In this document: piece by piece, positions 1 through 64,000 of the stretch | Layout: the number at the start of each line of letters is the position of its first letter | Numbering within the stretch: position 1 is the stretch's first letter | Source: Panorpa germanica | Lineage: Eukaryota; Arthropoda; Insecta; Mecoptera; Panorpidae | Assembly (NCBI GenBank): GCA_963678705.1 | Contig: OY783207.1 | Location: 3,968,001 to 4,032,000 of the forward strand | DNA: 64,000 nucleotides | Direction: 5' to 3' | The notes under the pieces: generated by a model | What the model saw: only the letters and a program-made list of their open reading frames with translations | Databases searched by the model: none | What the model was told of the DNA's origin: nothing | Made by a program: the position numbers and the translations under genes

Positions 1-973
1 TGATTGTGCAGTTTAAGTGTTACGTATGAATTACGAACGTGTTTGGACAGGTACTACCGTTGTCAAACGGAAAGGTTTATTTATCTTGGACCTATAGGCA
101 ATATATTGAGTAAAGCATTGATTTTTAGATAGTACCAACTTTCAAATGATGTGTGTTAAAATTTCATGACATACCGACTATTACTATAAGAGTTACAGTA
201 GTTTTAGTGACGCAATTTTTGTAATTTATTGGGTAAAAGTATTGTAAAAGCAAAACAATGGCTTGACAATTGCAATTAAAAAGCAATGCTTTATCAACAC
301 ACGAAATTCATTTTTCCATTGGTTTAAAAAGTAGTCAAGTAACGTTACTAAACCACTGTCAACAGTGACGTCATCTATATGATATTCTACGATATTATAG
401 AGTGATAGGACTCAGTATTGGAATTAGGGCGACGTTAAATAAATTAAATAAAATCTTGGACCTCTATAAGATAATCTTGAATGATGATGCTTGGTTTTTG
501 AGAAGACATGTTTAACAGTTACGTTTGTGGGAACAATTTAAAAAAAAATGTCCTTCTGTTGTTTTTTATATAATTATGATTATGTTATTTAAAACTAATA
601 ACACTTGCTGCACCGTGTAATTACTAGTGGTCTAGTTAGCGATACAGATCGTAATTTGGGTCTAATTATCCCATTATGAGATTTCAGATTTATATCAATG
701 TTTACCTTAGCGCTTTGGGTTCAGACTGGTGCAGCTGTACCTATGCTTTTAGACCCAGATATGAGAAGATTTTCTTTCTTCTATGAAAATATCTTTTTAT
801 TGAGTTTCTTTTATGAAAATATCTTTTAATTTGGGTTTTTCGATAATATGTTTAATATTGTTTAGTATTTCGATAATAGATTTAAATGCTAGTTGATTAT
901 TTTATAATCCAATTCGGCATGGTGGATAAAAAAAAACAAAACGAGTAAAAAGTGCTACGTTTTTTTTGAATTT
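1..973. other. AT-rich intergenic DNA, no gene seen
   Basis: No reading frame with coding character and no recognisable repeat in this stretch. It ends at the target duplication of a truncated LINE copy. Confidence 0.6.
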
Positions 974-1516
974 ATGTAAGTAGGTGGGAAATGAGGAAAA
1001 AGGAAACAGATACTGGGAAAGTAGTGAGGAAAGAATGTGTAGAGTGTGCGGAACGGAGGACGAAACACTGGAGCACATTAAGTTTGATTGTAAGGAAAAA
1101 GTAGGAACTGAGATGAATATTGGGCAGCTCTTAAAAGGGGGCAGAAACAATTAGAAGAAGGAAGGCTGAAGCTTTTTAAATCTTTTTAAGGCAGAAGAAT
1201 GTAATGCCGTAAGTGAAGGGAAGAGGAGGATGGCGGAGATAGAGAAAAAAAATTAGGAAAGAAAAGGAATGGCAGAGTAGAAATAGAAGGGACAGTAGCA
1301 GGAGGAGCGAAACAGTAGTAGTAGCAGTTTTTGTTTTTATATTTTATAAGGAATTTTATATATATATTTTTTTCGTTTGAAAAAAATGAGAATGTTTAGA
1401 TTTAATAAGGATCAAAATTGAATTAAGCACAATGACAAGTAAATAAATGAGTTAAGGCACAAGAATGTAGTGCCAAATAGCAAAAACATTAAAAATAAAT
1501 AATAATGTAAGTAGGT
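974..1516 (+). mobile_element. 5'-truncated LINE (family B, copy 1) with target-site duplication
   Basis: The insert begins inside the ORF2 C-terminus. Reading from about 986 gives a fragment containing GNEEKGNRYW, then a C-x2-C...H...C zinc-like motif (CRVCGTEDETLEHIKFDC) and NIGQLLKGG, ending at a TAG near 1155. The same protein end is seen on the minus strand at 38944-39282. A purine-rich 3' UTR follows, ending near GAATGTAGTGCC and an A-rich tail. The 12-mer ATGTAAGTAGGT flanks it at 974-985 and 1505-1516, a good target duplication. The fragment cannot be active. The family resembles LINEs seen in ants and other Hymenoptera, but the clade is not certain. Confidence 0.72.
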
Positions 1517-1559
1517 TTATTTAAAATTTGTGAATAGAAGCACTGGTAAGAGTGATGTA

Positions 1560-1986
1560 AATATAGGCTTACCACTATATTGGCCAGCTATTAAAGGGAG
1601 GCAGTGAAGGAAAGAGGTGGATGGCGGAAATAGTAAAAAGGAAAGGAAAAACAGGACAATAAATAAGCTTGTGGCTCGATTGCATAAGGAACATGAAGAG
1701 AGAGGAAGATACAGGCAATAAGGAAGGAGAAGCAGGAAACGGTTTGCCGAAAGGAGACAAAGAGGACAAGAGGTGAGGAAACGGTGAGAATGAAGAAAGA
1801 CTAGGGAAAATGAAGGAAGAGGATCAAGAGAAGAAGAAGTAGAAAGTACTTTTGGAAATAAAAAGATCTAGAATAGTTTAAGTTTAATTTCAAGTTGAAG
1901 TTCTATGAAATGTATTAAGAATGTAGATTATAAAGCCGAAAGACGAACAATTAATATAATATAATAATAATATAGGCTTACCACTA
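1560..1986 (+). mobile_element. 5'-truncated LINE (family B, copy 2) with 18-bp target duplication
   Basis: The insert starts in the last ~25 codons of ORF2 (IGQLLKGGSEGKRWMAEIV..., stop near 1661). A ~300-bp purine-rich 3' UTR follows, containing TAGATTATAAAGCCGAAAG and ending in an ATAATAATAA-type tail. The 18-mer AATATAGGCTTACCACTA occurs at 1560-1577 and again at 1969-1986, directly flanking the insert. The same 3' UTR is seen in reverse at 38842-39000 and 50022-50480, so one LINE family seeded all these copies. Confidence 0.78.
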
Positions 1987-4145
1987 CTATCTTCCCAAAT
2001 CCCGTGCAAAATCAATTGTATCTACTCAAACCACTACCTTTTTTAGATCCCACACAATATCAATTACATCTAGTCATAATTTAATTTAAGATAAGGCCAC
2101 TACAGTGACGCAGACAGTACGTAAACGCAGAAAATCTGAAAAATAATAAAATTAAACTAAAATCGAAACCAAATCTGATTGAAGAACTGATTTGATCGTG
2201 TAAAACGCCCTTCAATGCAAGTAGATATATCTGGTTCTATGTTCCTATTGGAAATACTACATCAGCTTAATAATCTCAGTTTGCTTTTTATTTATTTGTT
2301 ATTCGCTGTTAATAACCAAGTCTATGGTAGCGGTGCATAGTACGAGCCGTAGATTAACGCGATCAGTTTTGTAGATTATTCTTATATCATTTAATGCATT
2401 TCTGTTGGTAGTGTTCTATGTGTACGTGGATTAACATTGTGTTTGCTCGTGTGTGTGTGCATAATAACATAACATTATTTAAGAATGTAAATTACAAAAC
2501 GGGGTGATTTAAATGAAATCATTTTATCGCTATAAGAAACTTCTTCTTCCGTTGGTTTTGCTTTGTTAAAAAAGTTATAATCAAGACTAATGCATATAGA
2601 ATGAATTATGTTTGTGTTAAATTAATTGTTGGGTTTAGAAGAAATACATTAGGAAATTAATATTCATGTTATAACGTACCATATATAAGAGTGTAACAAT
2701 ATTTTCTTAGATTAAGTCTTAGACATAAGACTATGGATAATATTGCAAAGATCGGCTGAACACTGAAGACTGTCTTAAAACGATTTATTCAGGGCCGCTT
2801 TTTGGCATAGGCAACATAGATACGTATTTAGAAGCCCGCACGAGAAAGAGACCGGGCCACAAAAAAGAATTGTATAATATATTTATTCATTTTTCAATAG
2901 TAACATTTTCTTTAACTCTCACGAAGATTTTCGGGAACAAGTAACGATTTTTTTACTATCACACATGAGAAAAGAAAAATTCGCAGGATATAAGGGGTAG
3001 GGAAATCACACACCTGATCCTAAAAGCAACCCTGGATTCTCGTATATCAATTAGTTTTAAGATGCATTGATTTTTAGTTTCAATTTAATAAAATGAATAT
3101 AATTTTAGACTATTCTTCGTAGTCTAAATCAATGTAAGAGAAGCTAGTGCTAATAATCACCACCTCCTCCAAATGGCAATACGATTACTTTATATTTGTT
3201 ACTTAGAATATATTGCTAAATATTAATTAAAATAATTTTCTTTTTCTTATTTTTACAATTATTTTTTTTTGTTTATAAATATTTTAATTAATTTTTATAT
3301 ATTTGTGAAGAGGCAAATTCTTCTGCATTCAGTTTTTGGAATAGAAATTTTGACTTACATAGTCATAAACCTATTCGGTAGCGATGTAGTTCATATATGA
3401 TAGGTCATGACACTATAAAAACTGCCAATGTTCAGTATCAGAAACAAACAATTAATTGGACAAAACAGTCAACTTCATGTGAACAGCATATTACTATAGT
3501 TCAAATTACGAGAGTTCGACGGCGACCATTTAAAGCAATTTAAGACTAAGAAATGTACTAAAAATTCATGTATAAAAAAATACTTTGAGCTACTAAAAAA
3601 CCATCGCAACTTTAAATAAATTTCTATCAAATTAAAATAAATATTTATTAACTTCATTTCGACTGGTGAACTGTATAACAAAAAAAGATGTTATTAAGAG
3701 TACGTATAATGAATTCAATTCTACCAACACAAACATAAATCTAATATGTACACATTCTACAGAAATGTATCTACAGTTTTAAGTATTCTCTTCGTAATCT
3801 CACAGACCTAGCCATCATCACCCACCACCCACTTGTTGAACTATGATCTCATAAATTCCATGATTCATAAAAACCGCTAGATAAACAGAGCGCCATAGTT
3901 ATGCAAATTAAATCTGAAGATAATGGACACAATGAACAAAAGCTAAGGACCTAAACGATTGTCTGACAATGGAGAGTCTCTTTGTGATTAGTAGTTATTA
4001 TGTTAACGGTTCAAAATGTTTATTGTTAACCAGATATTTAAATATTTGTTTCATTAATCAGTTGCAACACTAATTACTGTAATGTTAGATTCACGAACAT
4101 TTACACATTGTGAGAGTTTGTTATATGTATATAAGACATTTTTGG
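1987..4145. other. Intergenic DNA, no gene seen
   Basis: AT-rich. The longest reading frames (about 60-70 codons) lack conserved motifs, splice context or codon bias. No tandem or inverted repeat of note was seen. Confidence 0.55.
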
Positions 4146-4663
4146 AATGGGCTAGTGTCCTCGTTTTTTAGTGGTCGATTTTTCAATTGTTGATTGAAAT
4201 AAATGTGTATTGGCGTGTCTATTTTATTAAATATCTAAATATTGACGAAGATATAGCAATTAAAAGTTTGAATTGTAGTTTAGCGCTAGAAATGGTCGGC
4301 CATATTTGTACGACGTGAAATGCATTTTGACGTCAGTTATTTGTTGAGTAGGTCAGTGCTGTGGTAATGTTCTGTAGCTGTTGGTAGTAAAATAATCAAG
4401 TCAAGTCAAAGAATAATAAGTTTTTATTTTATTTAATCCTGCTAAGGCAGACATAATATTGAAATTTGATTGTTCCTTGAAATAGCTGTAAATAATATTC
4501 GATAGTTTGATATATAAATACATATAGCAGAGATTTATGAGCTGTAAGGTTGGTAACCTTACACAAGGATTGTGATGTCACATGCACTTGGAATGTGTAC
4601 AACGTTGAATCCCTTTAATAATTAAAGAGACAAAATGACTTAGACATAGGACACAAGCCCATT
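4146..4663 (+). mobile_element. MITE family 1, copy A (internally deleted)
   Basis: Terminal inverted repeats AATGGGCTAGTGTCCT at the left and AGGACACAAGCCCATT at the right. The body matches the other copies (GCTAGAAATGGTCGGCCATA, AGTCAAAGAATAATAAG, CAGAGATTTATGAGCTGTAAG). It lacks the ~110-bp segment with TTAATATCTCTTAACATATA found near the right end of the 25334 copy. No transposase frame is present. The superfamily is not assignable because no target duplication is clear outside the self-complementary AT/AT at the ends. Confidence 0.8.
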
Positions 4664-4666
4664 GTA

Positions 4667-5030
4667 AATTTTTAATCAAACTTATGTGTTGCTTCTGAAA
4701 TCAAAGACTTTTATTTTAGTAATTTACATACACATTATAATAATTACACTGCTTAACTTAAATTATACTATCTGACCTGAAATCAAAGAAACGACATTTA
4801 TAGTTTATTATTTAAATTGTCAATTCCTTTATATCTAATTTTATAATAACATAACATTATGCACAGTGAGTTCTGTAGCTCCGAATATCAATTGTGTTGG
4901 CTGTTGGCACACACTACAATGACAGTACGTATAACTAATATACACCGTTAGCTCATCTGACTAGATTGGAGTTGTAATCTTTCTGGTCAGTGTTACCAAC
5001 TAAAAAAATATAATTTCTTTACATGTATAG
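4667..5030 (+). repeat. Left arm of a large imperfect inverted repeat
   Basis: This ~360-bp segment is the diverged reverse complement of 6650-6990. Shared landmarks are TTTTTAATCAAAC at the outer ends, CTGAAATCAAAGACTTTTATT, GAAATCAAAGAAACGACATTTA, and TATAATTTCTTTACAT at the inner ends. The outer end abuts MITE copy A. The arms could be a foldback transposon or two copies of one element in opposite orientation. Confidence 0.75.
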
Positions 5031-6649
5031 TTTATAGCGAAGATGGAATGCGCAGTATTCGTTTCTCTATAATGTAATTCCGTTTTATAGGTAATTTCTA
5101 TATTAAATAATAGCATGCTTTTGTGCTACCCACTGGCATCGTATCAGAATCTCCTTTGCTTGCGATTTTCTCAATATTTATGCATCACATGAGAAGAAAA
5201 GTGGTTATGGTATATAAAAAGTTGACCACCATTGCTCCAATTAGACAAAAGCAAAAGCGAACGACGCTAGGGAGAGTCTAACATTAATCTACAAGTAAAT
5301 GAACACATGAAAGACCTTGAGGAAACATAAATCGTAAAAAAACACTAAAACACCTAATTGTTTATGTATGAAATAATATGTAGTAATCACCAACCGGTAT
5401 ACTCCATCTTCAGTAAGGCGGAGTTCACTTTTATTAACGTAAAAGAATTCAATTAGCGCATCTATATAATCTAATAAAGAAGTTATTATCACTAATGAAA
5501 TAACCAGAGGCTACTAATTATAAAGTAAGAATAAGCGTGTTAAAAAGAACCATGCATTATTGTTTTGAAACTTGTTTTCAACAAAACCAATCTCAAATTG
5601 TGTGAATTCTGCTAATTATATTTAAATTACTTGTGTATTGTCTGGTTCAAGTACCTCTCTGTAGACTTGAATATATTGTGAAGTGCATCTAATTAAAATA
5701 TAAGTCGATTTTAATTTATTTCATTTAGTTCATTTTATAAATAAATCATGTTAGATAATTTGTTTTTTGCTTTTGCTTTAATTAAGAAATCTAAAGTAAG
5801 AAGTGTTATTAATTAGATAAACAATTTAAACATTCATTGTACCTTATCTTTTAGAATATTACCTTTTATGTATAAAATGTTATCTACTCTACAACGAGCC
5901 ACAAGGGCATGGGGCGCATGTCAACTGGTAGCACGGTTTTTGGGAATTCAATCGCTATAGAGCGATGTCAGCGAAGTAACTGAGCATATCTCAACATTCA
6001 CAGTTAAATGACATAATTGAAATAATTTTTTTTAACCGTATTTATATTTTAATAATCAAAAAATGATTTGAAAAAAAAAGACTTAGGAAAATGGCGCTAA
6101 TTTTCTTTTATCAATTAAATTAATAATTTCTTTTCATTATTTACAATAAGTAATATTTGTGTTTGGTGTTTAGCGGTATCACAAAGCTTTTTATCTATAA
6201 TAAAATAAATGATTTTTATAATATCAATAGAAAAATAAATGTTCAATTCAAATACAAATTACAGTACTGCATTACTGTACATATCAATTACGGCGCCAGT
6301 TTTAACTTAAATAATGACTTTATAGTGTTGAGTGGCACTGACATGAATTAATGATGTTCTACCAATTTATTACCGTGAAGAAAACAAAGCAATTCAATAA
6401 ACTGAATCCATCAGCTGAAGTTAATACGTACAAATACAGTTACTTCATTAAATATTTTGTTTACTTATCAAGAAGTTTTTTTTTACTTTGAAATCATTGA
6501 CATCTTGAAATCAGTGTTTGCGTCAGGATTGTAGGAGGTTCATTATGTTTATATTTGTAACCTGTTGCTGCCAAGCGGGTCCGTCCTTCTTGGATGCGAG
6601 TTACATTGCGTAGCTGATGAATTCTACTGCTGACTCTTTTATTGAAAAA
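5031..6649. other. 1.6-kb spacer between inverted arms, no gene seen
   Basis: No frame longer than ~67 codons and no transposase motif. If the arms belong to one foldback element, this would be its interior. It could equally be unrelated DNA between two independent insertions. Confidence 0.5.
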
Positions 6650-6990
6650 TATATGTAAAGAAATTATATTTCTTTAGTTGGTACAAAGCTTGTTTGTCGA
6701 TAAAACAGTGACCATATACTCATAGACGCCATAGATGACGTTGTAGGAATAACGGCCAACACAGTTGAAATTTGGAGTAGACAGAACTCACTGCACATAT
6801 TGTTAGGTTATAATAAAATTAGATCTAGATTAGAAGGAATTTAAATAATAAACTTTAAATGTCGTTTCTTTGATTTCCGATAAAATAGTATGATTTAAGT
6901 TAAACAGTGTAATTATTATAATGTGTATGTAAATTACTAAAATAAAAGTCTTTGATTTCAGAGCAACACATGAGTTTGATTAAAAATTGG
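6650..6990 (-). repeat. Right arm of the large inverted repeat
   Basis: Reverse-complement partner of 4667-5030. It contains TATGTAAAGAAATTATATTT at the inner end and GAGTTTGATTAAAAATT at the outer end. The arms differ by scattered substitutions and small indels, so the structure is not recent. Confidence 0.75.
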
Positions 6991-9530
6991 AGATATTGTC
7001 TTATATACATTTTAAGAAACTAACTTCTACGAGTTTGAAACAGAGAAGAGTTTAGTTTTTGTTGCGTACCTAAAAGATTTAAAATTCCGTCATATAATTC
7101 TGTATTCCAAAACAGTTCTATATTCAAAGTTTTATCCGGAGTGCGGATATTTTTGTAAGGAATTCTTCTTCTTCTGTATATTCAAAAAAGGAATTTGGGA
7201 ATATTTCTAAAATATTGTTCCAAACATTCTTACAATCTTGGGGATGCGGTTGTATAAGTTTTACATTTTGGAACTTCTGCTCTACAAGTCCTATGTTGGC
7301 CAGGGTTGAACGGAAGAGGGGTCATGAACGCCCATAGCCAATGATAAATACGCAGACTATTATAAATTAAAATAATTCTTGCTATGCCCATAAATGTGTA
7401 TATAATATGACAATGTAATGTTCTTCTTTACCAAAATACATCTCTGACTTAAATATAAAAATAAACAAACACCAATCAAGTCATGTCAAGTACTCATGTT
7501 TTTTCTTAATGCTTTAAATGGCTTCCTAGATCCACAAACCTTTAAGTACTTGTATTTATAAAATTCTTTATTATTTTAATTGGTTTTAATGGAATTTATA
7601 TAACACTATTATGTGGTTAAAAGCTTAAATCGATAAAATTAGCCGTGCGTTACGAAATAAACAGCTTCCGCAAAACAAATAATTTAAATTCTTTTTCCAT
7701 GTCACATACAGATGCAACACAAAGAGGAAGCATGTATAATTTGTTTTGTTAAAAGTAATTACCTTTAAAATTTAATAAAATGACGGAAAATTTGTATTCA
7801 GTTGATACAATATAAATCTTGGTAGAGGTAAAGAAAGCTACGGTAAATTACTTAAAAATATATAAGTAAACTGTTCAAACTTCTATTATCTTAAGAGATG
7901 GTAACGGAGGTATTTTAGGCATGCCAAAAATATAAACACAGGAGTTCTATTATACTAGAAGAATAAGCACTGCAACACCTGACTGTGCGTTAAAAGTATT
8001 GCCAAAATATATTTTCTCTCGAACTAAAAAAGATAGAAAGTTGAAATTTGGAGTGTGCATTAAAATATTAATCGTGCACATTTAACGGTAATGGGAAATT
8101 CATAATTTGAGTTTAGTAGCAGCTTGGCAGTAGTAGTAAGTTTATTTAATTCTTTGTTCTCATATTCGAAAAGAAATTCTTACTAGATACAACTGATTTT
8201 GCGTGTAAGCTAAAATGAAGGCTATTTCAGATAAGCTAACAGGCTATTGTGCGGCGTTCGTGTTAAAAAATGTAGTTTCCGATATGCTGGAAGACTCTCA
8301 AAGTAAATCTAAATCGTGTACTAATGATATTTGGTTTATTTTTCTACTTATAAGGTTGGCGACCACTGTACTAGACCTTTTTTATATTGTTTTGTATTTT
8401 TTGCATTGAATCTTCTGTACTAATAGCTTAGGCATGGTATAGGTGTATAATTTGTATGGGAAAAAAACTTATTATCCATACATTGAGCATCCTGCTTATA
8501 ATGAAAGAACTTTACTATTATTTATGTAATTTGTTTTAATGTATATTGTTATTGTTGCTTTAGCATATTTGGTTAAATTATTTTTATAAATTGACGTTTC
8601 CACCGTTGCGAAGCGACGTCTGTTTTTTCTTATTACTACAATGTTGATAATCCTGATCCACTTTTTATATGGAAAATCCATAATCTATTTCTTTCTACAA
8701 CTTTTCCCAAATAACGTTTCTGGAAAAATCCAAAAACTCTTAAAGTCTAAAAGAATTAGACTTGAGAGACAAAATGAGCAATTTGTCTGTTTTCTAGAAT
8801 TCATACAAAATACGTAAACATACACCGGGAACATTATAATACGATAATAAATGTTGCGTTCAAGCTGTCAGAGACCTAGATAGCTACTACGTCGTAAATT
8901 ATCATATGAATAACAAGTTCTCTAAGGCTTCTCTCACATTGAATCCGTATACGTGTGTATATATTTCGCAACTTCTCTGACCTTGTGAATTCGAAAAGGT
9001 CAGCCATAGGCGGCAAAGATTCAAGGTGCGTATACAATTCCAATGTGAGAGCAGCGTAAAGCAATTTGTTTGCCAAATTAGTGCTACTTAAGCCGGTTAT
9101 ATACTCCCAGTATGTAAAAATTATGCAAATTATTTCTAAATGTGTAATAACTTTGAAGGTTACTAGTCCCGTTATATATAGCTATGCTTAGATAATGATA
9201 TTAAATCATTATATTGATTAATGTTGTAGATTTTAATTAGCAAATCTATCATACAAAACCATAATTAGCATTAAACAAAAACAATTAGAGAATGTATAAT
9301 GAATTAATATAATTAATTTTTTGTATACTTATTTAAATAGGAAGAAGGGAGAGGAAGGAAAGACAAGGTTAAGCTAGGATACAAAGAAATTTGGATCAAT
9401 GGAAGAAATTACTATGTGAAAATAGTGCCTAGGTGATATAATAGTTTTATGACAAAATGCCATTGTAATTTTTGTCATTTTGGTACAATATTACAGACTT
9501 TGGCTGATAATAAATGGGTTTAGGAACAAG
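6991..9530. other. Intergenic DNA with one dispersed-repeat fragment
   Basis: No gene recognised. About 8690-8820 matches the sense of 28860-29000 (TTTTCCAAAATAACG, AAAATCC, AAAGTCTAA, GCGTAAACATA), so a copy of a diverged dispersed repeat lies here. The small frame at 8215-8409 has no motif I know. Confidence 0.5.
8690..8820 (+). repeat. Dispersed repeat fragment related to 28690-29000
   Basis: It shares an ordered series of short matches with 28860-29000: ACTTTTCCCAAATAACG, a GGAAAATCC-like block, AAAGTCTAA, a GAGACAA/TAGACAA block, and CGTAAACATA at the end. Neither copy codes for protein. The family is unknown. Confidence 0.5.
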
Positions 9531-10076
9531 AACCCAGTAAACAATTTGGTGAAGTGTCCTGTTTTGTGACGTTTCTATCATTATTGCACTTCAATTATAG
9601 TTCGCATCAACTTTATCTCCATTTGTATTTCGACAGGTGGAATGGTTTCGCCATTTGTATCCGATAAAATGGATATTTCATATGAACGACGGTGAGAAGC
9701 TGAACTATAAATGACCTATACAGATTCATTCATAATCCCTTTACTTTTGTAGAACGAAATATGAAATGTAGAAATATCATAAAAATATTCTTTTTCTCTA
9801 CAACATCGTTTTTACATTTCAAAATGTTTATTTTTCATTTACCAGAACATCACAGAAAAAGAAACAGGATATATCTGTCTCTGTTACACTTCAATGGTTT
9901 ATTTGCAATTTTATTACGTTCTGGTACGGTATTTGAAGGTGAAGGTGAAGTGCCATTTGCAGTTCATATCCCTGAAACTTCACTGGACGAGTGAAATCAA
10001 ATTGAATTGTTTCATGACCAACAAATCATGCGCATCTTCAATATAATGTCAAAGTGACTCCAAAATGTTTACTCGG
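9531..10076 (+). mobile_element. MITE family 2, copy 1, split by a ~300-bp insertion
   Basis: Left end AACCCAGTAAACAATTTGGT and right end CTCCAAAATGTTTACTCGG match the termini of the copies at 48168 and 48485. Between the shared blocks GAGAAGCTGAAC and TTTCATGACC lie ~300 bp (about 9706-10008) that the other copies lack, so a second sequence inserted here. The 77-codon frame at 9761-9994 lies wholly in that insertion and shows no known motif. Confidence 0.72.
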
Positions 10077-12089
10077 AAGCAAAAAGATAATGAAATTATT
10101 TTTTGGAAAATTCGCTAGCAGAAGCAAAACCACTGCTTGCTGCATTTACTTTTCGGGTTAGTTTGTAGTTCTCATGTATCACAATTCATAAGTAATTTAA
10201 GTTGATATTTCGAACATTCGGTTAAGTCGTTCACGCTTCTGTAGCTCAATAATAACCGTAACAGAAATACTAACGGGTTTCTGTTTTGTTTTAAATTTTA
10301 ACATCTACCGAAAAGTACATATTAATTGTAAAAGTCCTATCCGCACTTGTTGAGTTGGTAACGCCAACATGTATGACAGAATGGTAAATCTGAATAGAGA
10401 ATAGAGAATAGATTCTACTCAATTCAATTCCTCTCGACGTTTCATACAATACATAAATCTAATGCAAGCCTGTGGACGCTTTACTTTGAAAGTCTTTTTA
10501 AAGTTTGTGGTATATTAGAGATAATTAAATATAGGAATGTTGCAATTAATCATGTGAAACTTGAGGTTAAAAAAATGAAGGAATTTAGTTTTTTAGTAAA
10601 TTGCTTTTCTAAGTAATTACGCCATTAATTGCAAATGTTTCGTTAATTGAAATGAAACAAAAACGCATGTTAAATTTAATTTATGTATGATTAATTTTAA
10701 ATCCGTGCAGAAATTCATTAAAATGATTATTTCTATCTATAAGAAATACTTTGATTTATCGTTAAATTAGTATTTTGTAACACCCAGCAAAAGTGTTTTT
10801 CTACTAGAATTTCAATAATTATAATTTGCGATTTTAGTAATTAAACAGTTTGAAAATAATTGTTTTCTTACAAAGTTTTTCTATAAAAATTTAACTGTTA
10901 AGTATCATTCCTACTCACTGCTGTATTTTAATTTTGTATTTAATTGAAATTGTTTAGCATAAGGCAATATGCGTAGTCATTCAAGTTTTCTTAGTTTTTT
11001 AGAACCTTACAAGGTCCAATGTTTTAAATTAAAAATATATTATAAGAAAAACTATATTATATTATAACCTCCAAAATATGACAATCTGTCAAAATGCAGT
11101 AGGATTTACTTTTAAAAAAAGTTTAATATTATATCAGTTTTTAAAAAATATAGAAGTGAAAACAATTTCTATTACTAATTGTTATTAAAAACAACAATTT
11201 TAATTGATTCACATACAATTTTGTCGAACTGATAAAATGTATATTACTAACGATGCATACGCACTAACTAAATTAACTAAACTTAAATTATAACACAAAT
11301 GTGAAAAGGAATGCTTAAACGAAAACTTGAAATCTAGATTACAATATTAAATAAAAACAGTAAATTAAATATCAAAAGAGTGAGTGAAAATAAGGCTTTA
11401 TGCTCGGAGCTAAAGGGATGTAAGTGACAAAAGTAAAATTTTTCAAAAAACGAGTTTAAAGTTAAGATCGTATAGGTGTTTTCGTTCAGTACGTTTTAGA
11501 ATTCATGCTATATAGTAAAATCTGTCCAAGTTTTTGCTTATATCTCTGTGCCACTAAATAGTTTAGTACATCTTCTACCATTTCATTTGGTTATTACAAA
11601 ATTTCAAAATTTGTCACTTACATACCTTCGCTTCCAGACACCTCATATGATCTAAAAAAAAATTTAAATGGAATATTATTACACCTCATTACATTGTCTT
11701 TTATTAAGGGTGTGTGTACATTTGGGAGAGATATGTATATCCCCTTAAACAGTAAAGTAAGACAGTACCTTTGGGTTAATGCTTTAATTACTCATTCCGA
11801 ACAATGTTACACTCGCCATAAACTTTAACAATCCGTAAAATTAAAACATAAAACATTCTTTTATTGGGATGAATACTTGTTTCATTTATTTAACAAGTGA
11901 AGTGCATTAAGCGGTGCACAGACAGCGGCTATTAACAGTAACCACGACTGCTGCTGCTGCTGCGGGCTGATTAAGAATTTGTTGTACTCCATGGTTAGTT
12001 ACAACGAGTCTACTGACTTTGAACGTTATAGTAGCAAAAGTATAGTTAAATATTTTAGTAGAAACGTTAAATATCTCCATATACAATGG
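10077..12089. other. Intergenic DNA, no gene seen
   Basis: AT-rich. Contains a short GAATAGA triplication near 10394 and five CTG/GCT triplets near 11948. The minus-strand frame at 11907-12122 runs through this triplet tract and the inverted-repeat arm and is probably not a gene. Confidence 0.5.
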
Positions 12090-12139
12090 ATCAAACAGAT
12101 ATGATTTATATAAGTGAAACATTTTTAAAAGAGTATTTA
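12090..12139 (+). repeat. Left arm of the inverted repeat flanking the full-length LINE
   Basis: Its reverse complement, with about five differences in 50 bp, is at 17942-17990 (shared cores AAACATTTTTAAAA, GATTTATAT, TCAAACAGAT/TCGAACAGAT). Before the LINE inserted, the arms were ~44 bp apart. Weaker similarity may extend further outward. Confidence 0.8.
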
Positions 12140-12355
12140 TGAATTATAATTACAGTTTACATCGAGTCTTCTTGGTGAGCGCACGTATTTACAATAAACA
12201 AAACAATAAAATAAATAGTGATCTTTTTTTTTTGCAAATTATAATATTTTTTTTCGTGATTTATTTTTATTTAAATTATAATTTATATTATTATTAAGTG
12301 TTATTAATAAGAAGTGAAGTAACTTCTATTTAATTATCACTGGTTAATTAACAAT

Positions 12356-13783
12356 ATGGATATGGAGGTTGAACCTCCCGATAAAAACCCGAACAATAAA
12401 AACAACTCTGTGACTAACAAATCATTTCCTACAGATAAAACATCCAGTGATATAACAGAAAACTTAAATAACAATAGTGACAATGTTAAAAAAATATTTA
12501 ATAATTTATACAACACAGAAACAAAATATGACTCGTATAAAGTAATGATAGTTAAAAATAATAGTGATGGAAATACATTTTTTAGTTCTCTTAAATTAGC
12601 AGAAATAATTTGTAAAATTAGCAATAAATCTAATATAATAGAAATTAAAAAAGTGGGAAGAAATAGAGTAATCGTTCAATGTGCTAATGCAGTACTAGCT
12701 AACGAAATTACCAAATCAACATTGCTGAAAAACAATGGGTATGAAGCGTTTATCCCATTTTACTGGTGCACAAAAGTAGCTATTATAAAAGGTGTTGATA
12801 TTGAATATTCGGAAGATACAATTTTAAATAATATAGAGTGTCCACCTTTTAAAGTAACGAGAGTGCAAAGGTTAAATCGAAAACTAAGAGTTGACGGAGC
12901 TATAAAATATGAACCCAGTACAACAGTGAAATTATTCTTTGAAGGACTTGCTATTCCTGCTTATGTTTACATGTGGAGAGTGAGACGAGCATGTGAACCA
13001 TTTGTACAACAGACGATACAATGTTATAATTGTTTTAAATTTGGACATGCAGCCACAAAATGTAGAGCAAAAGTAGCAAAATGTAAATTCTGCGGAAGTG
13101 AAGATCATTTACGTACTGCATGCACATCTCCTAATCCGACATGCATAAATTGTAAACTTAACCACGAGGCTACAGACAATGAATGTCCTGAAAAAAAAAG
13201 ACAAATCAAGATAAAAGATCTCATGGCCCAACACAATCTCAGTTTTTATGAAGCAAAATTAGAATTAACAGAAAAAAATACAGACTATTTATACTCAGTA
13301 AGAACTCAAAACTCTTTTGAAGCTCTAAACTACAATGAGACTTTTCCAAATATCACTAATAAATACAATAGTATCAACATAATTCCAACATACAAACCAA
13401 ACCCTTTAACCAGAAGAACCAATACCAGAGTGAATAAATCAAATACAGGTAACTCATTACAAAGATCTTACAGTCAACCACAACCTACGACATCCAGTAA
13501 AGAACCATTTCCAAAAAGAAGAAGAGAAGAAAAGAAACCTAACAATGAAGAAAGTGACACATTCCTTAAGAAAACTAATCAAGAAAAAAACAGAAAGCAA
13601 ATCAACCAAGAGAAACCTGATATTACAATGGAAAATTATGATAATGATACCTGCTATAAATCAATATATAATAAAAATAATGATGACAAAATTAAAGATA
13701 CAAACAAAGACCCTAATATTACATCCCAATCTCTTAGAAGCTACAAGAAACAAATATCTAGTGTACAATGGCCAAACTCGTAA
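12356..13783 (+). CDS. LINE ORF1 (Gag-like RNA-binding protein with zinc knuckles)
   Basis: 475 residues. The first ATG after the 5' UTR starts a frame that opens with an Asn/Lys-rich, low-complexity region (about 1-60). A globular region (about 60-215) contains VMIVKNN and KVGRNRVIVQC, probably the RRM-like part of such Gag proteins. Three CCHC-type knuckles follow at about residues 223-276: CYNCFKFGHAATKC and CKFCGSEDHLRTAC (both C-x2-C-x4-H-x4-C), then a looser CINCKLNHEATDNEC. The C-terminal ~200 residues are basic and Lys/Asn/Pro/Ser-rich. The family function is to bind element RNA and form the ribonucleoprotein used in retrotransposition. An overlapping 110-codon frame at 13545-13877 is a shadow of the A-rich 3' part. 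Confidence 0.9.
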   Translation: MDMEVEPPDKNPNNKNNSVTNKSFPTDKTSSDITENLNNNSDNVKKIFNNLYNTETKYDSYKVMIVKNNSDGNTFFSSLKLAEIICKISNKSNIIEIKKVGRNRVIVQCANAVLANEITKSTLLKNNGYEAFIPFYWCTKVAIIKGVDIEYSEDTILNNIECPPFKVTRVQRLNRKLRVDGAIKYEPSTTVKLFFEGLAIPAYVYMWRVRRACEPFVQQTIQCYNCFKFGHAATKCRAKVAKCKFCGSEDHLRTACTSPNPTCINCKLNHEATDNECPEKKRQIKIKDLMAQHNLSFYEAKLELTEKNTDYLYSVRTQNSFEALNYNETFPNITNKYNSINIIPTYKPNPLTRRTNTRVNKSNTGNSLQRSYSQPQPTTSSKEPFPKRRREEKKPNNEESDTFLKKTNQEKNRKQINQEKPDITMENYDNDTCYKSIYNKNNDDKIKDTNKDPNITSQSLRSYKKQISSVQWPNS

Positions 13784-13980
13784 GAAAACATCAATATATA
13801 AATTAAGTTTATTTTTTAATAAAAACTCTATTCACATCACTAAACCAAATCGGTTTATAAATTTACTAAAATATTAAATCAACAACAATTATATAAACAT
13901 AAAGAAAAAATAAAATATATAAATAAATCGAAAAACAAGACATTAGATATAAAAATTAATCATTAATTAAAACAGTTAAA

Positions 13981-16900
13981 ATGATAAATTTTATTCAATG
14001 GAATTGCAGAGGAGTCAGATATATTAAAGAGGAACTACAACATATGTTACAGAAGCATAACATACATATATGCATACTATCAGAAACGTTTTTAACAAAA
14101 AATCTCAATTTCAACATCAAAGGTTATTTTATTGAAAGAGAAGATAGGATACAGAATACAAACTATAATCCCCACGGGGGTGTTGCTATCTTGATTCATA
14201 AATCTATAAAATATAAACGAGTAATGCTAAATAACCCATTTAATTCGGTCGAAATAGTTGGAATAATTTTAACACATAACGAAACTGATGTAATATGTAT
14301 TTTATCAATCTATGCTAAACCGAATCATAAACTATCTAATTCTAATTGGTCACAGATAAAACAACAAATAGATGTTCCTGTTATACTTGCTGGAGATTTT
14401 AACGCGACTAATCTTGCTTGGGATATAAATTGTCCAGGTAGTCAGTATGAAGGTAACGAATTGTTAGATTTCATAGAAAACGAAAATCTAAATATTATCA
14501 ACGAGGATAAACCAACTAGAGTAAGCAATCTCAGTACAAGGGACAGTATATTGGATCTCACATTGGTATCAATGACGTTAACACAACAAATTACTTCGTG
14601 GCAAGTTCTTGCAGATAGCTTAGGTAGTGATCACTACCCAATTTTTTTCTGTTTGAATGACTATAATAAAGACCGTTACCGTACATCTGAATATTTAACG
14701 AGGAGAAATTTCCGAAAAGCAGATTGGGAGAAATATAGCCTTGAAATAGAAAGCAGAATTTCAAACCTTAGCACAAATGGAATCACAAGTAATCCCCAAG
14801 ATGTTGAAAACAAATACAACCAATTTAGAGATGTTATTAATAATTCGGCAGACATACATATCCCATCTACCAGATTGTATAATATAACTCCTAATAAAAT
14901 AAAACCGTCTTGGTGGGACACAGAGTGCAATAAAATGATAGCTCAAAGAAAATTAGCACTAACTATTTTTAATAAAAACATGACAATGGCGAATTATTTA
15001 AATTATAAAAAACATCAAGCTAAAACCAGACGATATTTTAGAGCCAGAAAAAAAATAGAATGGCAAAATTTCTGCGAGAATTTAAACCCAAACACAACAA
15101 CCAACATTGTCTGGAATAATATAAGAAAAATTAACAATAAAAGCTATAGTACTAAAAGGATAAGTGATACTGAAAATTTAATAGAAGAATTCATTAAAAA
15201 AAAATTTCCACAGAACAACAATTTAAATATTACTACCACCATCATCGTAAAAGATAATTTTCTAGATAATAACATAAATAAAAATGAAGTAAAATTCGCG
15301 TTAAATCATAATAAAAACAGTAGCACAGGATTTGATAGAATAAATTACAAAATGATACAAAACTTACCTGACAATGCAATAAATCATCTTACACAAATAT
15401 ATAATCAGTCATTAAACACTGCTGATATACCATTAGACTGGAAAAAACATATCGTTGTTCCTATATTAAAAACAGGAAAAGATCCAAACAAAGAAGAATC
15501 ATTCAGACCAATTACTTTACTATCATGTATGGGCAAAACTATGGAATCCATCATCAAAAACAGACTGGAGTGGTATCTCGAACATAATAAAAGATTACCT
15601 GAGTTACAATTTGCGTTTAGAAAAACAAGAAGTACACAGCATAACTTAAACATATTGAATATCGATATTCAAAGAACATACAGTAAAAATCATTATATGA
15701 TAGCTGCTTTCATTGACATTGAAGCTGCTTATGACAATGTTAATCTAAAAATATTAAAAGAAAAAGTAGAAAACATAGGTATATCTTCCAAAATATCCAA
15801 CTGGATTATAAACTACTTCCAAAATAGAGAAATAACAGTTAGATACAATAATAAGTTAACTGGTCCTATACTATGTAATCACGGAATTCCACAAGGCTCA
15901 ATATTATCTCCCTTATTATTCAACATATACACAGAAAAGTTAACAACATTATCAGATAACAACACAACAGTACTGATGTATGCAGATGACATGGTTATTT
16001 ATAGTATGGGCCATACACAAGATATAGCTCAAAACAGATTACAATCGAAATTAAGAAAACTAGATATTTTACTAAAGGAAATCAAATTAAATATATCGTC
16101 AGAAAAAAGTAAAATAGTTATATTTACAAGGCATAGAATAAACTGCAGTCCAAAAATAACCATCAGAAATAAAAATATAACTGTTAGTTCAAATACCAAA
16201 TTTCTGGGTATATTCTTTGATACGAAAAGCACTTGGGCGAAAGAAATTGCACATATTATTAACAAATGTCAAAAAGGCTTAAATTTGATGCGATGTATAG
16301 CAGGATACAAATGGGGCGCACACCCAACAACCTTAATAAAAATATATAAAGCTATTGTTAGACCGCATATTGACTATTCTAGTACTATGATCTGCACCGC
16401 AAATAACTCAAGATTAAAAAAAATTGAAATTATACAAAACAAATGTTTAAGAATAATATTAGGTGCAATGGTTTCAACACCAATCCAAATCCTCAACTAT
16501 CAAACTAATATTCCTCCGGTAAATATCAGAATACAACAAATATCAGACAGTTTCTTTTGTAAAAACAGACATAACTCATGTGGCCCCTTAAATACAAGAT
16601 TATCTAAACTATATGTTCTTTATAATAAACCATATTGGACAACTCATAAAAAACCGGCACTTTTAACTAGTTTTGATAGATATAATAACTTGAACTTAGA
16701 GGTACACAACATTATACCTTTTTTCAAATTTCCATTAGAAATAAGCATGACAACAATACATACAGAAATAAATTTGTTCAAGAAGAATGACAGTAAGGAA
16801 ATAACTTATCAAAAATATATGGAATATATAACAAAAGATGATATAAACTGGAGTATATGGTTTACCGATGGTTCATTCGAAAAAAACTCTAAAACTGGAG

Positions 16901-17709
16901 GAATTGGCATTTTCAATTATAATACAGATCAACAGTATAAATACAAACTTAACAACATCACAAATTCTTATAATACAGAAATAACAGCAATTATGAAATT
17001 ACTAGAAATAATACAAAAAACTGACAATAAAAATATATTAATCTTCACAGATTCTCGTAGTGTTTGTGTATCTTTAAATAACAATAAATTCAAAAACAAT
17101 AATAATAACAAAATATGTTCAATTAAAGAATATCTTTTAAAAATGGAAAAAAATGATATCAATGTTAAACTTATTTGGATTCCTGGACATGTAGGCATAA
17201 AAGGAAACGAAATGGCTGACAAACTGGCCAAAGAAGCTTGTGTAGATGGGGAAATAATAGAAATAAATTGGTCAATAAATGATTCCAAAAAAATAATTAA
17301 AGAAAATTGTATGGCAGAATGGCAGAATATATATAATGAGAAAAGTCAAAGTACTGGAAAAAATTTTTTTGCAGCGAATCAAAAAATTCCAACAACCACA
17401 TGGTTTAATAAAAACCATTCACGAAGATATATTTCAACAAATTGTCGAATGAAATCTGGGCATTCTAGATGTCCAGCTCATCTGTACAAAATAAATATAA
17501 AAGACACACCAAATTGTATATGTGGAGAAGAAGGGTCTTTGGACCATATAATTCTAGGGTGTCATCTTTTAACATCAAAAATTGATAGACTTTTAAATGA
17601 TTTATGTAATGTAACACAGTTCCCAGTCAATATGTCCTGTTTAATGACAAGTGAAGCAACGGCGGAAATATTAACAAACTTTGTGATAGAAAATAATATA
17701 GAAGTGTAA
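13981..17709 (+). CDS. LINE ORF2: endonuclease, reverse transcriptase, RNase H
   Basis: 1242 residues, uninterrupted. The N-terminal AP-endonuclease domain (1 to ~230) shows N8 (QWNCRG), E35 (LSETFL), the GDFN motif at 138-141 and the SDH motif at 216-218, all expected active-site elements. The reverse transcriptase (about 480-760) has FRPITLL, an AFRKTRST block, GIPQGSILSPLLF, the catalytic YADD (Y667, D669, D670) and an FLGIFFD block. The RNase H domain has D963 (TDGS), E1000, D1024 (TDS) and, after the WIPGHVG motif, D1080. A C-x-C...H...C-type motif (CICGEEGSLDHIILGC) lies at ~1179-1194. The protein would nick target DNA and prime reverse transcription there. Its start lies 197 bp after ORF1 and has no overlap, so translation would need reinitiation or an internal start. 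Confidence 0.95.
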   Translation: MINFIQWNCRGVRYIKEELQHMLQKHNIHICILSETFLTKNLNFNIKGYFIEREDRIQNTNYNPHGGVAILIHKSIKYKRVMLNNPFNSVEIVGIILTHNETDVICILSIYAKPNHKLSNSNWSQIKQQIDVPVILAGDFNATNLAWDINCPGSQYEGNELLDFIENENLNIINEDKPTRVSNLSTRDSILDLTLVSMTLTQQITSWQVLADSLGSDHYPIFFCLNDYNKDRYRTSEYLTRRNFRKADWEKYSLEIESRISNLSTNGITSNPQDVENKYNQFRDVINNSADIHIPSTRLYNITPNKIKPSWWDTECNKMIAQRKLALTIFNKNMTMANYLNYKKHQAKTRRYFRARKKIEWQNFCENLNPNTTTNIVWNNIRKINNKSYSTKRISDTENLIEEFIKKKFPQNNNLNITTTIIVKDNFLDNNINKNEVKFALNHNKNSSTGFDRINYKMIQNLPDNAINHLTQIYNQSLNTADIPLDWKKHIVVPILKTGKDPNKEESFRPITLLSCMGKTMESIIKNRLEWYLEHNKRLPELQFAFRKTRSTQHNLNILNIDIQRTYSKNHYMIAAFIDIEAAYDNVNLKILKEKVENIGISSKISNWIINYFQNREITVRYNNKLTGPILCNHGIPQGSILSPLLFNIYTEKLTTLSDNNTTVLMYADDMVIYSMGHTQDIAQNRLQSKLRKLDILLKEIKLNISSEKSKIVIFTRHRINCSPKITIRNKNITVSSNTKFLGIFFDTKSTWAKEIAHIINKCQKGLNLMRCIAGYKWGAHPTTLIKIYKAIVRPHIDYSSTMICTANNSRLKKIEIIQNKCLRIILGAMVSTPIQILNYQTNIPPVNIRIQQISDSFFCKNRHNSCGPLNTRLSKLYVLYNKPYWTTHKKPALLTSFDRYNNLNLEVHNIIPFFKFPLEISMTTIHTEINLFKKNDSKEITYQKYMEYITKDDINWSIWFTDGSFEKNSKTGGIGIFNYNTDQQYKYKLNNITNSYNTEITAIMKLLEIIQKTDNKNILIFTDSRSVCVSLNNNKFKNNNNNKICSIKEYLLKMEKNDINVKLIWIPGHVGIKGNEMADKLAKEACVDGEIIEINWSINDSKKIIKENCMAEWQNIYNEKSQSTGKNFFAANQKIPTTTWFNKNHSRRYISTNCRMKSGHSRCPAHLYKINIKDTPNCICGEEGSLDHIILGCHLLTSKIDRLLNDLCNVTQFPVNMSCLMTSEATAEILTNFVIENNIEV

Positions 17710-17941
17710 TTTAAGTTAAAATATTTTATTTAGTATGTATTTAATTTTAAGTTTAATTTTTTAAAAGAATCAATTTGTTTTGTATTTATTAGAACAATTA
17801 TAATTTATATGTAAATTTTTATATAATTTTACAAATAAAAGCAATGGCAAGAAGGCTGAATAAGCCAAAGCCTAAATAAATAAAAAAAAAAAAAAAAAGA
17901 ATTATAATTATAATTAATAATAAAATTCAGGAATAGTAAAG

Positions 17942-17990
17942 AAATACTGTTTTAAAAATGTTTCACTCATATAAATCAGATCTGTTCGAT
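17942..17990 (-). repeat. Right arm of the inverted repeat flanking the full-length LINE
   Basis: Reverse-complement partner of 12090-12139. It starts 31 bp after the 3' target duplication, so the LINE landed in the AT-rich loop between the arms. Confidence 0.8.
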
Positions 17991-20900
17991 TACGACCATT
18001 GTTCGCAAGACTCAGGAATATTTTCCCAGATCATATTTATATTTTACCAAAATCTGTAAGATGGTGGTGTTACTATTGAAAGGTAGGTTTACTAGTACGA
18101 TAATTTAAATTTGGTTTGAGTTTCAGCTACACAAATGGAAACGGTTTGCAACTCAGTTCAGCACAAAAAGTGTGTAACTGAGAAATAATGAGATAAGAAG
18201 CTAAAAAAAAGTAATAGAAGCACTTATAATTATGTATAAAAAGTAATTAAATTTGCATTTAAATTCAAGAGTGATTCTTTTAAAACAACTGGAGAAAATC
18301 AAAGAATTCAACTTGCATTTGAGAAGAGAACTAGTTTATCAACCACATATGATAAATGAGATTCCTGTAAAATAGTTATCCAAGACTCAAATCATTTATG
18401 GTTTGCGTTTTAAGTATATCATTCAAAAACAAGAGCAATGTATTAATTAATTTTAGTTATTACTAATTCATTAATAATAACTTATAGCATGTTTGTTTAG
18501 CAGCATTCTAGCAATTAATAGAAATTTTCATTACATATATGCATCACACTAAAATAAACTCCGCGGGGTGAAATTCTATTAGAAATATAATACATTGTTT
18601 ACTTATTACAAAATCCCCGCATGACGTTGATTGATTGATCAGTTATTTATCCATTGCATTGTTCTATATATAATACACGCATTAAACAAAGGGCTACCAT
18701 TATTCGCATAACAATAATAGGCAGTGGTGGACTAGCAAGTGTGCTCACTTGAAAAATAATCGTCGCTTAAATACGCTTGCATTGTGTGACAGTCCCAATG
18801 CACCACCCGCGCTGGAAGACGCTGATGCAATAATGTGTACAGTCGTGTGTATAATACAGTGTGCGCTGTTACAACCAAACATGTATTATTTTGCAGTGTT
18901 ATGTACATATATAATGATATACATATAATTATAACTAGAGATTGCTTATGAGATATGCACAATATGATATATAATAACAACAAGTATATATAACATAGAA
19001 AATAAAGAGAAATTCTTACGTAATGTTATGCTTTCTTATTATTATATTTAGATCGAGAGTTATTCGTTTGATATGAAGCAGAGAATAATAATAAAATCAA
19101 ATATATACATATAATTTAAGTAATAACACAAATATTTGAGCATATAAGCAACAAAACAAAAGAACTATTATAGAATTGTATTACGAGTTATTTCTCTTTT
19201 GATATTTGATATGTATCTTTCTTCTGGAATACATTTTATTGGAATTTCTAGAAAGGTTCAAGGCGCGATTGCCATACCACACTCGGAAAATTCAGATATG
19301 TTTTGTGAGATAACTAAAATTTAATTCAATAGGGTTGACATTTATTTGATTTTCTTTTAAATTGAAAAAAATTGATGGGTATGTTAATGTTTAACATTTT
19401 ATTCAACTCTGAAAATGTAGCGCTATAGATATCGTTTTATTACGTGAATTCGTGGTATTACGCGCCTGCAAGGTCGGCAACACATATAACACGATCAGTT
19501 TATGTTGAATAGCCCGCTGTACATATGGAAATTTATTGCATTGTGACTGTCAAGAATGACTAAATTTCTATAAGCCTTTCATGGGGCTTTCAGAACCTCA
19601 ATTAATTATAATGTTATAGAAATTATCAACGTTTAAAGTAGTTACTTTGTCCTTTTAATCAATAAGTGATAAAATCTACAATAAATTCATGTCCTTTTCA
19701 TACTCTCTTCCATTCTCTAAGCTGTCATTACTGTTCATCAACAGATGATGCAAGATACAAGTGATACATCAACGTATCAAACGTCAGATACTATTTGCAG
19801 TTGTCTAGAGCAACACATAAAGTTTTGATATTATAAATGTAGTAAACAGAATTAAATATAATCCAATACTTATTATCGACCTACGCTTTATATTATCTTT
19901 ATTATAGACATTACTATATAATGATCACAAGAAATTTAAATCAATTTTTTTAAGCGTAGTATAACGTCTCATCAAGCGACTTTCGTAGAATTAGATTTTG
20001 ATTACATTTTTTTATTAACTGTATCTAGTTAGTTTATTAAAAAGATATATGTTACAAATAACAGTACAAAGTTTAATGGTATATAAGCCCATCGTCCCCA
20101 TTGTCACGTCTTGCTACACATTGCGGAAACCACGCCCCCCTCCACCCCCTGTTGTGACGTCACATATTTGAAAAAATATATATTTAGTTTTATTTTGTTT
20201 CTCTATTTCTTGGAAGTCGAATTTTAAACTAAGTGTGACACTACAAAATTTGTGCTTCTCTTGTCACACTTTGTGGGTCTTTCCTCCCCCTTTTTATGTG
20301 ACGCATGAACTAATAGATGGCCCCTTACATACTTTACAAAGCTGTATACATACAATATTCTTTGCCCAGAGTAAAATTTCCAAGGTAATTACTAATATAG
20401 CAGCGTGTTAAAACATTTCCTTATAAATAAAAATATACATGTGACGTCATATCGCTCTCTATAACAGCACCATTCATTTTATACGGTGAAAACTATCACA
20501 TGTTGTACTATATCATTTTAATTACTAATTTATGTCTTATTAATTAAAGTACGAGTATGTTACATAACAATACGTGATATTTCTCTATTGTTTGAAAATT
20601 GCTACTGTAATTTCATTATATTACTTTATATATAATACATATCAATTTGAATTACATCAGTTCTGTATTTTTCAAATCAATGGAGATATATTTCAAAGTG
20701 AAAAACAAATAAAAATGTATATTGCGATGGTTTTCGAAAAAATTGTTTTATTAACTTTTATTATTTTTGCTAAAAACTACTTAAATCAATTTAGTTAATA
20801 TTTTGTAAATATTTAACGGCACCGTCATAAAATAGTACGATAGGTGAAACGATACTTAGCCATTTTTTGAACCACAAATGTTAATAAGCAGGATCGTGCG

Positions 20901-21244
20901 TATTTTCAGCACTACGCTTGGTTGAGAATTCTTGAGGGGCAAGCACAGGAAATTAAAGATCTTCACTTAAATTTTAATTTAACAATTCACTTGTTTATTT
21001 GATCATATGAAATTCACAAGTTTTAATAATAATAACAATAATTAACACTTAAAATATAACAAAGTAGTAAGAGACCACGAGTATACAGCAGGCTAAATAT
21101 TATCAAAAAAAACCACGTTTTTTAATGTTTAAATCGTTTTATGTAAGTAACTATAAACGCGAATCAAAATCTAAAGCTGCAATTAGTTAGATGAATAACG
21201 TATCTACATTTTAGGCATTCTTCCACTGACTTTTAATGAGTTGG
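17991..21244. other. Intergenic DNA with short repeat relics
   Basis: No gene recognised. It includes a Harbinger-type terminus at 18759-18792 and, at about 20087-20330, C-rich blocks beside TGACGTCA and TGTCAC motifs (for example CCACGCCCCCCTCCACCCC) that stand out from the AT-rich background and look like a transposon relic of unknown type. Confidence 0.45.
18759..18792 (+). repeat. Single PIF/Harbinger-type terminus (fragment)
   Basis: CGTCGCTTAAATACGCTTGC followed by ATTGTGTGACAG matches the right terminus of the complete element at 54655-55116 with a few differences. No partner terminus was seen nearby, so this is a truncated relic. Confidence 0.6.
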
Positions 21245-21475
21245 AACCGCAAAAATAAGTTTTGAAAATGAATTCTGCTTAATTTCTAGTTAAATTCCAA
21301 TTTTTATATGACTTGTAACATTTCTAAGGGTTTGTCATAAATTTTATAACCTTTATTATGGTTCTCAAACTTACGCTTAAGACTTAGAAATATATAGAGT
21401 ATAAAAATATAAAAATTGGAATTTAACTAGAAAATATAGCAATATCAATTTTCAAAAGTTATTACCGTTACTAAT
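21245..21475. repeat. ~230-bp hairpin-forming inverted repeat
   Basis: Left arm about 21257-21308, right arm about 21409-21461. The inner 23 bp are perfectly complementary (CTAGTTAAATTCCAATTTTT... against ...AAAAATTGGAATTTAACTAG). The outer ~30 bp pair with a few mismatches (TTTTGAAAAT... against ...ATTTTCAAAA). The loop is ~100 nt. It may be a foldback MITE or a transcribed hairpin. No target duplication is evident. Confidence 0.75.
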
Positions 21476-23311
21476 AATTACTAATACCGTTCATTCACAC
21501 CAACACCATAATAGATAATTGGTCATTTACCTATCAAGGATCTTCTAAATACATATTAAAATCACGGTGTACTCGATAAAACTGAAAATGAAAGTAAGAC
21601 ACAGCAACTACAAGTAACGGATTGTAAAAACTAGAACGATAACCCCAATCTCCATAAATCTTAAGAACGAATCAAAGCAAGTAGCAAAGTCGTTGAAAAA
21701 AACAATTTCGACTCGCGAGCATTGAAATAGGCTATTGCTTTACAAAATAGCAAAAATACCTCGGAAATTTATTCATAGACTAATATAAATTCCTGTGTGA
21801 AATCATTTTCAACTTTAAATTTCAAATGAGGATGTTTTTTTAGTCTTATTATGTTCAAAAAATATCTTTAGGGAACTGCCTATTTCATTGAAGAGAATTG
21901 CATTGTGTCAGCTGCAATTGTTACACCCAGAATAAGTTGATAGTGTAGCGTTGAAGAATGCATTGCATTATCAGTGCAGTAATGGCCAGTTCTTGGCAAC
22001 AAGAGTCTAGTTTTATATTGATTTTAATCGTATCAAGATAATTTATCTGTTTAGTGGGATTAATAATTCCAAAATTATTATATTTTTGTGAAAAACAATA
22101 AAAAAAAACAAGTCATAATTTGTAATGTATTTACAAAAAGACTTTGAAGCCCAATTATTGACGCCGGGTTAAAAATTACCAGTGAAACAAAATAATAATG
22201 AATTTTACAACTTAACTATGTTCTCTTTTTATTTTGAATACGTTTGTTTAACTTTTAAAACCTGATCAATACAATTACATATATGTAAGGTTTTTTTAAC
22301 GTAAAAAAGTTTACCCGTTGCATAACATTTTTTAGGTTACAATAATGTAAATTTGTACATGTACATTTTCTGACAATAATGAAACTATTTATGCAAGATT
22401 ATATAGTCTTACATTTTCAACAAATATATTCGGAAAAGAGTTTTAATGTATCTTAATATTCTTTAGTTTACAATTGTCTTGAGACATGAGACTTAAGAGA
22501 TGGTTTAGTAGCTAAACAAATAAATATTTCTATTCCAGGCACTGGATTATAACTAACAATGGTATGTTCTGCTTACTAGGATGTTAACATTACTTGTACG
22601 TATATCAGAAATTAAACTAGTTAATCAAACAAACAAAAATACCAATGCCAATATTTATTCAACAATTTCTTTGTTGACTAAAAACACAAATGTACACCAA
22701 AACAGATATTTTGATTGACATTTCAATTATCGATTTCAACAACTCTGACACAATCTTTTGAAAATGTTTGGCTAGCCATGCAGTAGTTTTGTGCAAACAG
22801 AATATAAAGCTTTAGATGCAGATTAAGAAAGAATATTAATAATATCTCCTATGCAATATTTAGGGTCAATTGCATTGCTATGCAATTAGATTGCATATGC
22901 ATTTCGAATCTAGTATGTATTATATATTCTATCAACATAGTACGATGCAATGATATCAAAACCACGCCACACTACCTACAGTAATGAAACAAAGCCATTT
23001 GCATTCATATACACTATTAAATGGATTACATACTCGTAGATACATAGAGAATTAGCATATACACGGACCACGGTTATAATTTCTGGGTTTGGTTGTTATT
23101 AAGTGAAATTAAGTTTAATTGTAATTATGTACGTACATAATCATAAACTTATTAGGCAGCACTTTTTACAAAAGGTTTATATAGACTAGACAGGTAAAGA
23201 ATACTTCAGATTTAGTCTAGCACTGAGTAACTACTTCTCTCTTTTGATCAGTTCATCTCTCTGAAGACTAACGTACTTAGTTTCTTCATGGTACTAACAA
23301 ATTATAAAAAA
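21476..23311. other. Intergenic DNA, no gene seen
   Basis: AT-rich. About 22262-22350 (AAGTTTACCCGTTGCATAAC and ACATTTTTTAGGTTA) resembles the interior of the element at 56170-56593 and is probably a relic of that family. Confidence 0.45.
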
Positions 23312-24086
23312 CCACGCTTAAGGAGGTACAGGACGTACCGTCAATACTAAAAGTTTATCTCTCGGTAATACGAAATGCAAAATACGAAGTACATGAAGGA
23401 ACGAGCAAATATTGGGACTATATCTTTGAAAATAAATTTTTCAATTTCCTATTAAACTGCTTTTTGCTAGTTAAAATGATTTTTTTATGCATGTAATAGT
23501 TTGATAAATGAAAAATTACCTATAATTAATATCAAATTTATATTAATTCAATTTAAATTCAAATTAAATAATTTGAAAAAGGAATAATAAATTAGGCAAC
23601 GCTGTAAATTTACGTGTGTTGACGCATGCGGGATTTGGTTTTTTGACAAATAAATTGTTATATTTTATATAATATTTATTCCGATTTTGAATTTCCCGCT
23701 CAAATTGACATTTGCAACGTTGCCGGCTTATAACCTACATTTACTGTTTCTTTAAGGTTTTATTTAAATATTTTCGTATATACGTATCCTTTTGATAATT
23801 TTCTTTTTGCAATAGTTACAGAAAAGATTATTTTATATACACCTAGTTTTTGAAAGCCGTGTCACCATTTTTTCATAGTTAAAAGTTATATTATGTGGTG
23901 AAATTGAGCTAAAAATTTAGATTTGTATGGAAAATGACTATTTTTAATCATGTGTAAAAAGAAAACTATGAACCCTAGGTCTCTAAAATTTTGAGACTGC
24001 ATGTATTTTAACTATTTGTATCGACCCTCCAAATTTCACAACGTTTTCATCATTTACGTTAACGTCCTATACCTCCTCAAGTGTAT
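23312..24086. mobile_element. ~775-bp non-autonomous element with inverted termini
   Basis: Left end CGCTTAAGGAGGTACAGGACGT (23315 on) is the reverse complement, with three or four mismatches, of the right end AACGTCCTATACCTCCTCAAGTGT (24061 on). No frame in between exceeds 60 codons. The target duplication is unclear, so the superfamily is unassigned. Confidence 0.65.
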
Positions 24087-25333
24087 ATAAGCTATTGGTG
24101 TATTTTCAAACAAATTAAAACTAGTATATATATAAGAGAAGAATTGTATTTCTAGTATATTAATTTCAACTAATAAATATTATGAAACAGTAATAATTAA
24201 TTAATAAAGTTAACTATATACATTTGAAAAAATAAGTTCTGCAATATGATCCCTGTTATCAGTATTGCTTTAAATAAAGTTCTTAATTGTTTAAATTTTA
24301 TTTCTAGTCTTATTGAAATAGTAATATTATCTTTCGTATCTTATGACCCCAGCGTTTCGTATATTATTACAGAAACGTGATATTAAATTCAGCGCAAACA
24401 TTTGCTGAAATTTATTTAATCACAACATTCCATTACGAAAGACGTTCGGTAAATGAAGAAATACAATGTCAACGTCAGAGGGTAGGGTACATTCTAAGAA
24501 TAAAGTAACGTTTGGTACCTTATATTTCATATAAGAATGGTTGAATTCTTTTTATTTCTTTTAAGTCAATATTTTTTTATTCTGCGATTCCTATCGGTCA
24601 CCTAGGACTTTCACCAATGTTGTTTCCACGATAAAAATAGACAGTATTGTCTATAGTGTGCGCCTAGCTGCACAAAAAACGGAAGTTACGTAAGTATTTG
24701 TCGTAAAAACTTGAATCGGTAATTGATTAATAAAATCTGTGCTAAATTTATAATTTATATGCTAATTGGTATTTGAACAAATTGGTACTTAGAGTTATAG
24801 GCTTGAGAAATGCAATTTCAAAACAATGAAACTATTATTATCTATATAATTTGAACTTTGTCACTCTTCTGCCATACTACTGCGAAGTGTGTTTGTCTTT
24901 TATTATTACGAGTATTACATAAGTAATTCTGTATTCCTATCTGATGACATATTAATGCTTTCTTGGCTAACATGTTGAGACTTGCATATGACTGAATATC
25001 TGTATTTACTAAAACCACTTCTGTAAGGTGGTTGCACTGACGTGCTAGCCTCTTATGTTGAAATCACTTTCTTATTTCTGTGTACAGGCATTTTATAATT
25101 AAAATGAAACAAGGAAAATTACAAACTTCAGATTCATGCTTAGTTATTCAATATGGCTTTGGAATTATATGGGAACGTGTGCAGTTGCGACAAGTCTGTC
25201 TTGACATAAAATTATTAGCGTTATCTCTGTTTGTTCAATGTGGTAATATAGTGTTGTCCCTATCTCTCTATCTTGAGACAGTTGAATCTCCAGACCTAAT
25301 AATATTATAATTTAAATATACCTAGGGTTTTTT
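24087..25333. other. Intergenic DNA, no gene seen
   Basis: No motif-bearing frame. The 76-codon frame at 25080-25310 has no features of a known protein. A 14-bp block ATAGTGTGCGCCTAG near 24654 recurs inverted at about 27410, too short to call an element. Confidence 0.45.
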
Positions 25334-25963
25334 AATGGGCTTGTGTCCTCATTTTTGGTGGTCGATTTTTCTATTGTTGATTGAAATTGATGTTAATAAT
25401 TGTGTATTAGCGTGTCTATTTTATTAAATATCTAAATATTGACGAAGATATAGCAATTAAAAATTTGAATTGTAGTTTTACCGCTAGAAATGGTCGGCCA
25501 TATTTGCATGACGTGACGTGTTAGTTATTCGTCAGTTATTTGTTGAGTAGGTCAGTGCTATGGTAATGTTTAGTAGCTGTTGGTAGTCATAATAATCAAG
25601 TCAAGTCAAAGAATAATAAGTTTATATTTTATTTACCCTGCTAAGGCAGACATAATATTGGAATTTGAGTGTTCTTTTTAATAGCTGTCAATAATATTTG
25701 ATATTTTGATATATAAATACATATAGCAGAGATTTATGAGCTGTAAGGTTGTCAGCGATTGTGATGTCACATGCACTTGGAATGCGTACAACGTTGAATC
25801 CCTTTAATAATTAAAGGGACAAAATGACTTTTTAATAGTTAATATCTCTTAACATATAAGGAGTTATTAAAAAATAATTGAACATTTGAGGTTCAGCAGT
25901 AACCCACTTTACCAATATATAGTACACTTTTATAGAAATTAAGACATAGGACACAAGCCCATT
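25334..25963 (+). mobile_element. MITE family 1, copy B (complete)
   Basis: 630 bp with termini AATGGGCTTGTGTCCT and AGGACACAAGCCCATT. It is the most complete plus-strand copy and retains the segment TTAATATCTCTTAACATATA missing from copy A. No coding capacity. Confidence 0.87.
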
Positions 25964-26782
25964 ATTATCCGGGTCAAAAGGTTTTTTCACGAAAATATCT
26001 GTTTCTTTTATTTTTGATAATTTGTCGAAAAATAGTTATTAATAGTTTGTGAGTAAATACAAAAGGTTTTCGCGTGACACCTTAAAGAAAAACATAACTT
26101 CAGATGGGCCGCTATGCAATTATGATTAGATATAAATAAAAACAGATATAGACTGGAATGAAATTGTGAAAAGTTACTATTGATTTTCGCGTGGTAGTAA
26201 AATATGCTAGATTTTTCTGGGTTTATTTAAGTTTGAATCTGGGTTTCATTGAAAATGTGTGAATAGCAGCACATTTAATTATTATTTTAGCATGCAGAAG
26301 GCCTACGTTATATATAACATACGTTACATATACATTGAGTACAGTCTTCGAACAAAATAATATACTATATTATATATTTCAATTTCAATAAACCAGTACA
26401 ACACACCGTTTAACTGATTTCTTATTACGTTTTACTCGTAATACAAAGAAAGTAATTTCTTTTCTTTTGTTACGTGTCTTCCACTTATCTAATTAATTTT
26501 CTTTTTTCACTTCGCGTGTAACATAATTTACTCTATACTAGATTGATTTCACTAATTATTTGAAAATAATTAAATATCAAATGTAACGGTAATTAAAACA
26601 AGGAAATATAAGAGTAAAGTATTATTCAAACCTACTGTGTTCATTTTAAATATTAGATTTATTCCTAAATTAATACAAAAAATATTTTTCATCAAATTAT
26701 AAATAAGTGTATGAAAATTGAAAATTAAAAAAGAAAATCACTCGAAGATACGTGTGTAAAATTTTACTTTAACTATTATAAA

Positions 26783-26871
26783 GGCCCTGATGAGGTCCTT
26801 GCCAGGTACTCCTCACGGTTGCCTTACGGTGTCCTTACCGGGCATATCTGAGGTTCTAGTCGGGTAAACCT
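26783..26871 (+). repeat. Degenerate 11-13-bp tandem repeat, GC-rich
   Basis: Successive units AGGTCCTTGCC, AGGTACTCCTCAC, GGTTGCCTTAC, GGTGTCCTTACC, GGGCATATCTG, AGGTTCTAGTC, GGGTAAACC suggest about seven diverged copies of an AGGTNCCTTNCC-like unit. The base composition is far from its AT-rich surroundings. Confidence 0.5.
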
Positions 26872-28689
26872 TGTATAGTTAATTAACATAGTTTCTTGTC
26901 AACTGGCACTTAATAACATTAAGTAAATTTATTGGCTATGGCTACTGTTTTTCGAGTAGTGGATCCAGTGACCCATTTCCTCCTATTTTAGATTTGTAAA
27001 TAATTTGTCCGTAATTAAGAAATGAGTAGTTTATTATAAATATTTGTCACTATGAAATATAATCGTCCTAATGAAGTATTTAATACATTTCTATATTTTA
27101 ATAATATGTTTGTAATATGTAACAGTACTTGAACCACATACTATCAATATCTTTTAGAAAAACCGTGTGCATCTTACGTCATCACAAGACAACCGGAAAT
27201 GGTTGTACATATGTTTAACGAGTATTTTGATCAATATTAAATAATACTTAGCAATCAACACCGCAAAACATGACGTTTCTTTCCGCGAATGCAGATGTTG
27301 CACATTTTACGCAAAACAACTTTCTCCCTGAACTGTGTGCACTCAAGTTATGTGAGTTGCACCGTTGGTTTTTATTCGATTAGTACTTGTATGTTCATAG
27401 ATAGTTAATCTAGGCGCACACTAGCTACTTTTGGGCACAGTTGTCTTTTTTGTAGAAAGAAAGAGATAGCACCATGTGAAGAGGAGAACAAATAGAAATA
27501 ATTCTGTTATTTTACTACATTTGTTTTATAACCATATTTTTTTTCTAAAGCAGGTTGAAGGAATTCGTTCGAAATATGAAAGCTTTCGACGTATTAAGTT
27601 GCATGTCGTACTAGTGTGGACGTGTTGTATAACTTTTTACAACAAATGTTGGGTGTCGCACGTATGTGTACGGTACATTAGATTCGTCTTCAACGTTTTA
27701 TCATCTTCTACTGTAGTTCCGGATTTGATTTGGATATGCAGTAATATGTTAAATTGCTTCCTTTGCTGATACAATACTCAAATAAACGCACATATACTTA
27801 TCGAATACCGCTGAAATGCATATAACTCAAATATAGTTTTCATCTTTACCTAAAACTCAATATTCGGAGATGCCCCAATAATAAACCGGACAATCGCAGA
27901 TATAAATCGGTACAGAGAATTAACCATATGCATATTCCACTGGAATTGATTATTAATAAAGGAATAATAAAGTAATTAGCGAAGTTTTGAGAATTTTAAC
28001 ATTACTGTAAATTTTGCAATCAGTTTTCAAATCATAATTCTTTCGATTACTCGAAATAAACTAAAATTCAATTTCTATTTCGTTTACGGTTTCGTTTCGG
28101 TAAGAAATATAGATACAGATATAACAGGTGCAAGTGACATTTGATTGTAAAAAAATTAATCGTTGTGCTTGGAGTAATTAATTTAAATGTTCAATCATAA
28201 ATTTATTTAATAGCGTATATTCTATTAATGAGCTGATGAGTTTCGATGTTCAAACGTTTATAAACGTGTCTTTTGTTACACGTGATACAGGATTTACTCT
28301 GTAATCTCTCTTCTTGTTCACCAGAATGAGGAATGGTGCACAATCATGTCCATTCGTTCAATAAAATCGAAAGTGGTTTGTACCAAGCAGAGCACGGGCC
28401 ACGGTAGAAACCACTTTGCAATAACAAGATCTCACGAGACTAGGCAATCCGTAGGGAATCACGTGGAATATGGCCCTTATGCTTTGTCCTGTCCCTGTCT
28501 ACAGACCTAGACACACAAACGCATACAGGTCTCTTGAAGATTGTTAGCCCTATTTATTTAATCCTATAAACGCATATTAACCTAGCTAAGAAAACGTAGT
28601 TAAAGAGATAAGTGATAAATTTAGTCGACAATAATAGGCATGTGTTTAAAAATGATCGTATTGTCTTCGAAATATAGAATGTAGGATAG

Positions 28690-29000
28690 GTGTTACAATC
28701 CAAAACTGTTTAATATTAAGGACTGCTACTTGTATACACCATTCCAATTTTTCAATTTCTAATATTCAAAAAATTTTAGCAGTGAACACCGTAATACATA
28801 TACCAAATTTCAACTTTCTATCTTTTATGAATTAAAAGTTATAGAGCAGAAAGTAAAAATTTTTTTTTTAGTTTTTCCAAAATAACGGGTTTCCAGGAAA
28901 ATCCGAAGTCGCCAAAAGTCTAAGAATTTTTATCTCTACGAAATAGACAATTTTCAATAAGATGCATGGAACAGTTTTCGAGCCACCATACGAATCGCGT
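28690..29000 (+). repeat. Dispersed repeat copy related to 7960-8820
   Basis: The part CAAATTTCAACTTTCTATCTT resembles the reverse of 8020-8055, and the part after 28860 matches 8690-8820 in order. Non-coding; family unknown. Confidence 0.45.
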
Positions 29001-30889
29001 AAACATATAAACAAATAAACTTTCAGATGGAAGATAGTAATATAGGATGTACCTTCATGGGTCTTCTATGAACTAAAATTACTCGGAGACTCTAATCAGA
29101 TAAGGACTGTATAAGGACTGTGTGTTTCTAATTAAAATATATTATTAAGTATTATGTAATAACTTCTTTTATACTTTCCACTGATAACAAAAATAACAAC
29201 GGAGGTGTATCAATTCCCTTCGTTTGTTAAGTCGCCGAATAATTTTAGTTTATAGAAGATACATGCATAAATGGTGTCGCTAAAAGTGGTTCTTGAAGTG
29301 AACTCTCTCCCCCTTCATTCCCTTCTTATGTTAAGTTACCATGCAGACACATCTATATATGATGTCGCTAAAAGCAGTTTTTCAGTGTCGAAAGATTTTA
29401 CACTAAGTGAAGGTTCTCTGATACAGCACCTGTTACTCTTGAACACCTACCGCACAGTCTAGCCTTATCTCCATGTGGCTATCATAAATTTGGTCCACCG
29501 AAAGAGGCATTAAGAGTAGAAAAATTGAAGGACGATGCTGCGGTCGATCTGTACAATTTACTACCAGTACGAATAGACTTTTAAGACCTAAAATAATATA
29601 AATGAGTTATGGATTGACGCCTGTTCTCATAAGGCAACCTATAATTGTCCACCCAGTCCGCCACTGTTACTAGAATGCCCAGCATATACAAAATAAAGTA
29701 CTTCAACACTTAATAAATAATTAGTTAGAGTAAGAGTACCCTAAAAACTTTGAATAGACTAACTTTGTAAATTTTCATGTGCCGCCGGCTCTGTGTTAAA
29801 TTATTATACGTGGCTTGTGCAACAACTACTTCGAGTACAGTACAGTAAAGTGGAATATATTCGTATACGAACAATACCATAATTGTAAGAGGATTATTTA
29901 GGCTTATACTACACGCGGCATTTGTACTTGTCGAAGTTAATTCTAGTTCATACCCTGCCCGGCGTTGTTCCGCACAAAGCAAATGTTGTTGTGGAACTTA
30001 TGGACATGTTAAATAATTTATTGGGTAAATTAAATGTATCTTGTCTGAGGCTGAGGTTACTTATACACTCAGAGACCTGTGCAAAGATCTGAGAACATAC
30101 CAGACCGTATGTAGGTACTAAGGGTTGCCCTTAGAAGAGAGATGGGGCGCGGGAACATTGTCTTGAGATTAAAATAGCATTGTATCTCATACGGAAATGC
30201 CTTGTGCAACAAAAGCCATAGGCTGAGTCATGACTTTACTGGTGGGTTATTAAATAGAAGGTCAAAAGGTAAAAGTTTCTTGCAAAAGGTTAATACATAT
30301 GCTACGGTTGTACGAGGGCATTTGAACAACACCATGGGAAACCGCTGGTTGAAGAATGACAAGAAAGTATCACACGCTTTTTTATTCGTTTTCACGCCAA
30401 CGAAGGTGTGAAATTGAGTGAAATTTTGCAGAGTCCAACCACAATTCGGTGATGCTTCTCTGAATACAACCCAACTTCCAAATGTTCGTGATAAAATGAA
30501 AAATCAAGTTTTTGTTATTGTGTTATGGGATTCATAAGGTGTTTAATGTCATACATGATCAAGCTGCTGGATGAGGCCATGATAGCTTATCTCCTTATGA
30601 AACACACCATTTGTATTTTTATAAATTTCCAATAAATCTGTATTAAAAAATTCCGGTAATATTTGACTTATCCGCATATATATACATATACCAAAATATG
30701 TTTTGCTACCAAATTTTTTTTGTATATAATTTCTATAGATTATTACAATCCGTCCTGTTTAAAGGACATTCAGTGATAGGTGTGTAAAAATAATAAATTG
30801 TCTTGCGCGGGATGTGCCCACCGACTCATCCCTCAATTCCTACTTTCTTTTTTAGTTTGTGTAGTACGGAATTATTTGACATTCAAGTA

Positions 30890-31067
30890 ATATGATTTCA
30901 AGTATTATCTCTTTGAATGCTTTAATTCTAAGCATTATTTCTGCATTTACTGTGGGTATATCCAGATTCCGATGTATTATGTTATTAGGTACAAACCATG
31001 GTGCATTCGTGACAATCCTTAGCATTTTAGATTGGAATCTTTGAACTAATTCAATATTAGAGGTATG
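30890..31067 (-). mobile_element. Jockey-type LINE reverse-transcriptase fragment
   Basis: On the minus strand a ~55-codon open segment reads IELVQRFQSKMLRIVTNAPW, then FVPNNIIHRNLDIPTVNAEI. This is the conserved block just after the reverse transcriptase in Jockey elements (QxFQSKxLRxITNAPW and IHxDLxIPTV). Both ends are lost. It differs from the 59830-60330 copy, so a different subfamily is represented. Confidence 0.8.
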
Positions 31068-31649
31068 CTACCAAAATAATAATTAATTTAGCTCAACATA
31101 AAACATACTGTTACAAGAATATAACAGATGCTACCATAATAATAGAACAATGTGCCATAATTATCACAAATTAATTAGCACTAGCTCCCACCGCAACAAA
31201 TCGCTGTCTTAGAAAAGAAACAGGAAAAGAGGATTGTGCAGGTACTGTATAGAATTAAAAAGAGTTAAGAGACCGACGCTATGGCAACGTCATCACCTAG
31301 GACTAGACAAGGTGGTGCAAGTGTTAACTGGTAACCATAGAAGCTGATGAAAGTTGTATTGCTAGATAAATTCACAGAAATCATTCAGTATGAGTTTCAA
31401 TTGTGCGATAGCAACAGGTTTTAATTAATGAAATGATAATTAAAGGATTCTTTAACAAATACAATTAACAACTATTCGATTCAAACGAATATATGGTGAT
31501 TAAAAAAACTTGTGAAAATATTAGTGTCTAATTAAATTTTCATTAAAGCCAGTATAAGTAAAAAATAAGAGAAATGAAATACAGTTTTAAAAAAAGTGAT
31601 ACAAAATGAAAATATAAATTTTATATACAACAATTATAACAATTTAATT
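31068..31649. other. 5' flank of the NRF-6-like gene
   Basis: No upstream exon could be seen. Just before the chosen start lies a tiny upstream frame (ATG AAA ATA TAA at about 31605). No clear TATA box or initiator was identified. Confidence 0.4.
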
Positions 31650-34600
31650 ATGCTATATGTAGTATTGTTATTGTTGAATATACCTGTCTTTGTCGCTCCT
31701 AGCAAAGATGTTAATAATTCTAATTATAATGAAAGAGATGGAACTATAAAACTTAATAAAAATTTTAATATTTATGAGTTAAATCAAACAGCTGCGGATG
31801 ATTCGTTAAGTGTTAGACAAGATAACGCGTTGCAGTGGCTGGGGGCGCTCTTCAACCATAATGAGTGGACAATCAATGAGTTCAATATAACTCAAGATAA
31901 ATGTAAACAAGATTTAAACGTGTATTTGACGGAATTGAGAAACGGGACACTTTGGGCCCTTAAAAGTAAGTTTCATTTAATACAAATATGTATATCTTTT
32001 CGCAGAAGATTTTAGAAAATAGTTTCGAAGATGCAAAATGAATTGTATTTATGAATAGATAATTTCTCGCAAAAATATTTCAAAGATATCTTTGAAAAGG
32101 ATTTCTCAAGATTTTATAATTATTGTACTCCTAAGAAGTTTTATTAGTATGCTAATCTTAAAAGGATATAAACGTTGGATATTAGGTAAAATCGTTTACG
32201 TAACTAGTAATTTTTGTTATGGTAGATAAACCACTTATTGATCATGTTTTAACGAAAAGGTACACTTATATAAAAAGCATATTCACAACCCGTTAGCTTG
32301 TAGCACACTAGAAATTTGAATCTTGTACACTACGTTTCATTTTAATTTAATTTCTATGTGAGAGGTAGAAAATGAACTTTGGAGTCAGCTTGTAGTAAGC
32401 TTGAATCTTGCACTGTAAGACAATTTCCTACCTGGGCAGAGTCCCATACCTTTTAGGTTTACTTAACATAAGAAAATTACCTTTTACGTAAAAAGTATTA
32501 CTATTTTGTTACTTTTAGATGCATAAAATGATCTAGCTAGATTGTTAAAACCATCAAGTGCATTTTTCATGAAATAGCAGTTATGAAATACTATTTTTAC
32601 CTTTTAAAAACATTTTTTAGATAAAATTACGAGTATAGTAACTTACGTTCAAGTAAAATAAAACCAATATTTAAGATCATATTCATATTTTGTGTTTAAC
32701 GAGAATTTAATATTCATCATGAAAACAAAATAAAAAATATATCCCAGTGCTTTCAAAATGTTTACATACAAATAACGTTAAGCATATGCTCAACTGTAAT
32801 CAATTATTATAGAATTATATCCGGAAGATATATTATGTAGATTTGTTCTTAGTAACGTTATGTAATTCTCTAGACAAGACAAGACAAGACTGTATGTTGT
32901 TTAATGCATTTATTTAATGCAAGTGCAGTTTCAAGTTTCAAAATGTTACAAACAACTTTCTATATGTCATTTCAAGTGCAATAAATTTAATAATGATTTT
33001 CGTTCTGTTCAAAACCTGATGCCTTTATGATAATGCTTGATTAATTAATCTTATATCAAACGTTGACAAACCTCGGTCCCCGTGGCTAATACTATTTATA
33101 CATGAAACAGTTTTTTTGAATAATGTTATTATAAATATTGATTATGATTTCTATATAAGTGTACTTCTTCCAAAACTCATCACAAATACATAGATCGTAC
33201 AGTTCCTTACCGATTTCTTGAGATTTTTAATACGCACGAATTCGCAGTCGCTTAAATACGCTTGCAGTGTGCGACAGTGTTTAAGAAAATATAAGAATTA
33301 GTTAGAAAATCAAATACAAAATGTGCAAGGTACTACTTAGCTAGCAGATAGAGTTCAACGGCCATTAGTTCAATTAAACTAGTTTAGTTGAATCTCGCGT
33401 TTATTGATGCACTACGAATATTCCACGTCTATCGTTTCGTTGCAATAATGACGCGAGGCGACGCGACGTGAAACACAAGTGAACTTAATTACAACCACGC
33501 GCTGTGCATTAAGATTCTTCTCATGTTACCAATTAAGCTAATTACATGTTTTGCATATGACTTTATTGATTAATAATCTGCGTTGCATTTTAAAAGACTG
33601 CCACAATGTCTTCTACAGTCTTTCTTTTATGGTGATCGAGGTGGAGAGTTATCTAAAATTTACGAACGTTAAATAAATAAAAAATATGCAAAAGTTTTGG
33701 GTTACCTTGTATTATGTATTTAAAAAAGTAATATAAAATATTTATACGAAATTCTTTTTATAGGTCTCATCTTTTTCTATTGAAAACAAGATCATACTCG
33801 CAGCATATGTAATTCAACATAAAATATGATACTTTCAACATTTCTTTTTATGAAATGTACTTAAATATTTATGTAAACAGACTGCGCGATTTCTTTTAAA
33901 AGTATATACGACTTCTAGAATTTTAATGGATAGAGGCACATTTATTATGGTAATTTCTATGAAATACCAAACGCTGTACTTTAAAAAATTTCATCGCAAT
34001 GCGGATGATAAAAATTGAGCTTCACTGTAACAGGAGTCATTTTCCGTAAAGGGTTCAGGTCAAAACGATAAAAAAGAAGCATATTTCCGATAATGTTTTT
34101 TGAAGACACAGTTAATATATAATTATTTCTATAATTACTACAGGATAAAATGATATTTGAAGAATACTTTGTGAAATTTTCATAATTAAATGTTAAGAAA
34201 TGAAGCAATTACAGCGAATCTCCGCAGACGTCACAAAAATAAGTAACATTGCGGTGCCACTCATAACCCATCACTAGATTTTCTGAAATCGAAAAACCAA
34301 AGTCATTTTGGTTTGATAAGTTTCTGCAGGTAATGCTGTCGAGTTTTTCTTTTTTTATTGATTTTTCAATTTTTTACAGCACTTAAAAATCAAAATACCG
34401 ATTTTTCATGGAAAAAATCAGAAACTTTGTTATTTTAAAATACGTTAAAATTAAAAAATTAAAAAAAACTCGACAGCGGTACCTCGGCATTTATGTAAAG
34501 AAACAGTGTGTAAAATTTCAAAAAAATCGGTCTAGTAGATTTTGAGCTAGAGAGGGCACCGACCCTGAAAAAGCTATGTGTGAGAAACCGCATTTAAAAG

Positions 34601-37600
34601 TTTTAAAGTAACACGAAATCAGACCAGAGAGGTGAAGACTTAAAACTCTATATCTCCGACAGTTTTACTCCAATCGACTTCAAATTTTTACACAATAAAC
34701 TTAATATGTTGTACAATAACATAAATAAATTTAAAAAAGTCGAAACATAATCCCCCTCCTCCTTAAAAAAAATTAGACAACATAGTCTTCGGGTTCAATA
34801 CGCGGACTAGAATTATATTTTCTGCTTCATCCTTCAATATTCAATGAAATAGAAGTTAAATAACCAGTAATAATTGAATGATTATAGGATTATTCTGTTA
34901 ACATGTATTTAATGCACATTCAATTATTATAATAGAGATTACATTTTCATTATTAGATGCATCCCACAGCATAGATTCAATTACGCGCGATAGTAAATGT
35001 TATAGTCTCTTGAGGGTTTGTTGCAACGCTTATGATTACGCGAGTTAGATTATTGCACTGCCGTAAATAATAATCTCATAATCCACCGCTGCATATTATA
35101 TACGTACGTACACAACATTGATTATGTGCAATTTATGCAAATATCGAATGTAAATTTTGGATTAATTAAAATATCACTTATTTGGAATACTAGTACATAT
35201 AACTAACGTAGTTAATTAACTAGCCTTTTCCCCTATGACGTCTGTTTTATGTTGTGTATAATTTAAATTTAATAAAATAATTCATAATTTCATTGTGCGC
35301 TAATATTTCAGAATGAGGACTTTTACTAAGCTATTTTTTTTTTAGAATTTTAATCTAACCATTAAAAACTTTTAATTTTTAACAAAATAGTTCCTTTTAT
35401 TTGTATTTATATCATTCAAACATCGCGCTATTGTAGGTGTCACCTGATTGGCTGGGCTGACCGCAGCCATTTTTAAATATCATGAGTGACGTTTACAAAC
35501 ATATATATCTATTCTTTATGCGTACCTTCAACATATCTAATACAAACTAAGATATACACTTAGATATCTAAGAAAAACTCATTTAGACATATTTTAAAGA
35601 ACAGACTAATGTAATGGTAAAATATTACGGGCAGAAATAGTATAGAAACAAACACATTACTCTTATTCCATTCAAGCCGGCAAAGGGTACATACAACTAT
35701 GACAGTAATGTACTCTATTTGACATTGTTAAGATTTATTAAATTTCTTACCTTGTTAAAAGGATTCATAACAGCAAATATGATAACCGAATATCACTGCA
35801 ATTTCCGACGATCTAGTAACATTATTTTATTTGTGACAGGTACTATCTCACTTAGGTTATGCAAATTAAAATTCACTGTAAACAAAGTTTTAAAACTGAC
35901 ACCACACATAATATCTATCACAAACACTTCTCTTCACATTTAAGTTTAATATAAAAGCAAAACATGAGTCACAAATAATCTTATTACCCGAAAAAAGCAA
36001 TTACTATTAGAAGAAAATTTAGTTAGCAACCACTTGTCAAAGAGTAAATAAATAACTGACGCCATCTTGGATTATGGTCACGTGATTGCTTAGACGAAAT
36101 GGTAGCGTTCAGATGTATGTATAACTTGTTGAATATTAATTTGAAAAAATATTATAGCGGAAAGCGAAGTCAGTTATTTCTGTGTATGGTTTAAATTCAA
36201 TAAAATGATTCATAATTTTATTTCAAATATTTGACTCAAATATAATTATTAAGGTGTTTAATATTATAAATATTTTTTACATACAAAATTATACATATAA
36301 ACGTTCACCTGGAACATTATGGTTGTAGATAATATATTTGTAGTCATAGGAAATGCCAAATAAGAAAGTAAAAGGGAAAGTAAAACCATATTGATCATTA
36401 GAAATATTTCTATCGTAATCCGAAAGTATTAAAAGAATGTATAATGTAATTGATGGATACATAAATAAAAATTGGCGGGAATCCAATAATTTTAAATAAC
36501 TTTTATAGCTTCTATTATTTATTCTTTCAGTAAGTGATGCATCAGGACGATACAGTGGTCAATTCTTCTTTGGTAATGAATTTTGGCTAGGATCCAGTTC
36601 ATTATGTAGAGAGCTGCAAAATTCTTTAACTAATAATGTGATACCACCATTTCCATTGAAATTTCATGTGGCACGAGTTCAACTTCTAATTCATGGATTA
36701 TTAGAAAAGGTTTTTATACAACACATACATTTTCTTCACAAGAAACTTTCAAGTATTTTTACATTTTCTTTTTTATTAATTTTTGTTATTTAACTTCTGT
36801 TTTTAGCCTAAGGTAATTCTTCTTGGACAATGTTTGCCATCCTCTTGTGATTCAAAAGATATCAGAAATATTTTAGAAACGAGATCCATAAGGAAACATG
36901 ATGTTTCTTCAGGGAATAGCACAGAAAATTCTTTGAATATTTTAGTTGTGAGAGCTGTACCAGGATCCTATAGAATTTGGAATGATAAAAAGTTTTTCAT
37001 AGTTGGGTAAGGTTATAGAATGCATTGAAACTATTATTTAAAGTGACATACTGGTAAATACACATACAAGGTTGCCGCTGAACACAATTACGTATATGTA
37101 TGCTAAACTTTTTTAGGTTAAAATAATATAAAATTACTCCACAAAAATGTTACATTATAAATTGATTTATTTAGTGACAATGTAATATATTTATGTCAAA
37201 ATTCAGTAAATACTTATACGTAAAAAGTATTACCTTAAATAATACACGAGTTTACGTTTTTTGTTTACCGGCTTAGGTACTTTTATAATATTGTAATATA
37301 CATTACAATAAAAAAGTGAAATACCATCAAATTTAAAGAGACAAATACTACGTCATATAGTTTCTAATTCGTTGTATGCATTACAGAGGCGCTGGTGTTA
37401 CTGTAGTGATTCTAATTGCAATTGCTACAATTTATGAAACATATTTAAAGCTACGGAAACATAATTGTGCATTAAAGGATACAGAAATACAAAATAATAA
37501 TGAAGCAAGGAATAGAAGTAGTAAAATGGGGGAAAATGGTTATCAAAATTTAGGTAAGCTCCTTTTAATTAATTACTTTGTATATAAAGAGGTCTTCAAA

Positions 37601-40600
37601 TTAAAACTGTTCTATTAATAGAATAGAAAATTATTTAATTTTTTCTTTGTAATCTGAATGATACTTAAAAATATTTTGTAATCAATATTGAATTACTAGC
37701 AAAGTGTCAATGTTTACGATCCAAGATTCATCAAGAAATATAAAAAATGAAACTAATTAATCCTCTTTCCTCCTCTTCCTACACACCAACTCTCACATTC
37801 TGACCTTGCAGTCTCCTTCTCTTATCAGGTTTTCTATCTTTTCATTCATTCTTTGATGTTTTATTTTTATATTCTTCTCTTTTTATAGTGTGATTATCTC
37901 TTATTTATCCGTTTCTATTATTACCGTATTTCTCTGTTCCTGTTTTCGTTCCGTTTTCTCGCTTACTATTTTGTTCGGCAAACAGATCGTTACCTCATAA
38001 TTGTACTCTTCACTCCTTTGCATTTGCTCTAACAAACTTATAGGTATACTAAAATATATTATGTTAATTTGCAAATAGAAAAAAATAGATGTAAAACGTA
38101 AAAATGGTAGAATAACATATAAAAAACTAACCCTTCTTAGTGGAAGAGTACACAAGAGCTAATGTACCTTTAGGGAAAGTATTAATACATGCAAATACTT
38201 TTTATAATATTAGCTAAAAAAAATCCAGTTTTTAAGTGTTTTAATAGCATTAAATTAAATGCTTGAAAGCACCCTTTGTGCCCATTAAACAAGGTGAGGA
38301 GCTTTTATGTAATTAAAAGTGTAAAGAAGTTGTGCGCTTGCATAAATTATAGATGGCAGCACACTCGTAGATGGCAGCACACGTTTTCATTCTAACCTGT
38401 GAAGTGAAGAGTTTAATTCACTAATTGATTTATTAAAGTAGAGTTCATTACAAATATTATTTCTTAAGAAGAAAATTATGTAATTCAGTTATGCTGAATA
38501 AGAAATTATAATCTATTTAATATTTTTTTTTTAAGGTGTAACATCACAGATAATTCTGTCATTCTCTGCTTGTTCAAACGGAAATAAAATTTTGGATACA
38601 ACAGCTGTAAATAAGGATTCGATAACATGTATTCATGGCCTGCGCTTCTTGTCATTGGCTTGGATCATAATGGTGCACACATACCTGCAAATGTTTGGTG
38701 TATCTGAAAATAAATTTCTGCGCGTTATCACCGAAAGGAATTATATGTACCAAACCGTTGGGAACGCTACTTTTAGCGTGGACACTTTCTTCTTTATTAG
38801 GTATATATACATTCGCTAAAATTATGTAGTTATTATTTATTTATTTATTTATTGTTCGCCTTTCGGCTTTACAATCTACATTCTTAATACATTTCATATA
38901 CTTCAACTTACAATTAAATTTACATTATTCTCCCCCAGCTTATTTATTCTCCTGTTTTTTCTTTCCTTCTTACTATTTCCGCCATCCACCTCTTTCCTTC
39001 ACTGCCTCCCTTTAATAGCTGGCCAATATTCCTTTCGCTCGCTACTTTTTCCTTACACTCAAACTTAATGTGCTCCAGTGTTTCGTCCTCCGCTCTGCAC
39101 ATTCTACACTTTCTTTCCTCACTCCTTTCCCAGTATCTGTTTCCTTTTTCCTCATTTCCCAATCTAAACCTTGCTGTTCTTCTTATGTGTTTTATGTCTT
39201 TTTCTATGAGGTACTGAGGCACATTATTTTCCCATAACCTTTTATATCTTTTATGGTAGTTACTTTTTTCTATTTTTCCCATTCTCTCCTGCTGTTGTAT
39301 CTACTTATCCCTTCTCCTTAGGTCCTCTTCCACACTTGCGCCACCTTCTCTTCTCCTCTCTGCCTCCTCGATCGCCATTCCATTCCTTTCAAAGTACTCC
39401 TTTCTCTGTTTTGGACCTCCTCCCCCCCCATTCTTTATGCTATCCTCTCTTATTTTCTTTAAAATATTGCTTTTCGCTCTGTTCAATTAGAGAGGACACC
39501 GACTCTGAAGAAGTTAAGTGCGAAAAAAACGGGTTCAAAAGTTTCAATGAAAAACGAAACCAGATCGGAGAGGTGAAGACTTAAAACTCTATATCTCCGA
39601 CAGTTTTACTCTAATAGACTTCAAATTTTTACACAATAAACTTAGTATGTTTCTACATTCATATAAATAAAATAAATAAAATTGAAATCTTACCCCTTCC
39701 TTAAATAAACTTGTTAAAACTTGTGTTTGAAATGTACCATACATAATAATTTGATATTTAATTGCCCTAAAATTTTAATATTCCAGTGGATTTCTTGTCA
39801 CAGTGCTTTACTACAGAACGCTGCAATCAACGTGTGCCAGACCCGAGGTTAAACAAGAATCTACAATGACAGTCATTCAAAAAAGCATATTTAAATTTTT
39901 CACATTACTTGTGTATCGAATCTTGCGTCTCACTCCTGCATATTTATTCGTAATTGGAATAAATGAGCTAGCACTACGCTATGCGTACAACAACTCAGTA
40001 TTTGAGCCTGGTATCATCGATCACATAACTTGTGATCTGTATTGGTGGAGGAATATCCTCTACATCAACAATCTGTACCCTCAGAGAGAGATGTGTATGG
40101 TGTGGTCATGGTATATGGCGAACGACACCCAGTTTTATATACTGGGGATTGCTTTGCTTTTAATTTCAATGAGGTAATTGAATAAAGAAGATACGAAATT
40201 GTTTTTTTCAATTTAAAAGTATTTTTTTTGGTATAAAACCTAATCCCACTTGAAAATGACTTATGGCTTTATTTTATAGGTATTTCAAGATTGCTGTAAG
40301 CTCGCTGTTTGTTTTCTTGGTCTCTTCTTGGCTCACGACTGCTTACATTTCTTATTCTCTGAGATACGAAGCGAGAATACAAGAACCCTTCGAGATGTTT
40401 GATCCATTATATGATAAACCTTGGTCTAGAATAGGACCATATTTTGTTGGTAAGTTATTTCAACACCCGGGGCTAATACAATACTATTCATTATTATTAC
40501 GTAATACGACAGAATTTGGGTGGCGCGCTAGATTTATTCGTCTAGTATATTTTACATTTGTAACACGTAAATATGTGTTAATATTTAATGTAATGCAGTG

Positions 40601-42640
40601 GCGGACTTAATGACAGGCGTACAAAGCTAACACCACCTAGATACAAGGTCTAACAACGAATTTATGACGTCACGGATTGTAAGTCTCGATATACAACCAA
40701 TTTTTTTTTAAATTAAGACTACAACTGAACTCCAGAATAGGCTAGTTTATCAAATAGTAGACTACAATGCGTGACGTCACAGCATTTTCGACAAAGCGCT
40801 GTTACGCTTTGTATCTAGGTGGTGTTGACAAAGCACGCACCTGCGACACAGTAAAAATACAATTAAATTTACATTGTTTTTGCTAGATAGACAGATAGGA
40901 CTCTCGGCAGCTATCTCTCTCTTTATCGCTTCCTCTTACACGCGGTCGTACCTTTCGCGTACTCTATTTTTATATCTCTATGGATGTAATAAATTAATAA
41001 AGTTAAATTTATATTTTGAGCGCTGAATTATATTTCAGGTATGATGACAGGCTGGCTTCTACATAAAAATAATTACAAATTAAAATTACCTGTATGGGTG
41101 GTACTTCTGGGATGGGTGTCATCTCTAACAATTCTTTGGAGTTTAGTCTATGGAATGAAGGATGGTAAAATGACTGTAGCAGCTACCGCTGCTTATGTAA
41201 GCATTGGTCATACAGGTAAATAATTAATCCAAATCACAGAATTTGCATTTAGCTACCATTAACCGAACTCTACAAATAATTAAATGATTTCAAAACTAGT
41301 TCCCGCTAGTTAATAATTCACAAAAATTAAAAATATTGATTTTCATGATTAGCATGGGGCGTATCGCTTGCCTGGATTACAATTGCCTGTTGTACGGGGT
41401 ACGGTGGATTCGTTAACACCCTGTTATCATACCGAGGCATACTCCCTTTGAGCCGATTAACATATTGTGCGTATTTAGTACACCCTATGATTATGATGAT
41501 TTCGAGTTTTCAAATGGATGGAACTTTCCATTTACACAATGGGATTGTTGTAAGTATTATTTTCATTTCTTTTATTCTTTACAGAATGAAATGTTTTATT
41601 TAAAAACATCTTAACATATTTCTGATTAAAAGAGAGCTTGTTTTTATTATTTTTAGCTGTAAAGGAAATAAGCTCTTTAAGGTTTATTATGTGTCATGTC
41701 CGTATTAGTTTAACTGTGGTTTTTGTTGCATTTTTAATTAAATCCTACATAATCTGGGTAATGTTATTTGAGTGATTATACTTTTTATCTTCTTTTTATT
41801 TTTATTGATACTTGTTAAAGTTTTAAGTACGTTAAATCAAGAATTAACCCGTAAAACACAGTTATGTATAAGGTTTATCTAACGTAACAAAGTTACCTGT
41901 TATGTAAAATATTTTATTGAATAATTAACGTTAGGTGAACTACTTCTTTGTACAATTCATAAATTATATGCCGCACCGGCAACAATAAAGTTAACATGTA
42001 ACGTCGCTTGTGAAAACTACGCTATTACACAAGTTTGCGTAATAATTTAGACACCTACAAATACAAGCGTTTAATAATTAATTCAGATTTTACGTAATCT
42101 TATTATTATTTTAAATTGTGTTAATTAAAGTAATACCATGCACCTAAATACATAAGTTTTTCTTTAGATAACATATTCTCGCTTTATTTCTTCGACATTG
42201 TTTGTTGACGGATTTTTCATCTTAGGCGTCATTCATATATTACGTCATACAAATTTTATGATTTACTACACCCTGCTCCCCCCACTCCACCCCTCTCCTC
42301 TTACCCATTGTCCCTCTGTTGAGAAAATGTTTCATATTATTCATATATTCAAAATATTTCATACTTTTTTAAAGTCTAATTTTAAATTAGATGTTACATC
42401 ACAAATCACATCAAAAAAAGAATGACGTAATTAATTGATGGCTTCTTATTACCATGATATATTCTAACGAGTCAACGCATAAAATAATTCTAATACATAT
42501 TTTGTATATTCCAGATAATCGTTTACATGGGGAATTGCGTGGCATCTTACTTGATGTCTTTTGCAATATCGTTGGCTTTCGAAGCTCCAATTGTACGACT
42601 CCTGAAACTTATTTTCGGTGGAGGCAAAAAGAATGTTTAA
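31650..42640 (+). CDS. Nose resistant to fluoxetine protein 6-like (NRF domain + acyltransferase 3)
   Basis: Ten exons: 31650-31965, 36531-36709, 36807-37006, 37387-37553, 38536-38800, 39787-40173, 40280-40449, 41039-41215, 41353-41549, 42515-42640. All introns are GT/AG and the phases fit (1,0,2,1,2,2,1,1,0), giving 727 residues with no break. The start is the ATG opening a signal peptide (MLYVVLLLLNIPVFVA). Residues ~40-235 form the NRF domain, with GQCLPSSC typical of the family. A membrane segment near 235-255 (VTVVILIAIATIY) leads to the acyltransferase-3 domain: HGLRFLSLAWIIMVHTY with H335, then FSVDTFFFISGFLV, then repeated membrane helices, ending SFAISLAFEAPIVRLLK. C. elegans NRF-6 and NDG-4 act in lipid and drug transport. 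The substrate of this insect protein is unknown. Introns 5, 7 and 9 carry transposon fragments. Confidence 0.93.
33247..33276 (+). repeat. PIF/Harbinger-type terminus fragment in intron 1
   Basis: GTCGCTTAAATACGCTTGCAGTGTGCGACAG equals the right terminus of the 54655-55116 element almost exactly. No matching left end was found nearby. Confidence 0.65.
34254..34770 (+). repeat. Dispersed repeat in intron 1 of the NRF-6-like gene, copy 1
   Basis: Shares AGAGGTGAAGACTTAAAACT, CTATATCTCCGACAGTTTTA, CTTCAAATTTTTACACAATA and a GAGAGGGCACCGACCCTGAA block with 39487-39715. It also contains an internal inverted repeat CTGTCGAGTTTTT (34337) against AAAAACTCGACAG (~34477). Non-coding; transposon type unknown. 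Confidence 0.7.
37740..38160 (-). repeat. Pyrimidine-rich stretch, possible LINE 3' UTR relic
   Basis: Intron 4 contains a CT-rich plus strand (TCCTCTTTCCTCCTCTTCC) like the reverse complement of the purine-rich 3' UTR of LINE family B, but I could not align it block by block. The minus-strand frame at 37901-38155 is not convincing as a gene. Confidence 0.3.
38842..39486 (-). mobile_element. LINE family B, copy 3, in intron 5 of the NRF-6-like gene
   Basis: On the minus strand an open segment (39486 to 39301) rich in Glu/Arg/Lys continues, after a single in-frame TAG, into 39282-38944. That part contains RLGNEEKGNRYWERSEERK, a C-x2-C...H...C motif (CRMCRAEDETLEHIKFEC) and IGQLLKGGSEGKRWMAEIV. 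The 3' UTR ends TAGATTGTAAAGCCGAAAGG with an AAATAAATAA tail. It is the longest copy of this family here, yet 5'-truncated and holding a stop. It lies antisense to the host gene and directly abuts the dispersed repeat at 39487. Confidence 0.85.
39487..39715 (+). repeat. Dispersed repeat copy 2 (intron 5)
   Basis: Matches 34548-34770 in order (GAGAGG-CACCGACTCTGAA, AACCAGATCGGAGAGGTGAA, CTCTATATCTCCGACAG, TTTTTACACAATAAACTTA). The match begins exactly where the LINE copy ends, so either the LINE inserted into this repeat or the two junctions coincide. Confidence 0.7.
40608..40860 (+). mobile_element. Short inverted-repeat element in intron 7, hAT-like left end
   Basis: AACACCACCTAGATACAA (40634 on) pairs with TTGTATCTAGGTGGTGTT (40809 on), and similarity extends outward to GCGTACAAAGC/GCTTTGTC...GCACGC. 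The sequence CAGTGGCGGACTTAATGACA at 40608 resembles hAT termini, but no matching CCGCCACTG is seen at the right. Both flanks of the centre carry GTGACGTCA-type motifs. Confidence 0.55.
41847..42080 (+). mobile_element. MITE family 3 relic in intron 9
   Basis: ACCCGTAAAACACAGTTATG, followed by TATAAGGTTTATCTAACGTA and AACAAAGTTACCTGTTATGT, matches the reverse complement of the right end of the 56170-56593 element. The right boundary is unclear. Confidence 0.5.
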
Positions 42641-42743
42641 ACTTCTATAATTTTCAAAACAAATTATTTCAAGTAATTTTAATTTTTGTACATATGTTAT
42701 TATATTTGAAATATTATTTATAGGATATTAGTTTTGTATTATA

Positions 42744-42749
42744 AATAAA
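42744..42749 (+). terminator. Poly(A) signal of the NRF-6-like gene
   Basis: AATAAA about 100 bp after the stop codon, with a second AATAAA a few bases on. The spacing is usual for a short 3' UTR. Confidence 0.6.
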
Positions 42750-42846
42750 AATAAACCAAAAAAAAAACACTTTTTTATCAAATAAGGTTTTTCATAAAAT
42801 AATTAATACACTAAAAATGATTGCGTTTTTCCGTAATGTATCTTTT

Positions 42847-43174
42847 CAAGTCAAGTCAAAGAATAATAAGTTTTTAGTTTATTTAACCCTATTACGGCAG
42901 ACATAATATTGGAATTTTATTGTTCTTTGAAATAGCTGCAAATAATATTTGATATTTTGATATATAAATACATATAGCAAAGATTTATGAGCTGTAAGGT
43001 TGGCAAGGTTGTGATGTCACATGCATTTGGAATGTGTACAACGTTGAATCCCTTTAATAATTAAAGAGACAAAATGATTTTTTTAATTGTTAATATCTCT
43101 TAACATATAAGGAGTTATTAAAAAATAATTGAACATTTGAGGTTCTAGTATCTCACTTTATCGACAAGCCCATT
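42847..43174 (+). mobile_element. MITE family 1, copy C (left end missing)
   Basis: Begins in the middle of the family at TCAAGTCAAGTCAAAG and runs to the terminal ACAAGCCCATT, with a small deletion just before the right terminus. It lies ~200 bp after the NRF-6-like gene. Confidence 0.82.
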
Positions 43175-43616
43175 TTATTGTAAACTTATTATTAAACGAC
43201 TATATGACAGATCGAAATATAAATAAATTGAAATAAAAAAACAATGTAATACAAATATAGATTTATGTGTATGTCCATGTTGCATTCAATATTTTGTATT
43301 ATATAAAATTTCATTATTATATTTTATATCGACCATAAAATGAATAAAACAAAAGGACATTTCTGTATAAAATTCTTTTGTTTACGAACATTTAAATTCA
43401 GAATTTATTGCTTACATATTATTAACGGATAAACCTACGTACAAAATGCCGCTGTGTTTACTTGGGTTACAGAGATACGCTTGGTCTAATGACTTCTAGC
43501 GTCTGATTCCCAATGTTCTTACTTCTTTATACAAATTTGTTAGCATTTTGACAAAACCCTTTGAAAAGTAGGGTTTGGTAACAAATCCCGCTACCCCTAT
43601 CTCAGCGTACTCGTAC

Positions 43617-43751
43617 ATAGGCGTCCGTAAAAATATAATAGAGGAGGTCAAAACTTTAATGTTATGAATTAGTTTATAGCATAGACAATTTGAGGATCTT
43701 ACTTGTAGAAGATAATATTTTTAGAGTTACCCGGCACCGACGGACGCCCAT
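43617..43751. mobile_element. ~135-bp MITE with GGCGTCCG termini
   Basis: ATAGGCGTCCGTAAAAAT at the left and ACCGACGGACGCCCAT at the right are inverted. The left-end sequence recurs at 61035 (ATGGGCGTCCGCAGAAA) and 62466 (ATGGGCGTCCGGAGAAAATT), both apparently truncated. Superfamily unknown. Confidence 0.65.
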
Positions 43752-44763
43752 GTCTGGATAAAATCTGCTCTAATGAAATGATAACTGAATTAGAGTATGT
43801 TTCTTGTTTGTAATGAATACGGTAGGAAAGCAACTACTTGTAATCATTATCTGTGATAAGATAGATCGAAAGATAATATACATAATTAATTGAAACATTT
43901 TAATTAGTACACGACTCTACAAACATATTTCGTAGTAATATCGAATAGCCTGATTACGATTTAAGTAAGATTTTTCAAAGCACGTTCTAAGCCACAGTTA
44001 GAAAATTTATTTTAAATCTTAAGTTTAAGCGGGGAGTAATGCATTTTTGCTTCTGAAAATTTCGCCTCCGTTTATGATCCAAAATCTCTTCGAAACGGAT
44101 ACTTTTTTTCTTTATTGTCCACCCTATATCGTAAAAATGTCGATTCCTATACTAGGTCGAGTTCTAGAATATCGTATTCGAATATTATACGCTTCGGATT
44201 CAAATTGTTTGAAGGAGATATAATCCTACCATTCTTAAAAGATAATGGTTATGTAAATTTTATATACATCACATCAAAAAATGTACATAAACAAAAAATC
44301 GTATTGCAGAATTATCGTAAAATGAATTTAAAGTCTAGAATAATCTGCTCGATGTTAGATTATCCAATTCATGCTCTACTGTACTGAGTTCTGGAAAATT
44401 GCCAAGAAGCAAAACGTTCGTTGTCAATATCGTTAAATGTCATTTGCTACGGTTTATACGAAGTTGCAGAAATAAAACTTCTCTGGAATAATAATAGAAG
44501 TTTCAAATTTCTTTATCATCTGATTGGAATTCAAATATAAGTTAATTGGTAAGAAATAAGAAAAACTTTATCTACTTCAGTAAGTTTGTGTGCATTTTAA
44601 AAGAGTATTCTGCTGAAGTCATTTATTTAATTTTATTATTCAATGCTTCTCAATGAAAAAAATTCACATCGATTGACTATTTTAATTGACAGTTGCCAAA
44701 TTTGTACAAACCTAGCGCCTTATTTTATAATTCTATCTCTAACGTCATGCGTCATGAATTGAA
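43752..44763. other. Intergenic DNA, no gene seen
   Basis: The 90-codon frame at 44115-44387 begins with a non-ATG-like context and has no recognisable motif or codon bias. I do not call it a gene. Confidence 0.45.
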
Positions 44764-44875
44764 CTACTGTGATATTCATTTGTTTGCTAATATTGACAAG
44801 TAACAGCTTAACATTAAGTTGCATTTTCACCACAATTTTATTTATCAATATTTACAAACAAATGAATATCACACC
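44764..44875. repeat. Short hairpin-forming inverted repeat
   Basis: GTGATATTCATTTGTTTG (44769 on) pairs with CAAACAAATGAATATCAC (right arm ~44855-44872), and pairing continues inward through AATATTGA/TCAATATT. Spacer about 45 bp. It abuts MITE copy D. Confidence 0.7.
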
Positions 44876-44880
44876 AGTGC

Positions 44881-45348
44881 AATGGGCTTGTGTCCTGTAT
44901 CTTAATTTCTATATTGTTAAAGTTGGTTACTAGAACCTCAAATGTCCAACTATTTTTTAATAACTCCTTATATGTTAGGAGATATTAACAATTAAAAAAG
45001 TCATTTTGTCTCTTTAATTATTAATTGCATTCAACATTATGGAACATTCAAAGATATGTGACATCACGTACGCTAAGTTGCTATCTCTTTTATACAACAG
45101 AGCGTAAAAGAGATAGTATATTCAACACAGAACTCTTATCCATAGAAAAAGTAACTGACCTACGCTTAATAGTACAGACATGTTACGTCATAAATATGGC
45201 CGACATCTGTAGCATTAAAACCACAACTCGAATTTTTAATTGCTATATCTCCGTCAACATTTAGATAATTATTAAAATAAAAACGACAATATACATTTAT
45301 TAACATCAATTTCAAACAACAATTGAAAAATCGACCCTAAAAAATGAG
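44881..45348 (-). mobile_element. MITE family 1, copy D (diverged)
   Basis: Reverse-oriented copy with terminus AATGGGCTTGTGTCCTGTAT and the other end at ACCCTAAAAAATGAGT. Its middle (TTTTATACAACAGAGCGTAA with AAGAGATAG) links it to the diverged subfamily at 59275-59730, making it an intermediate. The 79-codon frame in it is fortuitous. Confidence 0.78.
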
Positions 45349-46099
45349 TAAACGTCATAGAAAAAGTTAGAATTATAAAATGAAATTTGTGCTATTGCAT
45401 TTAAATTATTTAAACATTAGCTGAAGCAATCGTGCTTCCAGAATTTTCCTAAACTATAATCGAGAATAAAACTATAAAAATTTGTCACAGTGTACACTTA
45501 ACAAAAACATAAAAATAAATAATTTAACAAAATCAAGTATGTACAACGTAATTTAATTTAATTTATGGCTCCTATAACAATATATATAGGGGTTGGTTAC
45601 CCGTTTACGTTCGGTCAGTTTCAATGTCGTCCATGATTTAGTTGTCAACCCTTATACAGGAAGCTATCTTGTTGAAAGGTAGAGCGAACTATAGCCTACC
45701 ACTTGTACCTTTTATTGTGGCTTAATAACCACCCCTTGGGACAAGATAAGGGACTAAAACATCCCTGAAAACCCCTTATATCTGTTTAACTAACCTGTGT
45801 TCTATATTGTTACAAGTCACCTGTGAAATTACAATCAACATATTCATGAGAGATCAAACGATCACGTGGTATTGTGAAGAGACTGTTGTGTTGCGATTTG
45901 CTAGAAGTTGAGTCTAGTAATTAGGAATGGATTGTTAAAGCTTCAAGACATTAGATGTGTACGTGTGGACGTTTATCTATTGTGTACAAATAGACATTAG
46001 AGAAATCTAACTAAAGTCTTTGTATAATCTGATTTGCTAAATCTGGCACGATGTTTTTCGACAGTCAATTAGACCGAGTGATAGTAACAGAAAAATCAC
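45349..46099. other. Intergenic DNA, no gene seen
   Basis: AT-rich sequence. A 13-bp inverted match (ATATATAGGGGTT at 45583, AACCCCTTATAT at 45770) is too short to call an element. Confidence 0.45.
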
Positions 46100-46679
46100 A
46101 ATGGGCTTGTGCTCTATGTCTTAATTTCTATAAAAGTTTACTAAAGTATAAAACTGTACTATATATTGATAAAGTGGGTTACTAGAAACTCAAATGTTCA
46201 ATTATTTTTTAATAACTCCTTATATGTTAAGAGATATTAACAATTAAAAAACTCATTTTGTCTCTTTAATTATTAAAGGGATTCAACGTTGTACACATTC
46301 CAAGTGCATGTGACATCACAATCCTTGTGTAAGGTTATCAACAATCATATTTCAATATTATGTCTGACTTAGCAGGGTTAAATAAAATAAATAATTATTA
46401 TTCTTTGATTTGACTTGATTATTTGACTACCAACAGCTCCAGAACATTACCACAGCACTGACCTACTCAACAAATAACTGATGTTAAAATGCATTTCACG
46501 TCATACAAATATGGCCAACCATTTCTAGCGCTAAAATTACAATTCAAACTTTTAATTGCTATATCTCCGTCAATATTTAGATATTTAATAAAATAGACAC
46601 GCCAATACACATTTATTAACATCAATTTCAATCAACAATTGAAAAATCGACCACTAAAAAATGAGGACACAAGCCCATT
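46100..46679 (-). mobile_element. MITE family 1, copy E (near complete)
   Basis: 580 bp with both termini intact (AATGGGCTTGTGCTCT and GAGGACACAAGCCCATT). It reads in reverse relative to copies A, B, C and F and lacks a short stretch around the CAGAGATTTATGAGC block. Confidence 0.87.
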
Positions 46680-48167
46680 TATATACGATTCGGTTCGATT
46701 TATCGCACGCGAATCTAGCTGAACAAACTCCAAAGTTTTGATGTCAAGTACTTTTTCAGAAAATCATTATTATATATGTGGTGTGTTCAAAAGGTAACGG
46801 AAATTTTGATGCCAAATATGAACAAGTTTAAAGCATGGCGATTTTTACTCAGAACAAAATTATTAATAATAGAAATATCCTAATCTGGCACTGTATATGT
46901 TGAAGATAAATTTCTAGAGATATATTAAATTAAAATTACCAAGGTTATTTGACAGTTTTTTTTGTTATTTATCCTGCTTCAACTTTAGAACGTAATTAAA
47001 AACCGAGCGACGACATTTCCTAACCTTTTGATGGTGGAAACACAGTCAAATAACGCACCTCATTTAAAAACTTTGAAATAGACGATTTTTAAATTAGTTT
47101 TGTATTTTTAACGTTTATTTTTCAAAGAATATTAATTCATTTTCTTATTTGAAAAATATCCAATGATTCAGAAAAGAAGGGAAATTATTATTTTAATGAA
47201 ATTTATATATTTAATTAAAGACTTAATAAAGAAATCTAATTTTTGCATTCTCTGATTATATAACACAATTAATAGTGCTTATTTTGTAGTAAACTCTTTT
47301 TAATATTAAGAAGCTTTACATTTTTAGTCAATAATAATAAATTGAATAGAATTTTTGGCAATCTTTATCAAAATTCCTTCAGTTTATATATTTACTCTAA
47401 AACATAAATACAATAGAGGTTTTTACATTAAAAAGAGGATCCTATATATTTTGTCAAAGTGAAACAGCTGTGATAATGAAATGTCGGCGTCACTTCACCT
47501 AACGATGATTGATGGTTAAGTTAACAAAATGAACAGAATAGAAGAATATTACTCGTAAGTCGAAGAATGCCTGGTGAACTCGAAGTGACGTCACATCTTT
47601 TATACGAATAACTTGAGGTGGTTTTAGATGGCGCAAAGGAACGTTTGTTGTAAGAGTATACATTCTGTGATATAGTGTCGTTCGTAAGCTCAAAGTGTTA
47701 ATAAATTTAGAGACAGGTGAAATATTCACGATTCATATCATATTTATGATAAATATTGTTCACAGGGTGTGTTAGATTCCCTAAAGTTGACGTTGATGCC
47801 TGTCACTTACTAATAAGACAAGACTTTTTCTTAAGTATAAAGTTTTACCTTGGTATGTATAAATTATATAGTTCATTAGTAGGACAATTATAAAGATTGA
47901 GCATTGAGGTAACGAGAACACACTCACCCATCTTGGCAGTCGAGAAAACTAGCTAAGAAAATAAATTTTTGTTATTTATTTTTCTTCAAAAGTATTAAAA
48001 GTGGTGGAGATACAAGCTGTTCCGTGGAACTTGTCTCTGGGAGATTGTCATCGTATATATATTCTTGTGATCAAATGGATTAGCTATCGTGTAGCATAAA
48101 AAAGTTAGGTGAAAATTTTGAGGTAAGAAAATTAAAAAACAGTGAACCAGATATCAGTAGCTATAAT
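46680..48167. other. Intergenic DNA, no gene seen
   Basis: Nothing supported as a gene. GGTGTGTTCAAAAGGTAACG at 46781 resembles a mariner terminus, but no convincing opposite end or transposase remnant was found. Confidence 0.45.
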
Positions 48168-48410
48168 ACCCAGTAAACTATTTGGTGAAGTGTCCTCTTT
48201 TGTAACGTTTCTATCATTATTGCGCTTCAATTTACTTTGCATCAACTTTATCTTCATTTGTATTCCGACAGGTGGAGTGGTTTTACAATTTGTAGTCGAT
48301 GAAATAGACATTTCATTTGAACGACTATGAGAAACTGAACTCTTTCATGACAAAAAAGTCAAGCGCATCTTCAATATGATGGAAAAGTGACTCCAAAATG
48401 TTTACTTGGT
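48168..48410 (+). mobile_element. MITE family 2, copy 2
   Basis: 243 bp. Left end ACCCAGTAAACTATTTGGTG; right end CTCCAAAATGTTTACTTGGT is its imperfect reverse complement. The interior matches the 9531 copy without that copy's insertion. A short frame at 48142-48330 is incidental. Confidence 0.82.
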
Positions 48411-48484
48411 ATTATATGTAAGGTAAGGTGTTAAGGGACAATTCACTAAAATAATAAAAGCTATTAAATACGAGATCTTCAAAG

Positions 48485-48728
48485 AACCCAGTAAACATTT
48501 TGGAGCCACTTAGACATCATATTGAAGATGCGTATGATTTTTTTGTCATGAAAGAGTTCAGTTTCTCACAGTCGTTCATATGAAATGTCTATTTTATCGG
48601 CTACAAATGAAGAAACCACTCCACCTGTCGGAATACAAATGAAAATAAAGTTGACGCGAACTATAATTGAAGTGAAATACTGTTAGAAATGTCACAAAAA
48701 GGAACACTTCACCAAATTGTTTACTGGG
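48485..48728 (-). mobile_element. MITE family 2, copy 3 (opposite orientation)
   Basis: The same element as 48168-48410 in reverse, 74 bp away. Ends AACCCAGTAAACATTTTGGA and ACCAAATTGTTTACTGGG. The two copies together form a ~560-bp palindrome-like structure. Confidence 0.84.
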
Positions 48729-49221
48729 AAATACATATTGCAAAAGAGGCACTGATCTAACATGAAATTAATTAATTTAGTACTTATCATTCACTACTTT
48801 ATGTAATATAGATAAATGATCTTTGTTATTAAAATATCCTATAATAGAAATATAAAAGAAAGAGATAAGGTAAGACAGTTAGTAGTTTCGAGATAAACGC
48901 TAGAGAAAAAATAGTATCGCATAAGTATATTCGTATTTACTTCCGCACTCATTTCAAATTGATATAACTCAGTTAATATTGGGAATATTGGCATGGGCAA
49001 ACTTCTAAAATAATCTTAAAAGTTTTAATAATAAATTTAACCGAAACAAAATTCTATTTTCTGAAAATCTCAAAGTTAAATGTGTATACAAAGAAGTTCT
49101 TTGATTTGTAATTAAAATAATAAATATAAAAACATAAATTCAAACAAATTGTTTTATTTAACAAAAGTTATGACTTGTTTGTATGTAGTCTGCAGCTGAC
49201 ATATGATGGAAAGATACTGAA

Positions 49222-49554
49222 TCAAAATGGTAAATATAAATCCAGTAAAAAGTTTCCCAACATGAAATTGGTGAACTGGCCATATATTAGTGTGAGGAGT
49301 ACGGTTGTTAAACATGCCATTCCCGTCATTCCTGCAGCCAAATTCATGTTGATGTAACCATAACCAGACAAGGAAACCACAAATGCGCATATCAGCCGGA
49401 ATGCACACGACACTTGCATTTGGAATTTGGATCTTGTGGTACTTCGAGTGATATTATTTAGGAGAACGAATTTGATAAAGGTGCACTTTGGGTAAACACC
49501 TTGATTAAAAATTTGTATTTTCTTTGTACTGGTCGCATTCAGTTTTCTTCGTAA
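49222..49554 (-). pseudogene. Unrecognised membrane-protein-like reading frame
   Basis: A 110-codon open frame on the minus strand with mixed codon use and higher GC than its surroundings. It has hydrophobic helices around VSCAFRLICAFVVSLSGYGY and NLAAGMTGMACLTTVLLTLI, and its only internal Met codons are from MQVS onward. After GQFTNFMLGN the hydrophobic pattern seems to continue in the next frame (FTGFIFTILIQYLSIICQ, ending at a TAA just before an AATAAA near 49150). That would imply a frameshift near 49250, so it may be a broken terminal exon. It lies head-to-head with the ATP6AP2-like gene. I do not recognise the family. It could also be chance. Confidence 0.35.
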
Positions 49555-49782
49555 TCAGTTTTTTTGGTTTATCTCGAAAACTATAACTACCACAAACATG
49601 TTATCCAGAGCTTTTTTGTAGAGAATAATAATATTATGTATAACTTTTTGTTGTATCTATATTTGTTTACTAAAAAATGTATTTATTTCGTGGAATCTAA
49701 GCAAGCTCCGAACAAAACAATTATTCAGATTGAATATAATACATACACTCGTATATTTCTATTTATCCAATTAACTCTCACA

Positions 49783-51856
49783 ATGTTCGTTCACATTTTT
49801 CTACTTTCAATATTGCTTTTTTCAACAATAGAATGTGACAAGTTTAATGGTAATTTATGTATTCTAACAAGCCCATCAGGTTATTTATTCACTTCACAAC
49901 AAGAACCTATTGGCATTAGAACGGTGAAGAATATATTTGCAGTTGCAACAGGAAATCCAAAGAAAGCACGCAAGTCAACATGGAAGGGTAACATTATTAT
50001 TATTATATTATATTAATTGTATGCCTTTCGGCTTTACAATCTACATTATTATATTTCTTAATGCATTTCATATAAATTCAAAGTTAAAAACTAAACTTAA
50101 ACTATTCTAGACTATTACTACTTCGAATAGTCTTTTTTTCTTGATCCTCTCTCTTCATGTCCCCTACTCCTCCTTTATTCACACCGTTTCCTGCTTCTCC
50201 TTTCTTATTGCCTGTATCTTCATTTACCACCTCTTGCCTTCCTTGTCTCCTCTCGACAAACCCTCTATTATCTTTTCACTATCCTTCCTGCCTTCTCTCT
50301 TCGTTTTCACTTCTCCACTTATGTCTATTACAGGAATAGACGCTCTATCTTTACTATTTCCTCTTGACTGTCTTACTTTACTATTTCTTCTTGACTCTCT
50401 ACCTTTACTATGTTATTATTGTCTCTATCTCCGTCATCTACCTCTTGTCCTCATCTCCTTTCCGAAAATCCTCTAATAACATTTAACATTTAACAAACAT
50501 TGCTAGTAAACAATTTAGTAAATATTACAGTTCAGTTGTAGTTCGCAACAACTTTTTCTTTGCTTGAATGCTGAGAGGTATAATATCTAAATATCTAATA
50601 ATAATAATTTTTCTATTGGTAGCACTGTACTGATTTTTTATCGTAAATATGAAATCGGTAAACCTGTTTGTATACAGCAGCTGGCTGAATGTGTCCACTT
50701 TAGTAGTGCATAGCGAATATAGCTTTATGGCTTAAAGCGAGTCAAAATGGATGCGGGAATTTAGTAGTTAAGTAGAGCTACCAACTTTACGGGGAAAAAA
50801 ACTATAAAATAATTATGGCGAGCCTTTTAAGTTACTTTTTGAACAGACCTCGTATATAATCGACTGCAAAAAAACTTATAAATATGATTTCGAATGGAAT
50901 CCAAATTATTTAGTAGGAAATCACTACATCTTTTATTAATATTTCAAATCGAGTTTATTCCTTGCTTAGGTTTGACTGTCAAAAATCCGTTCTGCAGTGG
51001 AGATATTGTCATCGTATTGCAACTGGAAGAATTTGCAGGATGTGAGTTAGGTAATTTAAAGCTAAATGCAACATTTAAAGTAGACGCAGACGTGAATAAA
51101 GTTTGGGAATTTCTTCAATCACTTCCGGAACACAATCACCACGCTAATATCATTAAACTAGATGTCGAGAATGCAAATTCAGTCGGAAGTATTTTTAAAT
51201 CGAACTCGCACGAGAGCGTTAGGACAAATTTGGATGCACATGTGAAGGAAAATCATAAATTCATTACGGAAATAAATATGATCACACATATTACGAAGAA
51301 TTTAGATAAAATCAAAGAATTTAAGAGAAAAGATGTGTTCTGGTTTAAGATGAAGTCGTTGGCTCCATTTTTAAAGAAACACAGAGGGAGCTTACACATA
51401 CGGAGTGGATTGAACACGTTGGGAAACCATATCAACGCACTTAAAACGGAATTTGCTAAACATTACGATGTTGATAAGTTAATGTTTGTTGTGATTTCCA
51501 ATACCGGTTATTATCGAGAGACTACTAAAGAAAATGAAGGCAATCGTGGGTATGATACAATTTCCGAAGAAGAAGAACCAACAAATTTTGATTGGGTTCC
51601 AGGTGAAAGAGGAAGACATGACGATAAGACAATAGCAGCATGGGAGGAAGAATTTATGGTTCGTTATTATAAGGTTGATAACTTTACAGAAGACCACATT
51701 GAAGACTATTCGGTCGAAACGCATTTGTTTCTTTGGCCATCTTTAGGTTTAGTGTTTAGCTTAATCGCTGTTTGTTTATTTATTATGGACATGGATGTGG
51801 GAAGGGATACCGCTATTTATAGATTGACGGAACCAAGGAAAAAATCAAATAGTTGA
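49783..51856 (+). CDS. Divergent ATP6AP2-like (V-ATPase accessory subunit 2 / renin receptor)
   Basis: Two exons, 49783-49987 and 50970-51856, with a GT/AG phase-1 intron; 363 residues, close to the ~350 of ATP6AP2. Exon 1 starts at an ATG with a signal peptide (MFVHIFLLSILLFSTIEC) and ends STWKG. Splicing restores W-x-G-L-x-V-x-N-x-F across the junction (WKGLTVKNPF), a pattern found near the N-terminus of ATP6AP2. The C-terminus has one membrane helix (about 318-338) and a short tail with MDxGRDxxIYRxT, the family's strongest signature. The middle is very diverged: I see no furin-type R-x-K/R-R site where vertebrate proteins are cut. The family supports V-ATPase assembly in endomembranes and Wnt/PCP signalling. 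Only one intron suggests a retrocopy with a later intron, or a fast-evolving paralogue. Confidence 0.78.
50022..50480 (-). mobile_element. LINE family B, copy 4, in the intron of the ATP6AP2-like gene
   Basis: Only the 3' UTR remains. The reverse complement contains GATACAGGCAATAAGAAAGG, AGAAGCAGGAAACGG, TCTAGAATAGTTTAAGTTTA and TAGATTGTAAAGCCGAAAGG, all matching 1700-1960. It is antisense to the host gene and makes up half of the intron. The plus-strand frames at 50141-50476 are the complement of its purine-rich strand. Confidence 0.8.
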
Positions 51857-51910
51857 AAACAAGAAAGAATTTAATACATCTGGTTTTACCAAAGGAATTT
51901 CTGTATATTA

Positions 51911-51916
51911 AATAAA
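51911..51916 (+). terminator. Poly(A) signal of the ATP6AP2-like gene
   Basis: AATAAA 55 bp after the stop codon, in a plausible position for 3' end formation. Confidence 0.6.
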
Positions 51917-53658
51917 CATTTACAATTAAACCTTAAACTTATTTAGGTTTCTCATGTATAGATATATTCAGTTATACTCTACAAAATATATAAAGTGCTA
52001 AACATTTAAGCTGCAGTGAAACCTAATCATTCTTTAAATGCTTTCAAATTATTTAAAAATAGAGAAAAGTGTATTTTCAAATTGTTAATAGAAACGTTGG
52101 AAACCATATGCTATGCTTGCTATCCTATTATATCGGTGTACATGTCTCTGCTTCTACCATTTTACAATTCGTCTATTTTACAATTTGATGTTGTCGATGC
52201 GCCTGGGCGTCTGGTTGCATTCCTAACACCAAACTCCTGTTAACGTGAATATCATTAAATTTCAAATACGTTCTGCTAATTATATAGTTACGTAAATAAA
52301 TTGTTAAACACTAGAAATACTATTATGTAATATACATAATGAACCGAACGAATATGATTCTAAGCCACAGGAGAACACAGGCAACATATGGTATTTCAAA
52401 AGTTATGCATATTCCCACTGGCACAGATTTATATGTTTACTCGCTAATAAAAGCCTCTTTTTGGGTTTTACCTTTTGTTTGAAAATTCAACATATATGTT
52501 GGAAAGGATCTACATGAGCTTTTTATAAAATAGGGTTGGCACTATTTATTCAAATCATTCTTTGTTATGAGATATACACAACAGTGCTCCCACTTCTGAC
52601 TTTTTCCACCAAGATCTGGGTTTTTGTGTTTATGAGTATCGAATATAAAAATTAATATGATTTTAATATATTTAACTACTTGTAACAAAGCGTAATTTAT
52701 TCTAAAAAGTGCTCAAGACGTTATTACATCCATGCCCTAAGTGTTACCAGTATATATACTTTGAAGAAGACAATGTTATTAGATTTCCTATAACGGAAGT
52801 GTGGACACATAACCCCAAAAGATATGCTTCTATTCCGGACCTGCTTTTATGCATCATATCATATACATTCTAAAAGGAAAAGAAGCATGAAATCCAAACA
52901 ACTATAAAACAACAAATACGAAACCCTTACAAATATTATTTCAAGCGTAGAAATGATATTCACTTTAAAATGAAAACCCTACGTAGCTAGAACTAGCCCT
53001 TAAACTAATCAGGTAACTACAGAAACCATACTGACTAATTAAATAAGGTTAAAATTATTTAATAATGTAACACAAACTAAACAGATATAATTTAAACTAA
53101 AACTATATCCAAAATTTCGACCTTTACTAAATATTGGAAGGTATAAAATTTAATGAATTAGAAACCAATTAACTAAATGTCTGCTACAGAACAAAATCTT
53201 GACATATATTCCACTGCGAAAGACGAGAATTAAAGAAATTGTATTGGCTAATAAGTTTCTCTAAACAACAGAGGTAGTTCTCTACAAATGCATCCTGGAC
53301 CGATGTGGTCTTGAAGAGTTCAGTTATAGGGCACATCAACCAATTCGAGTATAGATACCCTCCAGAGATTTCAGTTAATATCCTTAAAATTATTACCAAT
53401 GACCGCCTCTACCTTATCATTATCCACAAAAAAACCCTTACAAAATTTTGTGGAGGTATCGTTTTCAAGATAAACAAAAACACTGATTATTGCCCCATTT
53501 TCAAGATGAGGTCCAATAAAGGCGCCTTCCATCCTAGAAATTCAAATTACAAAAAGTTTGATGCCTACCCAAAATGCCCTCTTCTTAACGACGGATGTTT
53601 TGACGAAGACTAATTACTTTATGACAATTTTTGCTTCTAAGTATTCTGTCACTTTAAT
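51917..53658. other. Intergenic DNA, no gene seen
   Basis: Frames at 52016-52243, 53184-53399 and 53305-53613 overlap on opposite strands and carry no recognisable motif. No clear repeat was found. Confidence 0.45.
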
Positions 53659-54018
53659 GCCGGTTTCACACAAGAGAAACAGTTTTGACAAAAACGTGTT
53701 TTCTTTTATTTTAAAACAATTCTGTTTTTCGAAAACAGACTGGTTTTGTTTTTAGTGTTTTTCTGTGTGTCCCATAAAAATTATAAACGTGATAAACAAC
53801 AACTGACAAGCGCAAATGTTCACAAAGAACAAAACTGCGTGTTAAAACCAAACAGACTAAAAAACAACAACAAATGTGTTTTCCTTTGATCTTACTGACT
53901 CCAGATGGAAATGTGTTTTGTTTCGTAAAACAGTTGTTAAAGACAAAAATGTTTTAAGAACTGTCTATTGGTGTTTTTGTTCGTGTTTTGTTGAACTGTA
54001 TCTCTGGTGTGAAACCTG
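53659..54018. mobile_element. ~360-bp inverted-terminal-repeat element
   Basis: Left end GCCGGTTTCACACAAGAGAA pairs with right end TCTCTGGTGTGAAACCTGC over ~30 bp with few mismatches (and continues through ACAGTT). The interior is rich in GTTTT/AAAAC palindromes such as GTTTTTCGAAAAC. No clear target duplication; no coding capacity. Confidence 0.68.
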
Positions 54019-54654
54019 CATAACAGAGTAAATTTAATTTGACCTATATAAGTATAACAGCACGCTTACTTCACTTTACTATCCCTGGTGAGTATTGCAG
54101 AACTAGAACATTGTCTGTTTGAATATCGGACATTATACCAGGATAATGTAAATGGGTTTTCCAGACTTGTCTAGGTTACGTGAATAGATTATCCCTTAAA
54201 TCTTTGGTGTTATGCAAAGACACATCTGCAATATATCCTGGATGTCACATTTGTTTATCCATGAAACTATCTCTGAGTACGTCCGCGTGGACGGCATGCA
54301 AAATAGTAACTATGTTATTAAACCAAAGTAAACACAAACTGAATTAATAATTGCTGATGTTATGGACCTTAATCAATATCAACGGGCGACATTGTTGAGA
54401 TAATTATATTTCAACGCTTAACAAGAAATTCAAACGGTTCTTTTTGTTTTGAGTTTATAATTATTAGAAAGAAACATTCCTTATTACACTCCGTTTCGTT
54501 TAAAATTAAAAGTTCAATTAATTTTCTAAGATTCTTTGATGGAGAAATTTAAAACATGTACATTTTATATTTTCTTTATTTTTGTTGAAATTCCAAATAA
54601 CTTGAATCTAACTTCTGTTAACTTAGACTAATAAGAAATAATTAAAAAGTCTTA

Positions 54655-55116
54655 GGCTCGTCGCACACTGCAAGCATATTTAAGCGACTGCGACTCCTGT
54701 GTTCTTTGCATGTGTTGTGTCACAATACATACATAGCACGTACCGATACGACAGTACGCCAAGTCAAACTTGTGTACTGTAGTGTGTATTGGAGTTGTTT
54801 TACACTGACATTATTTAACATGAGAGCTAACTTTTACTTTCATTTTATCGATACACCACTGTTATGATAGAGACTATTGTATTTCCTTCCAGTCTGAGAC
54901 GACTGATTGTGTTTACAAGATCGGATAGGTTCAGCGTTGTAGCATGTCTTCGCTTGGTTAATATTCACTGCAGTGTGAGAACTACGTAACGACCGTATTC
55001 GGACGGCTTTGTCGCTTGCAGTGTGCAAGGGTTAATTAAAGAAATAGGTAAAGCGTAGTAACATGTATACGTCCTGTCAAAACTCGCTTAAATACGCTTG
55101 CAGTGTGCGACAGGCC
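54655..55116. mobile_element. PIF/Harbinger-like MITE with TTA target duplication
   Basis: Left end GGCTCGTCGCACACTGCAAG (continuing CATATTTAAGCGA) and right end TCGCTTAAATACGCTTGCAG (continuing TGTGCGACAGGCC) are inverted with ~3 mismatches over 34 bp. TTA flanks both sides (54652-54654 and 55117-55119), the usual 3-bp TWA target of this superfamily. An extra internal copy of the terminal motif lies at ~55010-55028. Related single ends are at 18759 and 33247. Confidence 0.83.
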
Positions 55117-55119
55117 TTA

Positions 55120-56169
55120 AATTGTTGATCTTAGAACATATTTTGCAAATGTGTCAAGCTAAGGAAGTGTTGTTTCTTGAACAAAATGCTACAGCTTAAA
55201 ATTAAAGTTGTTACTACTTTTTTTACACACGTCGAACAATTTTTTCTTTTAATATAGTTATTAACAATGAAAGAGTGATTAGTACGGTTAGTGGTTGTTT
55301 GAAGAGTCTAACAAATTCTATTATTTGGTGGTCTAAAAAATGTTGAAATATAAATAAACTAAGTGTATGAAGCTGAAAAGGGATCATGTTAAAACATTAA
55401 TGGAATTTTTCCAAAAAAGAAATCATCTTAAAACCTTAAAACATGTAGAAAATTATCTTGCAGCGTAGCTTCACAAATGCTGGCGTGTTACATATCTACC
55501 TGGGAATAATTACATTCAAATGGAATATTTTTACATTTACATATTTTACGATATTGATACGACTATAAATAACACTAACAAAAAATTCTGTTTCGTTAAT
55601 TACGGTCTACAAATAAAAAGAAATACTCCACAAAATTATATATCATTATTAACTATTCAGCAGCCAGGCTTGCGCAGTATGGTCCAGGAATTCGTTACTG
55701 AGTTTGATATACATAGAGAAGTGTAGTTAGTTCAGTTGCTACTGGAACTCCGGTCACTGCGTACTGAACAGAAGTTAGCGGCAATTGCAATCTTGTTAAA
55801 TACGCGAAGAGCTTTCGCGCTATATTAGAAATAAATAATTATTTAATATTAGTAAATAAGAATGTATTATATATTAATTATATAAGTGTTTAATTTATAT
55901 TATATGCACAAATAAGTGTATTATTTTAATTAAAATCACCAAAAAACATTTTTAAATAGAGTTTCTAGCAGTTCAAATAAAACAGCTTCACGAAAAATGT
56001 AAGTACTGTAACATTACATTAATTTAGTTTAAAAATAAAAAGATTATTGCTAATGTTATATTCGATACCTACAGTTATCACAGATTACTATAATATATAC
56101 GTTAAAGGCAGTTATCTATATTTTACATAAGACATTTACTTAAAAAGTTATATACTTTTTTATAGGTTA
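55120..56169. other. Intergenic DNA, no gene seen
   Basis: AT-rich, no supported frame or repeat. The 68-codon frame at 55520-55726 has no known motif. Confidence 0.45.
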
Positions 56170-56593
56170 TACTCGCGAAACACAGTAGACATATATTTAG
56201 GTTTATTTAACCTTAAGAAGTTTACCTATCACATAATATTTTTAGGTTGATAAAATTACATAAGTTTTCTTTCAAAATTACGTTTTTTGGCATTATTAAA
56301 ACTTTTTATAAAATATAATAAATTTAAGCACAAAACATTTTTTACTTAAACAAAACCTAGTAATATTTAATCAAAAATGGTTTTATTTTATCAAAAGGTT
56401 CTTAAAGGTTTATAATTCATAAATTGTTATTCTTAAGAAGTTTATTTGTGTGTATGTTAATGGTAAAAAAAGATACACTTTTTTTTTAAAGTCGGTCACA
56501 AAACGTTGTATATTTAGTAAATTTGTTTACATAGTAGGGAACTTTTGTTATGTGAGATAAACCTTAAATACATATAACTGTGTTTAGCGGGAA
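56170..56593. mobile_element. MITE family 3, complete copy
   Basis: Left end CTCGCGAAACACAGTAGACA with ATATTTAGGTTTATTTAAC is the inverted form of the right end ATAAACCTTAAATACATATAACTGTGTTTAGCGGG. The interior AT-rich block TTTACCTATCACATAATATTTTTAGGTT has relatives near 22270 and 41890. No coding capacity. Confidence 0.68.
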
Positions 56594-57394
56594 TTTGTAG
56601 TTAACTTACATAATGAAGCTACAGAACGTTAGGTAAAAAATATTACTTTAAATGATACAGGATTTTATACAGGAGAATTTACGTATTGCACTCAACCTCA
56701 ATTTTCTATCTGAGTATTATATTTTATTAGGGTTTATTATGTAATACAGAGTACAATATTCTCTGAGTAATAAATATGAAGCAGAATTTATGCTAATTCT
56801 TATAAATAAGATCAAGATAAATTAGATTCAGGTACACGATATATTTGGTTTTCCAAACCCGTGAAAATACGAAGAATCTTTTGATGTTATCTCCTTGAAT
56901 TTATCGGATCTTGATACAAGCCAACAGATCCTAATACAATTTAATAATTCAGGACATCTATCTCAGAGAAGTAAAATAAATTACATTCAATGATCAAAAA
57001 TTCAAAAAGCTAATCCAGAAGGTAGAGCCGAGTAACTTATAAATGTTTGATTTGATATTTTCATGTTGCGCTGTAACTTTTATTCAAAGGTATTTTTTTA
57101 TCGAATTACTTTTTGTAAATTGAAATCATTTCAACTAGAATACATACTATTAGGCGTACGTATCGACAATCTCTAGGAAAATTAAGTACAAATGTCATGT
57201 ACACTCCGCATAAGAAACTATTTTATTTTTTTCGGAGATTGTACTGGTCAAAACATTTAAATTTTTTGACTAAATTAAGTACACTTATATTAATTAACAT
57301 CATATATAAATTTTAGCAAATTCTTTTGAGAGTGGTTTTACTTATTAACTTCGGGAATCGATTCCCGGAGCAGAGTTATCTATATATATATATA
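56594..57394. other. Intergenic DNA, no gene seen
   Basis: The first ~100 bp (GGTAAAAAATATTACTTTAA, then ACGTATTG) resemble 37225-37260 (GTAAAAAGTATTACCTTAAA), a further relic of a dispersed AT-rich repeat. A short TA run precedes the 172-bp duplication. Confidence 0.4.
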
Positions 57395-57566
57395 TAACTA
57401 ATTCAATTATTGAAATAATAATTTCAAAGGGCTGGCTTTAATTTTTTTCTTTGTATAAACATAATAATTAATGTGCTTATGAATTTGTTTTTAGAGATCG
57501 TTTCTTAATTATATTACCCAAAAGTTAGTAACGGAGATGTAGATATTTAAAATTTGAATTTCTATT
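57395..57566 (+). repeat. 172-bp exact direct repeat, copy 1
   Basis: Identical base for base to 59248-59419, 1853 bp downstream. It contains CAAAGGGCTGGCTTTAATTT and GTTAGTAACGGAGATGTAGA. The similarity stops abruptly on both sides. It includes the 5' part of a MITE-1 subfamily copy. Confidence 0.93.
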
Positions 57567-57941
57567 CTATACATTTAATTTCTATACATTTAATTGCTTC
57601 ATGTTTGGTTTTTTTTTTATAACTTGAAAATAACCAGAGTTTACTTTTTGTAGGAATTGTATATTAGAAAAGTTTTGAGTTCCTAAAATATAAACTTAAT
57701 TCAACAGAGTTTTGTTTTTTCCGCATGCAAAATCGAGAAACAGTAGTAAAAAAGTTCTTTAATAAAATTTAGTAGTGAAAGGATAATAATTTGACCTATT
57801 TTTATGGCATAACAATCTTGGTAGTTTCCTGAAAATGTAATATGTATCTTCCTCTACGCATTACGACAAGAACAAAAGAGAAAAAGCAATGTTTCACTAC
57901 CAGTTTTTGCAGTAAAATATCCAATTAAATTTAAAGAGTTA

Positions 57942-58201
57942 TTGGCAATCGGAGATCAGTCTTTAATGCTTGCAATCCTAAACATTTTTGCGATTTATTT
58001 ACGTCATAATATTAGGCCTTATACCGGTAGAGAGACGCGAGAAGGAGAGAAGCAGCCGACCATAAAGTGTGCAAAGAGTATTAACACAGCAGCTGTTGAT
58101 GTGAAAGATCAGAAGAGTTTTATACTTTATATTTTAATAAACCACAATAATATGTAATTTCACGATTTAAGACGGAAGAATGTAGTGCCAAAAAAAAAAA
58201 A
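57942..58201 (+). mobile_element. Probable LINE 3' end (family B-like)
   Basis: A GA-rich stretch (GAGAGACGCGAGAAGGAGAG) is followed by ACGGAAGAATGTAGTGCC and a 13-A run, the same end seen at ~1450-1475 and 1187-1205. The 71-codon frame here is judged part of this 3' UTR. Confidence 0.5.
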
Positions 58202-58337
58202 TTTACATCTGTTATTTGCTATTTCTTTCATGTAACAGAGGTACATCATCTGCTACTTACAGAAGGGTTATCCATCCCATCAAGTTTTATATTATGATTA
58301 TTGTAAAAAAGGAAAAATAATCTCGACTACTTATTTC

Positions 58338-58511
58338 TTCTGTGACGTCATACGCAGAGCTAACATAAGAGTGAAATTCAAATTTGAAACAGCTATATTT
58401 TCGTCAATTTTTTAATACTTAAATAAAAAGAAACGCCAATATACATATATTAACCTATATTTCAATCAAAATGTAAAAAAACGATCCCTAAAAATGAGTC
58501 CACAGGCCATT
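58338..58511 (-). mobile_element. MITE family 1, copy G (diverged right fragment)
   Basis: In reverse it reads TGGCCTGTGGACTCATTTTT, then AGGGATCGTTTTTT, ATTTCAAATTTGAA and TATGACGTCACAGAAG, matching the family's left half with ~25% differences. The inner end is lost. Confidence 0.65.
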
Positions 58512-59247
58512 AATCTACTCGAAAGCCTTAAAAATGTATAACCACATTTGGACACATTAAAATATAGAAGTTATCGCTGGTTGGATAATTAAACGACCTC
58601 AATCACTGATCTTTTTACGAAGAAATCTGCAAACATTATACAATACAGACTACTCTGTATTTTTGCTTTCTGCTCTTTTCATCATCCCAGTTAATTGTTA
58701 ATTAACTCTTTTACTAAATTACATTTAACAACCAGATAATAACGTTAAAGTGTCGTTAACAAATTAAAAGTTTCTAATTGTGTACAAAATGTCCTTTAAA
58801 TTTCTCTAAAACTTTGTTGAAGCCTGCGAAGGCCATATCTCTGTTATATCATCTTTATACTTTAGGAACAGCGGACTGAGATTGGATTGAAACGAACATT
58901 TCCTGTAGACCTAACAGTTGTACTGAACTGAAATAAACTCAATTATTAGTTTATGAAAGTGACTGTAAGAAATTAAATTAACAAACTTAAGTCTTTGATA
59001 AGGAATATTGTAAGTTATCATAACGTAAAGGAAAACACAGTTCGCTTGGAATTAATTCGAATATTAAATCATAACTAAGGGAACAATGTTACAGCTATAT
59101 TCTAATAATTATCAATACCTAATACGATTAACCTTACTTAAGACTAATTTACGCTTTCTTACCCCTGGAGCTAAGAGGTAATTATAAGATCACGTAGAGA
59201 GGATCGAAGCGAAGATGATCCAATTTAGATAATTACTAACATATATC

Positions 59248-59419
59248 TAACTAATTCAATTATTGAAATAATAATTTCAAAGGGCTGGCTTTAATTTTTT
59301 TCTTTGTATAAACATAATAATTAATGTGCTTATGAATTTGTTTTTAGAGATCGTTTCTTAATTATATTACCCAAAAGTTAGTAACGGAGATGTAGATATT
59401 TAAAATTTGAATTTCTATT
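59248..59419 (+). repeat. 172-bp exact direct repeat, copy 2
   Basis: See 57395-57566. Here the sequence continues into further MITE-1-subfamily sequence, so this is probably the source copy. Confidence 0.93.
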
Positions 59420-59730
59420 TTGACGCCTGTGTTAGATTTGCACATGACGTCATAGAAGATTTTTATTTATTCACAACGCAGATAGAAAATTGTCTTACAG
59501 TGCAATTGGTGTTACAAGTGTTATATGGCGTTACATTTTCTACCTGTGAATCATAATATAAAACTTGATGGGATGCACGATCCAATAGTAACTGACGTTT
59601 TACACATACTTGTATACATCTCTTTTACACTCTGGCCTATAAAAGAGATAGAAAAAAGCGCAGGATTGGGATGTGACATTGCAAGTAGAGTAATTTATAA
59701 TAAATTTGAATCCCTATTTACGAAGAATAA
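59275..59730 (+). mobile_element. MITE family 1, diverged subfamily copy
   Basis: AAGGGCTGGCTTTAATTTTT replaces the usual terminus. Downstream, ACGGAGATGTAGATATTTAA, ATGACGTCATAGAAG, TATAAAAGAGATAGA and GGGATGTGACATTGCAAG correspond in order to the reverse of copies D and G. The 81-codon frame at 59525-59770 is judged incidental. Confidence 0.55.
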
Positions 59731-59829
59731 TATTCAACTAAGCGTGGCTTATCTAGTAATTTATATATAAAAAGTTAAATATAATTGTTCAGTTCAAGTG
59801 CACTGACTAGTTTCAAAATTTTAAACATT

Positions 59830-60330
59830 ACAAAAAAACACTTGTGCGGTTTATAGTAGCAGAATCACAGGGTCAAGTCTTCCGGCTTGGTCCTCTTCAA
59901 TCTGCGCAGATTCTCTCTGTTATTAAGCAGCTGCAGAATTTCTTCATTCTGGTGGTTCTGCAGTCGCAGTAGATGTTTGCTTGCTGCCTTCCTGACTTCT
60001 TCGTCTACGGTGGGCATTTTAAGATCACGGTGTAAATTATCATTCCGTATGGACCAGGGCGCATTTGTAATGCTCCGTAGTACTTTGTTTTGGAGAGTTT
60101 GGATTTTTGTTAAATTTGTTTTCTTGGTACAACCCCAAAGTTGTATACCATAAGTCCATATGGGCTTCAGTATTTGCTTATACAATAACAGTTTGTTGTG
60201 CACTGTAAGCTGGGAATGTTTTCCCATAAGCCAGTGCATTTTCCTGAATTTATTATTAAGTTGTTCTCTTTTTATCTTAACATGCTCCTTCCACTTGCGT
60301 TTCGCGTCTAGCGTCATGCCAAGGAAAAGG
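59830..60330 (-). mobile_element. Jockey-type LINE, 3' terminal fragment
   Basis: Minus-strand open frame of ~155 codons (to the stop at 59865). It begins FLGMTLDAKRKWKEH (the post-RT motif) and continues through LLLYKQILKPIWTYGIQLWG, KIQTLQNKVLRSITNAPW and LHRDLKMPTVDEEVRKAA to a basic C-terminus. This is the last part of a Jockey ORF2, downstream of the catalytic YADD. It is 5'-truncated but its frame is still open, so it is fairly recent. Confidence 0.9.
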
Positions 60331-61116
60331 ATAAAAAATGACTATTTTAAATGTAACAAATTTTTACATACTCGTATTTGAGGTTCTCATAATCAACTTT
60401 ATCAATAAATAGTACAGTTTTATAGATGTTAACACATGATTGTTAATACTATTTCACATTCTTGCAAAGAGAACACAATTAATATTCTTTAATTAATATA
60501 AACACAAAAAACTAATTTGTTTTTAATTTACCAACCTTATTAATGTGTAACTCGCAAGCACTGTTGTTACGTTGTTGTCTGATCTGTCGCCACGTCCTAT
60601 GATACAAACTTGAACAATAACAATAAGTAAGAATTGAAATAATTACAATACGTAAGAAGTGCAAATAAACAATTAAATACATTAAGAAATTAGTAAATAA
60701 ATGATTCTAACATTCTACTTGTGATACTTATAATTAATTTTATATAAGATTAAGTGTAAATAACTTATTGTACTGTATAGTAAGTTCTCAAACTTATAGT
60801 GAACTTAAGCCAATCAGTTTAGTTTTATTCTCTTAACAAATTCAACGTCGATGTAGGTGAATTTCAGTAACCCGGAAGTGTTTAATAAAGCAGTGAAAAA
60901 TGACTTAAAGTTTCTGTACTTGAAAGTTTTGTTAACTTCAGTTTGATGTACGAGTAATGGCTCAATAACTTTCTAGAACAGCTAAGAGCTACAATGATGC
61001 AATTCGAAACTAGGTAAGAAGGTATATAACAGAAAATGGGCGTCCGCAGAAAGTATGAGAGGAAGGTGGAAAATAAAAATATTTCTTTTTATCTGATAAA
61101 TATTTGTCTAGTGTTC
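60331..61116. other. Intergenic DNA, no gene seen
   Basis: AT-rich. At 61035-61050 a single GGCGTCCG-type MITE terminus (ATGGGCGTCCGCAGAAA) is followed by GA-rich sequence. Confidence 0.45.
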
Positions 61117-61522
61117 AATGGGCTTGTGTCCTCATTTTTTAGTGGTCGATTTTTCAATTGTTGATTGAAATTGATGTTAATAAATGTGTATTGGTGTGTC
61201 TATTTTATTAAATATCTAAATATTGACAGAGATATAGCAATTAAAAGTTTGAATTGTAGTTTTAGCGCTAGAAATGGTCGGCCATATTTGTATGACGTAA
61301 AATGCATTTTATCGTCAGTTTTTTGTTGAGTAGGTCAGTGCTGTGGTAATGTTTTGTAGCTGTTAGTAGTCAAAATAATCAAGTCAAATCAAAGAATAAT
61401 AAGTTTTTATTTTATTTAACCCTGCTAAGGCAGACATAATATTGAAATTTGATTGTTCCTTGAAATAGCTGTAAATAATATTTGATATTTTGATATATAA
61501 ATACATATAGCAGAGATTTATG
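61117..61522 (+). mobile_element. MITE family 1, copy F (right end missing)
   Basis: Left terminus AATGGGCTTGTGTCCT and ~400 bp close to copies A and E. It stops at CAGAGATTTATGA, where other copies continue AGCTGTAAGG. The break falls at the same block that is deleted or rearranged in copy E. Confidence 0.85.
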
Positions 61523-61689
61523 AATTTAAATATATTTGAACACACTATATTATTTAATAAGTAAATCGGATATAAATATTTGAAAACGTAAAAAATCCAA
61601 TTATCTTTATGATCCGTAAATCATTTAAAAGTGCTTGTTAAGATAAAAATAATAATAATATTTTTCAAGAAGCAGTAAAATAGGTTACA

Positions 61690-61738
61690 TAACTTTTGTT
61701 ATGTTAAATAAACCTTAAATAAACTGTGTTTAGCGAGA
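61690..61738. repeat. MITE family 3 right-end fragment
   Basis: TTTTGTTATGTTAAATAAACCTT and AACTGTGTTTAGCGAGA match the right end of 56170-56593. The other end is absent. Confidence 0.55.
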
Positions 61739-61819
61739 GACTACAATTAAATTTGGGATCAAACTAAATCAAAAGGATCATTCGAGGAACTCTTTTCGTA
61801 TTTAAAGTCAGAGTATTTA

Positions 61820-62060
61820 TTAACGCTTTGTCGTTAGGCATTACAGTCTTCTAAATTAATTCTGCCAATTACATTACATATTTTTCTTAGTCTAGTTAGT
61901 CTTATTTTAAGTTATTATTTCTAAAAATGTGTCATCTTCTTCTTCTTCTACTACTTCCATTTCTGTCTACATTCCCTTCACATTCCTATTAATATCAAGC
62001 TTTCTCTCTTTTGTTCTCCTTCTCACTTCCTCAATCTATCATCTTCCCTTCAGTAGAAGT
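61820..62060 (-). mobile_element. Possible LINE family B 3' end
   Basis: In reverse it is GA-rich (GGAAGTGAGAAGGAGAAC, GTAGAAGAAGAAGAAG), then a TTTTAGAAATAA block, and ends GAAGACTGTAATGCC, like GAAGAATGTAATGCC near 1190. No coding part remains. The plus-strand frame at 61929-62123 is its complement. Confidence 0.45.
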
Positions 62061-64000
62061 TATTACGTATCAGTAAGACGCATCATTTCAACAATTATAA
62101 TTCAACACGCATGTAGAAGGTAACTCACAATTAAAACATTTAGGCTAATAATTAATTTTGATTTAGCAATTTGATATCCAAATTATCTTAGAACAGCTTT
62201 AATTAATACATTAAATTGGAATTTATATTTAGAGTACGTTCTGTTGCTATATGCGCAGCAATCAACTATTAGAAATTCAACAGACGCTTGGAACACTGAA
62301 GATTAGAGAATTTGCAGACAACTGCTAGACCGACGATAAATTAAGCTGCCTGAACTTTCTATTACAACTACCTCTACAAGTATATATGTACGTTATATAC
62401 TTACGTAACGTGCAGTATGTTACCTTCCAGAGACATTGCTATTTAAAATTTATAATGGTTGCTATCATGGGCGTCCGGAGAAAATTTAACAGGGAGACTA
62501 AAACTGCATAGCAAACTTGTCATGAATTCTGTGCATTTCAATTGATAAGCAGATTCGTTGGAATCGTCATATTGGAGAGAGGAAAGAAGTCTTCTTTGTG
62601 GATCTCGTAGAAATAAGAGCGCTGATGGTACCTAAATATTGATATAGTTGATAGCACCGACGTTATTATATTTTTTGGAATTTCTGTTTAATTGAGCGGT
62701 GTGCTCTGCAGCAGATTTAATACGTTTTCCCGTGTAGTGTAATAAGTATTCGGCTAGGTTTACATATGCGTGTTCGGGTACGAATGCTTAATACGCACAG
62801 TTGCACACATAGTTCGTGTTCACAAAGCAAGAATTCGTGTATTTGTAAACAAACACGAACATTTACGCTCTAGTAGCGGTATGTAACACAGAATAAAAAC
62901 ACAAATAGGCGAATATGCATGATTTGTGTATTTGACGAAGTTCTCGTTTCCATTTCTTTTGAGTTGTGCGCTTGATGAAGACCAATTTACAGTACTATCA
63001 CTTAGAATAGAATTCTTTGACATGGGATAAGCCGCTTTAGGCGACCCCTGTTGGGATATTATATCTCTATGAACTGAATTTCTCGGCGACTCACTGAAGA
63101 GAGTACAATTCAAAATGTTTACACTTCACTCCCTTCACCCTTCCTTCTCTGCAGATGTTGAGTCGCCGAGAACGGTGTAAGAGCGCATAGAAGTGTGATT
63201 ATTCAGGATAGAAAAAGATGGAAGCATGGCATGCAATCTACCATGAATCGTTGTCGTTACTAGAAACAATTACAAGTCAAAGCTATTAAGTTTCGAAAAA
63301 ACTGATCAAGTAAGATGCAGTTGTGATAGAGCAATAATATGGTAAATAATAAAAGTAATAATACATAGAATAAGAAATTAATTAACACTAAATGAATAAC
63401 AAACTAGTTTGATTAATTCTTAACTAGATTTGAATGTATCTGGTCTAGAACTGTATATCCAGAGAGGAGGTAAATGCGGACGCTCATGATTACTATATAG
63501 AGTCGTTATATTGTTGTTTATTGAACAAATAAGACGCTAGATGGAGTTGATTTACGATGGTGCTTGCAATAATGAACATGACACCATCGTTGCAGTTTAT
63601 TTGCAGAAAATATACATAATGCAAGAATTTCAAAAACTATTTCCAGAGCATTACAGTTTGAGCATTTACATAAGTGAATAAATATCGCATTAAGACAATG
63701 TGATGCTGTCAAATAAACATATGGGTTTCTTCGAATGCAAGAAGAAGTGTGATTTTCTTATTATACTAATGCATACTCGCTAAGTTTAAAGAAATAGATA
63801 GTTTGGAATGAACAAATTGGTCGAGTGAAGATTTAAATTGTTCGTTGAAGGTCATTGAAGACTGCTTAATTCCCGAATCAGCGCTATACTTTCTGTATAG
63901 ATTTCTAACAAGATGTAACAAGGATGGAGGGGAGGAATCATAAACTTCGTGACGTCATATCTCATCAAAAGATCGACTTAAAGAAGAAAACAAGATCAAG
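62061..64000. other. Intergenic DNA, no gene seen
   Basis: Contains one truncated GGCGTCCG-type MITE end at 62466-62500. Minus-strand frames at 62820-63113 and 63518-63712 have no recognised motif. The latter has several Cys and His but no spacing I know. Confidence 0.45.

Follow-up and report, generated by a model that had tools for sequence, protein, structure and literature searches.

A 64,000-nt stretch of chromosome 4 of the scorpionfly Panorpa germanica (Mecoptera; C4:3968001-4032000, here called the window, in whose coordinates positions are given unless a contig is named) carries on its forward strand a gene of two predicted exons (Table 1). This gene is probably a genuine protein-coding one, a strongly diverged paralogue of ATP6AP2 that would have been derived from mRNA and would act as a specialised accessory subunit of the V-ATPase, with the testis as the best single guess for where it does so.

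Table 1. Coordinates of the features described, in window positions except for the ATP6AP1 copy
Feature	Position	Strand	Details
Exon 1, coding	49783..49987	+	N-terminal hydrophobic segment resembling a signal, and start of the RENR_N domain; ends with the first base of the Gly69 codon
Intron, phase 1, 982 nt	49988..50969	+	GTAACA...TTGCTTAG; splicing inferred from sequence
Young LINE-like 3' fragment in intron	49996..50476	-	Flanked by the 7-nt TAACATT at 49989-49995 and 50477-50483; third TAACATT at 50484-50490
Exon 2, coding, including stop	50970..51856	+	Remaining luminal domain, linker, membrane helix and cytosolic tail
RENR_N (PF25294) match, residues 22-245	49846..51499	+	Spans the intron; E 2.4e-17, 63.9 bits, cut-off 39.4
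Renin_r (PF07850) match, residues 306-360	51680..51844	+	E 4.1e-10, 40.0 bits, cut-off 27.8; includes helix and IYRLT tail
AATAAA, possible polyadenylation signal	51911..51916	+	55 nt past the stop
Intronless, diverged full-length ATP6AP1/Ac45 copy	C8:16759692-16760981 (L014:2193-3482)	+	Single 438-aa open frame; 430 aa when counted from its first ATG

An initial annotation of the window had proposed an ATP6AP2 homologue composed of two exons joined in phase 1, to be checked by a renin-receptor profile search, and the search bears this out. The joined protein exceeds both Pfam renin-receptor cut-offs (Table 1), and in a phmmer search of the PDB it matches ATP6AP2 chains, with 6xbw_r as the best (E 2.1e-8). 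Joining the exons between the GT at 49988 and the AG ending at 50969 gives an uninterrupted frame of 363 aa, close to the approximate length proposed, with the junction lying within the Gly of W-K-G-L-T-V-K-N-P-F and thus restoring the motif W-x-G-L-x-V-x-N-x-F. When donors at 49960-50020 and acceptors at 50880-51000 were scanned, four GT/AG pairs kept the frame, and the W-x-G-L junction was absent from the three others. Because the exon-2 frame alone reaches just 35.9 bits for RENR_N, below the cut-off of 39.4, as against 63.9 bits for the joined protein, and exon 1 by itself matches no Pfam family, restoring the domain requires the splice. The last part of the intron (50894-50971) continues the exon-2 frame and includes an ATG, after which comes a hydrophobic leader resembling a signal (MESKLFSRKSLHLLLIFQIEFIPCLG); translation might alternatively begin there, in which case exon 1 would be left out. 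Other searches were uninformative: the predicted structure of exon 2 alone had a mean pLDDT of 32.6 and was unusable, the viral contigs searched gave no match, and a Pfam scan of two of the three forward frames of the 44-56 kb part of the window found no family.

Profile searches of the P. germanica genome covered 464,208,970 bases in 249 contigs. The assembly, GCA_963678705.1, is given in the available text of its description as 464,228,243 bp in 254 scaffolds with an X chromosome of 47.99 Mb, and contigs C4, C5, C8 and C21 are consistent with chromosomes 4, 5, 8 and X, respectively (PMC11464959). PF07850 was matched in two places, at 105.7 bits on C5 and at 43.1 bits in the window (two of nine scored candidates), while the five matches to PF25294 (E up to 10) were all exons of these same C5 and C4 genes, none of them singly over the cut-off. 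In a model built by hand from sequence alone, the C5 gene has six exons, encodes 332 aa and contains introns of 184, 83, 516, 1871 and 1154 nt in phases 1, 0, 0, 0 and 0. Its protein scores 161 bits for RENR_N and 102.7 bits for Renin_r in Pfam, and its residues 6-331 align to the solved ATP6AP2 structure (6xbw_r), with RRSR opposite RKTR. The second, conserved ATP6AP2 that the initial annotation had suggested looking for in the same genome was therefore found, as the only other Renin_r match, and because it is present the window gene is a diverged paralogue and not the species' only, odd copy.

The two proteins align by blastp at E 5e-17 with 82 of 367 aligned columns identical (~22%). Identity amounts to 3/16 in residues 1-20, 20/54 in residues 21-76, 7/31 in the linker and 22/52 in helix and tail, and the figure for residues 77-245 (30/164) agrees with the strongly diverged middle region described beforehand. 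The further description of the gene as fast-evolving is supported just by comparison with the conserved copy (RENR_N 63.9 vs 161 bits, Renin_r 40.0 vs 102.7 bits); of the term specialised paralogue, the presence of that copy on C5 upholds the part that makes the gene a diverged paralogue, and specialisation goes beyond it. Neither the likely origin as a retrocopy, nor the intronless ATP6AP1 copy, nor the young LINE-like insertion described below featured in the initial annotation.

Several features of the window protein set it apart from its sister. Hydropathy, the sole basis for these two assignments, shows a hydrophobic N-terminus and one C-terminal hydrophobic stretch, with a helix at about residues 319-347, which fits the signal peptide and single C-terminal membrane helix predicted earlier. 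A furin-type processing site before the helix is a usual feature of ATP6AP2, although it lies outside the Pfam criterion; its absence had also been noticed, and indeed R-x-x-R occurs nowhere in the 363 residues of the window protein, whereas the conserved copy has RRSR. The tail reads MDVGRDTAIYRLT, as against MDPGRDSIIYRMT in the conserved copy, and ends in KKSNS, so that it lacks a KKxx-type end, which we take to be the ER-retrieval signal of ATP6AP2; the conserved copy ends in KKDN. Cysteines are found at residues 26, 77 and 93, plus one at 18 near the end of the signal, whereas the conserved copy lacks cysteine beyond its signal. The window protein has two N-glycosylation motifs versus one, and its linker is longer and acidic in comparison with that of the conserved copy.

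The intron of the window gene contains a LINE-like fragment, its type judged from neighbouring copies and from a TAA-rich tail, which was inserted 8 nt into the intron and left the GT donor intact beside the target-site duplicate; the chance of a shared 7-mer in such flanks is ~1.8%. With 40 of 2912 candidates scored, 39 of the 40 other listed matches to nucleotides 6-488 of the intron are 93-96% identical over most of that length (the remaining one, 54 nt long, is 84% identical), which argues that the insertion is young. Once it is subtracted, an intron of about 487-494 nt is left, with the GT donor kept. Creation of the intron by the LINE-like element was ruled out on these grounds, since the insertion is young and bounded by TAACATT repeats inside an intron that keeps its GT without it; the intron thus predates the fragment. 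Other repeats were seen in the window. Two adjoining open frames at 12323-17709, the second with endonuclease, reverse transcriptase and RNase H domains and the first with no Pfam match, seemingly form an intact LINE, and a palindromic repeat of ~560 nt upstream of the gene (48169-48728), with relatives at 9533-10076 and on C16 (L030), reads as a foldback or MITE-like element.

The window gene has kept its frame at this divergence, with no stop in its 363 codons. A run of 322 consecutive open codons has a chance of ~1.7e-12 at the composition of the window, in which ~1.7e-8 such frames are expected, and in neutral simulations starting from the C5 coding sequence none of the 200 replicates run at each of five divergence levels remained open, the mean number of stops being 10 to 23. 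Codon-position identity between the window and C5 genes (0.44/0.56/0.32) was discarded as evidence of purifying selection because it hardly exceeds that of codon-shuffled controls (means of 0.40/0.48/0.31 and maxima of 0.50/0.56/0.39 in 40 shuffles). The missing positive result of that test could be reconciled with a decaying pseudogene that has stayed open by luck, as could the strong divergence, the changed family motifs and the young insertion so close to the donor. Such decay is nevertheless highly improbable given a frame that is open over 363 codons when identity to the C5 copy is 22%, the failure of every neutral replicate at all five levels, the donor left intact beside the insertion and the passing of both Pfam cut-offs.

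The origin of the gene is suggested by its introns. All five modelled introns of the C5 gene are missing from it, which points to retroposition, and its own intron matches the position of no modelled C5 intron, lying 16 nt downstream of intron 2 and in phase 1 instead of 0. The window gene is most likely an old retrocopy in which an intron was gained later or slid and the frame was preserved by selection; after so much divergence, any poly(A) tract and target-site duplication would be expected to have worn away. A single intron is unlike a plain retrocopy, and it requires either later gain or sliding from parental intron 2. We assume that a human exon boundary follows codon 56, which would make intron 2 ancient; a literature search for this boundary found nothing. 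According to the portions available of two Drosophila studies, retroposed V-ATPase duplicates are common (PMC10452791) and intron sliding was considered the probable origin of 9 of 31 novel intron positions (PMC2891723). Such sliding, together with the short distance of 16 nt and the age of the intron relative to the insertion inside it, would also accommodate a duplicate, made at the DNA level or from partly spliced RNA, that retained parental intron 2 with its sites shifted and lost the other four. That origin is rather unlikely, as the phase differs, a 16-nt shift would take several steps, and four introns would each have to be lost with no RNA intermediate, which is improbable.

A second accessory subunit, ATP6AP1, appears to have been duplicated as well. 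PF20520 had four matches in the genome, three of which exceeded the cut-off, on C21 (the X; 56.9 bits), C3 (44.8 bits) and C8 (46.3 bits). The loci on C21 and C3 match over several frames and are hence read as multi-exon, whereas that on C8 is a single open frame (Table 1), confirmed by Pfam at 41.1 bits (cut-off 25). Compared with the two other loci, the C8 copy has its best match in the X-linked gene (52.5% over 40 residues around the helix, versus 32.9% over 82 columns for the C3 gene); the X-linked gene is the likely parent, so that the copy appears to have moved off the X. The copy retains RFKR and has one cysteine remaining, so that the cysteine pair reported for AC45 in the part of that study available (PMC8541823) has been lost. 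In P. cognata, as far as the accessible text of that work goes, expression of X-linked genes is lower in male gonads and the X has a smaller share of male-biased genes (6.1% vs 11.9%), while testis-specific genes are not significantly rarer there; RNA-seq from head, gonad and carcass of both sexes is described (PMC10715201).

The other V-ATPase subunits covered, V0 a, c, c'', d and V1 E, gave no such picture, as no diverged, intronless copies of this kind were recognised among the best-scoring genome candidates. The four V0 d matches fall in one stretch of C8 and the three V1 E matches in one stretch of C13. Forty-seven of the 48 V0 a matches lie on C6, and the other, a weak one on C9 (22.1 bits), was rejected as a chance match inside a long coiled-coil frame, presumably FKBP15-like. 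Several V0 a genes were recognised, all on chromosome 6 (C6:4606078-4637952, C6:2798929-2816762 and C6:8333791-8342575). At the V0 a loci L035-L038 and L040 the longest frame on the match strand is 212 aa, and among the twelve loci with frames listed a longer one occurs only at the window gene and the C8 ATP6AP1 copy. Matches to PF00137, assigned by eye, comprise a c-gene cluster on C16, one c'' gene and mitochondrial c genes. The cluster (C16:5598920-5612984) consists of tandem V0 c genes of the Vha16 type, and both of the genes read there (L030) have their halves in separate frames. A c-type match in a 194-aa frame on the X was considered as a third retrocopied subunit and dismissed, since it reads as an ordinary c'' gene with a GT...AG stretch, identified by eye, inside the frame; removal of this stretch presumably restores the c'' sequence.

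Expression of the window gene can be approached through the dCLEAR element, taken strictly as the octamer TCACATGA, TCATGTGA or TCACGTGA and scanned from -300 to +1200 of the ATG. Over this range it is present at the conserved C5 gene (-76) and at the X-linked ATP6AP1 gene (+290 and +301), and none was found at the window gene, the C8 ATP6AP1 copy or the C3 ATP6AP1 gene. Extension of the scan to -3000..+3500 of the window gene also gave no strict octamer, only TCATATGA at -1207. Since just 60 of 625 overlapping window segments of 1.5 kb contain the octamer, so that ~90% of starts would lack it anyway, the informative part is its presence in both likely parents. Nor do all ordinary genes have it: V0 d has none in the surrounding 4.5 kb, one lies 0.75 kb before the c'' frame, and 9 kb of the c cluster contain a single one. 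In the text available on the Drosophila V-ATPase paralogues, 11 of the 17 without dCLEAR are testis-expressed, although a statement in section 3.2 of the same paper points the other way, namely that dCLEAR is retained solely by genes expressed tissue-specifically (PMC10452791). By analogy with these paralogues, the missing element makes the testis the best single guess for expression of the window gene, for which it is a weak indicator. An accessory subunit specific to the soma or to neurons, as an ATP6AP2 counterpart of Drosophila CG31030, is unlikely. CG31030 is described, in the excerpted account, as neuron-specific and devoid of the predicted furin site that its ubiquitous paralogue has, which would parallel the window protein, although it may still be cleaved (PMC8541823); here, however, it is the multi-exon C3 ATP6AP1 gene, not a retrocopy, that looks like the CG31030-type gene.

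The features of the window gene would be accounted for by the following course of events. An ATP6AP2 mRNA from the chromosome 5 parent would have been reverse-transcribed to give a copy on chromosome 4, which kept its frame and would encode a type I membrane protein with signal peptide, luminal domain, one helix and a short tail. By analogy with ATP6AP2, helix and tail would sit in the V0 membrane part, and partner subunits would be bound by the luminal domain as the complex is assembled. Lacking the processing site and the KKxx-type end, the protein would remain uncleaved and be trafficked differently, giving a V-ATPase variant, and with the dCLEAR octamer of the conserved gene missing, the paralogue may be expressed elsewhere. 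It is tentatively suggested, with more doubt than confidence, that a further ATP6AP1-ATP6AP2 pair exists in Panorpa, whose members co-evolve and both go back to mRNA copies, the ATP6AP1 one no longer on the X, and that this pair turns the ordinary pump into a dedicated form, probably of the male germline; specialisation would lie with these two subunits alone, while the core subunits are shared.

Comparison with known systems places the gene among V-ATPase accessory subunits. It resembles ATP6AP2, the (pro)renin receptor or M8.9 (which we take to be ATP6AP2), in domain order, single C-terminal helix, IYRxT tail and length (363 aa against 332 aa on C5), and it differs in its ~22% identity to the C5 copy, the missing R-x-x-R, the end in KKSNS instead of KKDN, the longer acidic linker and the lumenal cysteines. 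Like the retroposed V-ATPase paralogues of Drosophila, it has fewer introns than its parent and no dCLEAR near its start. In the accessible part of the Drosophila work, Vha100-3, Vha16-2 to Vha16-5 and Vha39-2 are called testis-specific, and AC45 and M8.9 appear as one gene each (PMC10452791). Core subunits were copied in Drosophila, whereas in P. germanica both accessory subunits have a diverged copy, and none was recognised for V0 a, c, c'', d or V1 E. CG31030 and vertebrate ATP6AP1L/Ac45RP, as treated in the text available, likewise are accessory-subunit paralogues without the predicted furin site of their sister (PMC8541823), but they belong to the ATP6AP1 family and the window gene to that of ATP6AP2. 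A search of the literature on ATP6AP2 or renin receptor paralogues, duplications and retrogenes found no ATP6AP2 duplicate among the papers listed.

The window paralogue shows which parts of ATP6AP2 are variable, namely the processing site, the KKxx-type end and the greater part of the sequence, and which have been kept despite the divergence, namely the helix, the IYRxT tail and W-x-G-L-x-V-x-N-x-F. The presence of the C8 ATP6AP1 copy alongside the window gene adds interest, as the V-ATPase would, if the two copies act together, have been diversified through its accessory and not its core subunits.
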